Assembly (NCBI RefSeq): GCF_015864665.1
Contig: NZ_JADYWU010000001.1
Location: 496,001 to 560,000 of the forward strand
Reading direction: 5' to 3'
Length of the DNA stretch: 64,000 nt
DNA from: Salinibacterium sp. SWN167
Lineage (GTDB): Bacteria; Actinomycetota; Actinomycetes; Actinomycetales; Microbacteriaceae
Below, one piece after another: positions 1 to 64,000 of the stretch. The position numbers and the translations under genes were made by a program. The first letter of the stretch is position 1. Each line of letters begins with the position of its first letter. The notes beneath the pieces are model-generated. The model did no database searches. It had not been told where the DNA came from and saw nothing but the letters and a program-made list of their open reading frames with translations.

Positions 1-434
1 TGGTTCCCGGAGTCGCCGAGATCATCGAACCGCACAACCTGCCCGCGGCGATCCAACGCGCCGACGGAATCGTGGTGTCGTTGCCAGGCACGCCCCACAC
101 CGAAAAGCTCGTCGACGCCGAATTTTTCACAATGGTTAAGCCCGGTGTCACTGTGGTCAACGTGGGGCGCGGCAGCGTGATCGACGAACAGGCTCTCATC
201 GCTGCGCTCGAAGACGGTCGTGTCGGCTTTGCGGCGCTCGACGTCGTAGAAACAGAACCTCTGGTGAAGTCGAGCCCGCTCTGGGAGATGGACAACGTGC
301 TGCTGAGCCCGCACACTGCAGCGCTGAGCTACGCGCAGGAAGAGCAGATTGCGCGACTCTTCGCTCGAAATGCCAGCGCTTTCCTGGATGGTCGTCCCCT
401 GCGCAACGTCGTCGACACGGTGCATTTCTACTAA
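1..434 (+). CDS. D-2-hydroxyacid dehydrogenase, NAD-binding (3' end only)
   Basis: Only the last 144 or so residues are in the window; the reading frame is open back to base 3. The segment matches the NAD-binding half of the D-isomer-specific 2-hydroxyacid dehydrogenases, which reduce 2-keto acids to D-2-hydroxy acids or run the reverse. Visible landmarks are the VNVGRGSVID loop that follows the cofactor site, the acidic residue in DVVETEP, and the catalytic histidine in LSPHTAA near the end. Substrate cannot be told from this half. It ends 72 bases before a D-amino-acid dehydrogenase-like gene on the same strand, which fits 2-keto or D-amino-acid metabolism, but shared transcription is only inferred. 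Confidence 0.88.
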   Translation, partial: VPGVAEIIEPHNLPAAIQRADGIVVSLPGTPHTEKLVDAEFFTMVKPGVTVVNVGRGSVIDEQALIAALEDGRVGFAALDVVETEPLVKSSPLWEMDNVLLSPHTAALSYAQEEQIARLFARNASAFLDGRPLRNVVDTVHFY

Positions 435-506
435 CGCTGCTCTCTCGGCGGCCGTCGCGATGCACAATGGAGTAATCAGCACGTCAGCTTCACGAAGTAG
501 GGAACT

Positions 507-1754
507 ATGACACAGCCCGCGAAAGTCACCATTATTGGCGCCGGAATCGTAGGGCTGTCAACGGCCTGGTTCTTGCAGGAGCGTGGCGTGGAGGTCACCG
601 TGCTCGACCGCACGGGCGTTGCCGCTGGTGCTTCGCTCGGTAACGCCGGCTGGGTTGCTCCCGCACTGACACTTCCGCTGCCGGAGCCCTCGATCTTCAA
701 GGTCGGCATCAAAGCGGTTATCGACCCCACCTCGCCCGTGTACGTTCCGGTCGCCGCCAACTCGACGCTGCTGCGCTTCCTCGCCGGCTTTGCGCGTCAC
801 TCGACGCCCAAGATGTGGCGCCGCAACATGGTCACGTTCGCCGAGATCAACAAGTGGAGTCTCGAATCCTTCGACCGGATGGAAGACGGCGGAGTCTCTG
901 CAGCCCTCAAGCACGCCGACCCCTTCCTTGCTGCTTTCACTAATGAATCCGACCGCCGTGTCATCACCCACGAATTCGATGAGGTCGCGGCCGGCGGCGG
1001 TCACGTGAGCTTTGAGAAGATCACCGGCGACGAGCTGCGCGAGTTTGAGCCGAGCGTCTCGAAGCTCGTGACCCATGGGCTGCGCGTGGATGGCCAGCGT
1101 TTCATCAACCCTCCCTCGTTCATGGAGGTGCTGGCGGCATCAGTGCGCGCTCGCGGAGCCACGATCGTGGAAGGCGCGAAAGCGACCGGCATCCGCGACC
1201 TCGGTGCTGCCGGAGTTGCCGTTGATGTCGAGGGCCAGAACGCGGTACTCAGCAACGAAGTCGTCATCGCGACCGGAACCTGGCTTGGTGACCTCGCCCG
1301 CCAGTTCGGCGTGCGCCAAGTTGTGCAGTCGGGCCGCGGCTACAGCTTCAGCGTGAAGCCGCCTGTGATTCCGACACACCCGATCTACCTGCCCGCCCAA
1401 CGCGTAGCCTGCACGCCCCTCGGGGATCGGCTGCGCGTGGGAGGCATGATGGAGTTCCGGTCGGTCGATGCGCCTGCCGATTCTCGTCGCATCCAAACCA
1501 TCGTCAACGCGGCCAGCCCGATGTTCGACGGCGTCGACTGGGATGCCCGCGAAGAAGAGTGGGTCGGCTCGCGCCCCTGCACTCCCGACGGCCTACCGCT
1601 TGTCGGAGGCACGCGCTCGCCGCGCGTTCACGTCGCCGGCGGTCACGGCATGTGGGGCGTCACCCTCGGCCCGCTCACGGGCCGGATTCTCGCCGACTCG
1701 ATCACGGGTGGCGACAAGCACCCGCTACTCGACGCTTTCGACCCACTGCGCTAG
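507..1754 (+). CDS. FAD-dependent D-amino-acid dehydrogenase-like oxidoreductase
   Basis: A 415-residue protein of the DadA/glycine-oxidase fold. The FAD-binding dinucleotide motif IIGAGIVGLSTAW starts near residue 9, and the C-terminal flavin loop reads GGHGMWGVTLGP near residue 385. The family deaminates D-amino acids or related amines to keto acids, passing electrons to quinone or oxygen. The start has an AGGG ribosome site about six bases upstream. It follows a D-2-hydroxyacid dehydrogenase, so the two may act on the same keto-acid pool. Its stop overlaps the stop of the convergent inhibitor gene by four bases. The exact substrate is not readable; a sarcosine or hydroxyproline oxidase-type role cannot be excluded. 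Confidence 0.8.
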   Translation: MTQPAKVTIIGAGIVGLSTAWFLQERGVEVTVLDRTGVAAGASLGNAGWVAPALTLPLPEPSIFKVGIKAVIDPTSPVYVPVAANSTLLRFLAGFARHSTPKMWRRNMVTFAEINKWSLESFDRMEDGGVSAALKHADPFLAAFTNESDRRVITHEFDEVAAGGGHVSFEKITGDELREFEPSVSKLVTHGLRVDGQRFINPPSFMEVLAASVRARGATIVEGAKATGIRDLGAAGVAVDVEGQNAVLSNEVVIATGTWLGDLARQFGVRQVVQSGRGYSFSVKPPVIPTHPIYLPAQRVACTPLGDRLRVGGMMEFRSVDAPADSRRIQTIVNAASPMFDGVDWDAREEEWVGSRPCTPDGLPLVGGTRSPRVHVAGGHGMWGVTLGPLTGRILADSITGGDKHPLLDAFDPLR

Positions 1755-2167
1755 CGTTCGCCGTCGAGCTCGTCGAGCTCGTCGGGACTGCGCTGCTCCT
1801 CAGTACCGTGCACGGTGTCAGGTCCCCGTTCGGTCTCTGCCGAGGGTGAAGCTTCAGCGTCGCACTCGGGCACGGGCTGTGACTCGGGCTGTGGACGTCG
1901 CGGGCTGGCGTCGGCTTCACGCACCCGATCGACCAGCTCTCGCCAGGGGCCCACGAGCTGCTGCTCGGGGATGACGGCTTCGTGCGGTTCGCAGTGGATT
2001 TCATAGGTGTAGCGGTCGGGCATCGTGTTCTCGGTCGGATGCTCGTTCCACGGGATTTCGGAGATGAGCAGATACCACTGGTCGGGGTCCGGCTGCTCGT
2101 CGACAACGACAGCCCACTCCACGCGTCGGCCGAGGAGCCCTCCGCTTCGCCACACCTGTACCTTCAC
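1751..2167 (-). CDS. Emfourin-like inhibitor of M4 metalloprotease
   Basis: A 138-residue protein starting at a GTG codon. The first hundred residues (KVQVWRSGG at the start, then an acidic turn and a WRELVDRVRE helix) resemble the small emfourin family, which are inhibitors of protealysin-type M4 proteases and are commonly encoded beside the protease. The last 40 residues are Pro, Glu and Ser rich and probably disordered. There is no signal peptide, so it acts in the cytoplasm, matching the adjacent protease that also lacks one. It lies downstream of that protease on the same strand. The family call rests on the N-terminal pattern plus context; a profile search would settle it. Confidence 0.7.
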   Translation of the reverse strand: MKVQVWRSGGLLGRRVEWAVVVDEQPDPDQWYLLISEIPWNEHPTENTMPDRYTYEIHCEPHEAVIPEQQLVGPWRELVDRVREADASPRRPQPESQPVPECDAEASPSAETERGPDTVHGTEEQRSPDELDELDGER

Positions 2168-2176
2168 ACGTGCATG

Positions 2177-2284
2177 CTATCCGGTTGTCGTGCGGGCGAA
2201 CAGGGTGCGGTACCCGAGATCGTAGGCCTCCAGAGGCGAAAGGCGGGTGGAGCGAACAGCGCTGAACCCGACGAGCGCTGACAC
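2177..2284 (-). CDS. Possible 35-residue small protein between protease and inhibitor
   Basis: An open frame with a GTG start 24 bases after the protease stop and a TAG 9 bases before the inhibitor start, so it fills the gap of the operon almost exactly. Codons end mainly in G or C as in real genes nearby, and the peptide (SPLEAYDLGYRTLFA in its second half) is not low complexity. It is in the same frame as the protease but two TGA stops lie between them, so an ancestral protease extension is also possible. No clear ribosome site is seen. No homologue recognised. Confidence 0.3.
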   Translation of the reverse strand: MSALVGFSAVRSTRLSPLEAYDLGYRTLFARTTTG

Positions 2285-2308
2285 CGTGGGGGCTCAGCTC
2301 GCAGCGGC

Positions 2309-3424
2309 TCAGGCTGCGGTCGGCACCACTCCAACGAGCGCCCAGCCTGAAACGACCGCGCGCTGCTCCTCAGAGCCGTCACCGAAGCGCGCAATCGCCG
2401 CAGCGATGGTGGCAGCAGCGAACTCCGAGAACTCGCTGCGAGGTGTGAGCGAGCCGTTCGTGAGGGTGTCGAACCAGATCTGACCGGCGCGCTCCCAGGC
2501 GAAACCGCCGAGCGTATCGGCGGCGCTCCAGAAGGCGCGGTTGGGGATGCCCGAGTTGAGGTGCACGCCACCGTTGTCTTCTTGCGTCACGATGAAGTCA
2601 TCCCAGTGTGCCGGCTGCGGGTCTTTGCCCAGCACATCGTCGTCATAAGCGGTGCCTGGCTCTTTGAGCGAGCGCAGGGCATTGCCCTCGACCTCGTCAG
2701 TGAAGATTCCTTCGCCGACGAGCCACGATGCTTCGCCTGCGGTCTGGCCCCACGCATACTGCTCTACGAGCGCGCCGAAGACATCGGAGACGTGCTCGTT
2801 GAGAGCACCACTCTGCCCCCGGTAGACGAGGCCAGCGGTGAACTCGGTGACTCCGTGCGCGAGTTCGTGGCCAATGACGCTGAGCGAGCGAGTGAAGCCG
2901 GTGAAGACCTCGCCATCACCATCACCGAAGACCATACGGCTGCCATCCCAGAAGGCGTTGTCGTACTCCTTACCGAAGTGCACGGTCGCTTCGAGCGGCG
3001 CCGAGCGGTCGTCGATCGAATCGCGCTCGAACACCTCCCAGAACAGGGCGAAGGTGTGGCCAAGACCGTCGTACGCTTCTGAGACAGAGGAGTCGCCCGT
3101 CTCGGGCTCGCCCTCTGACCGCACGAGCACGCCGGGCAGTGTCTCGCCCGTTTGCGCATCCGAGATCGCCCGGCTGACGGTGCCGCGCGCAACGGCGGTC
3201 TCGTCGGGGCGCAGTGACCGCGGCGGGAGCATGTGTTCGTGGCGACCATGATCGAGGTGGTCGTGCCCGATGTCGGTGAGGGAGCGCCGCGCAGCCTGCG
3301 CAGCTCGCTCAAAGCGGGGGTCGTCGAGCGTCGCGATTCGCGACAGCAAAAACGGGGGCACGATCGCGCACCGGGCGCGAGGCGATTCAGCGGGGGAAAC
3401 GGGGGAGTTCGGCATCCGGAACAT
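2309..3424 (-). CDS. Protealysin-like M4 (thermolysin-family) metalloprotease
   Basis: A 371-residue zinc endopeptidase of family M4. HELAH at residues 186-190 supplies two zinc histidines and the catalytic glutamate; NEHVSD at about 209-214 carries the third ligand; HLNSGIPNRAF holds the catalytic histidine region. The N-terminus has no secretion signal and instead carries CAIVPPFLLSRIA near residues 19-31, the PPxL-type motif of the short protealysin propeptide, whose cysteine can block the zinc. The length is short for thermolysins but usual for protealysins. An emfourin-like inhibitor gene follows on the same strand. Met4 is an alternative start. Likely an intracellular or leaderless-exported protease held inactive by propeptide and inhibitor. 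Confidence 0.9.
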   Translation of the reverse strand: MFRMPNSPVSPAESPRARCAIVPPFLLSRIATLDDPRFERAAQAARRSLTDIGHDHLDHGRHEHMLPPRSLRPDETAVARGTVSRAISDAQTGETLPGVLVRSEGEPETGDSSVSEAYDGLGHTFALFWEVFERDSIDDRSAPLEATVHFGKEYDNAFWDGSRMVFGDGDGEVFTGFTRSLSVIGHELAHGVTEFTAGLVYRGQSGALNEHVSDVFGALVEQYAWGQTAGEASWLVGEGIFTDEVEGNALRSLKEPGTAYDDDVLGKDPQPAHWDDFIVTQEDNGGVHLNSGIPNRAFWSAADTLGGFAWERAGQIWFDTLTNGSLTPRSEFSEFAAATIAAAIARFGDGSEEQRAVVSGWALVGVVPTAA

Positions 3425-3540
3425 GCTTCATGCTGACACGAACCACCGACGCTGGCGACGAACACTCACGATTCTCACGGAGTCCCCAGCAACGCCGCCA
3501 CGCAAGAAATCGCTACGACAAGCACAAGACTGCTCTCGGG

Positions 3541-3583
3541 TAGACTGAGGTGTAATCCCCCCACTTCTTCGAAGGGATCCACC
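3541..3583 (+). promoter_or_regulatory. Putative promoter -10 box and ribosome site of purA
   Basis: TAGACT at 3541-3546 fits a -10 element, and GAAGGGATCC at about 3571-3580 fits a ribosome site just before the ATG. A matching -35 element is not clear. Confidence 0.4.
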
Positions 3584-4870
3584 ATGCCAGCAATCGTCAT
3601 CATCGGCGCCCAATGGGGCGACGAGGGCAAGGGAAAAGCAACCGACCTCCTCGGTAGCCGCATCGACTATGTCGTCAAATTCAACGGCGGAAACAACGCC
3701 GGACACACGGTCGTGATCGGTGATGAAAAGTACGCTCTTCACCTTCTGCCGTCGGGCATCCTCACTGAAGGCGTCACCCCGATCATCTCCAACGGTGTCG
3801 TCATCGACGTCGAGGTGCTGTTCGAAGAGCTCGACGCTCTCATCGCCCGCGGCGTTGACGTGTCGAAGCTGCTGGTGAGCGCCAACGCGCACGTGATCAC
3901 CAACTACCACCGCACCCTCGACAAGGTGACGGAACGCTTCCTCGGCAAGCGTCAGATCGGTACGACCGGTCGCGGAATTGGTCCGGCGTATGCCGACAAG
4001 ATCAACCGTGTCGGCATCCGGATTCAAGACCTCTTTGACGAGAACATTCTTCGTCAAAAGGTCGAGGGCGCTCTCGACCAGAAGAACCACCTGCTCGTGA
4101 AGGTCTACAATCGTCGCGCAATCGAGGTTGAAGAGATCGTCACCGAACTGCTCAGCTATGCCGACCGTTTGCGCCCCATGGTCGCCGACACCGGTCTGCT
4201 GCTGAACAAGGCACTCGACGACGGCGAGATTGTGCTCTTCGAGGGTGGCCAGGCCACGATGCTGGATGTTGACCACGGCACATACCCGTTCGTCACGTCG
4301 TCCAACTCCACCTCCGGTGGCGCGGCTACCGGTTCGGGCGTTGCCCCCAACCGCCTCGAGCGCATCATCGGAATCGTCAAGGCCTACACAACCCGTGTCG
4401 GCGCTGGCCCGTTCCCGACCGAACTGCACGATGAGTCTGGCGAGTTCTTGCGTTCCCACGGTTTTGAGTTCGGAACCACCACCGGACGTCCGCGTCGCTG
4501 TGGTTGGTACGACGCTCCCATCGCCCGCTACACGGCGCGCGTGAACGGTGTCACCGACTTCGTGCTCACCAAGCTCGACGTGCTCACTGGCCTCAAGACG
4601 ATTCCTGTCTGTGTCGCGTATGACGTTGACGGTGTGCGCTTCGACGAGATGCCGGTATCGCAGTCCGACTTCCACCACTCGGTGCCGATCTACGAAGAGT
4701 TCCCCGGCTGGGACGAAGACATCACCGGCGCACGCACCTTCGAAGACCTGCCCAAGAACGCGCAAGACTACGTGCTCGCCATTGAAGCAATGAGCGGCGC
4801 CCGCATGTCAGCCATCGGCGTTGGCCCCGGCCGCGACGAAATCATCGTTCGTCACGACCTCGTCGACTAA
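3584..4870 (+). CDS. purA: Adenylosuccinate synthetase
   Basis: A 428-residue enzyme, the usual family length, joining IMP and aspartate with GTP to make adenylosuccinate, the first step from IMP to AMP. The N-terminal [11 protein letters not shown] signature (residues 8-18) contains the catalytic aspartate and the P-loop lysine, followed by [11 protein letters not shown] with the catalytic histidine. The [11 protein letters not shown] and TGRPRRCGW segments are also typical. The start follows a clear ribosome site. It is a single-gene unit with a terminator hairpin just downstream. Other purine genes (purL, purSQ, purCD, purF) sit elsewhere in the window, not in this unit. Confidence 0.98.
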
Positions 4871-4893
4871 GCCTCGACACCTAGTTCGCTCTC

Positions 4894-4931
4894 AAGCGGC
4901 ACGCATCGGAGAGATCCGGGGCGTGCCGCTT
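4894..4931 (+). terminator. Hairpin terminator after purA
   Basis: An 11-bp perfect stem, AAGCGGCACGC at 4894-4904 with its complement at 4921-4931, around a 16-base loop, 23 bases after the purA stop. There is no long T run, as is common in high-GC actinobacteria. Confidence 0.75.
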
Positions 4932-5066
4932 CTGCGTTGGCGGATGGAGCGGATGACGTGCCGAGGGAGAGCCAATCGGGGATTGCTGGACTGAAAGGCC
5001 GTATTCGGTGGGTGAAAGTCCGAAAAGCGCGGGCGTGGGGGCTCCGCAGGGTGGGAGTATTTGTGA

Positions 5067-5795
5067 GTGACCGTAACGCGCCCGCAGCCCCGCATCCTTC
5101 AAGGATCCTTCGTCTCCGTTGAACCCCTGACCGAAGAGCACCTCGCTGACCTCTGGTCTGCCCTCGGTGTGCCCCCGGTCTTTGCCGGCGGCTATGGTGG
5201 TGGCCCGGCTGGATTGCCCGCCGACGAAGCATCCTTCGTGGAATGGTTGCGCGCTGGCTACCTCGGTCACTCCGACCGGCTGCCGTTCGCGGTGCGCTTG
5301 AGTTCCGGCCCCGATGCCGGCCGTCTCGTGGGAATCAGCACCCTCGGTGACCTGGACGAAGCCAACGCTAACGCGCACATTGGCTGGACTGCCTACGCGC
5401 CGAGCGTGTGGGGCACCGCCGTGAACCCTGAAACGAAACTCCTGCTGCTCGGCTTCGCCTTCGACAACGGCTACAACCGGGTGCGGCTCCAAGCGGACTC
5501 CATCAATGCCCGTTCGCGCGCCGCGATCCTCAAGCTCGGCGCCACCTTCGAGGGCATCCAGCGCCAACACCTGCTGCGGGCCGACGGCTCATGGCGCGAC
5601 ACCGCCGTGTACTCCGTGATCGACAGCGACTGGCCGGGCGTGAAGGCCGGGCTGCTCGCGCGCCTTGACGGGGCTTCGATGCCCAGCGTTGGTGCTGCGA
5701 CGGGACCTGTTGCGGTGGATGCTGGCGCGGCGGATACGGGTGCAGTGCCCAGCGCGACCTCCCGTGATGCTGCCGAGCAGGAGCCGCGCGCGTGA
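5067..5795 (+). CDS. GNAT-family N-acetyltransferase (RimJ/RimL type)
   Basis: A 242-residue protein starting at GTG. Residues 1-195 have the RimJ/RimL-like acetyltransferase pattern: an LxPLxxEHL start, NAHIGWTAY and GFAFDNGYNRVRLQADSINARSRAAILKLG, where the last part covers the acetyl-CoA contact region. These enzymes move acetyl from acetyl-CoA to protein N-termini or small amines. The last 45 residues are Ala and Gly rich and likely disordered, beyond the usual domain. Its stop overlaps the start of the next gene, a DMT exporter, by four bases, so the two are probably translated together. The substrate is unknown. Confidence 0.85.
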   Translation: MTVTRPQPRILQGSFVSVEPLTEEHLADLWSALGVPPVFAGGYGGGPAGLPADEASFVEWLRAGYLGHSDRLPFAVRLSSGPDAGRLVGISTLGDLDEANANAHIGWTAYAPSVWGTAVNPETKLLLLGFAFDNGYNRVRLQADSINARSRAAILKLGATFEGIQRQHLLRADGSWRDTAVYSVIDSDWPGVKAGLLARLDGASMPSVGAATGPVAVDAGAADTGAVPSATSRDAAEQEPRA

Positions 5796-6751
5796 GCGCC
5801 CCCGTTGCTCCCGCTGGCCGGGTCGAAAAGCATGACACGGCATCCCCGATCGGAACCTGGTTGCGCTTTGCCGGGGCAGGGCTCGTGTGGGGCTCGAGCT
5901 TTCTCTTCATCAAGGTGGCTCTGGATGGCGTGAGCTTCGGCCAGGTCGCCTGGAGCCGGGCGGTGCTCGGCGCCCTCGCGCTCGTCGTGGTGTTCGCGGT
6001 TAGCCGCCGCAAGCTGCCGCGCAAACCGATCGTCTGGGCCCACTTCACGGTGCTCGCGTTCCTCTTTGCGGTGTTCCCGTACCTACTCTTCGCGTGGGCG
6101 GAGCAATACGTGAGTTCGGGCCTCGCGAGCATCTACAACGCCACAACGCCCATCATGACGGCGATCTTTGCGACCCTCGTATTTCGAGTCGAGAAGCTGT
6201 CGCGCTCACAGATTGCGGGCGTCACGCTCGGCATCTTTGGGGTGCTCGTGATCATCGCCCCGTGGCAAGCCGGCGACATCAGCGGCAGCCTGCTCGGCCA
6301 GCTTGCGTGCCTCGGCGCAGCGCTTTGCTACGGCGCCGCCATGAGTTATCAGCGCAAGTTCGTGGCGCCGTACAAGGTTCCCGGCGTCACTTCCGCGACC
6401 ATGAACATCGGCATCGCCGCCGTCATCTACCTGATGCTCACCCCGATCATTGCCACCGGCCCGGTGAACCTTACCCTCCCGGTCGTCGCCAGCCTGCTCG
6501 CGCTCGGAGTGCTCGGCACCGGCATGGCCTACGTCTGGAACTACCGGGTGCTCGCCGAATGGGGCCCGACCCGCACTTCCACCGTCACGTACATCACGCC
6601 GGTGATCGGCGTCATCCTCGGCACCGTCATCCTCAAAGAGACCATGTCGTGGCACGAGCCCGTCGGCGCAGTACTCGTGATTCTGGGCGTGCTGTTAGCG
6701 CAGGGGCGGCTTAAGCTCCCCGCGCTGGGGTCCCGGAAGGCTAGCCGTTGA
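5792..6751 (+). CDS. EamA/DMT-family membrane transporter
   Basis: A 319-residue inner-membrane protein with about ten hydrophobic helices arranged as two five-helix EamA repeats. The first repeat begins with GLVWGSSFLFIKVALDGV and the second begins near residue 165. The family exports amino acids, nucleobases or other small metabolites in exchange for protons. The GTG start overlaps the preceding acetyltransferase stop, so a two-gene unit (modify and export) is possible but unproven. It ends tail to tail with phosphoglucomutase, overlapping by 11 bases. The transported compound cannot be told from the sequence. Confidence 0.88.
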   Translation: MSAPVAPAGRVEKHDTASPIGTWLRFAGAGLVWGSSFLFIKVALDGVSFGQVAWSRAVLGALALVVVFAVSRRKLPRKPIVWAHFTVLAFLFAVFPYLLFAWAEQYVSSGLASIYNATTPIMTAIFATLVFRVEKLSRSQIAGVTLGIFGVLVIIAPWQAGDISGSLLGQLACLGAALCYGAAMSYQRKFVAPYKVPGVTSATMNIGIAAVIYLMLTPIIATGPVNLTLPVVASLLALGVLGTGMAYVWNYRVLAEWGPTRTSTVTYITPVIGVILGTVILKETMSWHEPVGAVLVILGVLLAQGRLKLPALGSRKASR

Positions 6752-8390
6752 GGGCCGCGTCGACAATCGCCTTTGCTTCGGCCTGCACGAGCCGCAAGTG
6801 CTCGGCGCCCTTGAACGACTCGGCGTAGATCTTGTAGACGTCTTCGGTGCCGCTGGGGCGCGCAGCGAACCACGCAAACTCCGTCGTCACTTTCACGCCG
6901 CCGATCGCGGCGCCGTTTCCGGGAGCCTCCGAGAGCTTTGCCGTGATCGGGTCACCCGCGAGTTCGGTGGCCGTGATTGCAGCCCCACTCAACTTGCCCA
7001 GCTTGGCCTTCTGCTCCTTGCTGGCCACGGCATCCACGCGTTCGTAGGCGGGGTCGCCAAACTCGTCGACCAGCTCTGCGTAAAGGACGGATGGCGTCTT
7101 GCCCGTGACCGCCAGAATTTCGGCGGCCAGCAGGGCCAGCAGGATGCCGTCTTTGTCGGTTGTCCACACGGAGCCGTCTTTGCGCAAGAAGCTCGCGCCC
7201 GCGCTCTCCTCGCCGCCGAACGCAACCGAGCCATCGACGAGTCCGGGCACAAACCACTTGAAGCCGACCGGCACCTCGATAAGGTCGCGGCCCATCGCGG
7301 CAGCAACCCGGTCGATCATGGAACTGGAGACGAGGGTCTTGCCGACGGCGGCATCCGGATTCCAGCCCTCGCGGTGCGTGTAGAGGTACTGGATGGCCAC
7401 GGCCAAGTAGTGGTTCGGGTTCATGAGGCCGGCGTCGGGCGTGACGATGCCGTGGCGGTCGGCGTCAGCGTCGTTGCCGGTGAGGATGTCGAACTCGTCG
7501 CGACGGGCGACAACGGAGGCCATGGCCGACTTCGACGACGGATCCATGCGAATCTTGCCGTCCCAGTCGAGCGTCATAAACGCCCAGGTCGGGTCAACGT
7601 CGGGGTTCACGACCGTGAGGTTGAGGTCGTACTTCTCGGCGATCAACTTCCAATAGTTGACGCTCGCACCGCCCAGTGGATCCGCGCCGATGCGGATGCC
7701 GGCCGTGCGAATGGCGTCGATGTCAATGATGTTCTCGAGGTCGTCAACGTAGCGCCCGCGGAAGTCGTAGCTGCCCGCTGGCGTATTTTCGGCGCCGGCT
7801 CCGGCGTCGCTGGCTGTGCCCACGTGCTTAACAGCCGTATTGCCGTCGGCAATGATCGCGTTCGCGCGGTCAGCGATCCACCCGGTCGCGTCGCTGTCGG
7901 CGGGGCCACCGTGCGGAGGGTTGTACTTGAAGCCGCCATCGCGGGGCGGGTTGTGGCTCGGGGTGATGATGATGCCGTCGGCCACGTCGTCGTTGCCGGC
8001 AGCGTTGTAGGCGATGATCGCGAGGCTCAGGGCGGGCGTGGGAACGAAGTCGTCGAACTCATCCTTCAGCGCGAGAACGCCGTTCGCGGCGAGCACGTCG
8101 AGAGCGGTGGTCTCGGCCGGCTGAGAGAGCGCATGAGTGTCGCGGCCAATGAACAGGGGCCCCGTGATGCCCTGCGCGGCACGATATTCCACGATCGCCT
8201 GCGTGATGGCGGCGATGTGCACTTCATTGAAAGCGGTGTCGAGCGCGGAACCACGGTGGCCGCTCGTGCCGAACACGACGCGCTGCTCGGGCACCGAAAC
8301 ATCCGGAACCAGCGCGTAATACGCCGCCACCAACTCGGTCACATCAATGAGGTCGGATGCCTGGGCTGTCGTGCCTGCGCGATCGTTCAT
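6741..8390 (-). CDS. pgm: Phosphoglucomutase (alpha-D-glucose phosphate-specific)
   Basis: A 549-residue enzyme interconverting glucose-1-phosphate and glucose-6-phosphate, linking glycolysis to glycogen, trehalose and cell-wall sugar supply. The phosphoserine loop reads TPSHNPPRDGGFKYN, the magnesium loop GNDADADRHG, the sugar loop GGEESAG and the phosphate-binding C-terminal domain ARPSGTEDVYKIY, all in the standard order. I placed the start at the internal ATG at 8390 because GGAG lies just upstream and the length then equals the family norm; an in-frame ATG at 8432 would add 14 residues. It is divergent from chorismate mutase, with 82 bases between. Confidence 0.96.
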   Translation of the reverse strand: MNDRAGTTAQASDLIDVTELVAAYYALVPDVSVPEQRVVFGTSGHRGSALDTAFNEVHIAAITQAIVEYRAAQGITGPLFIGRDTHALSQPAETTALDVLAANGVLALKDEFDDFVPTPALSLAIIAYNAAGNDDVADGIIITPSHNPPRDGGFKYNPPHGGPADSDATGWIADRANAIIADGNTAVKHVGTASDAGAGAENTPAGSYDFRGRYVDDLENIIDIDAIRTAGIRIGADPLGGASVNYWKLIAEKYDLNLTVVNPDVDPTWAFMTLDWDGKIRMDPSSKSAMASVVARRDEFDILTGNDADADRHGIVTPDAGLMNPNHYLAVAIQYLYTHREGWNPDAAVGKTLVSSSMIDRVAAAMGRDLIEVPVGFKWFVPGLVDGSVAFGGEESAGASFLRKDGSVWTTDKDGILLALLAAEILAVTGKTPSVLYAELVDEFGDPAYERVDAVASKEQKAKLGKLSGAAITATELAGDPITAKLSEAPGNGAAIGGVKVTTEFAWFAARPSGTEDVYKIYAESFKGAEHLRLVQAEAKAIVDAALNG

Positions 8391-8472
8391 GCGCTCCAGT
8401 CTTTCACCTTCGCTCGGCGGTGGGCGCGTCATGTGGCAAACACGCAGCCTTCAGAACCCCTAAAGTCGTTGT

Positions 8473-8817
8473 ATGGCAGCAGGAGATCAGGCCCACAACG
8501 ACAACGTCGACCCCGAAGTGCGCGAGCAACTTCTGGGCGCCCGCCGCAGCATCGACAACATCGATGCGGCGCTCATCCATTTGCTGGCCGAGCGCTTCAA
8601 GTACACGCAGCAGGTCGGTCATCTCAAAGCCACCAAGGGCCTGCCCGCGTCAGACCCCAATCGTGAGCGCGACCAGATCGCCCGCCTCAAGTCACTCGCC
8701 GAAGAGTCGCACCTCGACCCGGCCTTCGCCGAGAAGTGGTTCAACTTCGTCGTCGCCGAGGTCATTCACCACCACGAGCAGATCGCGTCGGGCAGCGAAC
8801 CCGACTCCGCCAAGTAG
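8473..8817 (+). CDS. Chorismate mutase (AroQ class)
   Basis: A 114-residue all-helical monofunctional AroQ-type chorismate mutase, turning chorismate into prephenate for phenylalanine and tyrosine synthesis. The first helix R(R)SIDNIDAALIHLLAERFKYTQQVGHLKA carries the active-site Arg and Lys positions of the fold, and the third helix ends in FVVAEVIHHHEQI. The N-terminal 20 residues are variable. In actinobacteria these small mutases often need DAHP synthase for full activity, but no such gene is in the window. It lies alone between pgm and the redoxin gene, convergent with the latter. Confidence 0.9.
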   Translation: MAAGDQAHNDNVDPEVREQLLGARRSIDNIDAALIHLLAERFKYTQQVGHLKATKGLPASDPNRERDQIARLKSLAEESHLDPAFAEKWFNFVVAEVIHHHEQIASGSEPDSAK

Positions 8818-8829
8818 GCACGCAGCAGG

Positions 8830-9666
8830 CTAGACCGCGCGGATGCCGTGCTGATCGAGCACGTCGAGGAACGTTGTCGGCTCGGGCCGCACCCGGTGGT
8901 TGTCGGTCTGCTCGGCCCAGAGCACGGTGCCGGTCGCGTCCGTGATGATGACGGTCGGCACGACGGTATCGCCATCCGCGGGTCCTCCCGCGCTGAAGAT
9001 GACGGGCGTTCCGCCGGGTTGCACGAGGTCGAGGGCTGCGGCGGCGGCGGCATCCGTATCGATGTAGAAGCTGACGGGGATGTCGAAGCGGTGCGAGAGC
9101 TCGACGGTGTCGGCGGGCTTTTGGGGGCTGATGATCGCGACGGCGACTCCACGGCGATCGAGCTCGCGATACTGGTCGGCGATCTGGGCGACCTGAGCCA
9201 TGCAGAACGGGCACCAGTTGCCGCGAATGAACATGAGCACGTGCGGTTGCTGGGTGAGGACGCTGCTGTCGATGGCAGCGCCATCCACGGTGGTGAGCGG
9301 GAACAGCGGCAGGGGCTTGTCGACGCGCACGGGGCGAGCGGAGACGTGCTGCACCGAGTACCAGTAGTTGTAGCCAAGAATCACGGCCAGGCCGAGAAGG
9401 GCTACAGCGACCGCGAACGGCCCGGCGACGAACGCCGCGAGAATGCCGACCACCGCAACCGAGAGTTGAACCCACGGATGCCGGCGCTGAGCAACAACAA
9501 GGCCGGGCATCAGCAAGGCCAAATAGAGCGCGTACGCAGCCCACGGCAGGGCGGCAGCGAGCCACCACGGTTGTGATTCCGTGATGGCGCGCACGACGAC
9601 GAACGCGATCACCCCGAGGGCGAGCGCGGCCGTGACCTCGCCGTAGACCCTCTTGATCAGTTGCAC
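8830..9666 (-). CDS. Membrane-anchored redoxin (AhpC/TSA-like thioredoxin fold)
   Basis: A 278-residue protein in two parts. Residues 1-110 hold four hydrophobic helices and place the protein in the membrane. Residues 115-278 form a peroxiredoxin-like thioredoxin fold with GNWCPFCMAQVAQI, a CxxC pair at the usual redox position. Likely a membrane-bound peroxide or disulfide reductant. It begins at GTG one base after the purL stop, so it is very probably co-transcribed and translation-coupled with purL, although no functional link is obvious. Which face of the membrane carries the redoxin domain cannot be settled by eye. Confidence 0.8.
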   Translation of the reverse strand: MQLIKRVYGEVTAALALGVIAFVVVRAITESQPWWLAAALPWAAYALYLALLMPGLVVAQRRHPWVQLSVAVVGILAAFVAGPFAVAVALLGLAVILGYNYWYSVQHVSARPVRVDKPLPLFPLTTVDGAAIDSSVLTQQPHVLMFIRGNWCPFCMAQVAQIADQYRELDRRGVAVAIISPQKPADTVELSHRFDIPVSFYIDTDAAAAAALDLVQPGGTPVIFSAGGPADGDTVVPTVIITDATGTVLWAEQTDNHRVRPEPTTFLDVLDQHGIRAV

Positions 9667-9667
9667 G

Positions 9668-12019
9668 TTAGGCGCCGAAAGCCTCCGCGAGCGTTCCGCG
9701 GTGTGCGGTGAGCAGCTCTTCGAGGGTCAGGGTGAACTGGTCCTGGATTTCGAGGGCGGGGGAGGCGGCATCCGTGACTCCGATGCGCACGGCAGGGTAG
9801 CCGCGGCCTTCGCAGAGTCCGCGGAATTTCACGTCGTCTTCGCGCGGGATCGAGACGACCATGCGGCCGGTTGATTCGCTGAAGAGGGCGGTTGCGGCAT
9901 CGATGTCGTCACGCTCGAGCAGTTCGCCCAACCAGACGCGTGCGCCAACGCCAAAGCGCATGACGGATTCGGCGAGAGTCTGAGCGAGCCCACCGTCGGC
10001 GAGGTCGTGCGCGCTGGCGATGATGTTCTGCTCGTTGCCGGCCTTGATGAGGTCAGCGAGGCGACGCTCGGCAGCGAGGTCAACCTTGGGCGGCAGGCCA
10101 CCGAGGTGGTCGTGAATTGTGCCGGCCCAGGCCGAGCCGTCTAGCTCAAGCGCGGTGGTGCCAAGCAGGTAGATGTTGTTGCCTTCGTCTTGCCAGCCGC
10201 TCGGGATGCGCTCAGCAACGTCACGGATCAGGCCGAGCACCGCGACCACGGGGGTCGGGTGGATGGGCACATCGCCGGTCTGGTTGTAGAACGAGACGTT
10301 CCCGCCGGTGACGGGGATTTCCATCTCGAGGCAGGCATCCGCGAGACCTTCAACGGCCTTGCTGAACTGCCACATCACTTCGGGGTTCTCGGGGCTGCCG
10401 AAGTTGAGGCAGTCACTGACGGCGACGGGGTTGGCGCCGGTGGCGGCCACGTTGCGGAACGCTTCCGCAAGAGCAAGCTGGGCTCCGGCGTAAGGGTCGA
10501 GCTGGCAGAAGCGACCGTTGGCGTCGGTCGCGACAGAGAAGCCGAGACCGCTCTCTTCGTCGATGCGCACCATGCCGGCGTCATCCGGGAAGCTTAGGGC
10601 GGTGTTGCCGAGAACGTAGCGGTCGTATTGGTCGGTGATCCAGCTCTTGTCGGCGAGGTTGGGGCTCGCGAGTAGCTGCAGCATCTGGTCGCGCAGTTCG
10701 GTGCCGTCCTTGGGGCGAGCGAGGCCGGAGGCGCTGTCGGCCTGAAGCTTGTCGATCCACTTCGGGTACGCGACGGGGCGGTCGTAGACGGGGCCATCGA
10801 TGGCGACGGTGCGCGGCTCGACGTTCACGATCTCTTCGTCGTGCCAGTTGATGATGAGGCGGCCGGTGTCGGTGACTTCACCGAGCACGCTGGTTTCGAC
10901 ATCCCACTTCTCAACAACCTTGAGGAAGCCTTCGAGCTTCTCGGGCTTCACGATCGCCATCATGCGTTCTTGGCTCTCGGACATCAGAATTTCTTCTGCC
11001 GTGAGCGTGGGGTCGCGCAGCAGAACCTTCTCGAGTTCGATGAACATTCCACCGTCACCGTTGGAGGCGAGCTCGCTCGTCGCGCAGCTGATGCCGGCAG
11101 CACCGAGGTCTTGGATGCCCTCCACGAGGTCGCCCTGGAAGAGTTCGAGGCAGCACTCAATCAGCACCTTCTCGGCGAAGGGGTCGCCGACCTGAACGGC
11201 GGGACGCTTGGTGGGCCCGCCTTCGGAGAAGGAATCCGAAGCGAGGATGGATGCTCCGCCGATGCCATCGCCACCGGTGCGGGCACCGAACAGCACAACC
11301 TTGTTGCCCACGCCGCGAGCGTTGGCCAGGTGCAGGTCTTCGTGGCGCAGCACTCCCACGGCTAGTGCGTTGACGAGCGGGTTCGCTTGGTAGACGGAGT
11401 CGAAGTACGTTTCGCCGCCGATGTTGGGCAGGCCGAGGCAGTTGCCGTAGAAGCTGATGCCGGAGACGACACCCTTGGCAACGCGAGCGGTGTCGGGGTT
11501 GTCGATGGCGCCGAAGCGGAGCGCATCCATGACAGCAACGGGGCGAGCACCCATCGAGATGATGTCGCGAACGATGCCGCCGACACCGGTCGCAGCGCCC
11601 TGGAACGGTTCGATGTAGCTGGGGTGGTTGTGGCTTTCGATCTTGAAAGTGACAGCCCAACCCTCGCCAACGTCAATGACGCCCGCGTTTTCGCCCATGC
11701 CGACCATGAGGTTCTTGGTCATGTTCTCGCTGACCTTCTTGCCGAACTGGCGAAGGTAGTTCTTGGAAGACTTATAGGAGCAGTGCTCACTCCACATCAC
11801 GGAGTACATGGCGAGCTCACCGCTCGTGGGGCGACGGCCCAGAATTTCGCGAATCTTCGCGTACTCGTCTGGCTTCAGGCCGAGGGCGCCGTAGGGCTGC
11901 TCCTTCTCGGGCGTAGCCATCGCGTTCGATACCGTGTCGGCAACATGCTGGCGGGAATTGGTTGAGACGTCAGTCACGAGGGGCTTCTCCCAGAAGATTG
12001 TGGATGCCGGGGTGCTCAC
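9668..12019 (-). CDS. purL: Phosphoribosylformylglycinamidine synthase, large subunit
   Basis: A 783-residue PurL of the small (Gram-positive/archaeal) type that needs separate PurQ and PurS, both present at 29.8-30.8 kb. It makes FGAM from FGAR, ATP and ammonia in the fourth step of purine synthesis. Typical segments are [12 protein letters not shown] near residue 77, [10 protein letters not shown] with the catalytic histidine, and the second ATP-like half [16 protein letters not shown]. The GTG start has GGAGG nine bases upstream. About 50 residues precede the conserved core, longer than usual, and an internal ATG at ATPEKEQ is an alternative start. The redoxin gene follows one base after its stop. 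Confidence 0.97.
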
Positions 12020-12208
12020 GCCGGCCGCCTCCAGTCTACCTAGGCGAGGGCTCGACGAGCCCCAGCAGGCCAGGCCCCTAATCCGATGAGCGCTCTGCGC
12101 GATGGTGAAGTTATCTGGCGCTGGGGGTCGGATCGGGGCAGAGTTGTTCGTAGTAGAGATGAGAGGCAGCCCAGAAGGGCGCCCCGTTGACTAGGGAGCG
12201 GCTTCGAA

Positions 12209-12532
12209 ATGCACTATTTGTTGTCAGTGATCCATGATTCGGCCAGCCTGGCCACCCCATCCGAGATGGCCGCCATCGACGTTTTCAACGAACGGCTGCA
12301 GGCTGAGGGCCAGTGGGTCTTCGCCGGTGGTCTCGGCTTCCCGACGACCGCCACCGTGGTCGATCACCGCGACAAAGAAGTGCTCTTCACCGACGGCCCG
12401 TTCGTCGAATCTAGCGAGTACCTGGCCGGCTTCTGGATCATCACCGCACCCGATCTCGACGCAGCGCTTAAGGCAGCGTCCGACGGGTCGAAGGCTTGTA
12501 ACCGAAAGGTTGAAGTGCGCCCGTTCCTGTGA
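12209..12532 (+). CDS. YciI-like (DGPF domain) protein
   Basis: A 107-residue protein of the YciI-related family, a ferredoxin-like fold found in actinobacteria often near sigma factors, although none is nearby. The signature FTDGPFVESSEYLAGFWII lies at residues 62-80, and the Ala-rich helix DLDAALKAA follows. The biochemical role is not established for this branch; some relatives act in ring-cleavage chemistry. The start has a GGGAG ribosome site. It stands alone, with about 190 bases upstream back to the divergent purL start. Confidence 0.85.
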   Translation: MHYLLSVIHDSASLATPSEMAAIDVFNERLQAEGQWVFAGGLGFPTTATVVDHRDKEVLFTDGPFVESSEYLAGFWIITAPDLDAALKAASDGSKACNRKVEVRPFL

Positions 12533-12618
12533 ACGGATCCGACGCGCAAGAGGTGATAAGTCGTTCCTGCGGATGCAGCGAGCGTCGTCGACGCTGTGCG
12601 GTCGGATAGATCGCAGAC

Positions 12619-13014
12619 TCAGAACGCCATCAGTGTGAATCCCGCAACGACGCTCAGGAGGCCGATTCCGGTGAGGATTGAACCGATGAGGATCGCGCCG
12701 TTCGTGCGGCGAGGCCGCGCGAGACTCCAGCGAGAGGGATGGCACTGGTCGTAGTGCAGAGTGACGTGGGCACCGACATCCATGATGGGAACTTCTGACG
12801 GCTCGTGAAGGATGGAGTATTGCCTGCCGTCGCCATCGGACCATCGGAAGCCCTGAAAGCCTCCGGCTTCGAAAACCTCGGCAGTGGTCGCGATCCACTT
12901 GCACGCCCGCAGAGCGAGAATCCACCCGAAGATGAGCAGCGGGATGCCGGGGACGAGTCCCACCCAGGACATCGTTTCGAGCACCGCTCCCCACGCGCCT
13001 TCAGGTCCGGTCAT
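12619..13014 (-). CDS. DUF3592-like small membrane protein
   Basis: A 131-residue protein with one hydrophobic helix at about residues 14-35 and another at 105-128. The segment between them has the DUF3592-like layout of a short beta domain with DGRQYSI, GAHVTLHYDQCHPSRWSL. This domain is found in many bacterial membrane proteins without a known biochemical role. It is the last of four small membrane or secreted protein genes all on this strand (14.4 to 12.6 kb). Spacing to the next gene upstream is about 75 bases, so shared transcription is possible. Confidence 0.6.
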   Translation of the reverse strand: MTGPEGAWGAVLETMSWVGLVPGIPLLIFGWILALRACKWIATTAEVFEAGGFQGFRWSDGDGRQYSILHEPSEVPIMDVGAHVTLHYDQCHPSRWSLARPRRTNGAILIGSILTGIGLLSVVAGFTLMAF

Positions 13015-13089
13015 CCTGCAATATTATCGGCTGCTCACTGCGGAGATCGCATGCTTCGAGAGGGGACCGGTTCAGGCCAAACCCATCGC

Positions 13090-13491
13090 TCACCACCTGA
13101 CGTCCGCGACACACAGACCGTCTTCGATCTCGCGGTAAAACACAAAAATCGGGCTGACGTCGCTAGTCTCGCTCGATCCTTCGAGGTTGATGCTCCACGA
13201 GGCTTCGAGCGACGGTCGGTCGAGGGACGTGGCCGCATCGAACTTTTCGGGCTCACCAGCACGCAACCCGTTCCAGGCTTGCGCATCACCAAAGTCCGCT
13301 GCGAAATCTTCACACGCGAGCGCGTCTTGATCACCCGACGACGCAGCGCGGATGAGCTCCCGCGTGGTGTCGATGACACGAGCACCGTCGGCGCCCCAGA
13401 TGGCGGTGTCGATCCAACGCCCCGAAAGGATCGCCACGGCGATGACCGCAATGATCACTCCAGCGACCGGCAGTAGCTTTCGCGTCTTCAT
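13090..13491 (-). CDS. Hypothetical single-pass secreted or membrane protein
   Basis: A 133-residue protein with an N-terminal hydrophobic stretch at residues 6-24 (LLPVAGVIIAVIAVAIL) and no lipobox, so it is a signal anchor or an uncleaved leader. The outside part is acidic with two cysteines (in LACEDF and GLCVADV) that could form a disulfide, and ends in VADVRW. It resembles the many small actinobacterial surface proteins with a single NTF2-like or cystatin-like domain, but I do not recognise the family. The neighbours are of the same kind. No function can be assigned. Confidence 0.6.
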   Translation of the reverse strand: MKTRKLLPVAGVIIAVIAVAILSGRWIDTAIWGADGARVIDTTRELIRAASSGDQDALACEDFAADFGDAQAWNGLRAGEPEKFDAATSLDRPSLEASWSINLEGSSETSDVSPIFVFYREIEDGLCVADVRW

Positions 13492-13507
13492 TGGGCCACC
13501 ATAAGCG

Positions 13508-13744
13508 TCACGCGTTGGAGCGCGACTCGTTGTTGAGCCCAGCCAAGCTGACGACGAAGCCCCCGATCATGATGACCCCGCCAATGCCCCCAACGATGAA
13601 GGGGAGCAGGAATGAGGGAGGCGCCGCGTTAAGTGGCCCCGCTTCATCAATCCAGGTGCCGTACTGGATGCCGTAGAAAAACAGCACCACCAGAATGGCC
13701 GCGCCCAACAGGCCGCTTGTCACGGCCCAGATTTGGTTTCGCAT
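13508..13744 (-). CDS. Hypothetical small two-helix membrane protein
   Basis: A 78-residue protein with two hydrophobic helices, at about residues 6-27 and 46-68, joined by a short outside loop. The ATG has GGAGG about eight bases upstream, which strongly supports translation. It lies 16 bases before the next small membrane-protein gene on the same strand. No family recognised. The pattern of two helices and a Ser/Arg-rich tail is like many small subunit or stress peptides, but that is no basis for a function. Confidence 0.6.
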   Translation of the reverse strand: MRNQIWAVTSGLLGAAILVVLFFYGIQYGTWIDEAGPLNAAPPSFLLPFIVGGIGGVIMIGGFVVSLAGLNNESRSNA

Positions 13745-13810
13745 AGTTGGGTCCTCCGCGAGTGGATGAAAGTAGATGACGGTCGAGTGCTGCGTGCGCA
13801 GTTCGAGCAG

Positions 13811-14392
13811 TTAGCCCTGGCCGGGCCCGCCCCAGCGCCCACCGTCGGGAGGTTCTGGGCAGACGGTGTCTTCCGTGAAGACTCCGATTTCCGCGCGTAC
13901 GGCCACTCCGTCAGTGGTGCGGTTCACGGTGTAGGCGATGCCTTCGAGGGAGTCTTGTTCCGGAACATTGCCGAGGGTCGCACTGTCTATTTCCGGCCCG
14001 CCGGATAGCGCTAGCGCCCCGGGGTCAATTAGCCCAGCGGTCGGATGCTCCTTGAGCCAGTTCGCGGTGTCGACCACGTCGGCCCCCGTGATTATCCAGT
14101 ATCCCGTCCGCGTCTCCATGGGGGAGCACGGCCACGCATAGTACGAGTAGGCGAACGGCGGTGTGGTTTCTGGAGCGCTTTCGGAAGGAACAGCATCGGG
14201 CGGCAGGGTCGCGCCATCGAGCCACGAGTCGGCCTTCGCGACGGCGGCAGCATCCACCTTCGTGGCGGCGGGAGACGGGGAGGTGGATAGCGATGGTTCC
14301 GGAGCGGCAGCGCCGTCATCCGCCACAGCTGCGCACCCCGCCAGCAGCGCGATGCTGACTGACAAGGCGAAGACACTGAGTAGACGTGGCAT
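13811..14392 (-). CDS. Putative secreted lipoprotein
   Basis: A 193-residue protein with a lipoprotein signal: hydrophobic leader then LLAGC, with the modified cysteine at about residue 20. After it comes a Ser, Pro and Ala-rich linker of 40 residues and a folded domain with a few aromatic residues, ending DGGRWGGPGQG. A ribosome site AAGGTGA precedes the ATG. Likely anchored to the outer face of the membrane. The family is not recognised. It begins 48 bases after the ABC ATPase stop on the same strand. Confidence 0.65.
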   Translation of the reverse strand: MPRLLSVFALSVSIALLAGCAAVADDGAAAPEPSLSTSPSPAATKVDAAAVAKADSWLDGATLPPDAVPSESAPETTPPFAYSYYAWPCSPMETRTGYWIITGADVVDTANWLKEHPTAGLIDPGALALSGGPEIDSATLGNVPEQDSLEGIAYTVNRTTDGVAVRAEIGVFTEDTVCPEPPDGGRWGGPGQG

Positions 14393-14440
14393 TTGCTCAC
14401 CTTACGTCGTGACGGTGACTCTGACTAGATGATCGCCGAA

Positions 14441-15327
<887 letters not shown>

Positions 15328-15331
<4 letters not shown>

Positions 15332-15999
15332 GAGAGGGCTCGATGCGCGCCGGTGAGGTGCGCCCGGCTGCGCTCGGCCGCGGCGGCCGGGTTGCGTTTA
15401 GCGATCGCTTCGACCAGCGCGCTGTGGGCGGCTTGGTCTGCTTCGTAGTCGTGGATGGGCCGCAGCTTCAGCATCTCGATCATCGCTTCCCGCACTCGCG
15501 GCACGAAGCCGTCGAACAGTTCGAGCAGCACTTCATTGTGGGATGCCGCGACGACTTCCCGGTGAAGCGCCATGTCGACGCCCGCAAACTCTTCGGCCGT
15601 GTGGTGCGAGCCCGAGCGACGAGCGAGTGCTCGGCGCATCGCACGCAAGTCTGAGGGAGTGCGTCGATGTGCCGCGAGGGCGGCAGCTTCGGCCTCGATG
15701 GCAACCCGAGCTTCGAGGACGGATGCGACGGACACTCGGCGCAGCACGACATCCCAGTCCTCGGCGATGTCGGTCGACATCACGAAGACGCCCGAGCCTT
15801 GACGGCTTTCGAGCACGCCTTGACCGGCGAGTTCACGGATGGCCTCCCGCAGCGTTGAGCGCCCGACCCCAATCTCCAGGGCCAACGTCGTCTCGCCCGG
15901 CAGCTTGTGCCCCAGGGCCCATTCGCCAGCACGGATGCGCCCGAGTAGCACTTCGGCTGCCTGCGCTGCAAGCCGACCGTGTTGCACTGCTGATGCCAT
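15328..15999 (-). CDS. FadR/GntR-family transcriptional regulator (FCD domain)
   Basis: A 223-residue regulator. Residues 10-75 form the winged helix-turn-helix (LPGETTLALEIGVGRSTLREAIRELAGQG split over its helices, then a GSGVFV wing). Residues 90-220 are an all-helical FCD ligand domain, which in this family usually binds a carboxylate through metal-holding histidines. It is the first gene of an operon with the ABC ATPase. An inverted repeat lies just upstream (16022-16053) and is the likely self-regulation site. The ligand is unknown. Its site does not resemble the GTATRC sites of the 41-51 kb island. Confidence 0.9.
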
Positions 16000-16021
16000 G
16001 CAGGTGCTCCGATCGCTGTGT

Positions 16022-16053
16022 TTGTCTGCCTCAAAACTCTACACCTCAGACAA
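16022..16053. promoter_or_regulatory. Inverted repeat upstream of the FadR-type regulator
   Basis: TTGTCTG at 16022-16028 and CAGACAA at 16047-16053 form a perfect 7-bp inverted repeat with an 18-base spacer, 23 bases before the regulator start. It is a plausible operator for autoregulation; the wide spacing makes this uncertain. Confidence 0.4.
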
Positions 16054-16139
16054 GTTGGGTTCGCAGCGTTGGCTCGGACGGTGAGTGCGCCTGGCCGGAG
16101 AGTGCGGTGTGACAGGATGAATTGGCCGAAGGAGACCCG

Positions 16140-16607
16140 ATGACCGAGTTTGTCTCTGCGACTGCAGATATCCGTGGCGACTACCGTTATTCGTTGACTC
16201 GCGTCTGGGATCCGACGCTTCCGACGATCACGTTCGTGCTGCTCAATCCGAGCACGGCAGATGCCGAGCACCTCGATCCGACGCTGCGACGCTGCGTTGG
16301 CTTTGCCAAACGCGACGGATATGGCGGGATGGTGATTCTCAACCTCTATGCGTTCCGCACCAAGGACCCGAAGGTGATGCTCGCGGCGGCTGATCCCGTT
16401 GGCCCCGAAAATGACAGCGTGCTCGGCAACCTGACGGGAACAGTCGTCGCGGGATGGGGCGCCAACGCGTCCCCGAAGCGTGTAGCTCAGGCGATGGCTG
16501 TTCTGCCGCAGTTGCACACACTCGGACTCACCAAGGATGGTCACCCGCGGCATCCGCTCTACGTGCGCAAAGATGCGCCGCTGGTCGAGTGGAGGTCGTC
16601 AGAGTGA
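16140..16607 (+). CDS. DUF1643 domain protein
   Basis: A 155-residue protein that spans the DUF1643 domain: RYSLTRVWD, then VLLNPSTADAEHLDPTLRRCVGFAKRDGYGG and ILNLYAFRTKDPKVM. The family is widespread in bacteria and phages and its activity is not established. I placed the start at the ATG at 16140 because GGAG sits seven bases upstream; an in-frame TTG at 16122 is the only alternative. It is an isolated gene, convergent with the toxin-antitoxin pair. Confidence 0.85.
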   Translation: MTEFVSATADIRGDYRYSLTRVWDPTLPTITFVLLNPSTADAEHLDPTLRRCVGFAKRDGYGGMVILNLYAFRTKDPKVMLAAADPVGPENDSVLGNLTGTVVAGWGANASPKRVAQAMAVLPQLHTLGLTKDGHPRHPLYVRKDAPLVEWRSSE

Positions 16608-16657
16608 AAACTTCGACCGTTTCGTGCCTGTTCTCCCGCCACTGCATACGCGGCGCG

Positions 16658-16978
16658 TCATAGATCGGAGAGTTCTGTGGGGATATCGCGCCGGGTATGA
16701 AGGATGCGGTGGATGCGCACTGCATCGGAGTCATCTGTGTAGAACGCGACGTAGGGGAACTTTTGCAACGCAAGCCCTCGAAGCTCCGGCATGCCTAGCT
16801 CGACGGCGAACCGCGGCGACCCGATCGACGGTTGCGACCCGAGTAGGTCGCGCGCCTTCTCCAGCGCATCAACAAACGCCAGTGCGGCGTCAGCGGCGCC
16901 CTCTGACAGGTAGTGCTCCACGGCAGAGTCGATATCCTCATCGGCGCGTCTGGTCGTGACGACGCGGCGGGACGTCAC
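16658..16978 (-). CDS. ParE/RelE-family toxin
   Basis: A 106-residue protein of the ParE-like toxin fold: RRADEDIDSAVEHYLSEGA in the first helices, then ARDLLGSQPSIGSPR and the C-terminal strands FPYVAFYTDDSDAVRIHRILHTRRDIP. The RIHRILHTRRD ending is the usual ParE signature. These toxins either inhibit gyrase or cleave mRNA; this branch cannot be told apart by sight. Its GTG start overlaps the antitoxin stop as GTGA. The toxin follows its antitoxin, so the pair is in the common order. Confidence 0.87.
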   Translation of the reverse strand: MTSRRVVTTRRADEDIDSAVEHYLSEGAADAALAFVDALEKARDLLGSQPSIGSPRFAVELGMPELRGLALQKFPYVAFYTDDSDAVRIHRILHTRRDIPTELSDL

Positions 16979-17220
16979 GGGGTGTCAACGCTGTGGTTGT
17001 TGATTCGCTCACGAAGTTGGTGGAAGTACGCATCATCGAGTTCGGATCCTGGCCCCGACGTCATCCCCTCCACGACGAGTGCACGCAGTTGCGTGCGAGC
17101 ATGCTCATGCCGGATCAAGTTGCGCACGAACTCGCTACTCGTGCCGTACCCGTGCTCACTTACCTGTTCTTCGACGAACTGCTTCAAAGCGTCAGGGAGG
17201 GACACATTCATCGTTGCCAT
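16975..17220 (-). CDS. ParD-family antitoxin
   Basis: An 81-residue protein. Residues 1-45 are the ribbon-helix-helix DNA-binding domain (MATMNVSLPDALKQFVEEQ, then YGTSSEFVRNLIRHEH), and the acidic C-terminal half (GPGSELDDAYFHQLRERI) is the part that would wrap the toxin. It is the first gene of the pair and would repress its own promoter in complex with the toxin. The pair lies between a DUF1643 gene and the catalase regulator, with no integrase or phage gene beside it. Confidence 0.88.
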   Translation of the reverse strand: MATMNVSLPDALKQFVEEQVSEHGYGTSSEFVRNLIRHEHARTQLRALVVEGMTSGPGSELDDAYFHQLRERINNHSVDTP

Positions 17221-17302
17221 TCCTTCACTGTACGCGCGATGGCAAAGTTTGTCATCGATTCTTGGGGTCTTCGGTCGCGACGAGAGCTACGAATTCACCG
17301 CA

Positions 17303-17329
17303 AGTTGTCTTGAGTTATTCAAAACAACT
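17303..17329. promoter_or_regulatory. Operator of the Fur-family regulator and catalase genes
   Basis: AGTTGTCTTGA at 17303-17313 and TCAAAACAACT at 17319-17329 form an 11-bp inverted repeat with one mismatch and a 5-base spacer. It ends 15 bases before the regulator ATG and overlaps a likely promoter (TTGTCT at 17306-17311, 18-base spacer, GATACG at 17330-17335). That would start the RNA within a few bases of the ATG. It fits autoregulation by the encoded Fur-type protein. Confidence 0.75.
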
Positions 17330-17344
17330 GATACGGTCGTAGGC

Positions 17345-17794
17345 ATGGAAACAGTAACGGATGCGGCGCTCGCCGATACTCTGCGAGAGGCCGGTCTCAA
17401 AGTGACCGAGCCCCGCGTCGCTGTGCTGACCGCCCTCACCGAGATCCCGCACTCCGATGCCGACACGATCTTCGGGGCTGTGCTGCCGAGCTTGCCCGGC
17501 ACCTCCCTCCAAGCCGTGTACGGAGTGCTCGCGGCACTCACGACGGCGGGCTTACTGCGCAAGATCGAACCGGCAGGGTCATCCGCCCTCTATGAACGCC
17601 GCATTGGCGACAACCATCACCACATCGTGTGCACCGAATGCAGTGCTGTGCGCGACGTGGACTGTGTTGTTGGTCACGCGCCGTGCCTCACCCCATCTGA
17701 CGCGGGCGGCTTCACTGTGCACACCGCCGAAGTGAACTTCTGGGGCGTTTGCCCCGATTGCCAGAACGCTCTCACCCAAAAGAGCGCAGACTGA
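17345..17794 (+). CDS. Fur-family regulator (FurA/PerR-like)
   Basis: A 149-residue Fur-family repressor. Residues 1-80 form the winged-helix domain (LKVTEPRVAVLTAL, then TSLQAVYGVLAALTTAGLLRKIEP), and residues 85-149 the dimerisation domain with HHHIVCTEC and CPDC, two CxxC pairs that would hold the structural zinc. The gene directly precedes catalase on the same strand, 77 bases apart, as in the furA-katG and perR-catalase pairs, so it is likely a peroxide sensor. The frame is open further upstream but the operator and promoter lie there, which fixes the ATG at 17345. Confidence 0.9.
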   Translation: METVTDAALADTLREAGLKVTEPRVAVLTALTEIPHSDADTIFGAVLPSLPGTSLQAVYGVLAALTTAGLLRKIEPAGSSALYERRIGDNHHHIVCTECSAVRDVDCVVGHAPCLTPSDAGGFTVHTAEVNFWGVCPDCQNALTQKSAD

Positions 17795-17871
17795 ACAACA
17801 CAGACAGAGCTGTCTACGCTGTCGCCCCATCTTCAATTCGCCACTAATCACCCCCACATAAAGGAGACATC

Positions 17872-19371
17872 GTGACTGAACCCACGACAACCCAGGCCGG
17901 CGCACCCATTGCGAGCGACGAACATTCGCTCACCACGGGTCCCGATGGCGTAACCGCACTTCACGACCGCTTTTTGGTCGAGAAGCTCGCCGCGTTCAAC
18001 CGCGAGCGTGTGCCGGAGCGCAACCCCCACGCCAAGGGTGGTGGAGCATTCGGAGAGTTCGTCGTCACCGAAGACGTGTCGCAGTTCACGAAGGCCGCCG
18101 TCTTCCAAAAGGGCACTAAGAGTGAAACCATTCTCCGCATCTCGTCGGTAGCCGGTGAACAGGGCTCGCCCGACACCTGGCGCGACGTTCGTGGATTCGC
18201 ACTGCGTTTCTACAGCACCGAGGGCAACTACGACATCGTCGGAAACAACACCCCCATCTTCTTCTTGCGCGATGCCATGAAGTTCCCCGACTTCATCCAC
18301 TCGCAGAAGCGCATGGGCGACTCAGGCCTGCGCAACGCCGACATGCAGTGGGACTTCTGGACCCTCTCGCCCGAAAGCGCCCACCAGGTCACGTACCTCA
18401 TGGGCGACCGTGGTCTCAGCAAGTCGTGGCGCCACATCAACGGCTACGGATCGCACACCTACCAGTGGATCAACGCCGCCGGAGAGCGCTTCTGGGTGCA
18501 GTACCACTTCCACTCCCGCCAGGGCGTAGAACTGATGGAAGCCGCGGATGCTGAACGCATCGCCGGTGAAGACGCCGACTACTACCGTCGCGACCTCTTC
18601 GATTCCATCGCCAAGGGCGACTTCCCCACGTGGGACGTCTCGGTTCAGGTCATGCCCTACGAAGAAGCCAAGACCTACCGCTTCAACCCCTTCGACATGA
18701 CCAAGACCTGGTCGCACGATGACTACCCGCTGATTCCGGTTGGCCACTTCACGCTCAACCGCAACCCGGAGAATTTCTTCGCGCAGATCGAGCAGTCAGC
18801 GTTCTCGCCGTCGAACATGGTTCCCGGCACCGACATCAGCCCCGACAAGATGCTGATGGCGCGTGTGTTCTCCTACCCGGATGCCCAGCGCAACCGCATC
18901 GGAGCCAACTACAACCAGCTCCCCGTGAACCAGCCTCACGCCTCCGAAGCGCGCAACTACCAGCACGAAGGCGCCATGAACTACAAGATCGGTGACGCTG
19001 CAGCACGCACGTACACGCCGAACTCGTTCGGTGGCCCCGCAGCTCAGCCCGAGCTCGCTGGCGAAGGCGGCTGGGCAAGCGACGGCGAACTCATGCGCAG
19101 CGCTCAGACCCTGCACTCCGAAGACGACGACTTCGGTCAGGCCGGAACGCTCTACCGCGAAGTCTTCTCGGCAGAGTCGAAGGCTCGCTTCATCGAAACC
19201 CTCACCGGACAGGGCCGTGGCATCACGATCCCCGAGATCCTCGAGCGTTTCTACTGGTACTGGGGCAGCGTGGATGCCGAACTCGGCGCCACCCTGCGCA
19301 AGACCGTTCCCGGCAACGGTGACACCGCCAACGAGGAAGCTGACCCCGTCGGAGTCGGCCCCGCCGAGTAA
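17872..19371 (+). CDS. katA: Monofunctional heme catalase
   Basis: A 499-residue catalase of the small-subunit type, turning two hydrogen peroxide molecules into water and oxygen in the cytoplasm. The catalytic histidine sits in [11 protein letters not shown] near residue 50, the catalytic asparagine in [11 protein letters not shown], and the proximal heme tyrosine in [12 protein letters not shown] near residue 325. The GTG start has AAGGAG nine bases upstream. It follows the Fur-family regulator and probably shares its promoter. A strong hairpin terminator follows. Confidence 0.96.
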
Positions 19372-19411
19372 CACTGAGCTGAAACGGCATCGCTAACGCG
19401 AAGTCGAACAC

Positions 19412-19450
19412 CGGATGCCCGGTCCCCGAACGTTGGGGGCCGGGCATCCG
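19412..19450 (+). terminator. Hairpin terminator after catalase
   Basis: An 11-bp perfect stem (CGGATGCCCGG with its complement) extended by five more pairs, one a G-T wobble, to a 7-base loop. It sits 41 bases after the katA stop and could also serve the convergent TauE gene. Confidence 0.85.
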
Positions 19451-19493
19451 TGCCTTAAGAAGCGAAGAGGCCTGCTCCGCAAGCGATCGTGCG

Positions 19494-20234
19494 TTAAGAG
19501 GCGAGGGCGAGAGCGCCATCGATGATCGCGACGGTTCCTCCGAGGTAGGCCACGGTGATGACCGCAATGCGAGCTGCTCGATGGCTGATGTGGCGAGTGA
19601 GCACTTCACCCAGCGCGAGCCCGACGAGCAGTGAGCCGATGATGAGGATCCAGCTGGCGACATCCAAATTGGGTACCACTCCGCCGGAGAAAATGGTTTT
19701 TGTGATGAGGGCAGACGAGCCCACAATCACAAAATACGGCTGCAGTGTGGCCGCGAAGTTCACTTGAGGCCAGCGCATCAGCACCGCGTAGATGCTGAGG
19801 GCCGGGCCGCCGACGCCCGCCGCCGTATTCATGAAACCTGATGCTGCCCCCGCCACAATTGCCGCCGGGCGGGCCGGAACGATATGTTCCGCGCGCGTAA
19901 TGAGCAACGTCGCGGTGAGAGCCACGATCACGAGCACGCCAACGCTGAGCTGCAGCACGGAGCCGGGAAGGCGGGTAACGAGCAGTGAGCCCGGGATGAT
20001 GGCCGCGACGGCCGGGATCGCCAGCCACGCCAGGGTGCGCCACTCGATGTGACGCCAGACGCGGGGGATGATGAGCAGCGATGAGACGACACCGCACAGG
20101 TTCACGACGAGCACGCCGTCGAAGGGGCCGAGCAAAATCACGATCAGCGGCGACGCTACGAGCGCGAACCCCATGCCCGTGATGCGTTGAGAGAGTGCTC
20201 CTATAACGACGGCGAGAGCGACAAGAGCGAGCAC
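19494..20234 (-). CDS. TauE/SafE-family membrane transporter
   Basis: A 246-residue membrane protein with about eight hydrophobic helices, of the TauE/SafE family of anion exporters associated with sulfite, sulfonate or sulfoacetate. The two internal repeats are visible: GMGFALVASPLIVILLGPFDGVLVVN near the start and GFMNTAAGVGGPALSIYAVLM in the second half. The substrate here is unknown; no sulfur-metabolism gene is next to it. It is convergent with catalase. A membrane-fused molybdopterin oxidoreductase of the sulfite-oxidase fold lies far away at 56 kb, so a shared sulfite role is speculation. Confidence 0.87.
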   Translation of the reverse strand: MLALVALAVVIGALSQRITGMGFALVASPLIVILLGPFDGVLVVNLCGVVSSLLIIPRVWRHIEWRTLAWLAIPAVAAIIPGSLLVTRLPGSVLQLSVGVLVIVALTATLLITRAEHIVPARPAAIVAGAASGFMNTAAGVGGPALSIYAVLMRWPQVNFAATLQPYFVIVGSSALITKTIFSGGVVPNLDVASWILIIGSLLVGLALGEVLTRHISHRAARIAVITVAYLGGTVAIIDGALALAS

Positions 20235-20328
20235 CGCCCCAGCCTAAGCGGATGCCGGGTTTACCAAAGACCGCAGCAGGCTCAGAGTGCGGGCTGCCCG
20301 TCGCGAGGCAGCGGGGATGGTGGCAGGG

Positions 20329-20793
20329 CTAGAGGTTTTTGGCGTAGCAGACGCTCAGTGGCTCGCCCGCATAGTCGCCGAAGTTTTCGATGCGGCTGTA
20401 GCCCTCGCGTTCGTAAAAGCGCATGGCGTCGGGCTGGGCTGTTCCGGTTTCGAGCGCCAACGTCGTTGCTGACTGTGCGCGGGCCCATTCTTCGAGTCCC
20501 TTGAGTACAGCAACTGCAATACCGGTACCGCGCTGAGCGGGCGTGACGTACATCCGCTTCACTTCAAAGATCTCTTCGCTCAGCTCACGGAGCCCGCCGC
20601 AACCAGCCGGAACGCCATCGACATAGGCGATCAAGAACACCACAACCGAGTCAGCGTTCGGCTTGACGCCGGGTTCGCTGTCTTCGGTTCCGTACCGCGC
20701 TGTGAGCTCGGCGCGCTGCGCAGAACGCAGCATGACCGAGTCGGCATGCTCAAAAGGAACGCTGCGGAGTTCGAGTTCGTAAGTGTCTTCCAC
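20329..20793 (-). CDS. GNAT-family N-acetyltransferase
   Basis: A 154-residue single-domain acetyltransferase. The acetyl-CoA loop motif reads RMYVTPAQRGTGIAVAVLKGLEEWA, followed by LALETGTAQPDAMRFYEREGYSRIENFG, the standard second half of the fold. The substrate is unknown. It lies 65 bases downstream of the collagen-like lipoprotein gene on the same strand. An ATG start is used and no unusual feature was seen. Confidence 0.9.
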   Translation of the reverse strand: MEDTYELELRSVPFEHADSVMLRSAQRAELTARYGTEDSEPGVKPNADSVVVFLIAYVDGVPAGCGGLRELSEEIFEVKRMYVTPAQRGTGIAVAVLKGLEEWARAQSATTLALETGTAQPDAMRFYEREGYSRIENFGDYAGEPLSVCYAKNL

Positions 20794-20857
20794 GTCAGAA
20801 TTCTAGTCTGCGTGTCACACGGAGCTCGCCAAGTGTCGACGACGCTGTTAGCGGTGA

Positions 20858-21826
20858 TTAGTTGCGACTCGGGAAGATTCCTAGGTGGCAGAGTGTCCAC
20901 GTCATGTTGTTAGGCGTGACCGCGCTCATGTCGGGAATGTTGAAGGTGGTGCGACCATCACCGCCGTAGGTGGTCCCTAGAAGCGAGAAGAGTGCAGTGT
21001 TGTTTGCAATTGACAGTTCACGCCCATCGGCCACGATGCCTTCACCGGCGTAGCTTGATGCTGTCAATGAGAGGGTGCCCAGATAGCATTCGTAGGTTCC
21101 GCCGTCACCCGCGCGATTAACGCTACTTCCGAAGCTGTTGGAGAGAGCGGAATTACCGGTCGCGCCAGTTGCGCCTGTTGCGCCGGCAGCTCCTGTTGCC
21201 CCGGTCGCGCCAGTTGCGCCGGCAGCTCCCGTTTCGCCTATTGGGCCCGCGTCGCCCTGAGGCCCCTGCGGGCCGGCCGGGCCGTCAGCGCCGTTGGTGC
21301 CCGTTGCGCCGGTGAGGCCTGTGGCGCCGGTGAGGCCGATGGGGCCGGTCGCTCCGGTGAGTCCTGTAGTGCCGTCAGTACCATCGGTACCATCAGTGCC
21401 GTCTGCACCCGCGGCGCCAGTGGCTCCCGTCGGTCCTCTGAGCGCGGTGCCTCCGTTCGCCCCGGTGAGTCCTGTTGCGCCATTGAGACCGTCGGCGCCA
21501 TCAGCTCCGTCGCTACCATCAGTGCCGTTTTTCCCGTCTTCGCCGTCCGCGGCAGCGTCGGTCATGAAGACTGCTTCGACAAAACCGGCACCGCACAAGT
21601 CGCCGGCGTCAATGAGCTTGATAGCCGAGGCGGTGGTGTCGACGCAGGCCTTCTGCAGTGCATCCGCAGAACTGCCCTGGCTCGTGCAGCCGGCAAGCAT
21701 GACGGCTGCGACGGCTGCTCCTGCAAACAGTCGAAGTGAACGGGACGGCGTACGGGAGGCTGAAGGCAAAGAGGAGATCCAGACATAGGAGAAGCGCAGT
21801 AATGCGTCACGGGTTGATACAAACAT
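20858..21826 (-). CDS. Collagen-like repeat lipoprotein with tail-collar-like C-terminus
   Basis: A 322-residue surface protein in three parts. Residues 1-47 form a long lipoprotein signal ending LAGC, with the lipidated cysteine at 47. Residues 95-224 are about 43 Gly-x-y triplets, mostly GATG, GTDG and GLTG types, rich in Thr, Ala and Asp and poor in Pro, so a collagen-like triple helix without hydroxyproline support. Residues 225-322 include [25 protein letters not shown] split over two strands, the signature of phage tail-collar domains, a likely trimer-forming end. The protein should stand out from the cell surface. The start is less sure, as the leader is long. Confidence 0.85.
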
Positions 21827-21941
21827 AACGAAGTTCTCTCAGTTAACCCAAGTGGTCTCGGCCCCAGTATGGGGGTGCAGCGGGCGTTCTACCTGCCTGC
21901 CATGGTGGGTGAACACAGCTACAGGGTGCAGAATTCGAAGC

Positions 21942-24170
21942 ATGATGAATGCGAACGGCGGTGGGCAGCGCGGTGGCGAAGAACTGATCAGTGACGTAGC
22001 CGAACCCGTCGCATTAATAGCTTCCTCCCACGCCTTCGAGGAAGCGGTGGCCGCTGTTCGCGCCGGCACAATCGATGCGGATGAGGCCTCAGCCCAACTC
22101 ATCAGACTGCTGACCGACAAAGAGCTGCTCGGTCTGCTCGACGGTGACTCTCCCCGGCGACTCCTCCCCTTCATTCCTGCCCTTCTCGGGCGCCGACCAT
22201 TCGTGGCCGGTGCAGTGTCACGGCTCGGCATCCCCGGCATCCGCTTCAGCGATGGTGCTCGGGGCGTCGTGATCGGCGCGGCCACAGCGTTCCCCGTGAC
22301 TATGGCGCGGGCAGCAACGTGGAACCCAGAACTTGAGCAGCGAGTCGGCGAAGCGATTGGTGCTGAGACCCGCGCGCGGGGCGCCAACTACTCGGCATCG
22401 GTGTGCGTGAACCTGCTGCGGCATCCGGCCTGGGGTCGCGCGCAGGAATGCTACGGCGAAGATCCGGTGCTCGTCGGTCAGATGGGCTCGGCGCTCACCC
22501 GCGGCGTTCGGGTGCACACGATGGCGTGCGTCAAGCATTTCGCGCTCAACTCCATGGAGAACGAACGCTTCGAAGTGGATGTCGCCGTCGATGACCACGC
22601 GCTGCACGAAGTGTATTTGCCCCATTTCAAAGCGACGGTGGATGCCGGAGCCGACTCGATTATGAGCGCCTACAACCGGGTTCGCGGCGAATATATGGAC
22701 GTCAACCGCCCCCTGCTCACTGATGTGCTGCGCGACGAGTGGGGCTTCACCGGGTTCGTTACGAGCGACTGGGTGTTCGGCACCCACGATGCAGTCGCGA
22801 GCCTCAAAGCCGGCATGGATATCGAGATGCCGTTGCGGATGCTGCGGGCTCGTGCCCTTCCCGCGGCGCTTCGTAGCGGCGAGCTCGACCGCGCGACGGT
22901 GTTGGAATCTGCCCACCGCATCCTGCGCACCAGCATTCTGCATGCGGCCACGCGCGAGCAGCAGGAGCCGAGCGCCAGCGTCGTTGCCTCTCCCGCCCAC
23001 CGGGCTCTCGCGCTTCAGGCTGCCGCCGAGTCGATCGTGCTACTCAAAAACGACGCTGTCGATGAGACCCCGCTGCTGCCGTTGCCGCGCACCACGCGCC
23101 GGCTCGCCGTCATCGGGCGGCTCGCTGACGAAGCGAACCTGGGCGACCACGGCTCCTCGCGCGTTCGTCCGCCGTCGACCGTTTCCCCGCTGCAAGGAGT
23201 ACGCGAAGCGTTCCCTGCGGCCCACATCACGAGCGCCACCGGGCAAAACGAGAGCGCTGCCGCGACGCTCGCTGCGCAGGCAGAGTTCGCTATTGTCGTC
23301 GTCGGGCTCGACCAGCACGACGAGGGGGAGTCGGTGGTCACCGGGGGAGTCGATGTGGGCATCCTCGGGCGCGCGTTCACCTCGGGGTTGTCTCGCCGCA
23401 TCTTCACCGGCCTGGCACACCTCGCGGCACGCTTCGTTCGCGGCGGCGATCGCAGTTCCCTCGAACTTCGTCCTTCGGACGCGAGCCTCATTCGCGCGGT
23501 CTCCGCCGCGAACCCGCGCACCGTTGTGGTGCTGATTGGCGGCAGTGCAATCGTGACCGACGAGTGGCGGGATCGTATTCCTGCGCTGGTTCTCGCCTGG
23601 TACGGCGGCATGGAGGGCGGGCATGCGCTCGCGAGCATGCTTACGGGAGACACCGAACCCGGAGGCCGGTTGCCGTTCGTCATCCCGCGCGACGCGGCGC
23701 AGTTGCCTCCCTTCGACAGCGCAGCGAAGGCCGTGGTCTATGACAACTCTTGGGGTCAACGCCACCTCGATGCCACCGGCAGCACTCCCGCCTTCCCCTT
23801 CGGATTCGGCCTGGGCTACACGACGATCACGCACGAACTACTCGACCACACGTTCGCCGATGCCGGCGGTACCGCTCGTGTGCTCGTCACCAACACGGGC
23901 GACCGCGACGGCTCCACCGTCGTACAGCTTTACGCTGCTGACGTGGCGGCCGAGCATCCGGTCGCCCAACTAGTGGGCTTTCAGAAAGTGATGGTGCAGC
24001 GCGGGGCAAGCACGACCGTACAGATCGCGCTCGATGCGGGGCCAACGTTGCAGCGAGATCCGAATTCTCGACAGTGGAGCGCGCGGTCAGGTGAGTGGGC
24101 GCTGATCGCCGCTCAGCACAGTCCTTCGAACTGGACTGGCGCCGTGCCGTTGCGCCCTATCGCCGGCTAG
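21942..24170 (+). CDS. Glycoside hydrolase family 3 enzyme
   Basis: A 742-residue enzyme with the GH3 layout: an N-terminal TIM barrel with KHFALNSMENER and the nucleophile aspartate in GFVTSDW near residue 275, a central alpha/beta sandwich with VVVGLDQHDEGES, and a C-terminal fibronectin-like domain (GTARVLVTNTGDRDGSTVVQLY). Such enzymes release terminal beta-linked glucose, xylose or GlcNAc units. No signal peptide is seen, so it is cytoplasmic and would act on imported oligosaccharides. I placed the start at the ATG at 21942; an in-frame start at 21852 would add a Cys-rich non-conserved stretch. It ends tail to tail with the glycosyltransferase gene, overlapping by 14 bases. Confidence 0.92.
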   Translation: MMNANGGGQRGGEELISDVAEPVALIASSHAFEEAVAAVRAGTIDADEASAQLIRLLTDKELLGLLDGDSPRRLLPFIPALLGRRPFVAGAVSRLGIPGIRFSDGARGVVIGAATAFPVTMARAATWNPELEQRVGEAIGAETRARGANYSASVCVNLLRHPAWGRAQECYGEDPVLVGQMGSALTRGVRVHTMACVKHFALNSMENERFEVDVAVDDHALHEVYLPHFKATVDAGADSIMSAYNRVRGEYMDVNRPLLTDVLRDEWGFTGFVTSDWVFGTHDAVASLKAGMDIEMPLRMLRARALPAALRSGELDRATVLESAHRILRTSILHAATREQQEPSASVVASPAHRALALQAAAESIVLLKNDAVDETPLLPLPRTTRRLAVIGRLADEANLGDHGSSRVRPPSTVSPLQGVREAFPAAHITSATGQNESAAATLAAQAEFAIVVVGLDQHDEGESVVTGGVDVGILGRAFTSGLSRRIFTGLAHLAARFVRGGDRSSLELRPSDASLIRAVSAANPRTVVVLIGGSAIVTDEWRDRIPALVLAWYGGMEGGHALASMLTGDTEPGGRLPFVIPRDAAQLPPFDSAAKAVVYDNSWGQRHLDATGSTPAFPFGFGLGYTTITHELLDHTFADAGGTARVLVTNTGDRDGSTVVQLYAADVAAEHPVAQLVGFQKVMVQRGASTTVQIALDAGPTLQRDPNSRQWSARSGEWALIAAQHSPSNWTGAVPLRPIAG

Positions 24171-25620
24171 CGCCGGTAGCCGCGTGCGGGAGCGGGTCAA
24201 CGCGAACACGCAGGGAGTCGTCGTGGCGCAGAACGGCCCGGATCAAGCGGCGGCCCTCCCAGCGAAGCGACGCAAGTGTCTGATCGGGGCGGAGCACTAA
24301 CTCGCCCTCGGTCGACGCGTAGCGCTTCTGCAGGTCTTTCAGCTCGTCTGCTTTCAGTAGTGCCACCGTGCTGTTGTCCGTGGGGTCGGTCAGTCGAACC
24401 AGAGCGGAATCTCCGCGCAGATCGCTCGCCACCAGTCGTTTTTCGCTGGCGGCAAGAATAGCTTTTTGAGCGTCTCGGGTCACGACGATCGGGCGGCGCG
24501 GGCCATCGAGCAGGCCGGTAAGAACGTCCGCTGCGGCATCTGGCCGGCCAGTTTTCTTCGCGGCTGTTTGCATCCGTTCGAGGCGGCCAGGCTCGCGCAA
24601 AATCTGGTCGATCTTCCAGCCGAGCGTAATAACGTCGTTGCAGCGAACAGCAGCACCCTGTTCCATCAGGTAGTCACCGTTACGCACTTCTTGCCCCGGG
24701 ATGGGGTTCACCAGCACCATGGGCAAGCCCGCCGCCATACATTCGGAGGCCGAGAGGCCACCCGGTTTACCCACAAAGAGGTCGGCGCTTCTCAGCAGTG
24801 CGGGCATCTCGGTTGCGAATCCCAGAATGTGGAAGCGATCGTCAGTGCCAACGAGTTTCTCAATGTCGTCACGAGTCTCCTCGTTGTGTCCACACACGAC
24901 GGTGGCTGTGAAGGCTGAGCGCATATGCAGTGTCTGCCGCACCGCAGCGACGGCGTAGTCCCCGCCCGCTGCGCCTGCAGAAATCAAAATGTGGGGAACG
25001 TCATGGGCGACGCGGTCGGTTTCGGCATCCGGATACGAACTGATCGGGATGCCGGTGGCGGCTACACGATCGGCGGGCAGGCCGAGCGCCATCAGTTCCA
25101 CCCTGCCTTCTTCGCGCGCCACGTTAAACGAGTGGAACGCGCTGGTCAGCCAGAGGCCTTGAGGATCGTAGTCGGTGGTGACAACCGCTGTTTTGGCATC
25201 GATGACTCCGCGCATGAGGAGCGTGGCCATGAGCTGGGCGGGAAGAAAGTGGGTGCTGACGATCGCGGTGGGTTGGAAGCGTTTGATCTCCCGAATCACG
25301 GGAAGAGAGTTGGCCTGCGTCCAAGGGTCGATCGGTCCCCTGCGCCAAAAAGGGGCGTCGCTCACGTCGTACGCCCACTCAAGCACCCACGGCAAACCTT
25401 TGGCGAGCACGAAGTAGCCCTTGCCCAACACGTCGCGGTACAGAGTGCTGCTCACCTGAAGCACGTCGAGCACTTTTACTTCGACGACATCCTTGCGCGC
25501 ATCACACGCTTGGCGCACTGCCGCGGCGGCGCTGTTATGCCCCGAGCCGACACCAGCAGACAAGATCAGTACCCGCTCTCCTCCAGCAGTGGGGGAATGA
25601 GCGGGGAGGGTCTCTGGCAT
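24157..25620 (-). CDS. GT28-type (MGDG synthase-like) glycosyltransferase
   Basis: A 487-residue glycosyltransferase of the UgtP/MurG/MGDG-synthase group. The N-terminal acceptor domain begins RVLILSAGVGSGHNSAAAAV, the typical loop of diacylglycerol glucosyltransferases. The C-terminal domain carries FVGKPGGLSASECMAAGLPMVLVN, the sugar-nucleotide site. These enzymes add glucose or galactose to diacylglycerol to make membrane glycolipids. About 110 residues beyond the catalytic core, starting near 375, are an extra domain of unknown role. The acceptor is inferred from the family; a related polar-lipid role is likely. Confidence 0.85.
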   Translation of the reverse strand: MPETLPAHSPTAGGERVLILSAGVGSGHNSAAAAVRQACDARKDVVEVKVLDVLQVSSTLYRDVLGKGYFVLAKGLPWVLEWAYDVSDAPFWRRGPIDPWTQANSLPVIREIKRFQPTAIVSTHFLPAQLMATLLMRGVIDAKTAVVTTDYDPQGLWLTSAFHSFNVAREEGRVELMALGLPADRVAATGIPISSYPDAETDRVAHDVPHILISAGAAGGDYAVAAVRQTLHMRSAFTATVVCGHNEETRDDIEKLVGTDDRFHILGFATEMPALLRSADLFVGKPGGLSASECMAAGLPMVLVNPIPGQEVRNGDYLMEQGAAVRCNDVITLGWKIDQILREPGRLERMQTAAKKTGRPDAAADVLTGLLDGPRRPIVVTRDAQKAILAASEKRLVASDLRGDSALVRLTDPTDNSTVALLKADELKDLQKRYASTEGELVLRPDQTLASLRWEGRRLIRAVLRHDDSLRVRVDPLPHAATGASRR

Positions 25621-25690
25621 GGGGGAAATGATAGTCGAGCCCGGTGCGGCTGCGCCCGGAGTTTGTGCAGTTCCGTTCCCGGCAAACTTC

Positions 25691-27076
25691 TTAGAGCCAG
25701 CGATGCTCTGAGGTCGCTACGCGTGCAGCCTCGGCGAAGCGGGCGAACCGTTCGCGCTCCACCGCGTCGTACGTTTCGGCGGCCACGGATGCTTCGAGCC
25801 GGTCGATCTGCGCCGCCACCGCTTCGGACTGCTCGGTGCGTTGCGCGCGGTAGCCCACCTCTTGCAGCAGTTGGTACAAACGCTCCACCACCCCGGGGTC
25901 GCTCGCGCCATAGCGCCGTGGTTGCGTCAGGGCGATGTCGAGCAGGTTGATGAAGTTGTGCGGCTTGATGATCACGCGCACGAGGTTGTCATCATCGGTG
26001 AGACCGCGAGACTGAATCTCAAGGTCGGCGATCGAGCACAGCGTCGCCGAAATGTGGCCGAGGGTATGCACGGCCGTCGTCGGGTCGTTGACTCCGGGGG
26101 AGAGGGCGCGTGCCGTGATATCGACGAGCTGGCGGATGCCAAAACCGATATCTTGGCTGGCCGTGCGCTCGTAGGCGAGGCTGACGGCACCGACCAACGC
26201 GCTGTTGATGGTGTCGCGGTCGTCGTCATCCAGGTGGCGCATCGGGTCACGCGGCCACCAGCGCAGCACGGGGGTGCCGCTGACCATGTGATGACCAACG
26301 GTGTGTTCTTCCCGCGCCACGATGTCGTATTTGATGGCGATTGTGAGTAGCCGAGAGCGGTCGCTAGAGCGAATAAACCCGGACCGCTTCGCGAGACTTA
26401 GCTCGATACGTTCAGCGGGCGGCCAGTCGGGCAGTTCCGTTTCGCCGGTTGCCATGGTGGATGCCACGAGCTCGATGGTCTTACTGGTTTCGAGGTAGAC
26501 CTGCCGCATCGTCGTCTCGATGCGCAGTTGCCGCGCGAGGTGCGCCAGGAACAGCGTGAGCATGACAACGCTCGCCAGGGTCAGGAGCGACGCCAACGTC
26601 ACCGCAAGGCGCGGCACGATCGGGTCGATGCTGTCGTCGCCATCCTGAACCGTGCGCAACACCGTGAGTGCGTAGGCGAAGGTGCCGACGAACACCGAGA
26701 GAGTCCAGTGCACCGTCTGGTCTTTGAGGAAGGTGCGCAGCACGCGCGGGGAAGCCTGGCTGCTGGCTAGTTGGAGCGCGACGACGGTGAGCGAGAAAGT
26801 AAGGGAGGTCGCCGTGATCAGCGAACCCGAGATGGCGGAGAGCACGGCGCGCGCGCTTTCGGGGCCACCAGCAAACAGGATGCGTTCGAGGCCCACCGGT
26901 AACGACGAGTCAACGGCGCGGTCGATCAGGGGCAACACAATGCCCAAGATCACGGCGAGAAGAATGGAAATCGTGGGCAATGGCCACAGCTCAGCGGCGA
27001 TCCCTTCGCGCACGGTGGCAATCCAGCGGCGCAGGGAATTGCGGCGTGCACTCTGTGTTGCTAGTTCGCTCATCAC
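25691..27076 (-). CDS. DUF2254 membrane protein
   Basis: A 461-residue protein of the DUF2254 family. Four hydrophobic helices lie in the first 180 residues (near 37-57, 85-108, 120-140 and 155-175), and the rest is a large soluble domain with SPGVNDPTTAVHTLGHIS. The family is widespread in bacteria and has no proven activity. It is divergent from the MscS channel gene, with about 90 bases between, so the two may share a control region and a role in the cell envelope. That link is only inferred. Confidence 0.87.
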   Translation of the reverse strand: MMSELATQSARRNSLRRWIATVREGIAAELWPLPTISILLAVILGIVLPLIDRAVDSSLPVGLERILFAGGPESARAVLSAISGSLITATSLTFSLTVVALQLASSQASPRVLRTFLKDQTVHWTLSVFVGTFAYALTVLRTVQDGDDSIDPIVPRLAVTLASLLTLASVVMLTLFLAHLARQLRIETTMRQVYLETSKTIELVASTMATGETELPDWPPAERIELSLAKRSGFIRSSDRSRLLTIAIKYDIVAREEHTVGHHMVSGTPVLRWWPRDPMRHLDDDDRDTINSALVGAVSLAYERTASQDIGFGIRQLVDITARALSPGVNDPTTAVHTLGHISATLCSIADLEIQSRGLTDDDNLVRVIIKPHNFINLLDIALTQPRRYGASDPGVVERLYQLLQEVGYRAQRTEQSEAVAAQIDRLEASVAAETYDAVERERFARFAEAARVATSEHRWL

Positions 27077-27168
27077 ATCCCTCTCCTGTCGCCCTAGTTA
27101 ATCACGTCAGGCTTCGTGTGGCGCGTGCCCCTAGGGTGGAACAACGCGAATGAAAGGAAATCACTCGA

Positions 27169-28404
27169 TTGTTTGAATGGGTATCGTGGCTGGGGCTCGC
27201 TGTGGCCGTAGTGGTTGCGCTTGTCGCCGTCGTCATTGGCATCGGAGTGATCTCTCTCATCGTGAGAGGAATCTCACGTCTGCGGCCCGGGGTCTATAAG
27301 ACTCTCGCTCAATCGCGTCAGCGTTTGAGAGTACTTATGGCGTTGCTCGCCGTGTGGGCAGCAATCTCGATCACGCTCCCGGTCGAAGATCTGAGTGACA
27401 TCGTCAACCAAGTTTTCTTGATCGCGGTAATCGCGGCCAGCGGCTGGTTGCTCATCGCCATCATCAACGTTCTGCTCAACCGGACCATCGCCCGGTACCC
27501 CACCGACGTTCCCGACAACCGAGCTGCGCGTCGCGTGCGCACTCAAGTGCAACTGATCCGTCGCGTGCTCGCGGCCGTGATCGTCATCGTCACTATTGGT
27601 GCCATTCTTCTCACTCTTCCGGGGGCAGAAACCCTCGGCGCAAGTGTTCTCGCTTCAGCCGGCCTCGTCAGCGTCGTCGCCGGTATTGCTGCGCAGTCCG
27701 CTCTTGGCAACGTGTTCGCGGGAATGCAGCTTGCCTTCAGCGACGCCATCCGCGTGGACGACGTCGTGATCGCCGACGGTGAGTGGGGCCGCATCGAAGA
27801 AATCACCCTCACCTACATTGTTGTCAGCATCTGGGATCAGCGCCGCCTCGTGCTGCCTTCCACCTACTTCACGACGACGCCGTTCCAAAACTGGACCCGC
27901 AACGCCACCGAACTTCTCGGCGAGGTCAACTTCGACCTCGACTGGCGCGTCAACATCGACCAGATGCGCGAGCGCCTCAGCAAAGTTGTCGAGCGAACCG
28001 AGCTGTGGGACGGCCGCACGGCCAACATCCAAGTCGTGGATGCCAAGGGTGGTTTCGTTCGAGTGCGCGTGCTGATTAGCGCCGCCGACTCCGGCGCGCT
28101 CTGGGATCTGCGCACGCACGTTCGCGAAGAAATGGTCACGTGGTTGCAGGCCAAGAATCCGGCTGCGCTTCCTCGCACGCGAGTGCTCATGGTCGAGAAT
28201 GAGGCAGCGGTGCGCACCAAGTCATCGCCAGCCTCGCAAAACCGCGGCCTCTTCAGCGGTAGCGCCGAAGCGGATGCTCGCCGTCAAGAATTCACGGGAG
28301 CGATTCCGGTTCAAGACAACGTGCCCGAGAACCTGGTTGGCCCAGAAGAGACTGATGCCGATGAGGCTCAGTCGTCCACCGCCAAGCGCGTCATCAACGA
28401 CTAG
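27169..28404 (+). CDS. MscS-family mechanosensitive channel
   Basis: A 411-residue small-conductance mechanosensitive channel that lets solutes out when the membrane is stretched. Hydrophobic helices lie near residues 7-28, 60-78 and 85-103, and the pore-lining helix is seen at GASVLASAGLVSVVAGIAAQ, followed by the typical beta domain with DAIRVDDVVIADGEWGRIEEI. A C-terminal tail of about 80 residues is polar and unconserved. The start is TTG with AAAGGAAA upstream and no better in-frame codon. A CPBP-family gene follows 12 bases after the stop and is likely co-transcribed. Confidence 0.93.
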   Translation: MFEWVSWLGLAVAVVVALVAVVIGIGVISLIVRGISRLRPGVYKTLAQSRQRLRVLMALLAVWAAISITLPVEDLSDIVNQVFLIAVIAASGWLLIAIINVLLNRTIARYPTDVPDNRAARRVRTQVQLIRRVLAAVIVIVTIGAILLTLPGAETLGASVLASAGLVSVVAGIAAQSALGNVFAGMQLAFSDAIRVDDVVIADGEWGRIEEITLTYIVVSIWDQRRLVLPSTYFTTTPFQNWTRNATELLGEVNFDLDWRVNIDQMRERLSKVVERTELWDGRTANIQVVDAKGGFVRVRVLISAADSGALWDLRTHVREEMVTWLQAKNPAALPRTRVLMVENEAAVRTKSSPASQNRGLFSGSAEADARRQEFTGAIPVQDNVPENLVGPEETDADEAQSSTAKRVIND

Positions 28405-28416
28405 GAGTCATTCAGG

Positions 28417-29259
28417 ATGCCCGGCCTCGACAACGTTGTCAGCTCCCCGCCACTCAGTTCACGCAGTTGGGGGCTGGTGCCCGCAGCGCTATTGAGCGGA
28501 TCGGCGGTGCTCCTGTTCTCACTGCGACTGCCACTGCTCGGCTATGTCGTGGTGGCATTGGCTCTCGCCGCCGCCTGGCTCACCGACCGCAACAAGCACA
28601 CCGAGGGTCTCGCGAAAGACCTGCTCCTCATCGCGGTCGGCATGATCATCGTCTCCACGGTGTCGGTCGAAGCCGACATCAGCTGGGGCAACTTCTTCTT
28701 GCTCGGGTTTGTGCTGGCTGCAGCGGTTGCTGTGCCCTACGCGCTGTCTCGCTTCGTGTTCAAGGATCGCCTCATCCGGTTTCCGTGGCGGGGCGGCTGG
28801 CCGTGGAACCGCGTTCAGTGGGGCTACCTGTTTCTCGTGGTCTTTCTCGGTTGGCTCATTTTGCCGTTCTACTTCATCACGAGCGGTGTGTATCTCAACT
28901 GGCCGATCGTCACGACGCCCGATGAGATCGGTCGGCTTTTCGTCGGTGTGAATGCTGTTGGCACGTGGGATGAGCTGTTCTTCATCCTCACCGTGTTCGT
29001 GCTCTTCCGCCGGCACTTTCCGGTGTGGCAGGCGAACCTGCTGCAGATGGTGATCTTTGTGGCGTTCCTGTGGGAACTTGGCTACCAGTCGTGGGGCCCA
29101 CTGCTGACAATCCCGTTCGCCCTGTTGCAGGGCTGGATCTACTCGACCACGAAGTCGCTCGTCTACGTGCTGAGCGTGCACCTACTGTTTGACGCGGTCG
29201 TGTTCCTCGTCATCGTGCATGCCAGAAACCCCGGAGTGATCGGGTTCTTCCTGCTGTAG
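28417..29259 (+). CDS. CPBP-family intramembrane protease-like protein
   Basis: A 280-residue membrane protein with about eight hydrophobic helices. The CPBP (Abi) motifs are present in altered form: WDELFFILTVFVLFRRH in place of the EExxxR block, and HLLFDAVVF for the later histidine block. The first catalytic glutamate of the usual EE pair is therefore an Asp here, so activity is uncertain. Members cut membrane peptides or modify prenyl groups. The gene begins 12 bases after the MscS gene, suggesting an envelope-stress unit. Confidence 0.72.
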   Translation: MPGLDNVVSSPPLSSRSWGLVPAALLSGSAVLLFSLRLPLLGYVVVALALAAAWLTDRNKHTEGLAKDLLLIAVGMIIVSTVSVEADISWGNFFLLGFVLAAAVAVPYALSRFVFKDRLIRFPWRGGWPWNRVQWGYLFLVVFLGWLILPFYFITSGVYLNWPIVTTPDEIGRLFVGVNAVGTWDELFFILTVFVLFRRHFPVWQANLLQMVIFVAFLWELGYQSWGPLLTIPFALLQGWIYSTTKSLVYVLSVHLLFDAVVFLVIVHARNPGVIGFFLL

Positions 29260-29308
29260 GAGGCGGTGCGGCGTGCTGTCGATCGGCGAGGCCGTCGATC
29301 CGGCGAGG

Positions 29309-29773
29309 TTACTCTTTGCCGCCGGGAGGGCCTGCGATGAGCAGAACGACGTAGAGCAGAATGACGGCGCCCGCGATGAGGGCCACCAAAATGTACGGGC
29401 GGTTCAAGAACCACCGCATCGTGCGGTCGATCCAGCCAGCATCACGCGGATGACCGGATGCTTCCTTGCGCCAGTCACCCTTCAGGCGGCCTGAGCGTGC
29501 AAGCCACAGCTCCACCGGAATCGTGGCGTACGGAATGACCGCGCTACCGATAGTGAGAACGGCGGTGCCGACGCTCCACCGCTGGTTCACCGTCAACAAC
29601 ACGGCAGTGGCACCGTAGGCGAGGAAGACAAAACCATGGATGGCCCCACCGATCGACACCGCGACATCCAGCCCCGCCGTAGCGCGCAAGATGAGACCGG
29701 TGATGAGCAGAGTCCACGTGACTGCCTCAGCGAACGCGAGAACGCGGAACAGTGACTTGGGGGTCGCAAACAT
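29309..29773 (-). CDS. DUF3817 membrane protein
   Basis: A 154-residue protein with four hydrophobic helices. The first half holds AEAVTWTLLITGLILRATAG and IHGFVFLAYGATAVLL, which is the DUF3817 (YdzA-like) pattern. The last helix sits near 128-148. The family has no known activity. It begins 18 bases after the purQ stop on the same strand, so it is likely the third gene of a purS-purQ unit, a neighbourhood that may be conserved in related actinobacteria. Confidence 0.85.
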   Translation of the reverse strand: MFATPKSLFRVLAFAEAVTWTLLITGLILRATAGLDVAVSIGGAIHGFVFLAYGATAVLLTVNQRWSVGTAVLTIGSAVIPYATIPVELWLARSGRLKGDWRKEASGHPRDAGWIDRTMRWFLNRPYILVALIAGAVILLYVVLLIAGPPGGKE

Positions 29774-29791
29774 GAGGCTGAACTTTCAGTA

Positions 29792-30490
29792 TTAGGCGTT
29801 GGCCATCAACGAGCTGATCGCGCTCGTGAAGAACGTGAGGCCGTCGGTGCCGGAACGCATTGCCGCGCGAGTGTCTGGACCAAAGCCAGGCTCGGTCGCG
29901 TGCTCGGGATGAGGCATAAGACCCACAACGTTGCCGCGAGCATTCGAGATGCCTGCAATGTCGTTCGCCGACCCGTTGGGGTTGACCTCGAGGTAGCGGA
30001 ACACGACCTGGCCTTCGCCCTCAAGGCGATCAAGCGTTTCTTGGTCGGCAATGTAGCCGCCCTCACCGTTCTTCAACGGGATGATGATCTCTTCGTCTTC
30101 TTTGAAGCCGTTGCTCCAGGCGGTGTCGACATTCTCGACGCGCAGCTTCTGGTCGCGGCAGACGAAGTCGCCGTGATCGTTGCGCACGAGGCCGCCGGGA
30201 AGCAGGTGTGATTCCACCAAGATCTGGAAACCGTTGCAAATGCCCAGCACAGGCATTCCGGCGTTCGCGGCCGTGATGACCTCGCTCATGATGGGCGAGT
30301 GCGCTGCGATAGCACCGGCACGCAGGTAGTCGCCGTAGCTGAAACCGCCGGGCAGAACGATGGCATCCACGTTCTTGAGGTCGTGGTCGCCGTGCCACAG
30401 GGCTACCGGCTCACCGCCACCCAGTTTGACCGCACGCTGAGCGTCACGGTCGTCGAGCGAACCCGGAAAGGTGATGACTCCGACGCGCAC
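29792..30490 (-). CDS. purQ: FGAM synthase glutaminase subunit
   Basis: A 232-residue class I glutamine amidotransferase that supplies ammonia to PurL. The nucleophile cysteine is in [15 protein letters not shown] and the catalytic histidine and glutamate in [11 protein letters not shown] near the end. The N-terminus [17 protein letters not shown] is typical. Its GTG start overlaps the purS stop by one base (TAGTG), so the subunits are made together. The PurL partner is encoded 18 kb away. Confidence 0.97.
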
Positions 30491-30762
30491 TATGCGCCCT
30501 GAGCGTCGTCGGCGGGGCGAGCCTCGCCAACGTAAATGACGTCTTCGATGACGGTGTTGGCGAGGAGATCGTTGGCGATCTCGCGGGCCTCAGCCAGTAG
30601 CTCGTCAGTGATAGGGCCCTCAACGGTGAGCTCAAAACGCTTACCGATGCGCACCGCGCTGAACTCGCTCTTGTCGAGACGGACGAGGGCGCCGGCTACG
30701 GCCTTACCCTGAGGATCGAGGATTTCAGCCTTGGGCATTACCTCGACGACGATTATTGGCAC
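30490..30762 (-). CDS. purS: FGAM synthase subunit PurS
   Basis: A 90-residue bridging subunit that joins PurL to PurQ. The core [19 protein letters not shown] and [17 protein letters not shown] are clear family marks. I placed the start at the GTG at 30762 because GGAG lies seven bases upstream and the protein then has the usual length; the frame stays open further upstream, but that part is not protein-like for this family. It is the first gene of purS-purQ-DUF3817. Confidence 0.96.
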
Positions 30763-30837
30763 CGAATCACTCCATGATTTCGCGCGGGCGGATTGCACCA
30801 AGTCTAGCGGAGGGTGGCGGTACGGCAGACTGTCCTC

Positions 30838-32103
30838 ATGGACATCGACCGCGCAGTGCAATCCCGCATCGTTCGCACGCTCGTTGCGGGCCAAGTGCTC
30901 GCCGGGTTGGGCCTCGGAGCGACCGTGGCGGTGGGTGCGATTCTGGCCGCCGATCTTGGCGGCGAGGCGCTCTCGGGTGCGGCGGCGACATCCAGCACGC
31001 TCGGAGCTGCGCTCGTCTCTATTCCTCTGGCGCGGTTGGCCGCTCGCTGGGGTCGTCGCCCCGCGTTGGCGCTCGGGGCTGGCGTTGCCGCCGCAGGCTC
31101 GCTCATCACTGTCATTGCTGTCGGTGCCGGGTTCTTCCCACTCCTGATTCTGGGGTTTGCGATGCTGGGCGTCGGTACGGCGGTTGGCCTTCAGGCGCGC
31201 TTTGCCGCGACGGATGTTGCGGCTCCCCAGCACCGAGGCCGTGACCTCTCACTCGTGGTCTGGTCGACAACGATTGGCGCTGTGGCCGGCCCGAACCTCG
31301 TTGGTCCTGGTGAAGCGATAGCGCAGTGGCTGTCGCTGCCAACCAATACAGGCTCATTCGTTTTCGCGATTGCGGCGCAACTCGGCGCTGTCGCGCTCTA
31401 CCTCGTGGCACTGCGCCCCGATCCTCTCGTTCTGGCTGGCAATAAGCCTGTCGAGCCGGCAGCGGCCGCGGATGCCGGAATCGTCCGCGGTCGTGGCCCA
31501 CTCGTCTTCGCAATTGCTGCCATCGCCATTAGTCACGCAGTCATGGTGTCGATCATGGCGATGACGCCAGTGCACTTGCTCCATCACGGAGCGAGCCTCA
31601 CCGTCATCGGCTTCACCATTAGCTTGCACATTGCCGGAATGTATTCGCTGTCACCCGTCTTCGGTTGGGCGAGTGACCGTTTCGGTCGCATCCCAACAAT
31701 TCTTATCGGGCAGGCGCTCTTTGCGGCATCCGTGTTGGTCGTTGCGCTCGGTCAACTGAGCAACACCGCCGTTACTGTCGGACTGGTGTTGTTGGGTCTC
31801 GGCTGGAGCGCCTCAACGGTTGCTGGTTCGGCACTCGTTGCTGACCTCTCGACGGGAGCGATGCGGCTGCGTATTCAGGGTCGAAGCGACACCATCATGA
31901 GTCTTGCTGGGGCAGTGGGCGGCGGGTTCGCCGGGCCCATCCTGATCGTGGTCGGCTACGCCGGACTCGCGTGGGGCGCTGGCGTGCTCGTGCTCATTGT
32001 TACGGCGGCAGCGCTTGTGGTGTGGCGAGCCAAGCCCGTCACACCACCCGTGCCGCGTGATACTACTTCTGAAGTACAGCCTGCAGGTCAAACGTCAGAG
32101 TGA
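30838..32103 (+). CDS. MFS transporter
   Basis: A 421-residue major facilitator with about twelve hydrophobic helices. The cytoplasmic loop after helix 2, ARLAARWGRRPALALG, and its second-half copy FGWASDRFGRIPTILIG are the usual MFS marks. The substrate is unknown, though the layout is like drug or sugar exporters. I placed the start at the ATG at 30838 in place of the longer frame at 30814. Its end overlaps the convergent YceI gene by 41 bases, which is unusually long for two real genes; both ends look conserved in style. Confidence 0.87.
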   Translation: MDIDRAVQSRIVRTLVAGQVLAGLGLGATVAVGAILAADLGGEALSGAAATSSTLGAALVSIPLARLAARWGRRPALALGAGVAAAGSLITVIAVGAGFFPLLILGFAMLGVGTAVGLQARFAATDVAAPQHRGRDLSLVVWSTTIGAVAGPNLVGPGEAIAQWLSLPTNTGSFVFAIAAQLGAVALYLVALRPDPLVLAGNKPVEPAAAADAGIVRGRGPLVFAIAAIAISHAVMVSIMAMTPVHLLHHGASLTVIGFTISLHIAGMYSLSPVFGWASDRFGRIPTILIGQALFAASVLVVALGQLSNTAVTVGLVLLGLGWSASTVAGSALVADLSTGAMRLRIQGRSDTIMSLAGAVGGGFAGPILIVVGYAGLAWGAGVLVLIVTAAALVVWRAKPVTPPVPRDTTSEVQPAGQTSE

Positions 32104-32620
32104 TGTTCTCGCCAAGAAGAACACCACCGGTTTCGAGAGCAGCGTTGTAGTTGATGCCGAACTCGGTGCGGTTGATGACGGTGGTGGCGCTTGCCGCGGC
32201 AACAGTCTGGCCGTAGGGGTTGGTGGCGATGCCGCCAAATTCGCCCTTCAGCGTGACGGGCTTGGTGACGCCACGAAGTGTGAGGTCGCCCTCAATGGTG
32301 AGGTCGTCGCCATCGATGTCCATCGAAGTCGATGTGAACGTGGCGGTGGGGAACTCCTCCACGTTGAAGAAGTCGTTGGTGCGCAGGTGACCGTCGCGGT
32401 CGGGCTGGTTGGTGTTGATCGTCGCCATGTCGATGGTGGCGGAGATCGAGTTCTCGGCAGGCACTTCTGAGGTGACGATGGTGCCGGAGAAACCGTCGAA
32501 GGTTCCGCGAACCTTGCTGATCATGAGGTGCTTGACCGTGAACGCAACGGTGGAGTGCGTGGGGTCGAGCTGCCAGGTTCCGACAGCGAAGTTGGTGTGG
32601 GTGTCAAGAGAAGTAGTCAT
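32063..32620 (-). CDS. YceI-family lipid-binding protein
   Basis: A 185-residue beta-barrel protein of the YceI family, which binds polyisoprenoid chains. TWQLDPTHSTVAFTVKHLMISKVRG is split over the first strands, and FFNVEEFPTATFTS and LTLRGVTKPVTL are further marks. No signal peptide is visible, so this one is likely cytoplasmic. The ATG at 32620 is preferred over a TTG at 32632; neither has a good ribosome site. The C-terminal 14 residues are coded in the stretch overlapping the MFS gene. Confidence 0.92.
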   Translation of the reverse strand: MTTSLDTHTNFAVGTWQLDPTHSTVAFTVKHLMISKVRGTFDGFSGTIVTSEVPAENSISATIDMATINTNQPDRDGHLRTNDFFNVEEFPTATFTSTSMDIDGDDLTIEGDLTLRGVTKPVTLKGEFGGIATNPYGQTVAAASATTVINRTEFGINYNAALETGGVLLGENITLTFDLQAVLQK

Positions 32621-32691
32621 GTCTACGGGCAACTGTGACCGGTGTCTTCTTATTCCACGATTCGGTCAGAACTTCTCGGTAGGCTCGCACT

Positions 32692-33702
32692 ATGGACACC
32701 ACAGGACTCAACGAATTTCTTGAGCACAATGACTTCTCCGGCACTGTGTTGATCAAGCGCGGAAACGCCACCATTTTCGAGGCCACCACGGGCAAGGCCA
32801 CTCAACGTTGGGATGTGCTGAACACGGCAGAGACCCGCTTCGATTCGAGTTCCATCACCAAACTCTTCACGAGCGTCGCTGTCCTTCAGCAGGTCGGCAA
32901 GAATGACCTCGACCTTGAGACATCCATTCACCATTATGTTGACCTCGCCGACACCGAGATCGACCCCGCCGTCACGCTGCTGCACGTGCTCACCCACACC
33001 AGTGGTATTGCGGATGACGTGGATGAAGAAGAGGGCGAAAGCTACGCCGATCTGTGGGCGGAGTTCCCCACCTACACAATTCTTGAGCCCGCCGACCAGC
33101 TCCCCACCTTCGTGAATAAGGAGTCGCTGGCGGAGCCCGGCGTCGAGTGTGTCTACACAAACGCGGGCTACGTGCTCGCCGGTCTGGCGCTCGAGAAGGT
33201 CACCAAGACCGACTACCGCCAATTCATTTTTGATGAGGTCTTCACGCCCGCGGGCATGGTCGACTCTGGCTTCTATGACCGTCGGGATGCCGCCCCGCGC
33301 GTTGCCGAGGGCTGGGACTACATCGACGGCCGTTGGGTTTCCAATATCTACAGCGCCCCGCCCATTGGTCTGCCCGATGGCGGAGCTCACGTCACCGCCG
33401 CCGACCTCATTCGCTTCATTCAGGCAGTGCGCAACGGTGAGCTTCTCGACACCGAATTTACGGAAGAGTTTCTCACCCCGCAGGTGCAGTACGACGAAGA
33501 GACCTGGTACGGCTTCGGGCTTGAGTTCGACATGAACGAAGACGGCACCGTGCGCAGCTACTTCGCCGACGGTGTGAGCCCCGGTGCCTCCGGAATCGTT
33601 CGCCACTACCTCGAGAACGGTCTCGACGTTGTGGTGCTCTCGAACTCTGAAGAGGGCGCCTGGCCGGTTATCCGCGAAATCGACGAACGCCTCGGTGGGT
33701 AA
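32692..33702 (+). CDS. Serine hydrolase of the beta-lactamase/class C family
   Basis: A 336-residue protein of the beta-lactamase-related serine hydrolases. The SxxK motif is SSITKLF near residue 44, with the nucleophile serine and general-base lysine, and the YxN motif is CVYTNAGYVLAG. Substrates in the family range from D-amino peptides to esters. No signal peptide is visible, which argues against cell-wall work and for an esterase or intracellular amidase. Monocistronic, with a bidirectional hairpin after it. Confidence 0.88.
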   Translation: MDTTGLNEFLEHNDFSGTVLIKRGNATIFEATTGKATQRWDVLNTAETRFDSSSITKLFTSVAVLQQVGKNDLDLETSIHHYVDLADTEIDPAVTLLHVLTHTSGIADDVDEEEGESYADLWAEFPTYTILEPADQLPTFVNKESLAEPGVECVYTNAGYVLAGLALEKVTKTDYRQFIFDEVFTPAGMVDSGFYDRRDAAPRVAEGWDYIDGRWVSNIYSAPPIGLPDGGAHVTAADLIRFIQAVRNGELLDTEFTEEFLTPQVQYDEETWYGFGLEFDMNEDGTVRSYFADGVSPGASGIVRHYLENGLDVVVLSNSEEGAWPVIREIDERLGG

Positions 33703-33724
33703 CACTCTTACGGGGCGAAGAGTC

Positions 33725-33752
33725 GCGTCTTCTTGCGGCCACCAGAAGACGC
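33725..33752. terminator. Bidirectional hairpin between serine hydrolase and cupin genes
   Basis: GCGTCTTCT at 33725-33733 and AGAAGACGC at 33744-33752 form a perfect 9-bp stem with a 10-base loop between the two convergent stops; the right arm touches the cupin stop codon. Confidence 0.65.
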
Positions 33753-34102
33753 TAGGGCGCGGGCTGAGCTGGGCCCAGCGAAACGGGCGTCGCCGTCTCT
33801 GATGCGGTGCCTTTGAGCTCCACGAAAATCACGTGGGTGGGGCTGTCGCCGATGTTCTCTCCGGAGTGGCGTTGGGCGGGCAACCACATTGCCAGGCCCG
33901 TTGCCAACTCAACATCGCGATGGTTCTCGCCAGCGTGTAGGCGGCGGCGAAAATCGCTGAGAGTGATCATGACACTGTCGGGATGCTCGTGCGGTGTCGT
34001 GGTGTCGCCGGCCGCATCGATGTACTCAAGCACTCGTACGCGGTCATTCTCGAACACCACTGAGTAGTGTTCCGGATTCGTTGCTACAGGATCGGCGTCC
34101 AT
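33752..34102 (-). CDS. Small cupin-like protein
   Basis: A 116-residue single-domain cupin. HEHPDSVMI gives the first metal-binding motif and MWLPAQRHSGENIG the second, with the trailing strand HVIFVELKG. Cupins of this size hold a metal and act as small oxygenases, isomerases or sensors. The ATG at 34102 is preferred over an upstream codon at 34138 because the extra residues are unlike the family. It follows the VOC-family gene on the same strand, 39 bases apart, and may be in one unit with it. Confidence 0.8.
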   Translation of the reverse strand: MDADPVATNPEHYSVVFENDRVRVLEYIDAAGDTTTPHEHPDSVMITLSDFRRRLHAGENHRDVELATGLAMWLPAQRHSGENIGDSPTHVIFVELKGTASETATPVSLGPAQPAP

Positions 34103-34141
34103 GGGAGACAGTGTGCGCCTCGAATGTCGCCTTGGCAAGCA

Positions 34142-35029
34142 CTATTTTTCGCGCCGGCCGTTGCCCTGGTTCGCGGTGGTGCGCACGTGAATCGTGTTCG
34201 CCCACGGGTCATCGAAACTGAGGGTCTGACCATCGTGGCGTAACTGGATGCCGTGGTGCGTCATCCGTTCGCCAAGCGCTCCGAGGTCGTCGGCGCTCGG
34301 CACCGCAATGTCGACTTGGGCGAGACCGAGTGCGGGCAGCCGCGGACCAGCGCCGCTCGAATTCCAGGTGTTCATGGCCATGTGGTGGTGGTAGCCGCCG
34401 GCGCTGACAAACACGGCGCTTCCGGGGATCTCGGTGGTCGCTTCGAAGCCGAGTCGATTGACGTAAAACTCGCGCGCGGTGGCGATGTCACCGACTTGCA
34501 GGTGCACGTGGCCAATGCGGGCGCCACCGATGACAGGCTGCTCGACGGCGGCTTCGGTGAGGTTCTCTTGCAAGAAGCCGTTGGGGTCGAGAAACAGTGT
34601 CGCCATTTCGACGGCGCCGTGGGTCCAGCTCCACTGGGTGCGGTCGCGATCCCAGTACAACTCGACGCCGTTGCCTTCCGGGTCAGTGAAGTAGAAGGCC
34701 TTGCTCACGAGGTGGTCGGCGCTGCCAGTGAAGGTCTTCGGATAGCGAGTGGCTACCGAATAAACGGATGCCGCCAGGGCTTCTTCGGTGTCGAACAGGA
34801 TGGCCGTGTGGAACAGCCCGGCATCGCGGGGGCTCGCGTGCGTGAGGGCGGGCGAGTGCTTGAGGATGACCACGGGCGTGGTACCGCGACCGAGAACGAC
34901 CGTATCGGAAGACTCGCTCAGCACGGTGAGGGCTACGGCATCCCGGTAGTACGCGGTGAGCGCATCGAGGTTCGCGACGCTGAGCGTCACTGCGCCCATA
35001 GCGGTGTCGGGTGCGAGCAGTTCGGTCAT
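34142..35029 (-). CDS. Two-domain VOC-family protein (extradiol dioxygenase-like)
   Basis: A 295-residue protein with two vicinal-oxygen-chelate domains, like CatE-type catechol-2,3-dioxygenases. Metal-ligand positions are visible: HTAILFDT and GVELYWDRDR in the first domain and IGHVHLQVGDI and HHHMAMNTW in the second. Such enzymes cut aromatic rings or open lactones with iron or manganese. The ring substrate cannot be read from sequence. The cupin gene follows. It stands 71 bases downstream of the aminotransferase operon end. Confidence 0.88.
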   Translation of the reverse strand: MTELLAPDTAMGAVTLSVANLDALTAYYRDAVALTVLSESSDTVVLGRGTTPVVILKHSPALTHASPRDAGLFHTAILFDTEEALAASVYSVATRYPKTFTGSADHLVSKAFYFTDPEGNGVELYWDRDRTQWSWTHGAVEMATLFLDPNGFLQENLTEAAVEQPVIGGARIGHVHLQVGDIATAREFYVNRLGFEATTEIPGSAVFVSAGGYHHHMAMNTWNSSGAGPRLPALGLAQVDIAVPSADDLGALGERMTHHGIQLRHDGQTLSFDDPWANTIHVRTTANQGNGRREK

Positions 35030-35100
35030 GATGCCTACAACCTTGCCGCCAACAGCGTTATTCCGGAAGAGCTTTCTGGCAGGAGGGGGTGCGGGCGAGC

Positions 35101-36303
35101 CTAAGCGGCCGCGCTCACGCCTTTGAGCTCCGCGAGTTCGCGCAGGCCAGCAGCTAAGCGCGAGACGCCCTCCTGGAAGATTTCATCGCGGCCGTTCGAG
35201 CCGTACATGACGCGAATGTAGCCTTCGCCAACCTCGCCGAACCAGTTGCCGGGCGAGACGCCGAGCTGCTGGGTGCTCACGAGGTGTTTAACGACCTCAA
35301 GAGAGGTGCCGAGCTCGGAGATGTTGACCCAGTGGTAGAAACCACCGGCAGGTAACGCCGCGCCAACACCCGGAATGCCCTGGAGTGCATCATGGATGGC
35401 GTGGCGGCGCTGGTCATAAATGGTGAACCATTCATCGGTGTAGGCGGGGTTCTCGTAGGCGGCGGCAACACCGTATTGAGCGAAGGTGTTGGTGGGGCCG
35501 ACGTAGTTGAACGTCGCGATCTTGAGCAGCGGCATGATCTCGGCCGGGGCAACGAGGTAACCGACACGGAACCCGGTGAGCCCGAGGTCTTTCGAGGTGC
35601 CAAAGACGGTGAGGGTGCGTTCGCGCATTCCGGGCAGAGTCGCGAAGTTCACGTACTCTGCTCCGTCGTACACCTGGCGTTCGAAGTCCTGGTCGATGAT
35701 CACGCCGAGGTCGAACTCTTCAGCCAACGCTGCGAGTTCCATCAGGTTCTCGCGGGTGTAGACGGTGCCGGTCGGGTTGTTGGGGTTGGTGATCACGATG
35801 GCGCGCGTGCGTTCCGTGATGCGCGAGCGGAACTCATCCATCCGCAGGGCGAAGCCATCTTCTTCGTACGTCGGAACTTGCACACACACCGCACCCATCT
35901 GGTGGATGTCGTTGATGTTCTCTGCGAAGCCGGGGCTTGTGACAAGAACCTCATCGCCCTGACCGGGACGGATGCAGATGCGAATCGAGAGGAAGAGGGT
36001 GAAGGCCGAGCTGGGGCCAACCATCAACTCCGTTTCGGGGTCGATCTCCATCCCGTTGAAGTCCCACAGCTTATTGACGAGCGCGGTCTTCAGGCGAGGC
36101 TCGGCGTACCCGTTGTCGAGCGAGTAGTGCGTTTTGCCGTCATCGAGGGCTTGCTTGGTGGCATCGATGACGTGATCCGGCAGGCACTTGTCTGGGGCAA
36201 AAGGATCCGCGCCCATCATCATGATCCGAGTCTCGGGATCGAGCCCTGCATAGAGGGAAAAATCGGGAGCGGCGAGGTCTCGCCACGAATCATCAATGCG
36301 CAC
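35101..36303 (-). CDS. Class I/II PLP-dependent aminotransferase
   Basis: A 400-residue PLP enzyme. The cofactor lysine lies in GTSKDLGLTGFRVGY near residue 243, the phosphate and ring contacts in TNPNNPTGTVYT and IIDQDFERQVYD. The fold is close to the MocR-free AspC/valine-pyruvate type and moves an amino group between an amino and a keto acid. It is the last gene of a four-gene unit with an Lrp regulator and two peptidases, so its substrate is likely an amino acid released from peptides. It begins 23 bases after the Lrp gene. Confidence 0.9.
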   Translation of the reverse strand: MRIDDSWRDLAAPDFSLYAGLDPETRIMMMGADPFAPDKCLPDHVIDATKQALDDGKTHYSLDNGYAEPRLKTALVNKLWDFNGMEIDPETELMVGPSSAFTLFLSIRICIRPGQGDEVLVTSPGFAENINDIHQMGAVCVQVPTYEEDGFALRMDEFRSRITERTRAIVITNPNNPTGTVYTRENLMELAALAEEFDLGVIIDQDFERQVYDGAEYVNFATLPGMRERTLTVFGTSKDLGLTGFRVGYLVAPAEIMPLLKIATFNYVGPTNTFAQYGVAAAYENPAYTDEWFTIYDQRRHAIHDALQGIPGVGAALPAGGFYHWVNISELGTSLEVVKHLVSTQQLGVSPGNWFGEVGEGYIRVMYGSNGRDEIFQEGVSRLAAGLRELAELKGVSAAA

Positions 36304-36326
36304 GGAGCTTCTTTCTGTTGGAGCGG

Positions 36327-36896
36327 TTATTCGTCGATGTCGAGGATGTGACTGAGCGGCGACGTGTCTTCGATGCGGCCAAGGCTGATCATCGCTTCCA
36401 CGCGCTGCAACCCGGGCACGGCTCCGAGTTTTTCGAGAAGTAGAGACTGCAGTTCGGCATGATCCTTCAAGCGGAACCGCGCCATCATGTCGTAAGTTCC
36501 GCTCAAAATCAGCACCTCGGTAAGCGAGGGGATCGCCCGAAGCGCTTCGATGACACTGGGCATGCGGGCATCTGAGGTGATCTTGATCGGGATGACGACC
36601 AGCATGGGGCGGCCCATGGCCGACCAGTCCATCTCGATGCTGCGGCGGCGGATGACGCCCGTGCGTTCGAGGCGCGCGACGCGCTCTCCGACACTGGGCG
36701 CCGACATGCCGACCAGGGCACCGAGGCTGCGAAGTGAAATGCTGGAGTCTTCGTGCAAGTGGCGGATGAGCTGGAGATCGACGGTGTCGAGGTCAACCGG
36801 CGGCGTCGTGGGCTGCAGCAAGTCCATGATCGTCGGCGACGAGGCGATTGCGTCTTTCGTCGACTGTGCTGCGGCCTGGGCGGCGGCGTCAGTCAT
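36327..36896 (-). CDS. Lrp/AsnC-family transcriptional regulator
   Basis: A 189-residue regulator. The winged helix-turn-helix lies near residues 33-85 (LDTVDLQLIRHLHEDSS, then GMSAPSVGERVARLERTGVI), and the ligand-binding RAM domain near 95-180 with SLTEVLILSGTYDMMARF. Members sense an amino acid and control its transport or breakdown. The ATG overlaps the stop of the M20 peptidase gene by eight bases, so they are translated together; this favours 36896 over an earlier frame start. It is third in the operon, an unusual position for a regulator. Confidence 0.9.
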   Translation of the reverse strand: MTDAAAQAAAQSTKDAIASSPTIMDLLQPTTPPVDLDTVDLQLIRHLHEDSSISLRSLGALVGMSAPSVGERVARLERTGVIRRRSIEMDWSAMGRPMLVVIPIKITSDARMPSVIEALRAIPSLTEVLILSGTYDMMARFRLKDHAELQSLLLEKLGAVPGLQRVEAMISLGRIEDTSPLSHILDIDE

Positions 36897-38238
36897 TGTT
36901 CGCGAACCCGTTGGCCTCAAGATTGTTGAGCAGGTCGAGCGTGAACTGGATGTGGGTGAGGTAGTCCTCGAGGTAGCCGTGTTCGTTGTAGCCGTGCATG
37001 TTTCCCTCCGGTCGCAACGTTCCGGTGGGCGAAATCAGGGGAGCCCCAAGATGTTCAAGGAAGAATGCTCCCGGTCCGGAACCCGTCATCACATCGTAGA
37101 CGACAGGTTCTGCCTCAAAGGCTTTAGCGGCAGCCTCCAGAACAGAGACGGCAAACGGAGTATCTACCGGCGAGAACGCGGGCTGCATCGTGCGGATGAG
37201 CTCGACCTGGATGTCAGGCGCGGTGTCGCGGAGGAACGCCTTCACCGTCTCGAAGCAGGCGTGCGGGTCCATGCCGGGAACGAGCCCGAAGCGAACCTTC
37301 GCGGTGCCCTTCGCCGGAACACTGTGGCTCACGCTTGGGTCAATGTCGAAGCCCGAGAGGCTCATCGACGGGGTGAAGATGAAGCGCTCCTTCAGCTCTG
37401 CCGCGGGCAGATCCTTCAGAGGATTGACGCCCGGCAGGCTGATGGCGTCGCCGGGAAGCGAGAGCTCTTGCGTGCGAGCCTTGGCCGCGGCATCCGGGCG
37501 CAACGCAGAATCCGTGAAACCGGGAACGGCGATGAGGCCGTCCTCCGTCGTGAGAGACGTGATCGCCCGCATCAACTCAAGCGGTGCGGACCGCAGAATC
37601 TGCGAATACGAGGGGTGCTGATTGGAAGCCAGGATGTTCAGGCTCAGGCTGATCTCCATGCCGCCACGGCATCCGAAGCCGACTGCGGGGCGACCGTCGT
37701 CTTCACGAAGGTAGCTCTCCCACAGCACGGCGTCGGCGCTGAGGCGTTCGGAATTCTCGGCCAACACCGTTTCGAGGCCGGGGCTACCGATCTCTTCACA
37801 GGGGTCGGCGAGGTAGATCATGCTGTACGGCAAGCCGTCCGGGTGATCCTCGATGAACAGTTCGAGCGCGCGCAGGCGGCTCGTGACATCGGCCTTGTCG
37901 TCACAGGCACCGCGGGCCCACATGGCGCCGTCGCGGATTTCTGATTCGAAGGGGCCGGAGATCCACTGGTCGAGGTCGCCGACAGGCTGCACGTCGTAGT
38001 GGTTGTAGAGCATGAGCGTTTTGTCGCTCGCTCCGGGGAAGTAGGCGACGACGACCGGCCCGTATTCAGGAATCTCGATGCGCTCGACGCGCTCGCTGAG
38101 CCGGCGAAGCTTCTGCTCCAACCAATCAGCGGCAGCTTCGATCGCAACGCGATCGCTTGCCACGGAGGGGAAGCGACAGAATTCCTGCCATTCGCGGATG
38201 CTCTGCTCACGCTCGGCATCAATACGGGGGTCGCGCAT
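36889..38238 (-). CDS. M20-family metallopeptidase (dipeptidase-like)
   Basis: A 449-residue two-domain zinc peptidase of the PepV/CPG2/CNDP group. Metal-binding segments are LYNHYDVQPVG, WARGACDDKADV and DPCEEIGSPG, with the paired glutamates as general base. The dimerisation domain spans about residues 190-300. It cuts dipeptides or acylated amino acids. The gene starts two bases after the M24 gene ends and its stop overlaps the Lrp start, so the operon is tight. No signal peptide, so it acts in the cytoplasm. Confidence 0.92.
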   Translation of the reverse strand: MRDPRIDAEREQSIREWQEFCRFPSVASDRVAIEAAADWLEQKLRRLSERVERIEIPEYGPVVVAYFPGASDKTLMLYNHYDVQPVGDLDQWISGPFESEIRDGAMWARGACDDKADVTSRLRALELFIEDHPDGLPYSMIYLADPCEEIGSPGLETVLAENSERLSADAVLWESYLREDDGRPAVGFGCRGGMEISLSLNILASNQHPSYSQILRSAPLELMRAITSLTTEDGLIAVPGFTDSALRPDAAAKARTQELSLPGDAISLPGVNPLKDLPAAELKERFIFTPSMSLSGFDIDPSVSHSVPAKGTAKVRFGLVPGMDPHACFETVKAFLRDTAPDIQVELIRTMQPAFSPVDTPFAVSVLEAAAKAFEAEPVVYDVMTGSGPGAFFLEHLGAPLISPTGTLRPEGNMHGYNEHGYLEDYLTHIQFTLDLLNNLEANGFANND

Positions 38239-38240
38239 GA

Positions 38241-39401
38241 TTAGACTCCTCGGGAGATGGCGACGGGGGTGAGCTCGTACGGGTAGTCCGTGATGCGCTC
38301 GGCGCCGGTTTCGGTGACGAGAACGATGTCTTCGAGGCGAACTCCGCCGAAGCCCTGGCGGTAGCAGCCGGGCTCGATGGCGATCACGTCGCCGGCAACC
38401 AGCACGGCGTCGTTCTGGCCGAGGCCGGGAGCTTCATGAACTTCGAGGCCGATTCCGTGGCCGAGGCTGTGGAAGTAGCCCTCGTTGAGAACCTCACCCG
38501 GCTTCTTGGTGAGCTGCGTGGGGTAGCCGGCGTTGCTGATCGGCTCGCACGAGATGCGGTGCAGTTCGGCAACGGGAAGACCGGGGCGGATGGCCGCGAG
38601 CGTGTTGTCGAACGCCTCCTTGACGATGCGCCAGTACGTTTCGAGCTCGTCGTTGATCTCGCCCTTGACGAAGGTGCGGGTCATGTCAGAGTTTCCACCG
38701 GACTCAGTGTCGCGGGGGCAAATGTCGACCGTGACGGGCTCGCCCTCGAAGATCTGGCCTGAGCCAGCGTGGTGGCCGATGCAGGTCTGCTCGCCGTGAG
38801 CCACGATGAGGCCCGCGTCTTCGCAACCGTTGCGCAAGAACGCGGCGCGGATGCCCGTCTTCAAGTCTTCACACGTGAGGGGCTTGCCGTCGAGCAGTAG
38901 TCCACCATCGGTATCGACCGTGGCGGCTTCCATCTGGGTGGCGACGTGGGCAACGCCCGCTTCGGCGGCGATCTGAGCGCGGCGCATTCCGGCGAGCTCA
39001 GCGGGGGACTTCACGCGGCGGCGCATCTCGAAGAGGTGGTTGTCGACGTTCAGTTCGATGCCAGCAGCACGCAAGTGATCGGCAACGCCGAGCGGGAAAG
39101 TGGAGGGGACGCTGGCGCTCGTGACGCCGGTGCGCTTGCATGCCTCAACCAAGCAGTTGAGTTCGGCGAGGTCGGGGCCCTGTCCTGCGGCGCGGAAGAC
39201 ATCGAAACCAAGCTCTTCGAGAGGGAAGACGGTCATGTTGTCGACGTCGCGCATCCGGGCCGCTTCAAGCGACTTGATGGCGGTGTACCGCTTGCCATCG
39301 ACCTCGATGTAGAGGAACGGATCGTGTACCTCGTGGGTGATTACGTGTCGCATATCTGCGGACAGCGTGCTCGAAAACATGAGGACTGGTGCGCTCGTCA
39401 T
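38241..39401 (-). CDS. M24-family Xaa-Pro peptidase-like metallopeptidase
   Basis: A 386-residue metallopeptidase with the pita-bread fold. Metal ligands are seen in VTVDICPRDTESGGNSDMTR (two aspartates), GHGIGLEVHE (histidine), IAIEPGCY and VRLEDIVLV (two glutamates). It would remove an N-terminal residue before proline, or act on creatine-like compounds. The ATG at 39401 is preferred, as the extra 29 residues of a longer frame are not family-like. First gene of the M24-M20-Lrp-aminotransferase unit, divergent from an oligopeptide-binding protein. Confidence 0.9.
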   Translation of the reverse strand: MTSAPVLMFSSTLSADMRHVITHEVHDPFLYIEVDGKRYTAIKSLEAARMRDVDNMTVFPLEELGFDVFRAAGQGPDLAELNCLVEACKRTGVTSASVPSTFPLGVADHLRAAGIELNVDNHLFEMRRRVKSPAELAGMRRAQIAAEAGVAHVATQMEAATVDTDGGLLLDGKPLTCEDLKTGIRAAFLRNGCEDAGLIVAHGEQTCIGHHAGSGQIFEGEPVTVDICPRDTESGGNSDMTRTFVKGEINDELETYWRIVKEAFDNTLAAIRPGLPVAELHRISCEPISNAGYPTQLTKKPGEVLNEGYFHSLGHGIGLEVHEAPGLGQNDAVLVAGDVIAIEPGCYRQGFGGVRLEDIVLVTETGAERITDYPYELTPVAISRGV

Positions 39402-39531
39402 CGTCTCTACTTCTTTCTCTGCTCGGTGGGGCTGGATGCCGTCATGGCGAAACCTTACGGCATCCCCACATGCGTAATGATAGGTCATGTGTCGGTTTTG
39501 TAAATTGTTTGTAAGGCGACTAGCGAATACA

Positions 39532-39571
39532 ACCTAACAACGAGATAACATTATGACACTTTACGTTAGGT
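39532..39571. promoter_or_regulatory. Inverted repeat in the divergent peptidase / binding-protein region
   Basis: ACCTAAC at 39532-39538 and GTTAGGT at 39565-39571 form a perfect 7-bp inverted repeat with a 26-base AT-rich spacer, in the 254-base region between the divergent M24 and binding-protein starts. A role as an operator, possibly for the Lrp protein of the operon, is inferred only. Confidence 0.35.
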
Positions 39572-39655
39572 CGCAGTTTCGTAGCCCTAAAGTAAATCCA
39601 ACGCCCGGAGCCACTCACTGCTGGCACCGTAGGCGCTCACTGCACAGGAGGAAGC

Positions 39656-41266
39656 ATGAAGACATCACGTTTCGGGTTGGGCGCTGTTGCGCTCGCCTCG
39701 GCGGTCTCGCTCACTCTCGCCGGCTGCGCTAGCAGCGATGGTGGAGATTCAGGCGACGTTAACCAGATCATCACTACCAATGGAAGTGAGCCGCTCGGCC
39801 CGCTCGTTACCGTCGGTACTACCGAGACCGGTGGCGGTAAAATCCTGACGTCCATCTACGCGGGTCTGGTTTCGTATGAGGCAGACGGAAGCATCCGCAA
39901 CGACGTCGCTGAGTCGATCGAGTCGGAAGATGGTCAGCACTGGACCGTCACTCTCAACGACGGTTGGACCTTCACCAACGGTGAGGCAGTAACCGCCAGT
40001 TCGTTCGTTGACGCCTGGACCTATGGCGCGACGTTCAGCAATGCACAGGCTTCGTCGTACTTCTTCGATGACATCGAGGGCTTCAGCTACGAAGCAGACT
40101 CGGAGCTGACTGGACTCAGCGTTGTCGATGACCTGACATTCGATGTCACTCTTGTTGCCCCTGAGGCTGACTGGCCGTTGCGCTTGGGCTACACGGCATT
40201 CATGCCGTTGCCCTCGATTGCTTTCGACGACATGGAAGCTTTCGGCGAGAACCCCATCGGTAACGGTCCGTACATGATGGATGGCGATGACGCGTGGGAG
40301 CACGATGTGCAGATCTCGCTCGTCACGAACCCTGACTACGACGGTGTGCGCACGCCAGCCAACGGTGGTGTCACCTTCAAGTTCTACACGTCACAGGATG
40401 CTGCCTACGCGGACGTTCTCGGTGGAAACCTTGACGTTCTCGATGCTGTTCCCGACAGCGCTTTCGGCATTTTCGAGGATGAGTTCGGCGACCGCGCCAT
40501 CAACCAGCCGGCTGCCATCTTCCAGGCGTTCAACATTCCTTACTACCTCGATCACTTCAGTGGCGAAGAAGGAAAGCTGCGTCGTGCCGCTATCTCGATG
40601 TCGATCGACCGCGACGAGATCACCGACGTAATCTTCCAGGGCACCCGCACGCCGGCAACCGACTTCACGTCGCCCGTGATTGACGGATACTCGAGCGATC
40701 TCGATGGCGCCGAAGTTCTCGACTACAACCCTGAAGAAGCGCAGAAGCTGTGGGCTGAAGCAGACGCGATCTCACCCTTCGGCGACAGCACGTTCGACAT
40801 TGCCTACAACGCAGACGGTGGCCACCAGGGTTGGGTAGATGCGGTTGCAAACAGCATCAAGAACACTCTCGACATTGATGCCGTCGGCAAGTCGTACCCC
40901 GACTTCAAGTCGTCGCTCGAAGACCGTGTTGCAGGAACCCTCACCGGTGCAACTCGCGCCGGATGGCAGGCCGACTACCCGTCGCTGTACAACTTCCTCG
41001 CACCGCTCTACCAGACCGGCGCTGGCTCGAACTATGAGGGCTACAGCAGCTCTGAGTTCGATGGTCTCCTGAAGGAGGGTGCCGCAGCGCAGACCGTTGA
41101 CGATGCAACCGCCCTTTATCAGGATGCTCAGGAAGTTCTGTTGAAGGACCTGCCCAGCATCCCGCTGTGGTACTCCAACGCCACCGGCGTCTCGGCTGAC
41201 ACTGTCGAGAATGTTCAGTTCGGTTGGGATTCAGTTCCGCTGTACTACCAGGTCACCAAGGGCTAA
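39656..41266 (+). CDS. Oligopeptide ABC transporter substrate-binding lipoprotein
   Basis: A 536-residue type-5 solute-binding lipoprotein like OppA/DppA. The signal ends LTLAGC with the lipidated cysteine at residue 24. The mature part has the family pattern with WTVTLNDGWTFTNGEAVTA, RRAAISMSIDRDEI and the Asp/Tyr-rich peptide pocket. It collects peptides outside the cell for an ABC permease. No permease or ATPase genes follow: a strong terminator comes 30 bases after its stop. Divergent from the peptidase operon, so it probably feeds that operon while borrowing a permease coded elsewhere. Confidence 0.93.
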   Translation: MKTSRFGLGAVALASAVSLTLAGCASSDGGDSGDVNQIITTNGSEPLGPLVTVGTTETGGGKILTSIYAGLVSYEADGSIRNDVAESIESEDGQHWTVTLNDGWTFTNGEAVTASSFVDAWTYGATFSNAQASSYFFDDIEGFSYEADSELTGLSVVDDLTFDVTLVAPEADWPLRLGYTAFMPLPSIAFDDMEAFGENPIGNGPYMMDGDDAWEHDVQISLVTNPDYDGVRTPANGGVTFKFYTSQDAAYADVLGGNLDVLDAVPDSAFGIFEDEFGDRAINQPAAIFQAFNIPYYLDHFSGEEGKLRRAAISMSIDRDEITDVIFQGTRTPATDFTSPVIDGYSSDLDGAEVLDYNPEEAQKLWAEADAISPFGDSTFDIAYNADGGHQGWVDAVANSIKNTLDIDAVGKSYPDFKSSLEDRVAGTLTGATRAGWQADYPSLYNFLAPLYQTGAGSNYEGYSSSEFDGLLKEGAAAQTVDDATALYQDAQEVLLKDLPSIPLWYSNATGVSADTVENVQFGWDSVPLYYQVTKG

Positions 41267-41296
41267 TAGCTCTCACGTGAACTAGCACCAGGGATC

Positions 41297-41326
41297 AGCC
41301 CGGGTCGACTTCGGTCGGCCCGGGCT
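41297..41326 (+). terminator. Strong terminator with TTCG loop after the peptide-binding gene
   Basis: A 13-bp stem (AGCCCGGGTCGAC with its complement, one G-T pair) closed by a TTCG tetraloop and followed by TTTCT, 30 bases after the stop. It isolates the binding-protein gene from anything downstream. Confidence 0.93.
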
Positions 41327-41339
41327 TTCTGGCGTGCGT

Positions 41340-42443
41340 CTAAACGGCACCCGTTGGTGTGGTGTCGCCGGCTTTTATCGTCGCAATGGTCTTTGCCCAT
41401 ACGTCAGGATCTCCAACTAGGTGGGGGAGGGAAATCCTGTCGGCGTAGTCGCCGTGGCGGGCCAACATGGCGCTCCCCACCTCCTGCGGCTCAGCTTCCA
41501 CTGCGAAAAGCTCCAGCACGTCATCGCCTATGAGCTTGGTCATTCGGCTCCAGCGGTCTTTCGACTTCTCCACCGACAGCGCGTGGAGTCGATCGCCGAG
41601 GTCGCCCAAGTCGTGTGCTTCCCAGACAGGGCGGTAGCTGCGGGTGCTACCGTAGAAGGCGACCTGATATCGGACCTGCTCCCGATTTTTGACGAGCTCC
41701 TCTTCAGTGGCGCCCGTAACGAGGAAACCACCGGCCGTGATCGTGAAGTCATCACGCTTGCGACCGCCAGCGGCGAGCCCGCGTTCGATCGCGGGCATCA
41801 TGACGGCATCTAGATAACCGCGGGTCCAGAACCCGTGGAGGACGATTCCATCCCCCACCTCGGCGCTGACCTCCGCCATGCGTGGGCCCACAGCGGCGAG
41901 CCAAATTGGCGGTGGTGCCGGCGTCCGAGTGTGCGGCACGAAGTATTCAGTCATGAGTGAGTGCTCGTAGAACTCTCCAGAGAACGCCAGTGGCGTGTCC
42001 TCGCGCCATGAATCCCAGATTGCCGTCGTCGCAAGCACAAACTCTCGCATGCGAGCGGTCGGCTTACTCCAGGGCATGGAGAAACGGCGGGTGATGTGCG
42101 CGCGGATCTGAGTGCCGAGACCAAGGTGAAAACGTCCGGCGGTGAGCTCTCCCAGTTCGTGGGCGGCATACGCAAGAGTCATGGGGGTTCGTGCGAACGC
42201 GACAGCAATCTTTGTTCCCAGGTCCATATCTCCCGAGTATTGGCTCGATACGGCGCATGCAACGAATGGATCCCCGGTCACTTCGGCTGCGAAGATACCG
42301 TCAAAGCCGAGTTGCTGAGCCAGCAACGTGCTCTCTGCCGTATGCCCAAGGTCGCTCAGATGAGTGTCGACCTTCAGGGCGTTGCTCCGCCCACTCTCGT
42401 CGCTTTCGCTGATGAGACCTCTGTGGTCGTCACGCTGCCGCAT
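41340..42443 (-). CDS. LLM-class flavin-dependent oxidoreductase (F420-type)
   Basis: A 367-residue TIM-barrel oxidoreductase of the luciferase-like group. The core starts KVDTHLSDLGHTAESTLLAQ near residue 24 and continues with FARTPMTLAYAAHELGELTAGRFHLGLGTQIRAHI, the usual cofactor and phosphate contacts, then PIWLAAVGPRMAEVSAEVGDGIVLHGF. In this sub-family F420 is a common cofactor but FMN cannot be ruled out. The ATG at 42443 has GAGGAAG upstream; a CTG at 42377 with GGAG seven bases before it would remove 22 poorly conserved residues. Divergent from the TRAP operon and likely part of the same pathway. Confidence 0.85.
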   Translation of the reverse strand: MRQRDDHRGLISESDESGRSNALKVDTHLSDLGHTAESTLLAQQLGFDGIFAAEVTGDPFVACAVSSQYSGDMDLGTKIAVAFARTPMTLAYAAHELGELTAGRFHLGLGTQIRAHITRRFSMPWSKPTARMREFVLATTAIWDSWREDTPLAFSGEFYEHSLMTEYFVPHTRTPAPPPIWLAAVGPRMAEVSAEVGDGIVLHGFWTRGYLDAVMMPAIERGLAAGGRKRDDFTITAGGFLVTGATEEELVKNREQVRYQVAFYGSTRSYRPVWEAHDLGDLGDRLHALSVEKSKDRWSRMTKLIGDDVLELFAVEAEPQEVGSAMLARHGDYADRISLPHLVGDPDVWAKTIATIKAGDTTPTGAV

Positions 42444-42545
42444 GGGCTCTCACTTCCTCGTGAACCTTGTCGTACGTCGAGCTATGAGCCGCTCTCGTGC
42501 TGAGAGTGGTGTCGACTCTGGTCACCGTAACACCGCCGCCGCCAG

Positions 42546-42557
42546 TTTGTATGCATT
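42546..42557. promoter_or_regulatory. GTATRC operator copy 1
   Basis: TTTGTATGCATT, a near-palindrome centred on GTATGC, followed by GCGTCAA. It belongs to the shared set of the island. Confidence 0.5.
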
Positions 42558-42685
42558 GCGTCAAATGGGCCGCGGGGGCATTCTCGGCTCACAAAGACGA
42601 GTTCACGGTGCCATTTTTGGCAAAGTGCTGGCCGCGCCGCTATTTTGGCGATGATTAGCGCACGCCGCGAGCCGCCGAAACCGTC

Positions 42686-42699
42686 ATTCGTATACAAAT
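42686..42699. promoter_or_regulatory. GTATRC operator copy 2
   Basis: ATTCGTATACAAAT, a near-palindrome centred on GTATAC, followed by GGCGTTAA. The core matches typical FadR/GntR-type operators. Confidence 0.55.
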
Positions 42700-42749
42700 G
42701 GCGTTAAATAGGCGCAGAAACCTTGACTTAACGACGAAATACTCGAAGT

Positions 42750-42759
42750 ATGTATACCA
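42750..42759. promoter_or_regulatory. GTATRC operator copy 3, at the TRAP promoter
   Basis: ATGTATACCA with core GTATAC at 42752-42757, about 20 bases downstream of TTGACT, so a bound protein would cover the -10 region of the TRAP operon. Confidence 0.5.
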
Positions 42760-42867
42760 AACGCACCAAGCTAGTCCAATGAGGGGCTCGCTTCGACGGT
42801 CTATCAGCCCCGTCATGGAGAATTCCGGCTCCCTCAATGTTAATGATGACATCAGAGAAGGACTCAC

Positions 42868-44151
42868 ATGATGACTATGGGAACGAAACCACGCCGGCGG
42901 ATCATGGCGACGATAGCAGTGGGGGCTGCCGCTGCGTTTGTGCTGTCAGGGTGCTCCCGCGCTGACATCGGTGGAGGAGAGGTTGCCACCGGCAACGCGC
43001 TGCCCGCCGGCTCATCGGCAGCTGACTTCCAAGAAGCGCTGAGCGACATGCCAGACACGACTTTGACCTTTCAATCGACTGTTTCGTCGGCCGACAGCCC
43101 CGACGCAGAGTCAACGCTGGAATTCATCGAGCGCGTCAACGAGTATTCGGGCGGCAAGATCATGCTCGACGTTACCTGGGCGAACGGAATCGTACCCAAC
43201 GTCGTTGAGGTCGACAAGGCTCTGGCTGACGGCCGCATCGACATTGGGTATGCCTGGCCGCAGTACAACGCCTCGGAGTACCCGGCCAACAACTTGCTCG
43301 TAAACCTGACCCTGCTCCGTGACCCGCAGATGGTGCCTGGTTACTACTCGATTATGGCGTCGCTGCAGCAGGAAGGCCTTCAGACTCCCGAGATAATGGA
43401 AGAGTACACAAAGCAGGGGATCACGCCCCTCACCGTCATGGGCGCCGACGGTCCATCCATCATCGCGTGTACTGAGCCTGTTCTCACCCTTGCCGACCTC
43501 GCGGGTAAGCAGATTCGCGCCGGCGGAGTCGCGCAGTCTCGTCAAATCGAAGAGCTGGGTGCAGTGCCGGTTTCGATGCCGTATACCGAGGTGTATGAAG
43601 CACTGCAGCGAGGGATACTTGACTGCTCGATGTCAGCTCATGCAATTGCTGTTATTGCCGGTCACACCGAGGTTGCTCCGTTCATCATGCACACCACTGC
43701 CGCGAGCTTCGTGTCGACTCCGTCGAACTTGTACGCCGGGCCGGTGTTCACGACGCTCCCCGTCGTGGCGCAGCAGCTCATCCTTGAATCGGTCGACATC
43801 ATGCGGGGAGCGTCCATTGAGTCTGGCCTCAGTCGTATCGCTACTACTTTCGCTGATTCCGTCGCTGACAATGGCGGGGCCTTACTGGCCTTCGACCCCG
43901 AGGTCGACGCGAGACTTGCCGAGATCAACGAAGGTATCGTCCAGGATGCGATTGACTCGGACTTGCTCGATGGAGCATCGCTGGTACAGCGCATCGAGGC
44001 GGCGAACGTCGAATGGCTGGAAATCGGTACTGAGCTCGGTTATACCGAAGACGGTCCCGTCGAGGAATTCCCGGAGTGGTATATCGGTACCGACTCGGAG
44101 CCGTGGGCAAGCATGGTGAGCGAAATGATCACGCAGAAGCGGTTCAGCTAG
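42868..44151 (+). CDS. dctP: TRAP transporter substrate-binding lipoprotein
   Basis: A 427-residue DctP-family receptor for carboxylates. The signal ends FVLSGC with the lipidated cysteine at residue 29. The family arginine region reads LADLAGKQIRAGGVAQSRQIEELGAVPVSMP, where the Arg binds the carboxylate, followed by YEALQRGILDC. It catches a carboxylic acid outside the cell and hands it to DctQM. At 427 residues it is longer than the usual 330, with a 40-residue linker after the lipid anchor and a C-terminal extension. A strong hairpin follows it before dctQ. Ribosome site AGAAGGA. Confidence 0.92.
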   Translation: MMTMGTKPRRRIMATIAVGAAAAFVLSGCSRADIGGGEVATGNALPAGSSAADFQEALSDMPDTTLTFQSTVSSADSPDAESTLEFIERVNEYSGGKIMLDVTWANGIVPNVVEVDKALADGRIDIGYAWPQYNASEYPANNLLVNLTLLRDPQMVPGYYSIMASLQQEGLQTPEIMEEYTKQGITPLTVMGADGPSIIACTEPVLTLADLAGKQIRAGGVAQSRQIEELGAVPVSMPYTEVYEALQRGILDCSMSAHAIAVIAGHTEVAPFIMHTTAASFVSTPSNLYAGPVFTTLPVVAQQLILESVDIMRGASIESGLSRIATTFADSVADNGGALLAFDPEVDARLAEINEGIVQDAIDSDLLDGASLVQRIEAANVEWLEIGTELGYTEDGPVEEFPEWYIGTDSEPWASMVSEMITQKRFS

Positions 44152-44158
44152 AGCTGCC

Positions 44159-44196
44159 TGCGAGGGCTCGGTGCCACCTGGCCCCGAGCCCTCGCA
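44159..44196 (+). other. Hairpin between dctP and dctQ
   Basis: TGCGAGGGCTCGG at 44159-44171 pairs perfectly with 44184-44196 (13 bp, 12-base loop), seven bases after the dctP stop and 66 before the dctQ start. No T run follows. Likely a 3'-end stabiliser or partial terminator that raises receptor output over permease output. Confidence 0.75.
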
Positions 44197-44261
44197 ACCC
44201 TCGAGGCTCGTCCGCGTGCCAACCCCTCACTACCCACCGACCCAAAGGAGCAACGACAACG

Positions 44262-44852
44262 ATGTCCCAATCCGCAGCGTCGCCGCCGACAGTAGGCGGC
44301 ATAATCATAAAACTCCCGGACAGGCCAGCGAAACGCTTCGCGCACCGGGCCACCTTCATACTTGAGGTGATTGCCTCGGCACTCATCTTCGTCATGATGC
44401 TGATCGTGCTGGTGAACGTGATTAGCCGCTACGCATTCGGTCAACCGATCCAGGGCACAAACGAACAGGTTGGATTCATCCTGCTCCCGGCAGTGGTATT
44501 CATCGGCTATGTCGTGGCCCAGGTGCGTGGCGCGACGATCGAAGCCGACATCGTCTACCAAAAGTTCCCGAGGCAGATTCGACGTGAAGTCCGGTTTGTC
44601 ACTGGTATCTTCTCGATGATCGTCACTTTTGGCTTCGGCTGGTACGGCATGATCGAGGCAATTCACGCAAACGAAATTGGTAAGAGTGCCCCGGCAAGCG
44701 ATGTTTTCATCGCCCCAATTTACTGGTTCGTGCCTGCCGCTTTTGCGGTGCTAGTTGTTCTGTTCGCCCTCGACGCCTTTCGCGCCATCCGGGGCCGTTT
44801 CGACAAAGAGGACTTCACCGAAGAAGCCCTTACAGATGCGGCGATAGGTTAG
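44262..44852 (+). CDS. dctQ: TRAP transporter small membrane subunit
   Basis: A 196-residue DctQ protein with four hydrophobic helices (near 32-54, 70-88, 107-128 and 152-174). VISRYAFGQPIQGTNEQVGFILLP is split over helices 1-2 and is the family mark. It pairs with DctM to form the sodium- or proton-driven permease. The ATG at 44262 is chosen because AAAGGAG stands upstream; the longer open frame covers the hairpin. The next gene starts nine bases on. Confidence 0.93.
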   Translation: MSQSAASPPTVGGIIIKLPDRPAKRFAHRATFILEVIASALIFVMMLIVLVNVISRYAFGQPIQGTNEQVGFILLPAVVFIGYVVAQVRGATIEADIVYQKFPRQIRREVRFVTGIFSMIVTFGFGWYGMIEAIHANEIGKSAPASDVFIAPIYWFVPAAFAVLVVLFALDAFRAIRGRFDKEDFTEEALTDAAIG

Positions 44853-44861
44853 GACCCAGCT

Positions 44862-46373
44862 ATGACTGATCAAAAGACCAGCGTGTTCGAGCCCGGTGTC
44901 GCCGTGGGTAGCACAGCTGTGGCGCAACAATTTACCAAAGAGAACCCGAGTCCCGGCCGCCTCTGGGCCTATCGGGTCGGCATTGCCCTTGCTCTCGCCG
45001 TCCCCCTGAGTGGCGTGTTCATTGCTCCAACTCGTGAGCTCGTCGGACTCTCCGCGATTTTACTGATGTTCGTTTTGATGCTCATGAGAATCCCCATCGC
45101 TTTCGCGCTGGCGATACCTGGGCTCCTCGGTGTTTACTCGCTCAACGGGATTGCCGCGCTGGCAAATCTACTTAAGGGAGAGCCTCTTATCGCGGCCTCA
45201 CAGTGGGCACTGAGCGTGCTGCCGATGTTCGTGCTGATGGGGCTGTTGCTGTGGCAGTCAGGAATCACGACCAAGATGTACGAAACTGCGCGCAACTGGT
45301 TGGGCTGGCTGCCCGGCGGCTTGGGCGTCGGCACGAACATGGCAGGCGCAGGACTGGCTGCTGTATCGGGGTCGACCATGGGCACGACGTATGCGCTGGC
45401 CCGCATTGGAATCCCTGAGATGCTCAAGGCCGGGTATGGGAAGCCGATCGCTATCGGTTCGGTTATCGTAGCCGGACTTCCCGGGCAGCTAATTCCGCCC
45501 AGTATCTTCCTTGTGGTCGTTGCCGGACTTCTTGAGAACCCTGTGGGCCCTCAGCTGATGGCGGGGCTCATTCCGGGCATTACGGTGGCACTCCTCTTCT
45601 CTCTGATGATCGTCGTCTTTTCTGTGTTCATCCCGAAGTGGGCTGGCCGCGGAGCAACGGCCGCGGTGAGGCCGACCATTAGCTGGAGCGGGCGTTGGCG
45701 TTCGCTAGCCGATATCTGGCCGGTAGCTGTGCTCATCTTGGTCGTTCTCGGCGGCATGTTCATGGGCGTGTTTACCGCCACCGAGGCAGGAGCCGCGGGC
45801 GCGTTTGGTGCACTCATCTTTTGTGTGTGGTTCCAGCGCAAGAACAAGCCGTTGGCAAAGGTCGGAACCTCGGCCGTGGAGACGGTCAGCAGCGTGGGTT
45901 CCATCTTCTTGATGATCGCTGGCGCGCACATACTCGGCTCGCTGGTTGCCGTCTCAGGTCTGGGGAGATTGTTCTCCGATTTTGTCTCGAACACCGGGAT
46001 GGGGCGCGTTGAATTCCTGATCCTCGTCATGTTCATCTACATCCTCTTGGGCATGTTCATGGATCCGCTCGCGATTTTGCTGACGACCATTCCCATTCTG
46101 ATGCCTGTACTAAATCAGCTCGGTGTTGACCCACTCTGGTTTGGCGTCTTCGCCGTCTTCATGGGTGAGCTCGCGATTCTCACACCGCCAGTGGGCATGC
46201 TGAGTTTTGTGATCCACAAGATCGTTCAGGATCCGGCGGTCAATCTGGGCCAGCATTTCAAGCTGACGGACGTGTTCAAGGCCGTGATGCTGTTCCTGCC
46301 GATGGCGATCATCGTGGTTCTCATCTGGATCTTCTTCCCAGAGATTGTTACCTGGTTGCCTAACCAGATGTAG
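44862..46373 (+). CDS. dctM: TRAP transporter large membrane subunit
   Basis: A 503-residue DctM permease with about twelve or thirteen hydrophobic helices, the transport channel of the TRAP system. Typical parts are RIPIAFALAIPGLLG, GAGLAAVSGSTMGTTYALARIGIPEM and YILLGMFMDPLAILLTTIPI, plus PPVGMLSFVIHK near the end. About 50 polar residues precede the first helix. It ends 18 bases before a perfect terminator. The dctPQM order is the common one. The substrate is a carboxylate but no specific one can be named; the operon opposite suggests an acid that enters CoA metabolism. Confidence 0.95.
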   Translation: MTDQKTSVFEPGVAVGSTAVAQQFTKENPSPGRLWAYRVGIALALAVPLSGVFIAPTRELVGLSAILLMFVLMLMRIPIAFALAIPGLLGVYSLNGIAALANLLKGEPLIAASQWALSVLPMFVLMGLLLWQSGITTKMYETARNWLGWLPGGLGVGTNMAGAGLAAVSGSTMGTTYALARIGIPEMLKAGYGKPIAIGSVIVAGLPGQLIPPSIFLVVVAGLLENPVGPQLMAGLIPGITVALLFSLMIVVFSVFIPKWAGRGATAAVRPTISWSGRWRSLADIWPVAVLILVVLGGMFMGVFTATEAGAAGAFGALIFCVWFQRKNKPLAKVGTSAVETVSSVGSIFLMIAGAHILGSLVAVSGLGRLFSDFVSNTGMGRVEFLILVMFIYILLGMFMDPLAILLTTIPILMPVLNQLGVDPLWFGVFAVFMGELAILTPPVGMLSFVIHKIVQDPAVNLGQHFKLTDVFKAVMLFLPMAIIVVLIWIFFPEIVTWLPNQM

Positions 46374-46391
46374 AGAAGCCCCACAACGAAC

Positions 46392-46425
46392 AAAGACCGT
46401 ACGCACCCGCGTACGGTCTTTGTTT
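46392..46425. terminator. Perfect hairpin terminator between TRAP and CoA operons
   Basis: AAAGACCGTACGC at 46392-46404 pairs perfectly with 46409-46421 around an ACCC loop, and GTTTT follows. It lies between two convergent operons and the AAAGAC start gives a T run on the other strand, so it should stop both. Confidence 0.95.
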
Positions 46426-46444
46426 TATGCAGTGACTGCGCGCA

Positions 46445-46843
46445 TCACGGGATGCGCGGAACGAAGAACGGGATCACTTCCCCGCCACGATCCACGCTGG
46501 ACTTGTCGAACGCGACCCTCATCCGCGCCCCCTCCGGCAGGAGCGAATCCACTTCGCCAAACCGGGTCCACCACCATGGGCCCTCATCCAATCGGACGAT
46601 TCCGACGAAGTCGCGGCTCGGTACGCCGCCCGCCCCGCGAATGTGGATGATGGATGAACTGACGACGGTGGCGTACCCCGATGCCGCAAACTGTTCGATC
46701 CGGTCCGGATCCATGTGTGGGGTTTCTTGCACGTCAAGCACTCGGCCCGTTTCTCGATCACGGGTGAGTAGGAACACATCGCGGCTCAAGGCTTCAAAGA
46801 AGTCTGATGATGCGGCGTCGCGAATTACGACGGGATGGTTCAT
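46445..46843 (-). CDS. OB-fold (DUF35-like) partner protein without zinc ribbon
   Basis: A 132-residue protein of the DUF35/ChsH2-like OB-fold type, normally a rubredoxin-like zinc ribbon followed by an OB domain. Here FFEALSRDVFLLTRDRETGRV stands, split over two lines of the alignment, where family members have FWxGLxxGxLxxQxCxxCG, and none of the four cysteines remains. The OB part has VVSSSIIHIRG and DFVGIVRLDEGPWWWTRF. It begins nine bases after the thiolase-like gene ends. Such proteins bind and support thiolase-like lyases, so a complex with that gene product is likely. The lack of the ribbon is odd. Confidence 0.78.
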   Translation of the reverse strand: MNHPVVIRDAASSDFFEALSRDVFLLTRDRETGRVLDVQETPHMDPDRIEQFAASGYATVVSSSIIHIRGAGGVPSRDFVGIVRLDEGPWWWTRFGEVDSLLPEGARMRVAFDKSSVDRGGEVIPFFVPRIP

Positions 46844-46852
46844 CTGTGCCTC

Positions 46853-48025
46853 CTAGTTAGTTCCGAGGATGAGGGTCGAGTGGTGGTCGAGGATCCCGCC
46901 GTTGCCCGAAACCAGAACCCGGTCGTGAGAGACGGACTGCCGCTCGCCTGCTTGCCCCCGTGCCTGGATGATGCCCTCTGAGAGTGGCGTCATCCCCCAC
47001 ATGTAGTAGGAGGAGAGTTGTCCGCCGCCCGTGTTGAGCGCGAGATGACCGCCAGGGCCGAGCATTCCGGGCTCCGATACAAACGCCCCGCCCTCACCTT
47101 TGTCGCAGAAGCCATAATCTTCGAGGCTGACGAGCACCGTGTAGGTGTAGCAATCGTAGAGTTCAACTACGTCGATCTCGTCAAGGTTCGTGCGTGCCAT
47201 TTCGAGCGCTCTGCGGCCAGATTGTGCGGCCCCGGTCACAAGTCCGAAGCTATCGTTGCGCCGCCCTGTCGAGCCAGGATGGCCTTGGCCCCAGCCGAGG
47301 ACTTCCACCGGAGGTTGCTTGAGTGATCGTGCTCGCTCGGCCGACGTGACAATTACGGCGATGCCGCCATTGGAGACTAGGCAGCAGTCGAAGAGGTGGA
47401 ACGGCTCCGCGATCCACCGCGAGGCGTGATACTCCTCGAGGCTGAGGGGCGTTCTGAATTGGGCGTGCGGGTTAAGTTCTGCCCATCGCCGCTGAGCTAC
47501 GGCGATAGCCGCGAAGTCGTCGTTAGTGGTGCCGTACGCGTTCATGTGGCGCTGTGCTGCTAGGGCGTACATGGTCGTCGGTGAGGTGATGCCGCTCGCG
47601 GCCGTTAACCCTGGCCAGCCCGTTAAGGTCGGGGCCACTTTGTTGTAGGACGCCCCCGAGCTTGCTCCGCTGACGAGCGGAGCGTCCGCCCACACACAGG
47701 CGACTGTCGTCGCCGTACCCGACATTATGGCCATCGCAGCGTGCTGAATCATTTGGCCGGCGGTAGAGCCAAAGGCTTGCATCTTCGTGAGGAGACGGAG
47801 ATCCTTGAGTTGCAGGTCAGTTTGGAGTGAGAGGCCGACTGAGTCGTCGAGCCCACCGGAGACAATGAGCCCGTCGATATCTCCGAGGTTGAGGCCGGCG
47901 TCGACGGTGGCCGCGCGCACCGCCTCGCCCGCAAAATCCCGAGCAGTGGACCCGTAGACCTTGCCGAGAGGGGTCATGCCCAGGCCGACGATCGTCGGGT
48001 TCAGAGCCCTGCGGGAGCCGTTCAT
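46853..48025 (-). CDS. Thiolase-like protein (SCP-x/Ltp2-type), likely C-C lyase
   Basis: A 390-residue thiolase-fold protein. The places of the thiolase catalytic residues are altered: the nucleophile-cysteine region reads AFGSTAGQMIQHAA with no cysteine, the GHP histidine loop is replaced by LNTGGGQLSSYYMWG, and the last cysteine loop reads LVSGNGGI. Such changes mark the Ltp2-like proteins, where a thiolase fold paired with a DUF35 protein cleaves aldol-type CoA esters instead of doing Claisen cleavage. ELYDCYTYTVL offers tyrosines of the type used there. The ATG at 48025 overlaps the crotonase stop as ATGA. Retro-aldolase activity is an inference. Confidence 0.82.
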   Translation of the reverse strand: MNGSRRALNPTIVGLGMTPLGKVYGSTARDFAGEAVRAATVDAGLNLGDIDGLIVSGGLDDSVGLSLQTDLQLKDLRLLTKMQAFGSTAGQMIQHAAMAIMSGTATTVACVWADAPLVSGASSGASYNKVAPTLTGWPGLTAASGITSPTTMYALAAQRHMNAYGTTNDDFAAIAVAQRRWAELNPHAQFRTPLSLEEYHASRWIAEPFHLFDCCLVSNGGIAVIVTSAERARSLKQPPVEVLGWGQGHPGSTGRRNDSFGLVTGAAQSGRRALEMARTNLDEIDVVELYDCYTYTVLVSLEDYGFCDKGEGGAFVSEPGMLGPGGHLALNTGGGQLSSYYMWGMTPLSEGIIQARGQAGERQSVSHDRVLVSGNGGILDHHSTLILGTN

Positions 48026-48843
48026 CGTCCGGTCCATTCTGGCTCGCGCTTCTCGACGAAAGCCCTCAAGCCTTCGCCGGAGTCGTGACTCTTTCTGAGC
48101 CTCGCCATCTCATCGTTCGATCGTGCCCAGTAACTTGACTCCTCGATGGCGGTGCCTTGGCTGATCGCTTTTGCGATTCTCTTGCTGGCCTGAACTGACA
48201 GAGGGGAATTCGCAGAAATTCGCTGAGCAAGCGCAAGCGCGTTCGGCATCAGGTCCTTCGCCGGCACCACGGTGTTGATGAGGCCAAGGCGTAACGCCGT
48301 GTCAGCTTTCATCGATTCACCGGTGAGGATCGCCTCCATGGCCACCTTGCGTGGTATCTGCTGAGGGAGGCGAAAGGCACCTCCCGCGGCCGCCAAGATT
48401 CCTCTTCGCACCTCGGGCAGCCCGAATGTGGCGTGTTCAGCAGCCACGGCAAGGTCGCTCGCTAGAACGAGTTCAGTGCCTCCGCCGAGCGCGTAGCCGT
48501 TCACCGCCGCGATGATCGGCTTAGAAATCTCGTGATGGGCGAAGCCCCCGAAACCCCAGACCTCAAGCCGTGGGTCGCGGGGAAGTCCTACATCGGCGGA
48601 TGCTTCTTTGAGGTCAGCCCCCACACAGAAACTCTGCTCGCCCGCTCCGGTAATGATGACAGCTCGCACGGCAGGATCGTCGTCAGCGAAGTCGAGCGCG
48701 ATGCCGATTCCCAGCGCCATTCCCTGGGTGATCGCGTTGTGTGCTTCGGGGCGGTTCAGCGTCACGACGAGGGTGTGACCCTCCACCCGGGTGACTACCA
48801 AGCCACCGCTTGCGGTGTGTATCTGTTCGCTGGCGCTGATCAT
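48022..48843 (-). CDS. Enoyl-CoA hydratase (crotonase family)
   Basis: A 273-residue crotonase. The oxyanion parts are SFCVGADLKEA and GYALGGGTELVLASD, and both catalytic glutamates of true hydratases are present, in GGGTEL and in GLPEVRRGILAAAGGAFRLP. It would add water to an enoyl-CoA to make a 3-hydroxyacyl-CoA. It starts 43 bases after the HIBCH-like gene and overlaps the next gene start as ATGA. In the island it may prepare a beta-hydroxy CoA ester for the thiolase-like protein. Confidence 0.92.
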   Translation of the reverse strand: MISASEQIHTASGGLVVTRVEGHTLVVTLNRPEAHNAITQGMALGIGIALDFADDDPAVRAVIITGAGEQSFCVGADLKEASADVGLPRDPRLEVWGFGGFAHHEISKPIIAAVNGYALGGGTELVLASDLAVAAEHATFGLPEVRRGILAAAGGAFRLPQQIPRKVAMEAILTGESMKADTALRLGLINTVVPAKDLMPNALALAQRISANSPLSVQASKRIAKAISQGTAIEESSYWARSNDEMARLRKSHDSGEGLRAFVEKREPEWTGR

Positions 48844-48886
48844 TCGTACTCTCCTCGTTCGCCGGCCTGATCATCGTGACGACGAG

Positions 48887-49993
48887 TCAGGGAGATGATT
48901 GTTGGCTCGGGGTGGGGGAGTGCCGCGGTTCGGCTCCCAAATCGACGGGGAAGTTGGCAATGTCGCGGAGACTTTCCTCGCTGACATCCGCGAGATTCCT
49001 AGGCTCCCAGCGCGCCGCTCGTTTTTCGAGGAGCGTCGCGGTGACACCTTCGGCTAGGTCGCTGCGCGCACTGAGACCAACCATGTAGCGAAACTCCTGC
49101 TGCAAACACCCCCAGAGATCTAGATCGGCGGCGGATCGAATCGCGGAGAAGGTGGCTTTCACTGCAAACGGCGATGCAACACGTATTTTTTCAGCCGCGC
49201 TGATGGCAGTACCTGACGAGCTCGCATCGAGGCGATTGAGCATATCCTCAACACTGTCAGCGTTGTACCAGTACTCGGCCATCACGCTTTGCTCTGCCAC
49301 GGTGGCCGCAGGCGCCGGGGAAGCAAACCTATTAATGACGTCCTGGACGGTGCTTTCACCGCGGGCAGAGAGCGCGGAGACAAGGCTGTCGAGTGCGGAA
49401 TGCGGCACGTAATCGTCGGCGAGGCCACAAAATAGGGCATCCGCTGCATCCATGGTTGAGGATGTGAGAGCCCAGTGCATTCCCCATCCGTGTCGTACAC
49501 GCGCGAGGTGGTAACTCATTCCCGCATCAGGGGTAAGCCCGATTTTGGTCTCGGGCATCGCCAGGCGAGAGCGTTCCGTAACGATGCGGTGCGATGCATG
49601 CCCAGCGAGACCGAAGCCTCCGCCCATCACGATGCCGTCCATCAAAGCCACCACGGGTTTGGGGTAGGTGGCGATCAGAAAATCTAGCGCGTACTCCGCT
49701 CGCAGGAAGTGATGGTCGCCCTCGCCCTCGCTCGCACCGTCTGATCGTAAGTCCCCTCCAGCGCAAAACCCTCGGTCGCCGGCGCCGCGGAGCACCACGA
49801 GCTTAACCGCCGGGTCCGAACGCCACAGCGTAAGTGCGGTCATCAACTGGGAGACGAGATTCAGATCCAGCGCGTTGATTCGGTGAGGGCGATTAAGGGT
49901 GGCTATTCCTACGTCGCCTGAGACCTCGAGAAGAAGGCTTCGGTCGTGTGTCACATCGAACCCCGCATTCTTTGGCCGAGTCGGATTGCTCAT
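48887..49993 (-). CDS. 3-hydroxyisobutyryl-CoA hydrolase-like protein
   Basis: A 368-residue member of the HIBCH branch of the crotonase family, longer than hydratases. The oxyanion part is RGFCAGGDLRSD and DGIVMGGGFGLAGHA, and the catalytic Glu and Asp of hydrolases are in LAMPETKIGLTPDAGMSYHLARV, split over the motif. It frees CoA from a short hydroxyacyl-CoA, as in valine breakdown, but other small acyl-CoAs or hydratase activity are possible. First gene of a four-gene operon, with a near-consensus promoter upstream (50084-50112). Confidence 0.88.
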   Translation of the reverse strand: MSNPTRPKNAGFDVTHDRSLLLEVSGDVGIATLNRPHRINALDLNLVSQLMTALTLWRSDPAVKLVVLRGAGDRGFCAGGDLRSDGASEGEGDHHFLRAEYALDFLIATYPKPVVALMDGIVMGGGFGLAGHASHRIVTERSRLAMPETKIGLTPDAGMSYHLARVRHGWGMHWALTSSTMDAADALFCGLADDYVPHSALDSLVSALSARGESTVQDVINRFASPAPAATVAEQSVMAEYWYNADSVEDMLNRLDASSSGTAISAAEKIRVASPFAVKATFSAIRSAADLDLWGCLQQEFRYMVGLSARSDLAEGVTATLLEKRAARWEPRNLADVSEESLRDIANFPVDLGAEPRHSPTPSQQSSP

Positions 49994-50072
49994 CGGCGAG
50001 ACCCACGACTCTTCGAGAAGGCGAGCACATCATGCGCGGGCAGACGTGACATCCAAAGCTCTCAAGATGGGC

Positions 50073-50086
50073 TTTCGTATGCAATT
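50073..50086. promoter_or_regulatory. GTATRC operator copy 4
   Basis: TTTCGTATGCAATT with core GTATGC at 50077-50082. It covers the -10 box and predicted start of the HIBCH operon promoter, so a bound protein would block it. Confidence 0.6.
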
Positions 50087-50112
50087 ATCGTCAATGAAGC
50101 AAATATCGTCAA
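50084..50112 (-). promoter_or_regulatory. Promoter of the HIBCH-crotonase-thiolase operon
   Basis: On the minus strand TTGACG (50112-50107), a 17-base spacer and GATAAT (50089-50084) form a near-consensus vegetative promoter, placing the RNA start near 50077, about 84 bases before the first gene. A tandem CGTCAA occurs at 50089-50094 on the plus strand. Confidence 0.8.
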
Positions 50113-50135
50113 CTAAAACGAGCGCAATTTGATCC

Positions 50136-50148
50136 AATTGTATGCATT
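50136..50148. promoter_or_regulatory. GTATRC operator copy 5
   Basis: AATTGTATGCATT with core GTATGC at 50140-50145, followed by AGCGTCAA, nearly the same as copy 1. It lies 24 bases upstream of the HIBCH operon -35 box. Confidence 0.55.
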
Positions 50149-50249
50149 AGCGTCAACCCGGTCTGATCATCACGAGAGCGATTCAGGCCCTGCGGGCCGC
50201 AATAACAGAGTAGGCGTTGAGCGAAAGCCCGAGGCGTTTCTTGCCGCTC

Positions 50250-51287
50250 TTAGCCCGTGGTCGAATCTCCACCGAGAAACGCTTCGGCGGCACCAGACCG
50301 AACGAAGTCCATGTGCATCTCAGTTTGCAGGAGTGCCGACGCAATATAGAACCCAGCAAGGTTCTCCCAGCCAGCAGTCCACGTAAGTCGGGAAGCGACC
50401 TCCCAGACCGTTGACTCACCGTTCGTCGCGAGAGCATCCGCAACTTCCTTCGTGCGTCTGAGGTGGTGAGCCGCCATTGACTCGGAACGTTTCGCTAAGC
50501 CGCGGAAGCGATATTCGTGGCCAGGGGCCGCTTCGCACCCGTCTAGCTCGGCTGTGCGGCGCAGTCCCTTGAGGTACGCAGCCATAGGATTCTCCTGGCT
50601 TTTCCCACCGAGCCCCAACCCCGGATGGATCCGGGGCAGGACATGGTCGCCGGTGAACACGAGCGAGGCTTCGGGATCGTGAAAGCACAGGTGTCCGGTG
50701 GTGTGACCGCCGGTGTGCATCGCGCGAATGTGACGTCCCGGTATTGCGAGTTCTTCCCCGTCAGCGAGCAGCACATCGGGCGTCGGGGCGAGTGGCGGCT
50801 TGGCACCCTCCAGCTGGCTCAGCTCACGGAGTTGTGCGGCGGGGATACCCCAAGACCCGAGGTCCCAGCGTTTATCGCGACCGGCTGCAGCGGCAACGGA
50901 TGCAGTGAACTCATCGGCGCCCACCATCAGCGATGCGCCAGTAGCATCACGGAGTTGCTCCACCTGCCCGGAGTGGTCGGGATGCAAATGCGTCACCACG
51001 ATCGACTGGATTTGCGAGAGGTCGGAGCCGATCTCCGGGAGGAAAGACTCGAGCCGGAGCGCATTTTCTTTCGTTCCCCAACCCGGGTCGATTACATGCA
51101 GGCTGTCATCGGAGCCGACGATCACGTAGCAAAAGCTGTATCGCAAGTGTGGGCCAGGCATTTCCATTGTCACCGACCAGACTCCATCGGCTACTCGATC
51201 GGGAGCGGGAAGCTGCCCGTCAGCGATCGCGCTGGCTTGTGTCGGACTGACGGGGGCGGGAGCGTGCGCTGAGGAAGGCCTGACCAT
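50250..51287 (-). CDS. MBL-fold metallo-hydrolase (glyoxalase II-like)
   Basis: A 345-residue metallo-beta-lactamase-fold hydrolase. The metal site reads VTHLHPDHSGQVEQL (HxHxDH), then AMHTGGHTTGHLCF, VFTGDHVLP and AAPGHEYRF, with a helical C-terminal winged-helix part near 270-345. It probably cuts a thioester or lactone. The ATG at 51287 is chosen because a palindromic operator and likely promoter sit just upstream of it, inside the longer frame. It is upstream of the HIBCH operon on the same strand but separated by 256 bases with that operon's own promoter. Confidence 0.87.
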   Translation of the reverse strand: MVRPSSAHAPAPVSPTQASAIADGQLPAPDRVADGVWSVTMEMPGPHLRYSFCYVIVGSDDSLHVIDPGWGTKENALRLESFLPEIGSDLSQIQSIVVTHLHPDHSGQVEQLRDATGASLMVGADEFTASVAAAAGRDKRWDLGSWGIPAAQLRELSQLEGAKPPLAPTPDVLLADGEELAIPGRHIRAMHTGGHTTGHLCFHDPEASLVFTGDHVLPRIHPGLGLGGKSQENPMAAYLKGLRRTAELDGCEAAPGHEYRFRGLAKRSESMAAHHLRRTKEVADALATNGESTVWEVASRLTWTAGWENLAGFYIASALLQTEMHMDFVRSGAAEAFLGGDSTTG

Positions 51288-51304
51288 AACGTCAGCATAT
51301 CTGA

Positions 51305-51316
51305 AATGTATACATT
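51305..51316. promoter_or_regulatory. GTATRC operator copy 6, perfect palindrome
   Basis: AATGTATACATT is a perfect 12-bp palindrome 17 bases upstream of the metallo-hydrolase start. It is the most symmetric copy of the set. Confidence 0.65.
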
Positions 51317-51439
51317 GAACCCTCGCGGTGTTTCGTGTGGTAGAGCCAGTCCCTACCGAATGGTCTATTCCCGAATTGAATCTGGGAGTGTGCTGGCGGC
51401 CTTGACCTAGAGTGCACTCCAACTCTTAGAGTCAGGACC

Positions 51440-52423
51440 ATGATCTCCCTCGAAGAAATGACAGCCCGCCAGCAACCCCTCGAATCGAACTTCGGATACC
51501 GCAGCACAGCATCCGAAGTGATCGCCGGCTTCGACCTCGCCGGCAAGACCGCCGTCGTCACTGGCGGCTACTCAGGCCTCGGCTTCGAAACGGTGAAGGC
51601 GCTCGCCGAAGCGGGCGTTGCCGTGATCGTTCCCGCCCGTCGACCGGAGAAGGCGACCGAAGCGCTCGAAGGCCTGGCGAACGTTCGCGTCGAGAAGATG
51701 GACCTCGGCGACCTCGACTCTGTTGCCGCCTTCACCGCTGGGATGCGCGAAGCCGGCACCCGCGTCGACATCATGATCAACGCCGCCGGAGTCATGGCAA
51801 CCCCCGAACTGCGCACGCCCCAGGGCTGGGAAATGCAGTTTGGAACCAACCTTCTCGGACACTTTGCTCTCGTTGCCGGCCTCGAAGCCCTGCTGCAGGA
51901 TGGCGCGCGAATCGTGTCGTACTCGTCGATCGGCCACTGGCGTTCGCCCGTGAACTTCGACGACATCAACTTCGACACCACCGACTACGAGCCCTGGGTT
52001 GCCTACGGCCAGTCGAAGACAGCGGATGCCCTGTTCGCTGTTGCTCTGGATGCTCGCCTGGCCGGCCGCGGCATCCACGCGTTCTCGGTGCACCCCGGTG
52101 GCATCATGACCGACCTGCAGCGCAACATGCCTCGCGAAGAGTTGCTCGCACGCCAGTGGATCGACGAAGAGGGCAACCCGAATCCGCTGTTCAAGACGCC
52201 GGCTGAAGGTGCGTCGACCGGCCTCTGGGCGGCAACTGCTCCTGAGTTGGCCGAGCGTGGCGGTGCGTACTGCGAGGACTGCTCGATCAAGGGTGTCGTG
52301 GCGGATGACGAGACCGACATGATGATCGGCGGCGCTAAAGCATGGGCGATCGATCCCGAGGCTGCCGAAAAGTTGTGGGCGGTCGCGGTGAAGGCGACCG
52401 GCTTGGATCCGTTCTCTAGCTAA
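51440..52423 (+). CDS. Short-chain dehydrogenase/reductase
   Basis: A 327-residue SDR-family oxidoreductase of the retinol-dehydrogenase-like type. The cofactor loop is TGGYSGLGFETVKALAEAG near residue 40, the NAG motif is INAAGVMATP, and the catalytic serine, tyrosine and lysine are in VSYSSIGHWRS and WVAYGQSKTADALF. It reduces or oxidises an alcohol or ketone with NAD(P). The substrate is unknown. It stands alone on the plus strand beside the catabolic island, with no copy of the island operator directly at its start, so membership is doubtful. Confidence 0.9.
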   Translation: MISLEEMTARQQPLESNFGYRSTASEVIAGFDLAGKTAVVTGGYSGLGFETVKALAEAGVAVIVPARRPEKATEALEGLANVRVEKMDLGDLDSVAAFTAGMREAGTRVDIMINAAGVMATPELRTPQGWEMQFGTNLLGHFALVAGLEALLQDGARIVSYSSIGHWRSPVNFDDINFDTTDYEPWVAYGQSKTADALFAVALDARLAGRGIHAFSVHPGGIMTDLQRNMPREELLARQWIDEEGNPNPLFKTPAEGASTGLWAATAPELAERGGAYCEDCSIKGVVADDETDMMIGGAKAWAIDPEAAEKLWAVAVKATGLDPFSS

Positions 52424-52458
52424 GCCAGCGGACGCGAGCCGGTCGCCGCGGCGGCGCG

Positions 52459-53535
52459 CTAGCTCGGTTCGAAGGTGGGGTAGTCGGTGTAGCCCTCGGG
52501 GCCGTCTCCGTAGAAGCTGGCGGCATCGGGGGTGTTCAGCGGCAGGTTTTCTTGCCAGCGGTACACCAGGTCGGGATTTGCGATGGCCGGGCGGCCGACG
52601 ACGACACCTTCGGCGTGGCCGTCACTCACCAGGCTAAGAGCCTCATCCCGAGTCGTGATCTGCGCGAAGCCACTGTTAAGCAGCACGGGTCCGCCGAAGC
52701 GGGTACGCAGCTCTTGCACGAAGGCGCCGGTGGGTTCGGCGTGCAGAATGCTGAGGTAGGCGAGGCCGAGCGGGGCGAGACCGTCGACGAGAGCGCCGTA
52801 GGTCGCGAGTACGTCAGCGCTGTCTGTCTCTAGCGCACCTTGGATGTTGTGTGCTGGCGAGATGCGGAGGCCCACGCGGCCGGCGCCAATCGCCTCGGCG
52901 ACGGCGGTCGCAACTTCGATCACGAAGCGAGCGCGGTTTTCGGGGGAGCCGCCATACCGGCCCTCGCGCTGGTTGGACGCGGGGGAGAGAAACTCGTGCA
53001 GTAGATAGCCGTTGGCGGAGTGGAGCTCAACGCCGTCGAATCCCGCCGCAACAGCGTTGCGCGAGGCCGTGACGAACTCGTCAATCACGCCGGCGAGCTC
53101 GCCGTCGGTGAGGGCATGGGGAACCTGGAAGGGCTGCTTGCCCTCGTAGGTGCGAGTTTCGCCCTCGATCGCGATCGCGCTAGGGGCAACCGGGGTGAGT
53201 CCGCCGTTCGTGGCTTCGTGGCTCACTCGCCCGGCGTGCATGACTTGCGCGACAATCTGGCCGCCCGCCGCGTGCACTGCGTCGGTCACGTGCTTCCACC
53301 CTTCGAGCTGCTCGGGCTCGACCAATCCGGGCTGGCCCGGGAAACCCCGCCCAGCATGGCTCGGGTAGGTGCCCTCGGACACAATCAGACCGAGCGAGGC
53401 GCGCTGCGCGTAGTGCTCGGCGACCATCGGGCCAGGGATGCCGTCTTTGCCCGAGCGGGTGCGAGTGAGTGGTGCCATCACCAAGCGGTTAGTCAGGTTC
53501 AGGTCGCCGAGGGTCGTGGGCGAAAACAGGTTCAC
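52459..53535 (-). CDS. Old-yellow-enzyme family alkene reductase (NemA-like)
   Basis: A 358-residue FMN TIM-barrel oxidoreductase. RLVMAPLTRTRSGKDGIPG gives the N-terminal FMN part, IVAQVMHAGRVSH and GVELHSANGYLLHEFLSP the substrate contacts (His and Asn), SNQREGRYGGSPENRARF the loop, and VVVGRPAIANPDLV the phosphate site. It reduces activated double bonds using NADPH and is often part of stress response to electrophiles. Monocistronic and convergent with the SDR gene. Confidence 0.94.
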   Translation of the reverse strand: MNLFSPTTLGDLNLTNRLVMAPLTRTRSGKDGIPGPMVAEHYAQRASLGLIVSEGTYPSHAGRGFPGQPGLVEPEQLEGWKHVTDAVHAAGGQIVAQVMHAGRVSHEATNGGLTPVAPSAIAIEGETRTYEGKQPFQVPHALTDGELAGVIDEFVTASRNAVAAGFDGVELHSANGYLLHEFLSPASNQREGRYGGSPENRARFVIEVATAVAEAIGAGRVGLRISPAHNIQGALETDSADVLATYGALVDGLAPLGLAYLSILHAEPTGAFVQELRTRFGGPVLLNSGFAQITTRDEALSLVSDGHAEGVVVGRPAIANPDLVYRWQENLPLNTPDAASFYGDGPEGYTDYPTFEPS

Positions 53536-53613
53536 AGCGGATCTCTTTCTGTCGGTCGTATCAAATTCAACATCAACCGGCGTGCACTATTCCTCCCTGA
53601 GAAGATGCTCCGA

Positions 53614-54102
53614 CTAGGGGTTCGGGCTGAGGGTTTTCCGCATCTGCTGCGTAGTGACGGTGTAGCCCGAGGAGCCATACAGCGAGACCGCGGGAGTGTT
53701 GTGCCCGAAAACGTTCAGCTCGAGGGCTGGCACGCCGGCATCCAGCACCGCAGCTTCGACTGCTGCGAGAAGCGCGCGACCGAGTCCGCTACCTCGGCGA
53801 TCTTCCGCCACTTGGATGTCGAACAGATAGGCGAGGTCGGGTGACCCCTGCGGGTGGTCGAGACTGACCCATGCGTGCCCGACGGTCGCGCCGGCGGCAT
53901 CCGTTCCCTGCAGGAACAACATGCGGGGAGTGTCGATGCCGTATGGCAGCAGGGAGGCGTTGTCGGCGACGGCCCGCTCAATCGAGCCTTCGAGTGGCCA
54001 GCGCCCGATCGCGACTTGTTCCGCGGCGAACTCGGCCGTCGTTGCGTGCTGCCACGCATCAAACTCGCTGGTGGTCATGGGGCGGACGTTCACGGTGGTC
54101 AT
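53614..54102 (-). CDS. GNAT-family N-acetyltransferase
   Basis: A 162-residue acetyltransferase. The acetyl-CoA loop is IQVAEDRRGSGLGRALLAAVE and the second half LELNVFGHNTPAVSLYGSSGYTVTTQQM. The N-terminus is VNVRPMTTSEFDAWQ. The ATG at 54102 is used; a longer frame to 54129 adds a Cys/His stretch unlike the family. No substrate can be named. Same strand as the upstream membrane-protein gene at 54151, with a 48-base gap. Confidence 0.9.
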   Translation of the reverse strand: MTTVNVRPMTTSEFDAWQHATTAEFAAEQVAIGRWPLEGSIERAVADNASLLPYGIDTPRMLFLQGTDAAGATVGHAWVSLDHPQGSPDLAYLFDIQVAEDRRGSGLGRALLAAVEAAVLDAGVPALELNVFGHNTPAVSLYGSSGYTVTTQQMRKTLSPNP

Positions 54103-54150
54103 AAAGCAATGATTGCAGCGGGAGGCCAAGTTCGCGCCGATCGCGCGGGC

Positions 54151-54786
54151 TTAGGCCGGGGTGAAGGTCGCAAACGGCGACGCAGCCACTATGTAGGTGA
54201 CCCACAGCGCGGTGATGATTGCGATGCTCGTGATCACTCGCGGCGTGGTCAGGGGCCGGGCGCGAGGGTTGGCGGCCGCGAGAATGACGACCGATACTGC
54301 GGGAAGGTGCAGCGACATCCCCCGGGCAAGAGCGATCCACTCGCTAGTGCCACAGGCTTCGCGAAAACTCTGCCCGGAGTCGCCCCATGCTGCTGCGGCG
54401 AAGAGATGGAGAGGAACGACCGCGATGAGAAGGATTGCGACGACAGCGGCGGTGGTCAAGGGCAACAGCTCGGGGCGTGCCGCGTGAATAAGGCGTCGCA
54501 GCCAAAACCACGCACCGATAGCAGCGGCGGCGAGCAATGGAGAGGCCACGGCGGCAAGATCGAGTTCAGAGGCGACGCGCCCGCAATCATTCCAGCGGTC
54601 GAGGGCGGGAAACATGGCGATGCTCGAGCCCAGGCTGAGCGCCACGCAGGAGAGAAGCGCAACCCAAATCACCGCGACTCTCCGCAGTGGTGTCAGGTGA
54701 GGGACGTGTTCAGCGTGGTCGGTCACGGCGTGATGTCGGCGTCGTCCGACGAATGCTCCGGCTCGACGGGATACTGCACGAAGCAT
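54151..54786 (-). CDS. Hypothetical membrane protein, about five helices
   Basis: A protein of up to 211 residues with hydrophobic helices near 37-58, 76-95, 107-130, 150-168 and 184-203. The first 30 residues are basic and unlike a helix, so a GTG at 54726 (V21) may be the true start. No family was recognised. It lies 10 bases after the small lipoprotein gene on the same strand, so a two-gene unit is likely. Function unknown. Confidence 0.6.
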   Translation of the reverse strand: MLRAVSRRAGAFVGRRRHHAVTDHAEHVPHLTPLRRVAVIWVALLSCVALSLGSSIAMFPALDRWNDCGRVASELDLAAVASPLLAAAAIGAWFWLRRLIHAARPELLPLTTAAVVAILLIAVVPLHLFAAAAWGDSGQSFREACGTSEWIALARGMSLHLPAVSVVILAAANPRARPLTTPRVITSIAIITALWVTYIVAASPFATFTPA

Positions 54787-54796
54787 ACGTAGTGCG

Positions 54797-55138
54797 CTAC
54801 CTCGCGCTCCTCGGTGGAGACTCCGAAGATGAGGTCTCGTTGAGGCAGTCGCGTAACTGTTCAGAGCCGCCGAGCGCTGGAGCGGTGCTCCACTCTACGA
54901 ACTTCGCTTCGGGCCTCACGGCATCCGGAAACTGTCGTTCGACCGCATTCCACAGCTCATCCGCCTTCTCCTGCAGTTGTTCCTGCTGCCAGTCGAATTC
55001 GTCTGTCGGCGTGCTGGATGCCGCACCGGGGTTGGGGGCGGCATTCGGTTCATGTGCGCGGCACGCAGAAAGCGCGAGCGAAGCCATGCTCAAGGCCACG
55101 ATCGCTGTGGATAAACGAGAACGCTGCGCGACATTCAT
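54797..55138 (-). CDS. Small putative lipoprotein
   Basis: A 113-residue protein with a signal sequence ending ALSAC, the lipidated cysteine near residue 26, and a short Ser/Pro/Ala linker. The rest is charged with two further cysteine-free helices (DEFDWQQEQLQEKADELWNAVERQ). The ATG at 55138 gives a normal signal; a TTG at 55156 is possible. No family was recognised. It is the first gene of a unit with the membrane protein. Confidence 0.6.
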   Translation of the reverse strand: MNVAQRSRLSTAIVALSMASLALSACRAHEPNAAPNPGAASSTPTDEFDWQQEQLQEKADELWNAVERQFPDAVRPEAKFVEWSTAPALGGSEQLRDCLNETSSSESPPRSAR

Positions 55139-55263
55139 AAATCGAATGTAGCTCAACTTGTCGAACTTGTCGCTCGTTCATTGTCTGGTTGTCGCTGCGG
55201 TTAGGTGCCTGGATCGCGCGCAGCGCACGGGTCGTTTCTTCGAGAACAATCTGAGCACCGATT

Positions 55264-55728
55264 CTAAGCGAGGGCGATCAGCCGGTCGCGCGCTGCGTGC
55301 CGGTCAACTGCAAGCGCGGTTAGGAGGGCTGCGGCTGAGTCGGGCTCGCGGCGGTCGAGGAGCGCGAGGAGGAGGTGGCGCGACGTCACTGTTTGCGCCT
55401 TTTCGGCGGCAGCGCTGACCAGAGTCTGTTGAAGAACGGCCTTAGCGCCCGCCGTCAGGGGAACTCGTTTCGAGGCGGCGGCGTGGGCGGTTGGGCTGAA
55501 CGTGCCGACATCGAGCCCGATCGCCGTCAAGGCATCTCGGTCGAGTTGGTCGGCGGCTTCCGCGGCACTCGTAGCGTCGACTCCAACGGCTCGAGCGAGC
55601 TCCTCTTCGTGCAGCAGAGCCAGCAGAAGGTGGTCGGTGCCGAGGCGCCGGTCGCCCCGCCGCGCTGCCTCGTGCCGGGCATCCTCGACGGTGGTTCTCG
55701 CAGATTGTGTCAACGTCTCAAACATCAT
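55264..55728 (-). CDS. Clp N-terminal (ClpR/double Clp-N) domain protein
   Basis: A 154-residue protein made of two Clp-N repeats, the substrate-binding domain found at the front of ClpA and ClpC chaperones, here without any ATPase. Each repeat shows ARHEAARRGDRRLGTDHLLLALLHEEE and EKAQTVTSRHLLLALLDRREPDS. It could bind proteins with Clp or act as a modulator. The start ATG lies within the end of the HTH gene (11-base overlap), with AGGG just upstream. No ClpP or ClpC gene is near. The free-standing pair with a HTH protein is notable. Confidence 0.85.
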   Translation of the reverse strand: MMFETLTQSARTTVEDARHEAARRGDRRLGTDHLLLALLHEEELARAVGVDATSAAEAADQLDRDALTAIGLDVGTFSPTAHAAASKRVPLTAGAKAVLQQTLVSAAAEKAQTVTSRHLLLALLDRREPDSAAALLTALAVDRHAARDRLIALA

Positions 55729-55936
55729 TTCCCTGCTTTCCATATTTGAGGTGAACGGACTGTCGTGTGACACCCAGCGCGTCGCCGATCTGCTCCCACG
55801 ACCAGCCATCGCGGCGAGCCTGCGCAACATGGGTCGCTTCGACGTGCTCCGCGAGGCGGTGTAGTGCCCCGACCGCACGCAACCCGGTTGCGGGAGTGGC
55901 GGTGCGGAGCTGTTCGCCCAAGTTCACTGAATCCAT
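55718..55936 (-). CDS. Small helix-turn-helix regulator
   Basis: A 72-residue protein with a single helix-turn-helix: HLAEHVEATHVAQARRDGWSWEQIGDALGVTRQSVHLKYG, where WEQIGDALGVTRQSVHLKY is the turn and recognition helix. It would bind DNA as a dimer. The ATG at 55936 is preferred over a TTG at 55984 because a 17-bp inverted repeat with the promoter lies between them. The start codon is directly at the predicted RNA start, so the RNA is probably leaderless. First gene of the HTH/Clp-N pair. Confidence 0.85.
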   Translation of the reverse strand: MDSVNLGEQLRTATPATGLRAVGALHRLAEHVEATHVAQARRDGWSWEQIGDALGVTRQSVHLKYGKQGNDV

Positions 55937-55938
55937 AG

Positions 55939-55983
55939 TGTCAGTTTCACTTGACGAAGCGATGTTGTCAAGTAAAACTGACA
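55939..55983. promoter_or_regulatory. Large inverted-repeat operator over the HTH/Clp-N promoter
   Basis: TGTCAGTTTCACTTGAC at 55939-55955 and its complement at 55967-55983 match in 16 of 17 positions around an 11-base spacer. On the minus strand TTGACA with a 17-base spacer and GAAACT ends six bases before the ATG. TTGTCA-N8-TGACAA inside the outer arm is itself a dyad, suggesting two dimer sites. Confidence 0.8.
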
Positions 55984-56151
55984 AACCTTACGTGTTTGAC
56001 TCATTTCAAGCCCCGCCGCCGTGCACACAGGAGCCGCGTCTACTCTGGGTTAGACCTCCCGTTTCCGCGGTTCTGGAAGTGGAGGGTTGAACTCCAGCCC
56101 GGCGTCTAGACCCACGGTCTCTCGTCTTACTAAGGAAGAAGCGATTCACCT

Positions 56152-57804
56152 GTGACCTCCGCGACGAAGACTGCCCCGCCCGCCGCTCTCAGTGTGAAAC
56201 GCATTCGCAGCTGGGCGGCACTGCTGGGTGTGCTCAGCGCCGCCGTCGTGCTCGCCGTTGCCGAGTTCTTCGCCGTCTTCATCTCTCCCGCCAGCAGCCC
56301 GGTGCTTGCCGTGGGATCGCTCGTGATCGACCTCGCGCCGCCGTGGTTGAAAGACCTCACGATCGCGCTCTTCGGCACCAATGACAAGATCGTGCTGCTG
56401 CTCTGCGTGGGGCTCTTGGTGCTCATTCTCGCTGTGGCGGTTGGCCTCGTGGAGTATGCGCGGCCCAGCTGGGGCGTCATTCTGCTCGTCTTCATCGGCG
56501 TCGTCGCGACGATCGCGGTCACGACCCGCGCCCAAGCGTCCGCAAGCTGGCCGATGCCCACCGTTCTCGGCGTTGTTGCTGGAGTGCTCGTGTTGCGCAT
56601 CACGATGATTCGCTTGCGCCGTTGGGTCAGTTCCATTCCGGTCGCGCCAGCCACGACGCCCGCCGGTACCGCAGCGGCCGCACGTGCCGCTAGCGCTCAA
56701 CGGTCATCCGCCAGTCCCACTCGCGTGCCGGCCGCCTCGCGACGTGACTTTCTGCGCATCGTCGGCGTCGCCTCCGTCGGCGCGGTGCTCGTAGGAGTCG
56801 GCGCGCGTGTCGTCAACGCCAGTGCCACCGTCGTGGATGCCGTGCGCACCGCTCTCAAACTGCCTGCCCCCGCGGTTGCGGCCCCCGCTATCCCTGCCAG
56901 CGCGAGTCTCGATGTGCCCGGCATCTCGACGCTCATCACCCCGAACTCCAACTTCTATCGCATCGATACCGCCCTCGTTGTTCCTAACGTTGATGCGGAT
57001 GAGTGGAGCCTGAAGATCACGGGAATGGTCGAGAACGAGATCGAAATTTCGTTCGCCGAACTGCTCGAGCTTCCCCTCGTCGAGACCGCCGCGACACTCT
57101 CGTGCGTATCGAATGTGGTCGGCGGCAATCTCGTGGGCAACGCTATGTGGCTCGGCTACCCCATCCGGGAGCTGCTAGCGAAGGCGAAGCCACTAGCCGG
57201 CGCCGACATGGTGCTCTCTCGCAGCATCGATGGCTTCACCGCGAGCACGCCGCTCGAAGCGCTGCAAGACGAGAACCGCGAGAGCATTTTGGCGGTCGGG
57301 ATGAACGGCGAACCGCTTCCGCAGCAGCACGGCTTTCCGGTGCGGATGGTCGTCCCTGGTCTCTATGGCTACGTGTCGGCGACCAAGTGGGTCGTCGAAA
57401 TGCAGGTCACGCGCTTCGCTGATGCCACCGCGTACTGGACCGATCGCGGCTGGTCAGCCAAGGGCCCCGTCAAGACTCAGTCCCGCATCGATGTGCCGAG
57501 CTCAAGCGCCACGGTCACCGCAGGCAGCGTCGCTGTCGCGGGCGTCGCCTGGGCTCCGCACACGGGAATCACCGGCGTCGAAGTCCGCATCGACGGCGGC
57601 GCGTGGCAGGCTGCCGAACTGGCGACCGCAATCTCCGCCGACACGTGGGTGCAGTGGGTGTACCCGTGGGAAGCCACGAGCGGAAGCCACATCATCGAAT
57701 CACGCGCGACGGATGCCGGCGGCACCACCCAATCGGGAGACCCCGTGCCCGTCGTGCCCGACGGCGCCGAGGGTTGGCACCGTGTTGGGGTGCAGGTCTC
57801 CTAG
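56152..57804 (+). CDS. Membrane-fused molybdopterin oxidoreductase (sulfite-oxidase fold)
   Basis: A 550-residue protein. Residues 15-160 contain four hydrophobic helices, then an Ala-rich linker with a SRRDFLRIVG tract like a twin-arginine motif (near 197) followed by a hydrophobic helix. Residues 245-440 are the molybdopterin domain with ETAATLSCVSNVVGGNLVGNAM split over the molybdenum-binding cysteine, and residues 445-545 the Mo-co dimerisation domain with GVEVRIDGGAWQ. The substrate may be sulfite or a sulfoxide/methionine oxide. The helices point to electron transfer in the membrane. GTG start with AAGGAAG upstream. Confidence 0.87.
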   Translation: MTSATKTAPPAALSVKRIRSWAALLGVLSAAVVLAVAEFFAVFISPASSPVLAVGSLVIDLAPPWLKDLTIALFGTNDKIVLLLCVGLLVLILAVAVGLVEYARPSWGVILLVFIGVVATIAVTTRAQASASWPMPTVLGVVAGVLVLRITMIRLRRWVSSIPVAPATTPAGTAAAARAASAQRSSASPTRVPAASRRDFLRIVGVASVGAVLVGVGARVVNASATVVDAVRTALKLPAPAVAAPAIPASASLDVPGISTLITPNSNFYRIDTALVVPNVDADEWSLKITGMVENEIEISFAELLELPLVETAATLSCVSNVVGGNLVGNAMWLGYPIRELLAKAKPLAGADMVLSRSIDGFTASTPLEALQDENRESILAVGMNGEPLPQQHGFPVRMVVPGLYGYVSATKWVVEMQVTRFADATAYWTDRGWSAKGPVKTQSRIDVPSSSATVTAGSVAVAGVAWAPHTGITGVEVRIDGGAWQAAELATAISADTWVQWVYPWEATSGSHIIESRATDAGGTTQSGDPVPVVPDGAEGWHRVGVQVS

Positions 57805-57869
57805 CTGCCACCGCTCGATGCTGGCCGGCTCTGATCGCGGCCCGCGACTGTCCGCCGCGCCCCTGCCCG

Positions 57870-58238
57870 CTAGGCGCGGTCGTGCAGTGTGATGTTGTAA
57901 CCATCGAGGTCGGCGAACGTGAAGGTGCGACCGAACGGACCGTCGACGGGCGCCGAGGTGATGGTGATGCCGTTGGCAGCGAGAATGTCGTGGATGCCCT
58001 GAGCGTCGGGAGCGTGCATCCAAATGCCGACACCCAGCCCGAGCTGCGTGACGGAATCGAGGTCAATGCCTGGGGCGGCGGAACGCACGGCGAATGCTGC
58101 CGGGGTGGTGCCGAAAACGATGGCGTGGGGTGGGCCTGGCTGGCGGGTCAGACCGAGGTACTTTTCGTAGAAGGCGCCTGCGGCGTCAAGGTCGCGAACC
58201 TGTAGTGAGATGAAGCCGGGGCCGGATGCGGTGGTCAT
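57870..58238 (-). CDS. VOC-family (glyoxalase/bleomycin-resistance-like) protein
   Basis: A 122-residue single VOC domain. It begins GPGFISLQVRDLDAAGAFYEKYLGL and ends FTFADLDGYNITLHDRA. The start ATG at 58238 has a clean GGGAG six bases before it. Such proteins bind metals and either detoxify electrophiles or bind antibiotics. Divergent from a MarR-family regulator with a 60-base region full of dyads between them, so it is very probably controlled by that regulator. Confidence 0.9.
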   Translation of the reverse strand: MTTASGPGFISLQVRDLDAAGAFYEKYLGLTRQPGPPHAIVFGTTPAAFAVRSAAPGIDLDSVTQLGLGVGIWMHAPDAQGIHDILAANGITITSAPVDGPFGRTFTFADLDGYNITLHDRA

Positions 58239-58255
58239 TATTCTCCCTGTATGCA

Positions 58256-58300
58256 TGTCAATTAGTTGACACCTGACACTCTATGTCAGAATATTGACAT
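58256..58300. promoter_or_regulatory. Dyad operators and leaderless promoter between VOC and MarR genes
   Basis: Three overlapping dyads: TGTCAA-N4-TTGACA (58256-58271), CTGACA-N5-TGTCAG (58273-58289) and ATGTCA-N6-TGACAT (58283-58300). TTGACA at 58266-58271, a 17-base spacer and GAATAT at 58289-58294 form a promoter that would start the MarR RNA at its ATG. Confidence 0.75.
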
Positions 58301-58787
58301 GACGCAACAGCCGACCGGAATCAATCTCGAAACCTCGCTGGGGTACCTCCTCAAGGAAGCCTCCAGTGCCCTCCGGTCTGCGATGGAAGCCGTGCTGCGC
58401 CCGCTCGATATGAACATCACGCACTACTCCTGCCTCGAACTGCTGGCCCAACGCCCCGGCCTCTCGAACTCGGATCTTGCCCGCGGAGCCTTCGTTACCC
58501 GCCAAGCGATGAACGTGCTGCTGCAATCTCTCGAGCGCGACGGTTTCGTCACCCGCCCCGAACGGCCTGTCGCTGGTCGGGTGCTCCCTGTTGAGCTCAC
58601 CGCCAGCGGCCGTCGCCAGCTGGCCACCGCCAGCGCGGCAGTCAAAGAAGTTGAAGACCGGATGAAGTCCACCCTGAACGCGGACGAGCAAGCGATGCTG
58701 GGGGATCTCCTCTCGCGGTGCGTGACGTCGTTGCGCGAGCAACCGGCATCCGCCGCCCAGCAGGCCGGATCGCAGCCGCAATCGTGA
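58299..58787 (+). CDS. MarR-family transcriptional regulator
   Basis: A 162-residue winged-helix repressor. The recognition part is LSNSDLARGAFVTRQAMNVLLQSLERDGFVTRPERP, then the wing GRVLPVELTASGRRQLATA. The dimer helices lie at both ends. The ATG at 58299 is chosen, as the region before it holds the operator. The stop overlaps the next gene start as GTGA, so the DUF4166 gene is translated with it. It likely controls the divergent VOC gene and itself in response to a small aromatic or oxidant. Confidence 0.92.
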   Translation: MTQQPTGINLETSLGYLLKEASSALRSAMEAVLRPLDMNITHYSCLELLAQRPGLSNSDLARGAFVTRQAMNVLLQSLERDGFVTRPERPVAGRVLPVELTASGRRQLATASAAVKEVEDRMKSTLNADEQAMLGDLLSRCVTSLREQPASAAQQAGSQPQS

Positions 58788-59365
58788 GCGAGTCGGTCTA
58801 CCGGCGCGTGCTCGGTGCTGAACTCGACGAGCTAGCGCCTGAGCTTCGCCCGTACTTCGACGGCGGCCAGCGCGGCGGCGTCGGCAGCGGAGTCTTCGAG
58901 GTTGCCGGCTCGCCGCTGCGCATCCTGAAACCGGTGCTGGCGTTTATGGCGTGGCAGCGCATCCTCTTCCCGGAATATGCCCACAACGTGCCGTTTGACG
59001 TCATCAACACCCCGACCGGGGGTGGCCGCCTCGGCGCGGTGCGCACGTTCCACTTCGCCGCTCGCGACCGCACCTTGCGCGACGAAATGCGCGTCCGCGA
59101 CGGCCACTTGCACGACTTCTTGGGGCGACGAGGTGGCTTCGAAGTGCGCATGGCGCTGAGCGTTACCGATGGCCGCATGCAGTTGCGCTCCGATCGCCAG
59201 TGGCTGCACTTGGCTGGCCTGCGCCTCCGCATCCCCGCGCTCGCCACTGTCACGGTCGACGAGTCCTGGGCCGACGGACGACAGCATGTGGATGTTCGGC
59301 TCCACACCCCGCTGCTCGGTGACTGGTTCCGCTACGCCGGGCACTTCACCTACGGCTACCAGTAG
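58784..59365 (+). CDS. DUF4166 domain protein
   Basis: A 193-residue protein with the DUF4166 layout: VYRRVLGAELDELAPELRPYF, then VPFDVINTPTGGGRLGAVRTFHF, AARDRTLRDEM and a C-terminal strand part ending HFTYGYQ. The family is found in actinobacteria, often joined to short-chain reductases, and its role is unknown. The GTG start lies within the stop of the MarR gene, which supports it. It forms a two-gene operon with that regulator. Confidence 0.75.
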   Translation: MSESVYRRVLGAELDELAPELRPYFDGGQRGGVGSGVFEVAGSPLRILKPVLAFMAWQRILFPEYAHNVPFDVINTPTGGGRLGAVRTFHFAARDRTLRDEMRVRDGHLHDFLGRRGGFEVRMALSVTDGRMQLRSDRQWLHLAGLRLRIPALATVTVDESWADGRQHVDVRLHTPLLGDWFRYAGHFTYGYQ

Positions 59366-59421
59366 ATCGGTGGCGGGGATCCCGCCACCACCCGTTTACA
59401 TCGGCGCAATTCAGGCGCACT

Positions 59422-59769
59422 ATGGGACTCATGAGCCCACAGAGCGAGTCGCTTCAGATCGAAATCGAAGAAGTCGAGATCTCCGGATTGGCACGCATGC
59501 TCACCACGCTCTCCACCGGTGTTCCGAACCAAACGCTGCGGTTCATCGGTCGCGTCGGCGATGAAGCCCGCTATACGAGTGGCTCCTTTTCATCGAATCA
59601 CATGTTCGACCCGATGAACCCGGATGAGGCTTACGCGCCCCGCATGGCCGAAACCTTGGCGAAGCTTCGCCACGAGATCGAAGCGGATGGCTGGGTCGAG
59701 ACCGCCCAGGGCGAGCAGTCGTGGGCGCTCACATTCGCTCGGCCCGAGGGCGGGAGCAACGGCGGCTAA
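59422..59769 (+). CDS. Hypothetical small acidic protein
   Basis: A 115-residue acidic protein, IEIEEVEISGLARMLTTLST near the start and GWVETAQGEQSWALTFARP at the end. No signal, helices or family mark were recognised. An ATG at 59431 is an alternative start. It has gene-like codon use and lies 56 bases after the DUF4166 gene on the same strand, but has no clear ribosome site. No function is proposed. Confidence 0.5.
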   Translation: MGLMSPQSESLQIEIEEVEISGLARMLTTLSTGVPNQTLRFIGRVGDEARYTSGSFSSNHMFDPMNPDEAYAPRMAETLAKLRHEIEADGWVETAQGEQSWALTFARPEGGSNGG

Positions 59770-59776
59770 ACCCCTC

Positions 59777-60175
59777 TTATCGTGGGCGCGCCGCGTCTGC
59801 TGGGAGCCGGCCGGGTATCAAGGATTCCCGGCGATTGAGAATCGCGCCGCCTACGAGCACTCCGCCACCAATCCACGTGAGCGCGATGCCGAAGATCGCG
59901 GGCACGGTCCCTTGGTCGAGAAACACCGTAGCGGGCTCTTCAGAAGCGTCGAAGGGGGAGTACTCGCAGTTGAAGCCCAGAGGGAATAGCGAAAATGATG
60001 CAATGATCCGGTATTCGCCGGCCCCCATCAGCGCTTCCGGGCGAGATGTGTGGTCAGTGCAGTTTCTCCATTTACCCTCGTAGTTGTTCGAGCCGAGGTT
60101 CAGCAGCACTCCTCCCAAAACGATCATGCCCAGCGCGATGAGCACAAAGCCCTCGACCCACGTAGCTCGCTTCAT
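59777..60175 (-). CDS. Hypothetical two-helix membrane protein
   Basis: A 132-residue protein with hydrophobic helices near residues 8-30 and 93-113 and an outside loop with two cysteines (RNCTDH and FNCEYSP) that may form a disulfide. The ATG at 60175 has a GGGAT site upstream and is preferred over a codon at 60199. No family was recognised. It is convergent with the small acidic gene. Confidence 0.6.
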   Translation of the reverse strand: MKRATWVEGFVLIALGMIVLGGVLLNLGSNNYEGKWRNCTDHTSRPEALMGAGEYRIIASFSLFPLGFNCEYSPFDASEEPATVFLDQGTVPAIFGIALTWIGGGVLVGGAILNRRESLIPGRLPADAARPR

Positions 60176-60282
60176 GATCCCCGAATCCCTCAGCGGCACC
60201 TAGCCGACTCGTAGCTGAAGATTACTTCACAATCTGTGGTTGGGTTGATAATTGAGAACTCAGACCGCCTTAGTATTGGCGC

Positions 60283-60786
60283 ATGCCGACCCGCCTCCTG
60301 AATGCGTCTGACCGGCCGCTTCTGAGAGAGGCAACACTGGCGAACATGAACTGGTGCGGGCCGCGTTTCGGCTTCGACGACCTCGACCAGTCAGCAGAAC
60401 TCGCGCACTACTATTCTGGCTTCCCGAGCGAAACCGACTTCGGGATGCTGGATGAAGCTGACGGTGTCGCCCGCGCAGTCGCCTGGCTGGTCTTCTTCCC
60501 CGCAGAGCACCCCGGCTACGGTTTCGTCGATGCGGCGATCCCCGAGCTGAGCATCACGACGTTCGAAGGATTTCGCGGGCAAGGCATCGGCTCGGCGCTT
60601 CTCGAGCAACTCCTCGCGGAAGCCACAGCGAGAGGCGTGGCCGGCATCAGCCTGAGCGTGGAAGATGGCAACCACGCCCGCTCGCTGTACTCACGGTTCG
60701 GGTTCCAGGTGGTCGGTCGCTCCGGTGGCTCCGACACGATGCTGCTGCGGTTGCCGCGAACGGCGTCGACGGACTCGCAGCCTTAA
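60283..60786 (+). CDS. GNAT-family N-acetyltransferase
   Basis: A 167-residue acetyltransferase. The acetyl-CoA loop is TTFEGFRGQGIGSALLEQLLAEA, then ISLSVEDGNHARSLYSRFGFQVVGRSGG. The N-terminus is LLNASDRPLLREATLANM. TAGTAT at 60271-60276 stands six bases before the ATG, pointing to a leaderless RNA. The substrate is unknown. A perfect hairpin follows the stop. Confidence 0.9.
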   Translation: MPTRLLNASDRPLLREATLANMNWCGPRFGFDDLDQSAELAHYYSGFPSETDFGMLDEADGVARAVAWLVFFPAEHPGYGFVDAAIPELSITTFEGFRGQGIGSALLEQLLAEATARGVAGISLSVEDGNHARSLYSRFGFQVVGRSGGSDTMLLRLPRTASTDSQP

Positions 60787-60791
60787 AGAAA

Positions 60792-60823
60792 ATCAGCCCG
60801 AGCCGTGAGGCGAGCGGGCTGAT
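60792..60823. terminator. Hairpin terminator between GNAT and purC
   Basis: ATCAGCCCG at 60792-60800 and CGGGCTGAT at 60815-60823 form a perfect 9-bp stem with a 14-base loop between convergent genes. A-rich flank on the left gives a T run for the purC strand. Confidence 0.8.
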
Positions 60824-60849
60824 CGTGATTCATTCAAGCTAACACTGAA

Positions 60850-61770
60850 CTACGCCGTAAGCCGCTCAATCAGCTCGCGATACCGCGCCGCGGTCTGCTC
60901 CACGATGTCGGCGGGAAGCTCGGGCGGAACGCCCTGCTTGTCCCAGTTGGCGGAGAGCCAGTTGCGCACGATCTGCTTATCGAAACTTGCGAGGCGGCCA
61001 GGGCCGCCGGCGGCGTAGAGTTCGGCATCCCAATAGCGGCTCGAGTCGCTCGTGAGAACTTCGTCGGCCAGCACGAGAGCACCGGTCTCGGGGTCAGCGC
61101 CGAACTCGAACTTGGTGTCCGCGAGAATCACGCCACGAGTCTCCGCAATGGCGGAGGCCCGGGCGAAGATGTCGAGCGAAGCATCCCGAAGCGCGGTCGC
61201 AACCTCAGCACCGACGAGTTCGACGGTGCGCTCAAAGCTGATGTTTTCGTCGTGCTCGCCCAGCGGCGCTTTCCAGGCAGGGGTGTAAATCGGCTCGGGC
61301 AGGCGGTCGCCATCGCTCAAACCAGCAGGCAGCGTAATGCCGCACACGCTCTGCGACTCCTGATACTCCAGCCAGCCACTGCCCGAGAGGTAGCCGCGAA
61401 CGACACACTCCACGGGATACATCTCCAGCCGCTTTACGATCATCGACCGATCGGCGAGCTCTGCGGGCGCTTCGACACCAGCGGCATCCGCCAAATGGTT
61501 CGGCATGTCTGCGAGCTGCTCAAACCACCACTTGCTCAGTTGCGTCAGCAGCGCGCCTTTGCTGGGGATGCCCGGCTCCAGCACATGGTCAAACGCACTG
61601 ACCCGATCACTGGCAACCATGAGCACAAGCTGTGGCTCGTCGGCGCGCACGTACAGGTCCCGAACCTTGCCGGAATACGTCAGCGTCCAGGCGCTCGCCG
61701 CAGCATCAGCCGCAGCAGAGTCAGAGCCAGCAGCATCCGTCCGCGCAACACCGTTCACAGCGTCACTCAC
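60850..61770 (-). CDS. purC: Phosphoribosylaminoimidazole-succinocarboxamide synthase
   Basis: A 306-residue SAICAR synthase, joining CAIR and aspartate with ATP. SGKVRDLY is the first ATP loop, then VVRGYLSGSGWLEY and LADTKFEFGADPE, all usual. About 25 Ala-rich residues precede the core; this part is poorly conserved. The start overlaps the purD stop by four bases, so purD and purC form an operon, purD first. A hairpin follows. Confidence 0.97.
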   Translation of the reverse strand: MSDAVNGVARTDAAGSDSAAADAAASAWTLTYSGKVRDLYVRADEPQLVLMVASDRVSAFDHVLEPGIPSKGALLTQLSKWWFEQLADMPNHLADAAGVEAPAELADRSMIVKRLEMYPVECVVRGYLSGSGWLEYQESQSVCGITLPAGLSDGDRLPEPIYTPAWKAPLGEHDENISFERTVELVGAEVATALRDASLDIFARASAIAETRGVILADTKFEFGADPETGALVLADEVLTSDSSRYWDAELYAAGGPGRLASFDKQIVRNWLSANWDKQGVPPELPADIVEQTAARYRELIERLTA

Positions 61771-63017
61771 TGGGCGACGCGCAAAGCGATATCGCTGCGG
61801 AAGTGTGAGCCCTCAAGGTGGATGTGTCCGAGCGCTTCGTACGCACGTTCGCGGGCGACCGCAAACGTCGCGCCGGTCGCGACGACACTCAGCACGCGTC
61901 CGCCGGTGGCGACGAACTCGTCACCCTTTTTGGCGGTGGCCGCGTGGGCGATGGTGATTCCGGGAACGGCGAGGGCGGCATCCAGCCCCGTAATAGGGCG
62001 ACCGATCTTGGGGTTATCGGGGTAGCCCTCGCTCGCGAGCACAACCGTGACGGCAACGTCGTCGGAGAACTCGGGGGTGGCGTGGTCGGGGAGGCCGCCG
62101 GTCGCCGCCGCGTAAAGCAGCGAGCTCAGCGGTGTAACGAGGCGGGGGAGCACCACTTGAGTCTCGGGGTCACCGAAGCGGGCGTTGAATTCGATTACGC
62201 GGATGCCTTCCCGAGTGACAATGAGGCCGCAGTAGAGCAGTCCGATAAATGGTGTCTGTTCTTCGGCGAGCTGTCGGACCGTGGGCAACGCGATGGTGTC
62301 AATGACTTCCTCAACGAATCCGTCGGGGAGCCAGGTGAGCGGCGAATAGGCGCCCATGCCGCCCGTGTTGGGCCCGTCGTCACCGTCGTAGGCGCGCTTG
62401 TAATCCTGCGCGGGCGACAGCGGAACAACGTTGTGGCCATCACTCAACAGGAAGAGGGAGACCTCTTCGCCGGCGAGGTATTCCTCGACGAGCACGCTGC
62501 CGTAGGTGAGCCAGTGCTTGGCGTGATCAACGGCGGCGTTGCGGTCACCCGTGACGAGAACGCCCTTGCCTGCTGCGAGGCCGTCGGCCTTTACGACGTA
62601 AGGGGCGCCGAACTCGTCAAGAGCCGCAGTGGCTTCTTCGAGCGAGCCGGCGCGATGGGCACGACCGGTGGGCACGTTGGCGGCATCCATGATGCGCTTG
62701 GCAAAAGTCTTGCTGCCCTCTAGCGCGGCGGCAGCCTTGCCGGGGCCGAACACGGCGATACCGCGGCGGCGAAGAGCATCAGCGACGCCCTCAACGAGGG
62801 GAGCCTCGGGCCCGATAACAACCAACTCAATGTTGTTGTCGAGCGCGTACTCGGTGACAACGTCACCACGCGTGGGATCGAGCGCCACCGTTTCCACGAC
62901 CGACGCGATGCCGGCATTGCCGGGCGCAGCCGTGATTTCGTGCGTCTCCTCCTCACTGAGAAGTGACGTCACAATGGCGTGCTCGCGGGCACCGGATCCA
63001 AGAACAAGAATTCGCAC
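61767..63017 (-). CDS. purD: Phosphoribosylamine-glycine ligase
   Basis: A 416-residue ATP-grasp enzyme making GAR from phosphoribosylamine and glycine. [16 protein letters not shown] is the N-terminal domain, [16 protein letters not shown] the ATP loop, and [11 protein letters not shown] and [18 protein letters not shown] the grasp and metal parts. First gene of the purD-purC unit. It is divergent from the small sterol-carrier-type gene with 67 bases between, which hold two near-copies of TAGCGTTCAG. Confidence 0.97.
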
Positions 63018-63084
63018 AACGACAGCCTAACGAAGCCCACCGCCACAGTTGTTAGCGTTCAGCCCAACTTGCTAGCGTTCAGGC

Positions 63085-63438
63085 ATGGCAAAGCTGAAAA
63101 TAGCCCCCATCGCAGGCGAAGCGAGCATCCGGATGGTGCGTGACGGTCGCGCAGACCGCGACGCTACCGCCACAGCGGTTCGCTACCTCTTGCAGGTGTT
63201 GGCGACGAACGCCGAAGGCAATTCGGTCGAGGTTCGCGTGCCGCCCTTCGGCGCTGTTCAAGCCATCGAGGGCCCTAACCACACCCGCGGCACCCCGCCC
63301 AATGTGGTCGAGATGGATGCCGCCACCTGGATTGCGCTCGCCACGGGAACGCGAGAGTGGGCCGAGGCCCTCGACTCCGGCGACATCAGTGCCTCGGGGT
63401 CGCGTGCCGACCTCAGCGAATACCTCCCAGTTGTGTGA
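63085..63438 (+). CDS. Sterol-carrier-type small protein
   Basis: A 117-residue protein of the bacterial sterol-carrier-like group, common beside purF or purD in actinobacteria. RYLLQVLATNAEGNSVEVRVPPFGAVQAIEGPNH is split over its strands, then NVVEMDAATWIALATG and the helix WAEALDSGDISASGSRADLSEYLPV, the usual end of such domains. It may hold a hydrophobic ligand. It starts at ATG with no marked ribosome site. The neighbouring gene follows 14 bases on. Confidence 0.82.
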   Translation: MAKLKIAPIAGEASIRMVRDGRADRDATATAVRYLLQVLATNAEGNSVEVRVPPFGAVQAIEGPNHTRGTPPNVVEMDAATWIALATGTREWAEALDSGDISASGSRADLSEYLPVV

Positions 63439-63452
63439 GGGAGAATAGTGCC

Positions 63453-63815
63453 GTGAGTATTACGCCAGAACACGAGCCCGCGGCATCCGCCCCGCAGCAG
63501 CCTGCGATGAAGACCACGGTCGAGGCTGGCAGTGTGAGCATTCGCCGTGTTCCGAAATACGGCGCGTTCATGACGGTTGGTGGAGGCGTTGGTGCCATCG
63601 TGACGTTCATTCTCACGATGTCGTTCCCCGTTGACGGGTCGGTCGGCTTTGGCGCGCTCTTTGGTTACTTCAGTCTGTTCGGGATTCCTGCCGGGGTCGC
63701 CCTCGGCGCCGTTCTTGCGCTCATTCTCGATCGCGTGTCGAGCCGTCGCGCGAAGACAGCAACCGCCGAGCACGAGACCGTAGAGCCTGAGGCTTACGAA
63801 GGAACGCTCGAATAA
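63453..63815 (+). CDS. Hypothetical two-helix membrane protein
   Basis: A 120-residue protein with a 35-residue polar N-terminus, hydrophobic helices near 41-60 and 70-92, and a polar acidic tail. GGGVGAIVTFILTMSFPVDGS and FGIPAGVALGAVLALILDRV carry the helices. The GTG start has GGGAG upstream. No named family is certain, although such proteins are common beside purF in Microbacteriaceae-like genomes. It is likely co-transcribed with the sterol-carrier-type gene. Confidence 0.7.
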   Translation: MSITPEHEPAASAPQQPAMKTTVEAGSVSIRRVPKYGAFMTVGGGVGAIVTFILTMSFPVDGSVGFGALFGYFSLFGIPAGVALGAVLALILDRVSSRRAKTATAEHETVEPEAYEGTLE

Positions 63816-63825
63816 CACCGAACTG

Positions 63826-63881
63826 CACCGCGAGGGAGTTCACCGCGAGGGAGTTCACCCCGCGGAAGTTCACCCCGAGAA
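63826..63881. repeat. Short tandem repeat, 15-base unit
   Basis: CACCGCGAGGGAGTT at 63826-63840 and again exactly at 63841-63855, a third copy with changes at 63856-63870 and a partial fourth. It fills the gap between convergent genes. Confidence 0.85.
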
Positions 63882-63891
63882 ATGCGTCGCG

Positions 63892-64000
63892 CTAGCTCAG
63901 TTGCGTGAGCTCAAGCCAGTCGAGGTATTCAGGAGTGATGTTGCCCGAAACGTATTCGCCGGTGAAGCAGCTCATTTCGAGAGCTGACACGTCGGATCCT
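63892..64000 (-). CDS. purF: Amidophosphoribosyltransferase (3' end only)
   Basis: The last 35 codons of purF are on the minus strand, ending at TAG; the gene continues beyond the window. The peptide SALEMSCFTGEYVSGNITPE is the typical PurF C-terminus. The enzyme makes phosphoribosylamine, the first step of purine synthesis and the substrate of PurD in the next unit. It converges on the small membrane gene. Confidence 0.93.
   Translation of the reverse strand, partial: GSDVSALEMSCFTGEYVSGNITPEYLDWLELTQLS

Follow-up and report, generated by a model that had tools for sequence, protein, structure and literature searches.

An island at positions 41340-51287 of the window (by which we mean the whole stretch of 64,000 nucleotides analysed) from Salinibacterium sp. 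SWN167 quite probably provides the uptake and cleavage steps, one half of a carboxylate degradation route in which CoA-ester hydration and retro-aldol cleavage would take the place of oxidation and thiolysis. At its centre is a thiolase-fold protein, THL, that from its residues and modelled fold is probably a former thiolase turned aldolase. The initial annotation had the island importing a carboxylate and, after hydration, cleaving it by a retro-aldol step; aldolase rather than thiolase is what sequence and model point to, but probably just one half of the system lies here. A second island, located on a different contig and with the same operator-like palindromes, is predicted to form one regulon with it for hydration and retro-aldol cleavage.

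The island and its transporter

Genes and strands are as initially annotated: LLM on the reverse strand, dctPQM on the forward, then OB, THL, crotonase, HIBCH-like and MBL, all five on the reverse. The LLM-class oxidoreductase gene (41340..42443, -; F420-dependent subfamily TIGR03617, 372.8 bits against a cut-off of 278.15) is divergent from dctP, with operator-like sites between them. All three TRAP subunits are present: the solute-binding protein DctP (42868..44151, +; PF03480, 9.9e-22), the small permease DctQ (about 44262..44852, +; PF04290, 6.3e-21; start codon inferred) and the large permease DctM (44862..46373, +; DctM profile, 7e-78). On the facing strand the OB protein (46445..46843, -; profile and predicted fold), THL (46853..48037, -; Thiolase_C_1, 5.2e-40), a crotonase-fold enoyl-CoA hydratase (48022..48843, -) and a HIBCH-like hydrolase (48887..49993, -; ECH_2, 5.8e-100) form a tight unit, two of its junctions being gaps of 9 and 43 nt and the third a 16-nt overlap; at the edge is an MBL-fold hydrolase (50250..51287, -; profile match, probable ATG start at 51287). 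Chance is no issue for the family matches of Thiolase_C_1, DctM and ECH_2. A perfect 16-bp inverted repeat with a 4-nt loop (46389..46424) between the convergent dctM and OB genes is a possible two-way terminator, and a promoter-like TTGACG-17-GATAAT (50084..50112, -), a consensus match only, stands before the four-gene unit, the promoter/terminator scan being no better than chance with 3 promoter-like sites in 11.5 kb and 2.7 expected.

Do transporter and four-gene unit serve one substrate? That they are chance neighbours with different substrates is rather unlikely, even with the units convergent and the inverted repeat between them. At each of the 7 THL-free loci inspected, this type of TRAP is next to other CoA-ester genes, and so it is not specific to THL. 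Against chance stand the island's DctM being the sole one found in the genome and the like pairs of operator-like sites that precede both units: TCGTATACAA (42688..42697) and ATGTATACCA (42750..42759), 62 bp apart upstream of dctP, and TCGTATGCAA (50075..50084) and TTGTATGCAT (50138..50147), 63 bp apart upstream of the HIBCH-like gene. Gene order in relatives, where the TRAP genes might have been excluded, does not exclude them; the link recurs in a second THL clade, Nocardioides/Pimelobacter (5 loci), but TRAP adjoins THL in only 6 of 81 loci (a set from the best 80 of 501 matches), one of these loci being that of the window's sister, and in two lineages. At E 1e-100 a DctM of this type occurs in 2 of 396 genomes of the phylum, the window's own included, and the neighbours of the other one are genes for a CoA-transferase, an acyl-CoA dehydrogenase, a thiolase and an AMP-ligase, with THL absent there. 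In trees the window's DctM and DctP group with the THL-linked Nocardioides/Pimelobacter TRAPs; these trees carry little weight, since they sampled only those TRAPs and the window's order, were midpoint rooted and have long branches for the window rows.

The active site of THL, its partner and the hydratase

Aligned with thiolases 6esq and 7yvy, THL has Gly90 at the site of the nucleophile Cys and Tyr345 at that of the GHP His, while Ser377 occupies the last-Cys site, so that the three losses initially annotated are borne out and nothing remains of the nucleophile Cys, GHP His and last Cys by which SCP2-type thiolases are recognized. The nucleophile is replaced rather than displaced. The description of THL as having lost its usual catalytic residues nevertheless goes too far: three sites are replaced, but Cys296, in a motif Y294-D-C296-Y, preserves the Cys of the thiolase H-D-C-F. 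Gly90, YDC[YF], Tyr345 and Ser377 are features of 81 of 81 aligned family rows, drawn from the best 80 of 501 matches, and the same rows all have the base Tyr of the Y-D-x-[YF] motif, Tyr294 here, and both candidate general acids, Cys296 and Tyr345.

For each of these acids there is a precedent. Sal, the bile-acid aldolase of Comamonas testosteroni, has Gly at the nucleophile site and the motif YDCY, with Tyr302 and Cys304 essential, and is according to its authors incapable of thiolysis (PMC12329534). With its DUF35 partner Shy (PDB 9myr) it has in common with THL/OB the thiolase fold, the Gly, Y-D-C-Y and the partnership itself; it has Gln352 where THL has Tyr345. Ltp2 of Thermomonospora curvata, with ChsH2 (6ok1), combines the thiolase fold with a base Tyr and an acid Tyr344, to which Tyr294 and Tyr345 of THL correspond, but its motif is YDHF, with His where THL has Cys296. 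Ltp2 had been put forward as the model for the island; Tyr345 does stand at the site of its Tyr344, but Sal is equally near and, because one Cys is kept in THL, as much a mechanistic model. With Cys296 and Tyr345 both present, the THL site is predicted to combine the two known retro-aldolase solutions, Sal-type (Tyr and Cys) and Ltp2-type (Tyr). TbSLP of Trypanosoma brucei (5ab4-5ab7), proposed as an aldolase, has Y-D-C-F, lacks the nucleophile Cys and is without a DUF35 partner (PMC12329534); it shares with THL the YDC motif, the missing nucleophile Cys and 26% identity.

The single-chain model of THL (mean pLDDT 82.5) matches Sal (Z 47.0), Ltp2 (46.9), 4u4e (46.1) and TbSLP (46.1), all tied, against about 41-42 for SCP2-type thiolases and about 34 for canonical ones. 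The acetoacetyl-CoA thiolase 6esq still reaches Z 44.7, so a fold match proves no function, and 4u4e, the best sequence match, carries only the label of a putative thiolase.

The OB protein was said to lack all four zinc-ribbon cysteines, and it has no Cys at all. The OB-fold domain of DUF35 (PF01796 and PF12172) is present and the zinc ribbon absent, PF12172 being unmatched by it and matched by OB2 of the same genome. Pfam support for OB alone is weak (29.4 bits, cut-off 27.1), and as a single sequence it found no PDB relative; the family profile matches the ChsH2 DUF35 at 1.5e-22, with partner chains 6ok1_B and 9myr_B as its top matches, and the single-chain model has a fold Z of 14.6 to both. 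OB adjoins THL in 78 of 81 loci (from the best 80 of 501), and there is one natural THL-OB fusion (L063). By profile and model OB is a DUF35 protein, and it is the predicted partner of THL in a putative complex. The zinc state of the family switches three times on the THL tree, a quick build with SH-aLRT support only and outgroup rows on long branches.

Might THL-OB still be a Claisen-type enzyme, thiolase or acyltransferase, in which Cys296 would be the one thiol of the active site? Genuine thiolases and acyltransferases (6esq, 7pxp, 5m3k) have the same fold and partner, Cys296 is in 81 of 81 rows, and within 7 kb of THL there is an SDR in 19 and a thiolase in 5 of 81 loci (rows and loci from the best 80 of 501), genes that might carry out conventional oxidation and thiolysis at those loci. 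We consider it improbable, as in all 81 rows from those best 80 the nucleophile Cys has become Gly and the GHP His Tyr, and as Sal, which shares this Gly and YDCY, is an aldolase and according to its authors unable to carry out thiolysis (PMC12329534).

That the island serves to degrade steroid side chains in the manner of Ltp2-ChsH2 or Sal-Shy is very improbable. The enzymes of known reaction nearest to THL are steroid aldolases, and the P450 of the second island is nearest to CYP268A2, CYP125 and CYP124. However, a crotonase lies next to THL, and OB stands alone without zinc ligands, unlike the DUF35 parts of Shy and ChsH2, which are fused to MaoC hydratase and MaoC domains respectively; no steroid context was found. 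The genome search for steroid genes covered two families: the extradiol dioxygenase family TIGR03213 was unmatched at E 0.001, and Acyl-CoA_dh_N had just four matches.

As initially annotated, the crotonase looks like a hydratase: both Glu124 and Glu144, which we take from rat crotonase to be the catalytic positions, are present, and they are kept in 18 of 18 aligned crotonases, namely the window's and 17 others (BLAST E 1e-30), three further loci with a crotonase-type match within 2.5 kb of THL (L088, L092, L099) being left out. There is scant reason to believe that the four-gene unit degrades valine or isobutyrate by HIBCH and crotonase with THL-OB as passenger, for although the HIBCH-like protein clears the cut-off of PRK05617 and an MmsA-type enzyme is above cut-off elsewhere in the genome, no HIBCH or crotonase was seen around the MmsA-type gene (read by eye and with home-made profiles), the identity of the HIBCH-like protein to its matches, present in 22 other genomes among the 297 of the order that were searched, does not exceed 47%, and among the THL loci (best 80 of 501) a HIBCH-like best match turns up only in the window's own genome and its sister, whereas crotonase-THL-OB recurs. 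A separate observation is that a HIBCH-type hydrolase within the unit would compete for the 3-hydroxyacyl-CoA, which counts against the explanation we prefer.

CoA loading, relatives and the second island

Among the proteins of 41340-51287 a profile search turned up neither a CoA ligase nor a CoA-transferase nor an acyl-CoA dehydrogenase, in keeping with the earlier statement that the ligase and dehydrogenase are missing and that CoA loading must be done elsewhere. The neighbourhoods of THL in relatives were read with home-made profiles, 22 of 81 loci having one flank shorter than 7 kb, and as the loci are the best 80 of 501 matches the counts describe near relatives. In this set from the best 80 a hydratase is beside the THL/OB pair in 27 of 81 loci, with none within 2.5 kb in 54; paired CoA-transferase domains are near it in 20 of 81, and an AMP-ligase occurs instead of or beside them in 14. 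An ectoine-type gene cluster is beside the pair in 22 of 80 loci (again the best 80 of 501; Pfam-checked in L047 only), and with many pairs so placed it does not follow that every THL/OB pair works in this pathway.

Six loci (L027, L036, L044, L048, L059, L060) have a fused CoA-transferase, crotonase, THL and OB contiguous on the same strand. With no dehydrogenase gene between members and the nucleophile Cys gone, hydration and retro-aldol cleavage would be the reaction order in these units. The benzylsuccinate pathway also uses a crotonase. Its two-part class III CoA-transferase (9fn0) has a counterpart in THL relatives, the fused protein of L027 having two PF02515 domains, a likeness that carries no claim of common substrate, and its benzoylsuccinyl-CoA thiolase (7pxp) is, like THL/OB, a thiolase fold with a DUF35 partner; it proceeds by oxidation and thiolysis, in contrast to the course predicted for the six units, and the window is without a CoA-transferase.

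The second island, on contig 2, has a fused class III CoA-transferase (G000:C2:306364-308715; two PF02515 domains, about 27-30% identity to those of THL loci), a MaoC hydratase, the P450, an ADH, ALDHs and a GntR regulator (C2:294335-295108). The palindrome AATTGTATACAATT, in many cases present as a pair 61-63 bp apart, occurs in the window island and throughout this one. In the window such sites precede LLM/dctP, the HIBCH-crotonase-THL-OB unit and MBL, the last as ATGTATACAT (51306..51315), some 19 bp upstream of the MBL start. Scored with weights from the second island, the six window sites rank first in 64 kb and five outscore every site in 378,004 control bases, the operator idea having been drawn from the same sequences on which it was scored. 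Not above the best control site (13.2) are the weakest window site, another TTGTATGCAT at 42547..42556 (12.4), and two sites of the second island. There are six pairs at 61-63 bp in the two islands, one of them (L131 8912/8974) with a weak partner site, and no pair at 60-64 bp in the control sequence. At a score of at least 13 the motif is absent from all relatives scanned, and the sister genome, with one difference in 441 bases and none in 371, is too near-identical to test the conservation of the sites. The fused CoA-transferase of the second island is the most likely candidate for the loading presumed to take place elsewhere.

The proposed route and its reach

DctPQM would import an organic acid, the fused CoA-transferase would most likely load CoA, and the crotonase would convert the 2-enoyl-CoA to a 3-hydroxyacyl-CoA. 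THL, partnered by an OB protein working without zinc, would then cleave C2-C3: Tyr294 would take the hydroxyl proton, an acyl-CoA enolate would leave, and Cys296 and/or Tyr345 would protonate it. The products would be a short acyl-CoA, either acetyl- or propionyl-CoA, together with an aldehyde or ketone; an aldehyde would be oxidized by ALDHs of the second island. What the analysis establishes is the gene content, the conserved residues and neighbourhoods, the modelled folds and the palindromes common to both islands, whereas the catalytic steps, the THL-OB complex, the regulation and the substrate are predictions.

As to substrate, TarPQM of Rhodopseudomonas palustris is described in an extract of PMC3610893 as a TRAP binding coumarate, ferulate, caffeate and cinnamate, all 2-enoic acids; that extract mentions no DUF35 aldolase. 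By analogy, a cinnamate-type substrate is possible. An extract of PMC9195938 credits a thiolase-like pair, ipfDE, with retro-aldol removal of propionyl-CoA in ibuprofen side-chain cleavage, a pair that acts after a CoA ligase and a dioxygenase and is likened to THL/OB by description only. Such a module as ours is not described among the open-literature matches listed which, being open papers only, is weak evidence of absence.

A bolder version, offered tentatively and with more doubt than belief, makes of the two islands a co-regulated, acyl-CoA-dehydrogenase-free route for methyl-branched isoprenoid acids, and of THL a third, non-steroid class of thiolase-fold aldolase between Sal and Ltp2. 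The CYP124/268-like P450, ADH and ALDH would turn an allylic methyl into a 2-methyl-2-enoic acid, or the TRAP would import the acid ready-made; after CoA loading by the fused CoA-transferase and addition of water by a hydratase, the Tyr-Cys-Tyr aldolase with its zinc-free DUF35 would release propionyl-CoA and a chain-shortened aldehyde that passes to an ALDH. Even the main reading, if correct, would take DUF35-partnered aldolases outside steroid metabolism, the steroid set being replaced by a crotonase, a CoA-transferase and a TRAP importer. In three branches of the family the DUF35 partner has no zinc ligands. The shared palindromes turn CoA loading at some other place into named genes with a named candidate regulator, the GntR protein, and with both sets of acids in one active site, single-residue mutants could reveal which of the acids is in use, and with what chain.

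The thiolase-fold protein and its predicted DUF35 partner

The window comes from contig 1 of a genome of 3.0 Mb, and its island (41340-51287) reads, in order, LLM-class oxidoreductase (-), dctP, dctQ and dctM (+), the predicted DUF35 partner protein (OB, 46445-46843, -), the thiolase-fold protein (THL, 46853-48037, -), crotonase (-), HIBCH-like hydrolase (-) and MBL-fold hydrolase (-). The four genes from OB to the HIBCH-like hydrolase are packed tightly, and a perfect 16-bp inverted repeat (46389-46424) lies between the ends of the convergent dctM and OB. The locus of Salinibacterium sp. SWN248 (L026) is nearly identical. Directly adjoining the island is a gene that by eye resembles one for an oligopeptide-type solute-binding lipoprotein (39656-41266), with peptidase-like genes nearby.

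The initial annotation had the island cleaving a CoA ester by a retro-aldol step with a THL devoid of its catalytic residues. That idea stands, extended by a second island and operator-like sites, and is corrected with respect to one cysteine. Alignment with thiolases 6esq and 7yvy places Gly90 at the nucleophile cysteine and Tyr345, the site of TcLtp2 Tyr344, at the GHP histidine. Ser377 occupies the last-cysteine site, and each replacement is present in 81/81 rows (the window, 79 loci from the best 80 of 501 relatives, L026 excluded, and L137). The cysteine that is retained, again in all 81 rows, is Cys296 of a Y-D-C-[YF] motif that includes Tyr294. In Sal, a thiolase-fold aldolase, Y302 and C304 are essential, while in Ltp2 the base is Tyr294 and the acid Tyr344, whose Sal equivalent is Gln352 (PMC12329534). 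Since Cys296 and Tyr345 are both kept in THL, the acids of both Sal and Ltp2 are found in one family. The predicted THL model (mean pLDDT 82.5) matches Sal (Z 47.0), Ltp2 (46.9), 4u4e (46.1) and the Trypanosoma brucei protein TbSLP (46.1), all tied, followed by thiolase 6esq (44.7), SCP2-type thiolases (~41-42) and canonical thiolases (~34).

A single-sequence search with OB found no relative. A profile of 71 OB rows finds ChsH2 (1.5e-22), Shy (4.5e-17) and the DUF35 part of 6esq (2.8e-15), the DUF35 partners of the enzymes matched by THL, and the OB model (mean pLDDT 93.2) has Z 14.6 to both 6ok1_B (ChsH2) and 9myr_B (Shy). OB lies directly downstream of THL at 78/81 loci, L026 representing the window; it was not found there in L031, L034 and L072, the first two having an OB-like match ~10 kb upstream of THL. 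At most one cysteine is present in the first 60 OB residues at 26 of the 78 loci and three to five at the other 52, and a quick tree of THL implies three switches of zinc state: in the window's clade, in the Nocardioides/Pimelobacter/Actinomadura clade L051-L092 and in L137. A natural fusion joins a THL-like to a zinc-bearing DUF35 protein through a Pro/Ala-rich linker (L063, 10001-11632). THL-OB would be a novel variant among DUF35-partnered thiolase-fold retro-aldolases. No steroid context was found for it, nor, among open papers and partial listings, any published account of such a module.

Neighbours of the pair and of the transporter

Neighbourhoods were counted at 81 loci of the best relatives, L026 included (at 59 of them the sequence extends 7 kb or more to each side), using home-made profiles whose seed proteins were Pfam-checked. 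A hydratase-type match lies within 2.5 kb of THL at 27 loci, with none that close at 54. Within 7 kb there are at least two class III CoA-transferase domains at 20 loci, SDR at 19, AMP-ligase at 14, ALDH at 10, TRAP genes at six (L026 among them), thiolase at five and acyl-CoA dehydrogenase at three; hydratase and CoA-transferase pair occur together at 16/81. Six loci (L027, L036, L044, L048, L059, L060) have a fused CoA-transferase, crotonase, THL and OB as consecutive genes of the same strand, and the L027 CoA-transferase halves match benzylsuccinate CoA-transferase 9fn0 (chain B 1e-47, chain A 3e-20). A second type (L051, L055, L057, L065, L084), Pfam-checked in L055, where the MaoC-like protein is below cut-off, starts with dctPQM, P450, two CoA-transferases, FAS1-DH and MaoC-like genes, THL and OB, and also carries Zn-ADH, AMP-ligase and HpcH/HpaI aldolase genes. 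Both glutamates are kept in 18/18 aligned crotonases, the window's among them.

An ectoine-type cluster is near THL at 22/80 loci (best 80 of 501; Pfam-checked in L047). This, with the 54/81 loci that have no close hydratase, is against a narrow reading of the module. In L047 (11-3530) and similar loci, Pfam-checked in L047 only, ectoine synthase (PF06339), a class III aminotransferase, a PhyH-type dioxygenase and a solute-binding protein lie a few kb from THL-OB, and a nitronate-monooxygenase-like gene adjoins it. Upstream of THL in L062 and L091, and partly in L045, are genes resembling those of ergothioneine biosynthesis (in L091, by Pfam, a histidine-specific methyltransferase, PF10017, and an FGE/DinB protein). 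In L040 and L046 the interval separating the CoA-transferase pair from THL is filled not by crotonase but by two tandem acyl-CoA dehydrogenase-type matches, one Pfam-checked in L040.

TRAP-THL adjacency requires two changes on the quick THL tree. The window's dctM is the only DctM match found in the genome, and DctM at E 1e-60 is present in 32/396 genomes of the order. Since all seven TRAP loci read (six of the order, one from the phylum) have CoA-ester genes nearby (AMP-ligase, acyl-CoA dehydrogenase, thiolase, crotonase or CoA-transferase), this TRAP type appears linked to acids whose breakdown runs through CoA esters and not to THL specifically. TarPQM is a precedent for TRAP uptake of 2-enoic acids (PMC3610893).

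A second island and a common palindrome

The same genome carries a second thiolase-like/DUF35 pair on contig 2, in an island (293024-312155; gene starts approximate) comprising MFS (293024-294274, +), a GntR/FCD protein (294335-295108, -), THL2 with Y-D-A-F (295119-296276, -), OB2 with an intact zinc ribbon (296273 to ~296689, -), SDR (297034-297957, +), P450 (297995-299269, +), a ferredoxin-reductase type (299460-300734, +), Zn-ADH (300685-301872, +), an ALDH-type match (301955-303307, +), MFS (303441-304799, +), an HtaA protein (304811-305341, +), MaoC-type hydratase (305528-306367, +), fused CoA-transferase (306364-308715, +), aldo-keto reductase (308781-309626, -), crotonase (309734-310516, +) and ALDH (310728-312155, +).

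A palindrome first noticed among the window's intergenic inverted repeats, its sites initially chosen by visual inspection and with the one pattern WNGTATRCNW, is common to both islands. It occurs at seven window places: before LLM/dctP (42547, 42688, 42750), before the four-gene unit (50075, 50138), before MBL (51306) and at 54781; none is at the lipoprotein-like gene. The window has 10 strand matches versus 2.83 expected (0/100 shuffles reach ten), and of the stretches covering island 2, L132 has 12 versus 1.06 (0/200 reach 12) and L131 four versus 0.99 (5/200 reach four). In a cross-test with weights taken only from eight island-2 sites, the window sites before LLM/dctP, the four-gene unit and MBL take the top six ranks of the 64 kb (scores 12.4-20.0), and five beat everything (best 13.2) in control sequence of this genome totalling 378,004 bases (15 genome-wide 20-kb stretches and five fetched for other genes), but 42547 does not. 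With weights from the window alone, eight island-2 sites score at least 12.9 and seven, including the newly found L131:12742, outscore the top site of the control (13.9); L132:6712 (12.9) and L132:2408 (12.6) are below it. Six site pairs in the islands are 61-63 bp apart, that at L131 8912/8974 having a weak second site; no control pair at 60-64 bp occurs among 63 weak sites. A spacing of ~63 bp corresponds to six helical turns. The sister genome is almost the same in sequence, and no relative of the set has the motif at a score of at least 13. The GntR/FCD protein is a natural candidate regulator. An SDR gene of the PRK06196 subfamily (51440-52423, above cut-off) is divergent from MBL, and site 51306 could be an operator for both.

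A possible route and its substrate

DctPQM would import an acid, which would be loaded with CoA by the fused CoA-transferase of island 2 or by a ligase; the genome has seven AMP-binding and five CoA-transferase domain matches. The window's crotonase, to judge from its glutamate pair, would hydrate, THL and OB, from residues, fold and relatives, would cleave the 3-hydroxyacyl-CoA by retro-aldol chemistry, and ALDH would convert the aldehyde product. The route as drawn leaves the HIBCH-like hydrolase, MBL and LLM outside it. In the Ltp2 system, aldol cleavage is needed against an unfavourable hydration equilibrium (PMC11321319). By analogy such a pull could also operate here.

For the P450 of Nocardioides-type loci the closest match is CYP101J2, followed by CYP143 and P450cam. 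The substrates of CYP101J2 and P450cam are cyclic monoterpenoids. The island-2 P450 matches CYP268A2 best (2.9e-101), with CYP125 and CYP124 types next, and CYP124 favours methyl-branched lipids (PMC6469627). Phenylpropenoid acids may be the substrates instead; our conjecture is of allylic methyl oxidation to a 2-methyl-2-enoic acid. If true, acyl-CoA dehydrogenase would be unnecessary and cleavage would release propionyl-CoA.
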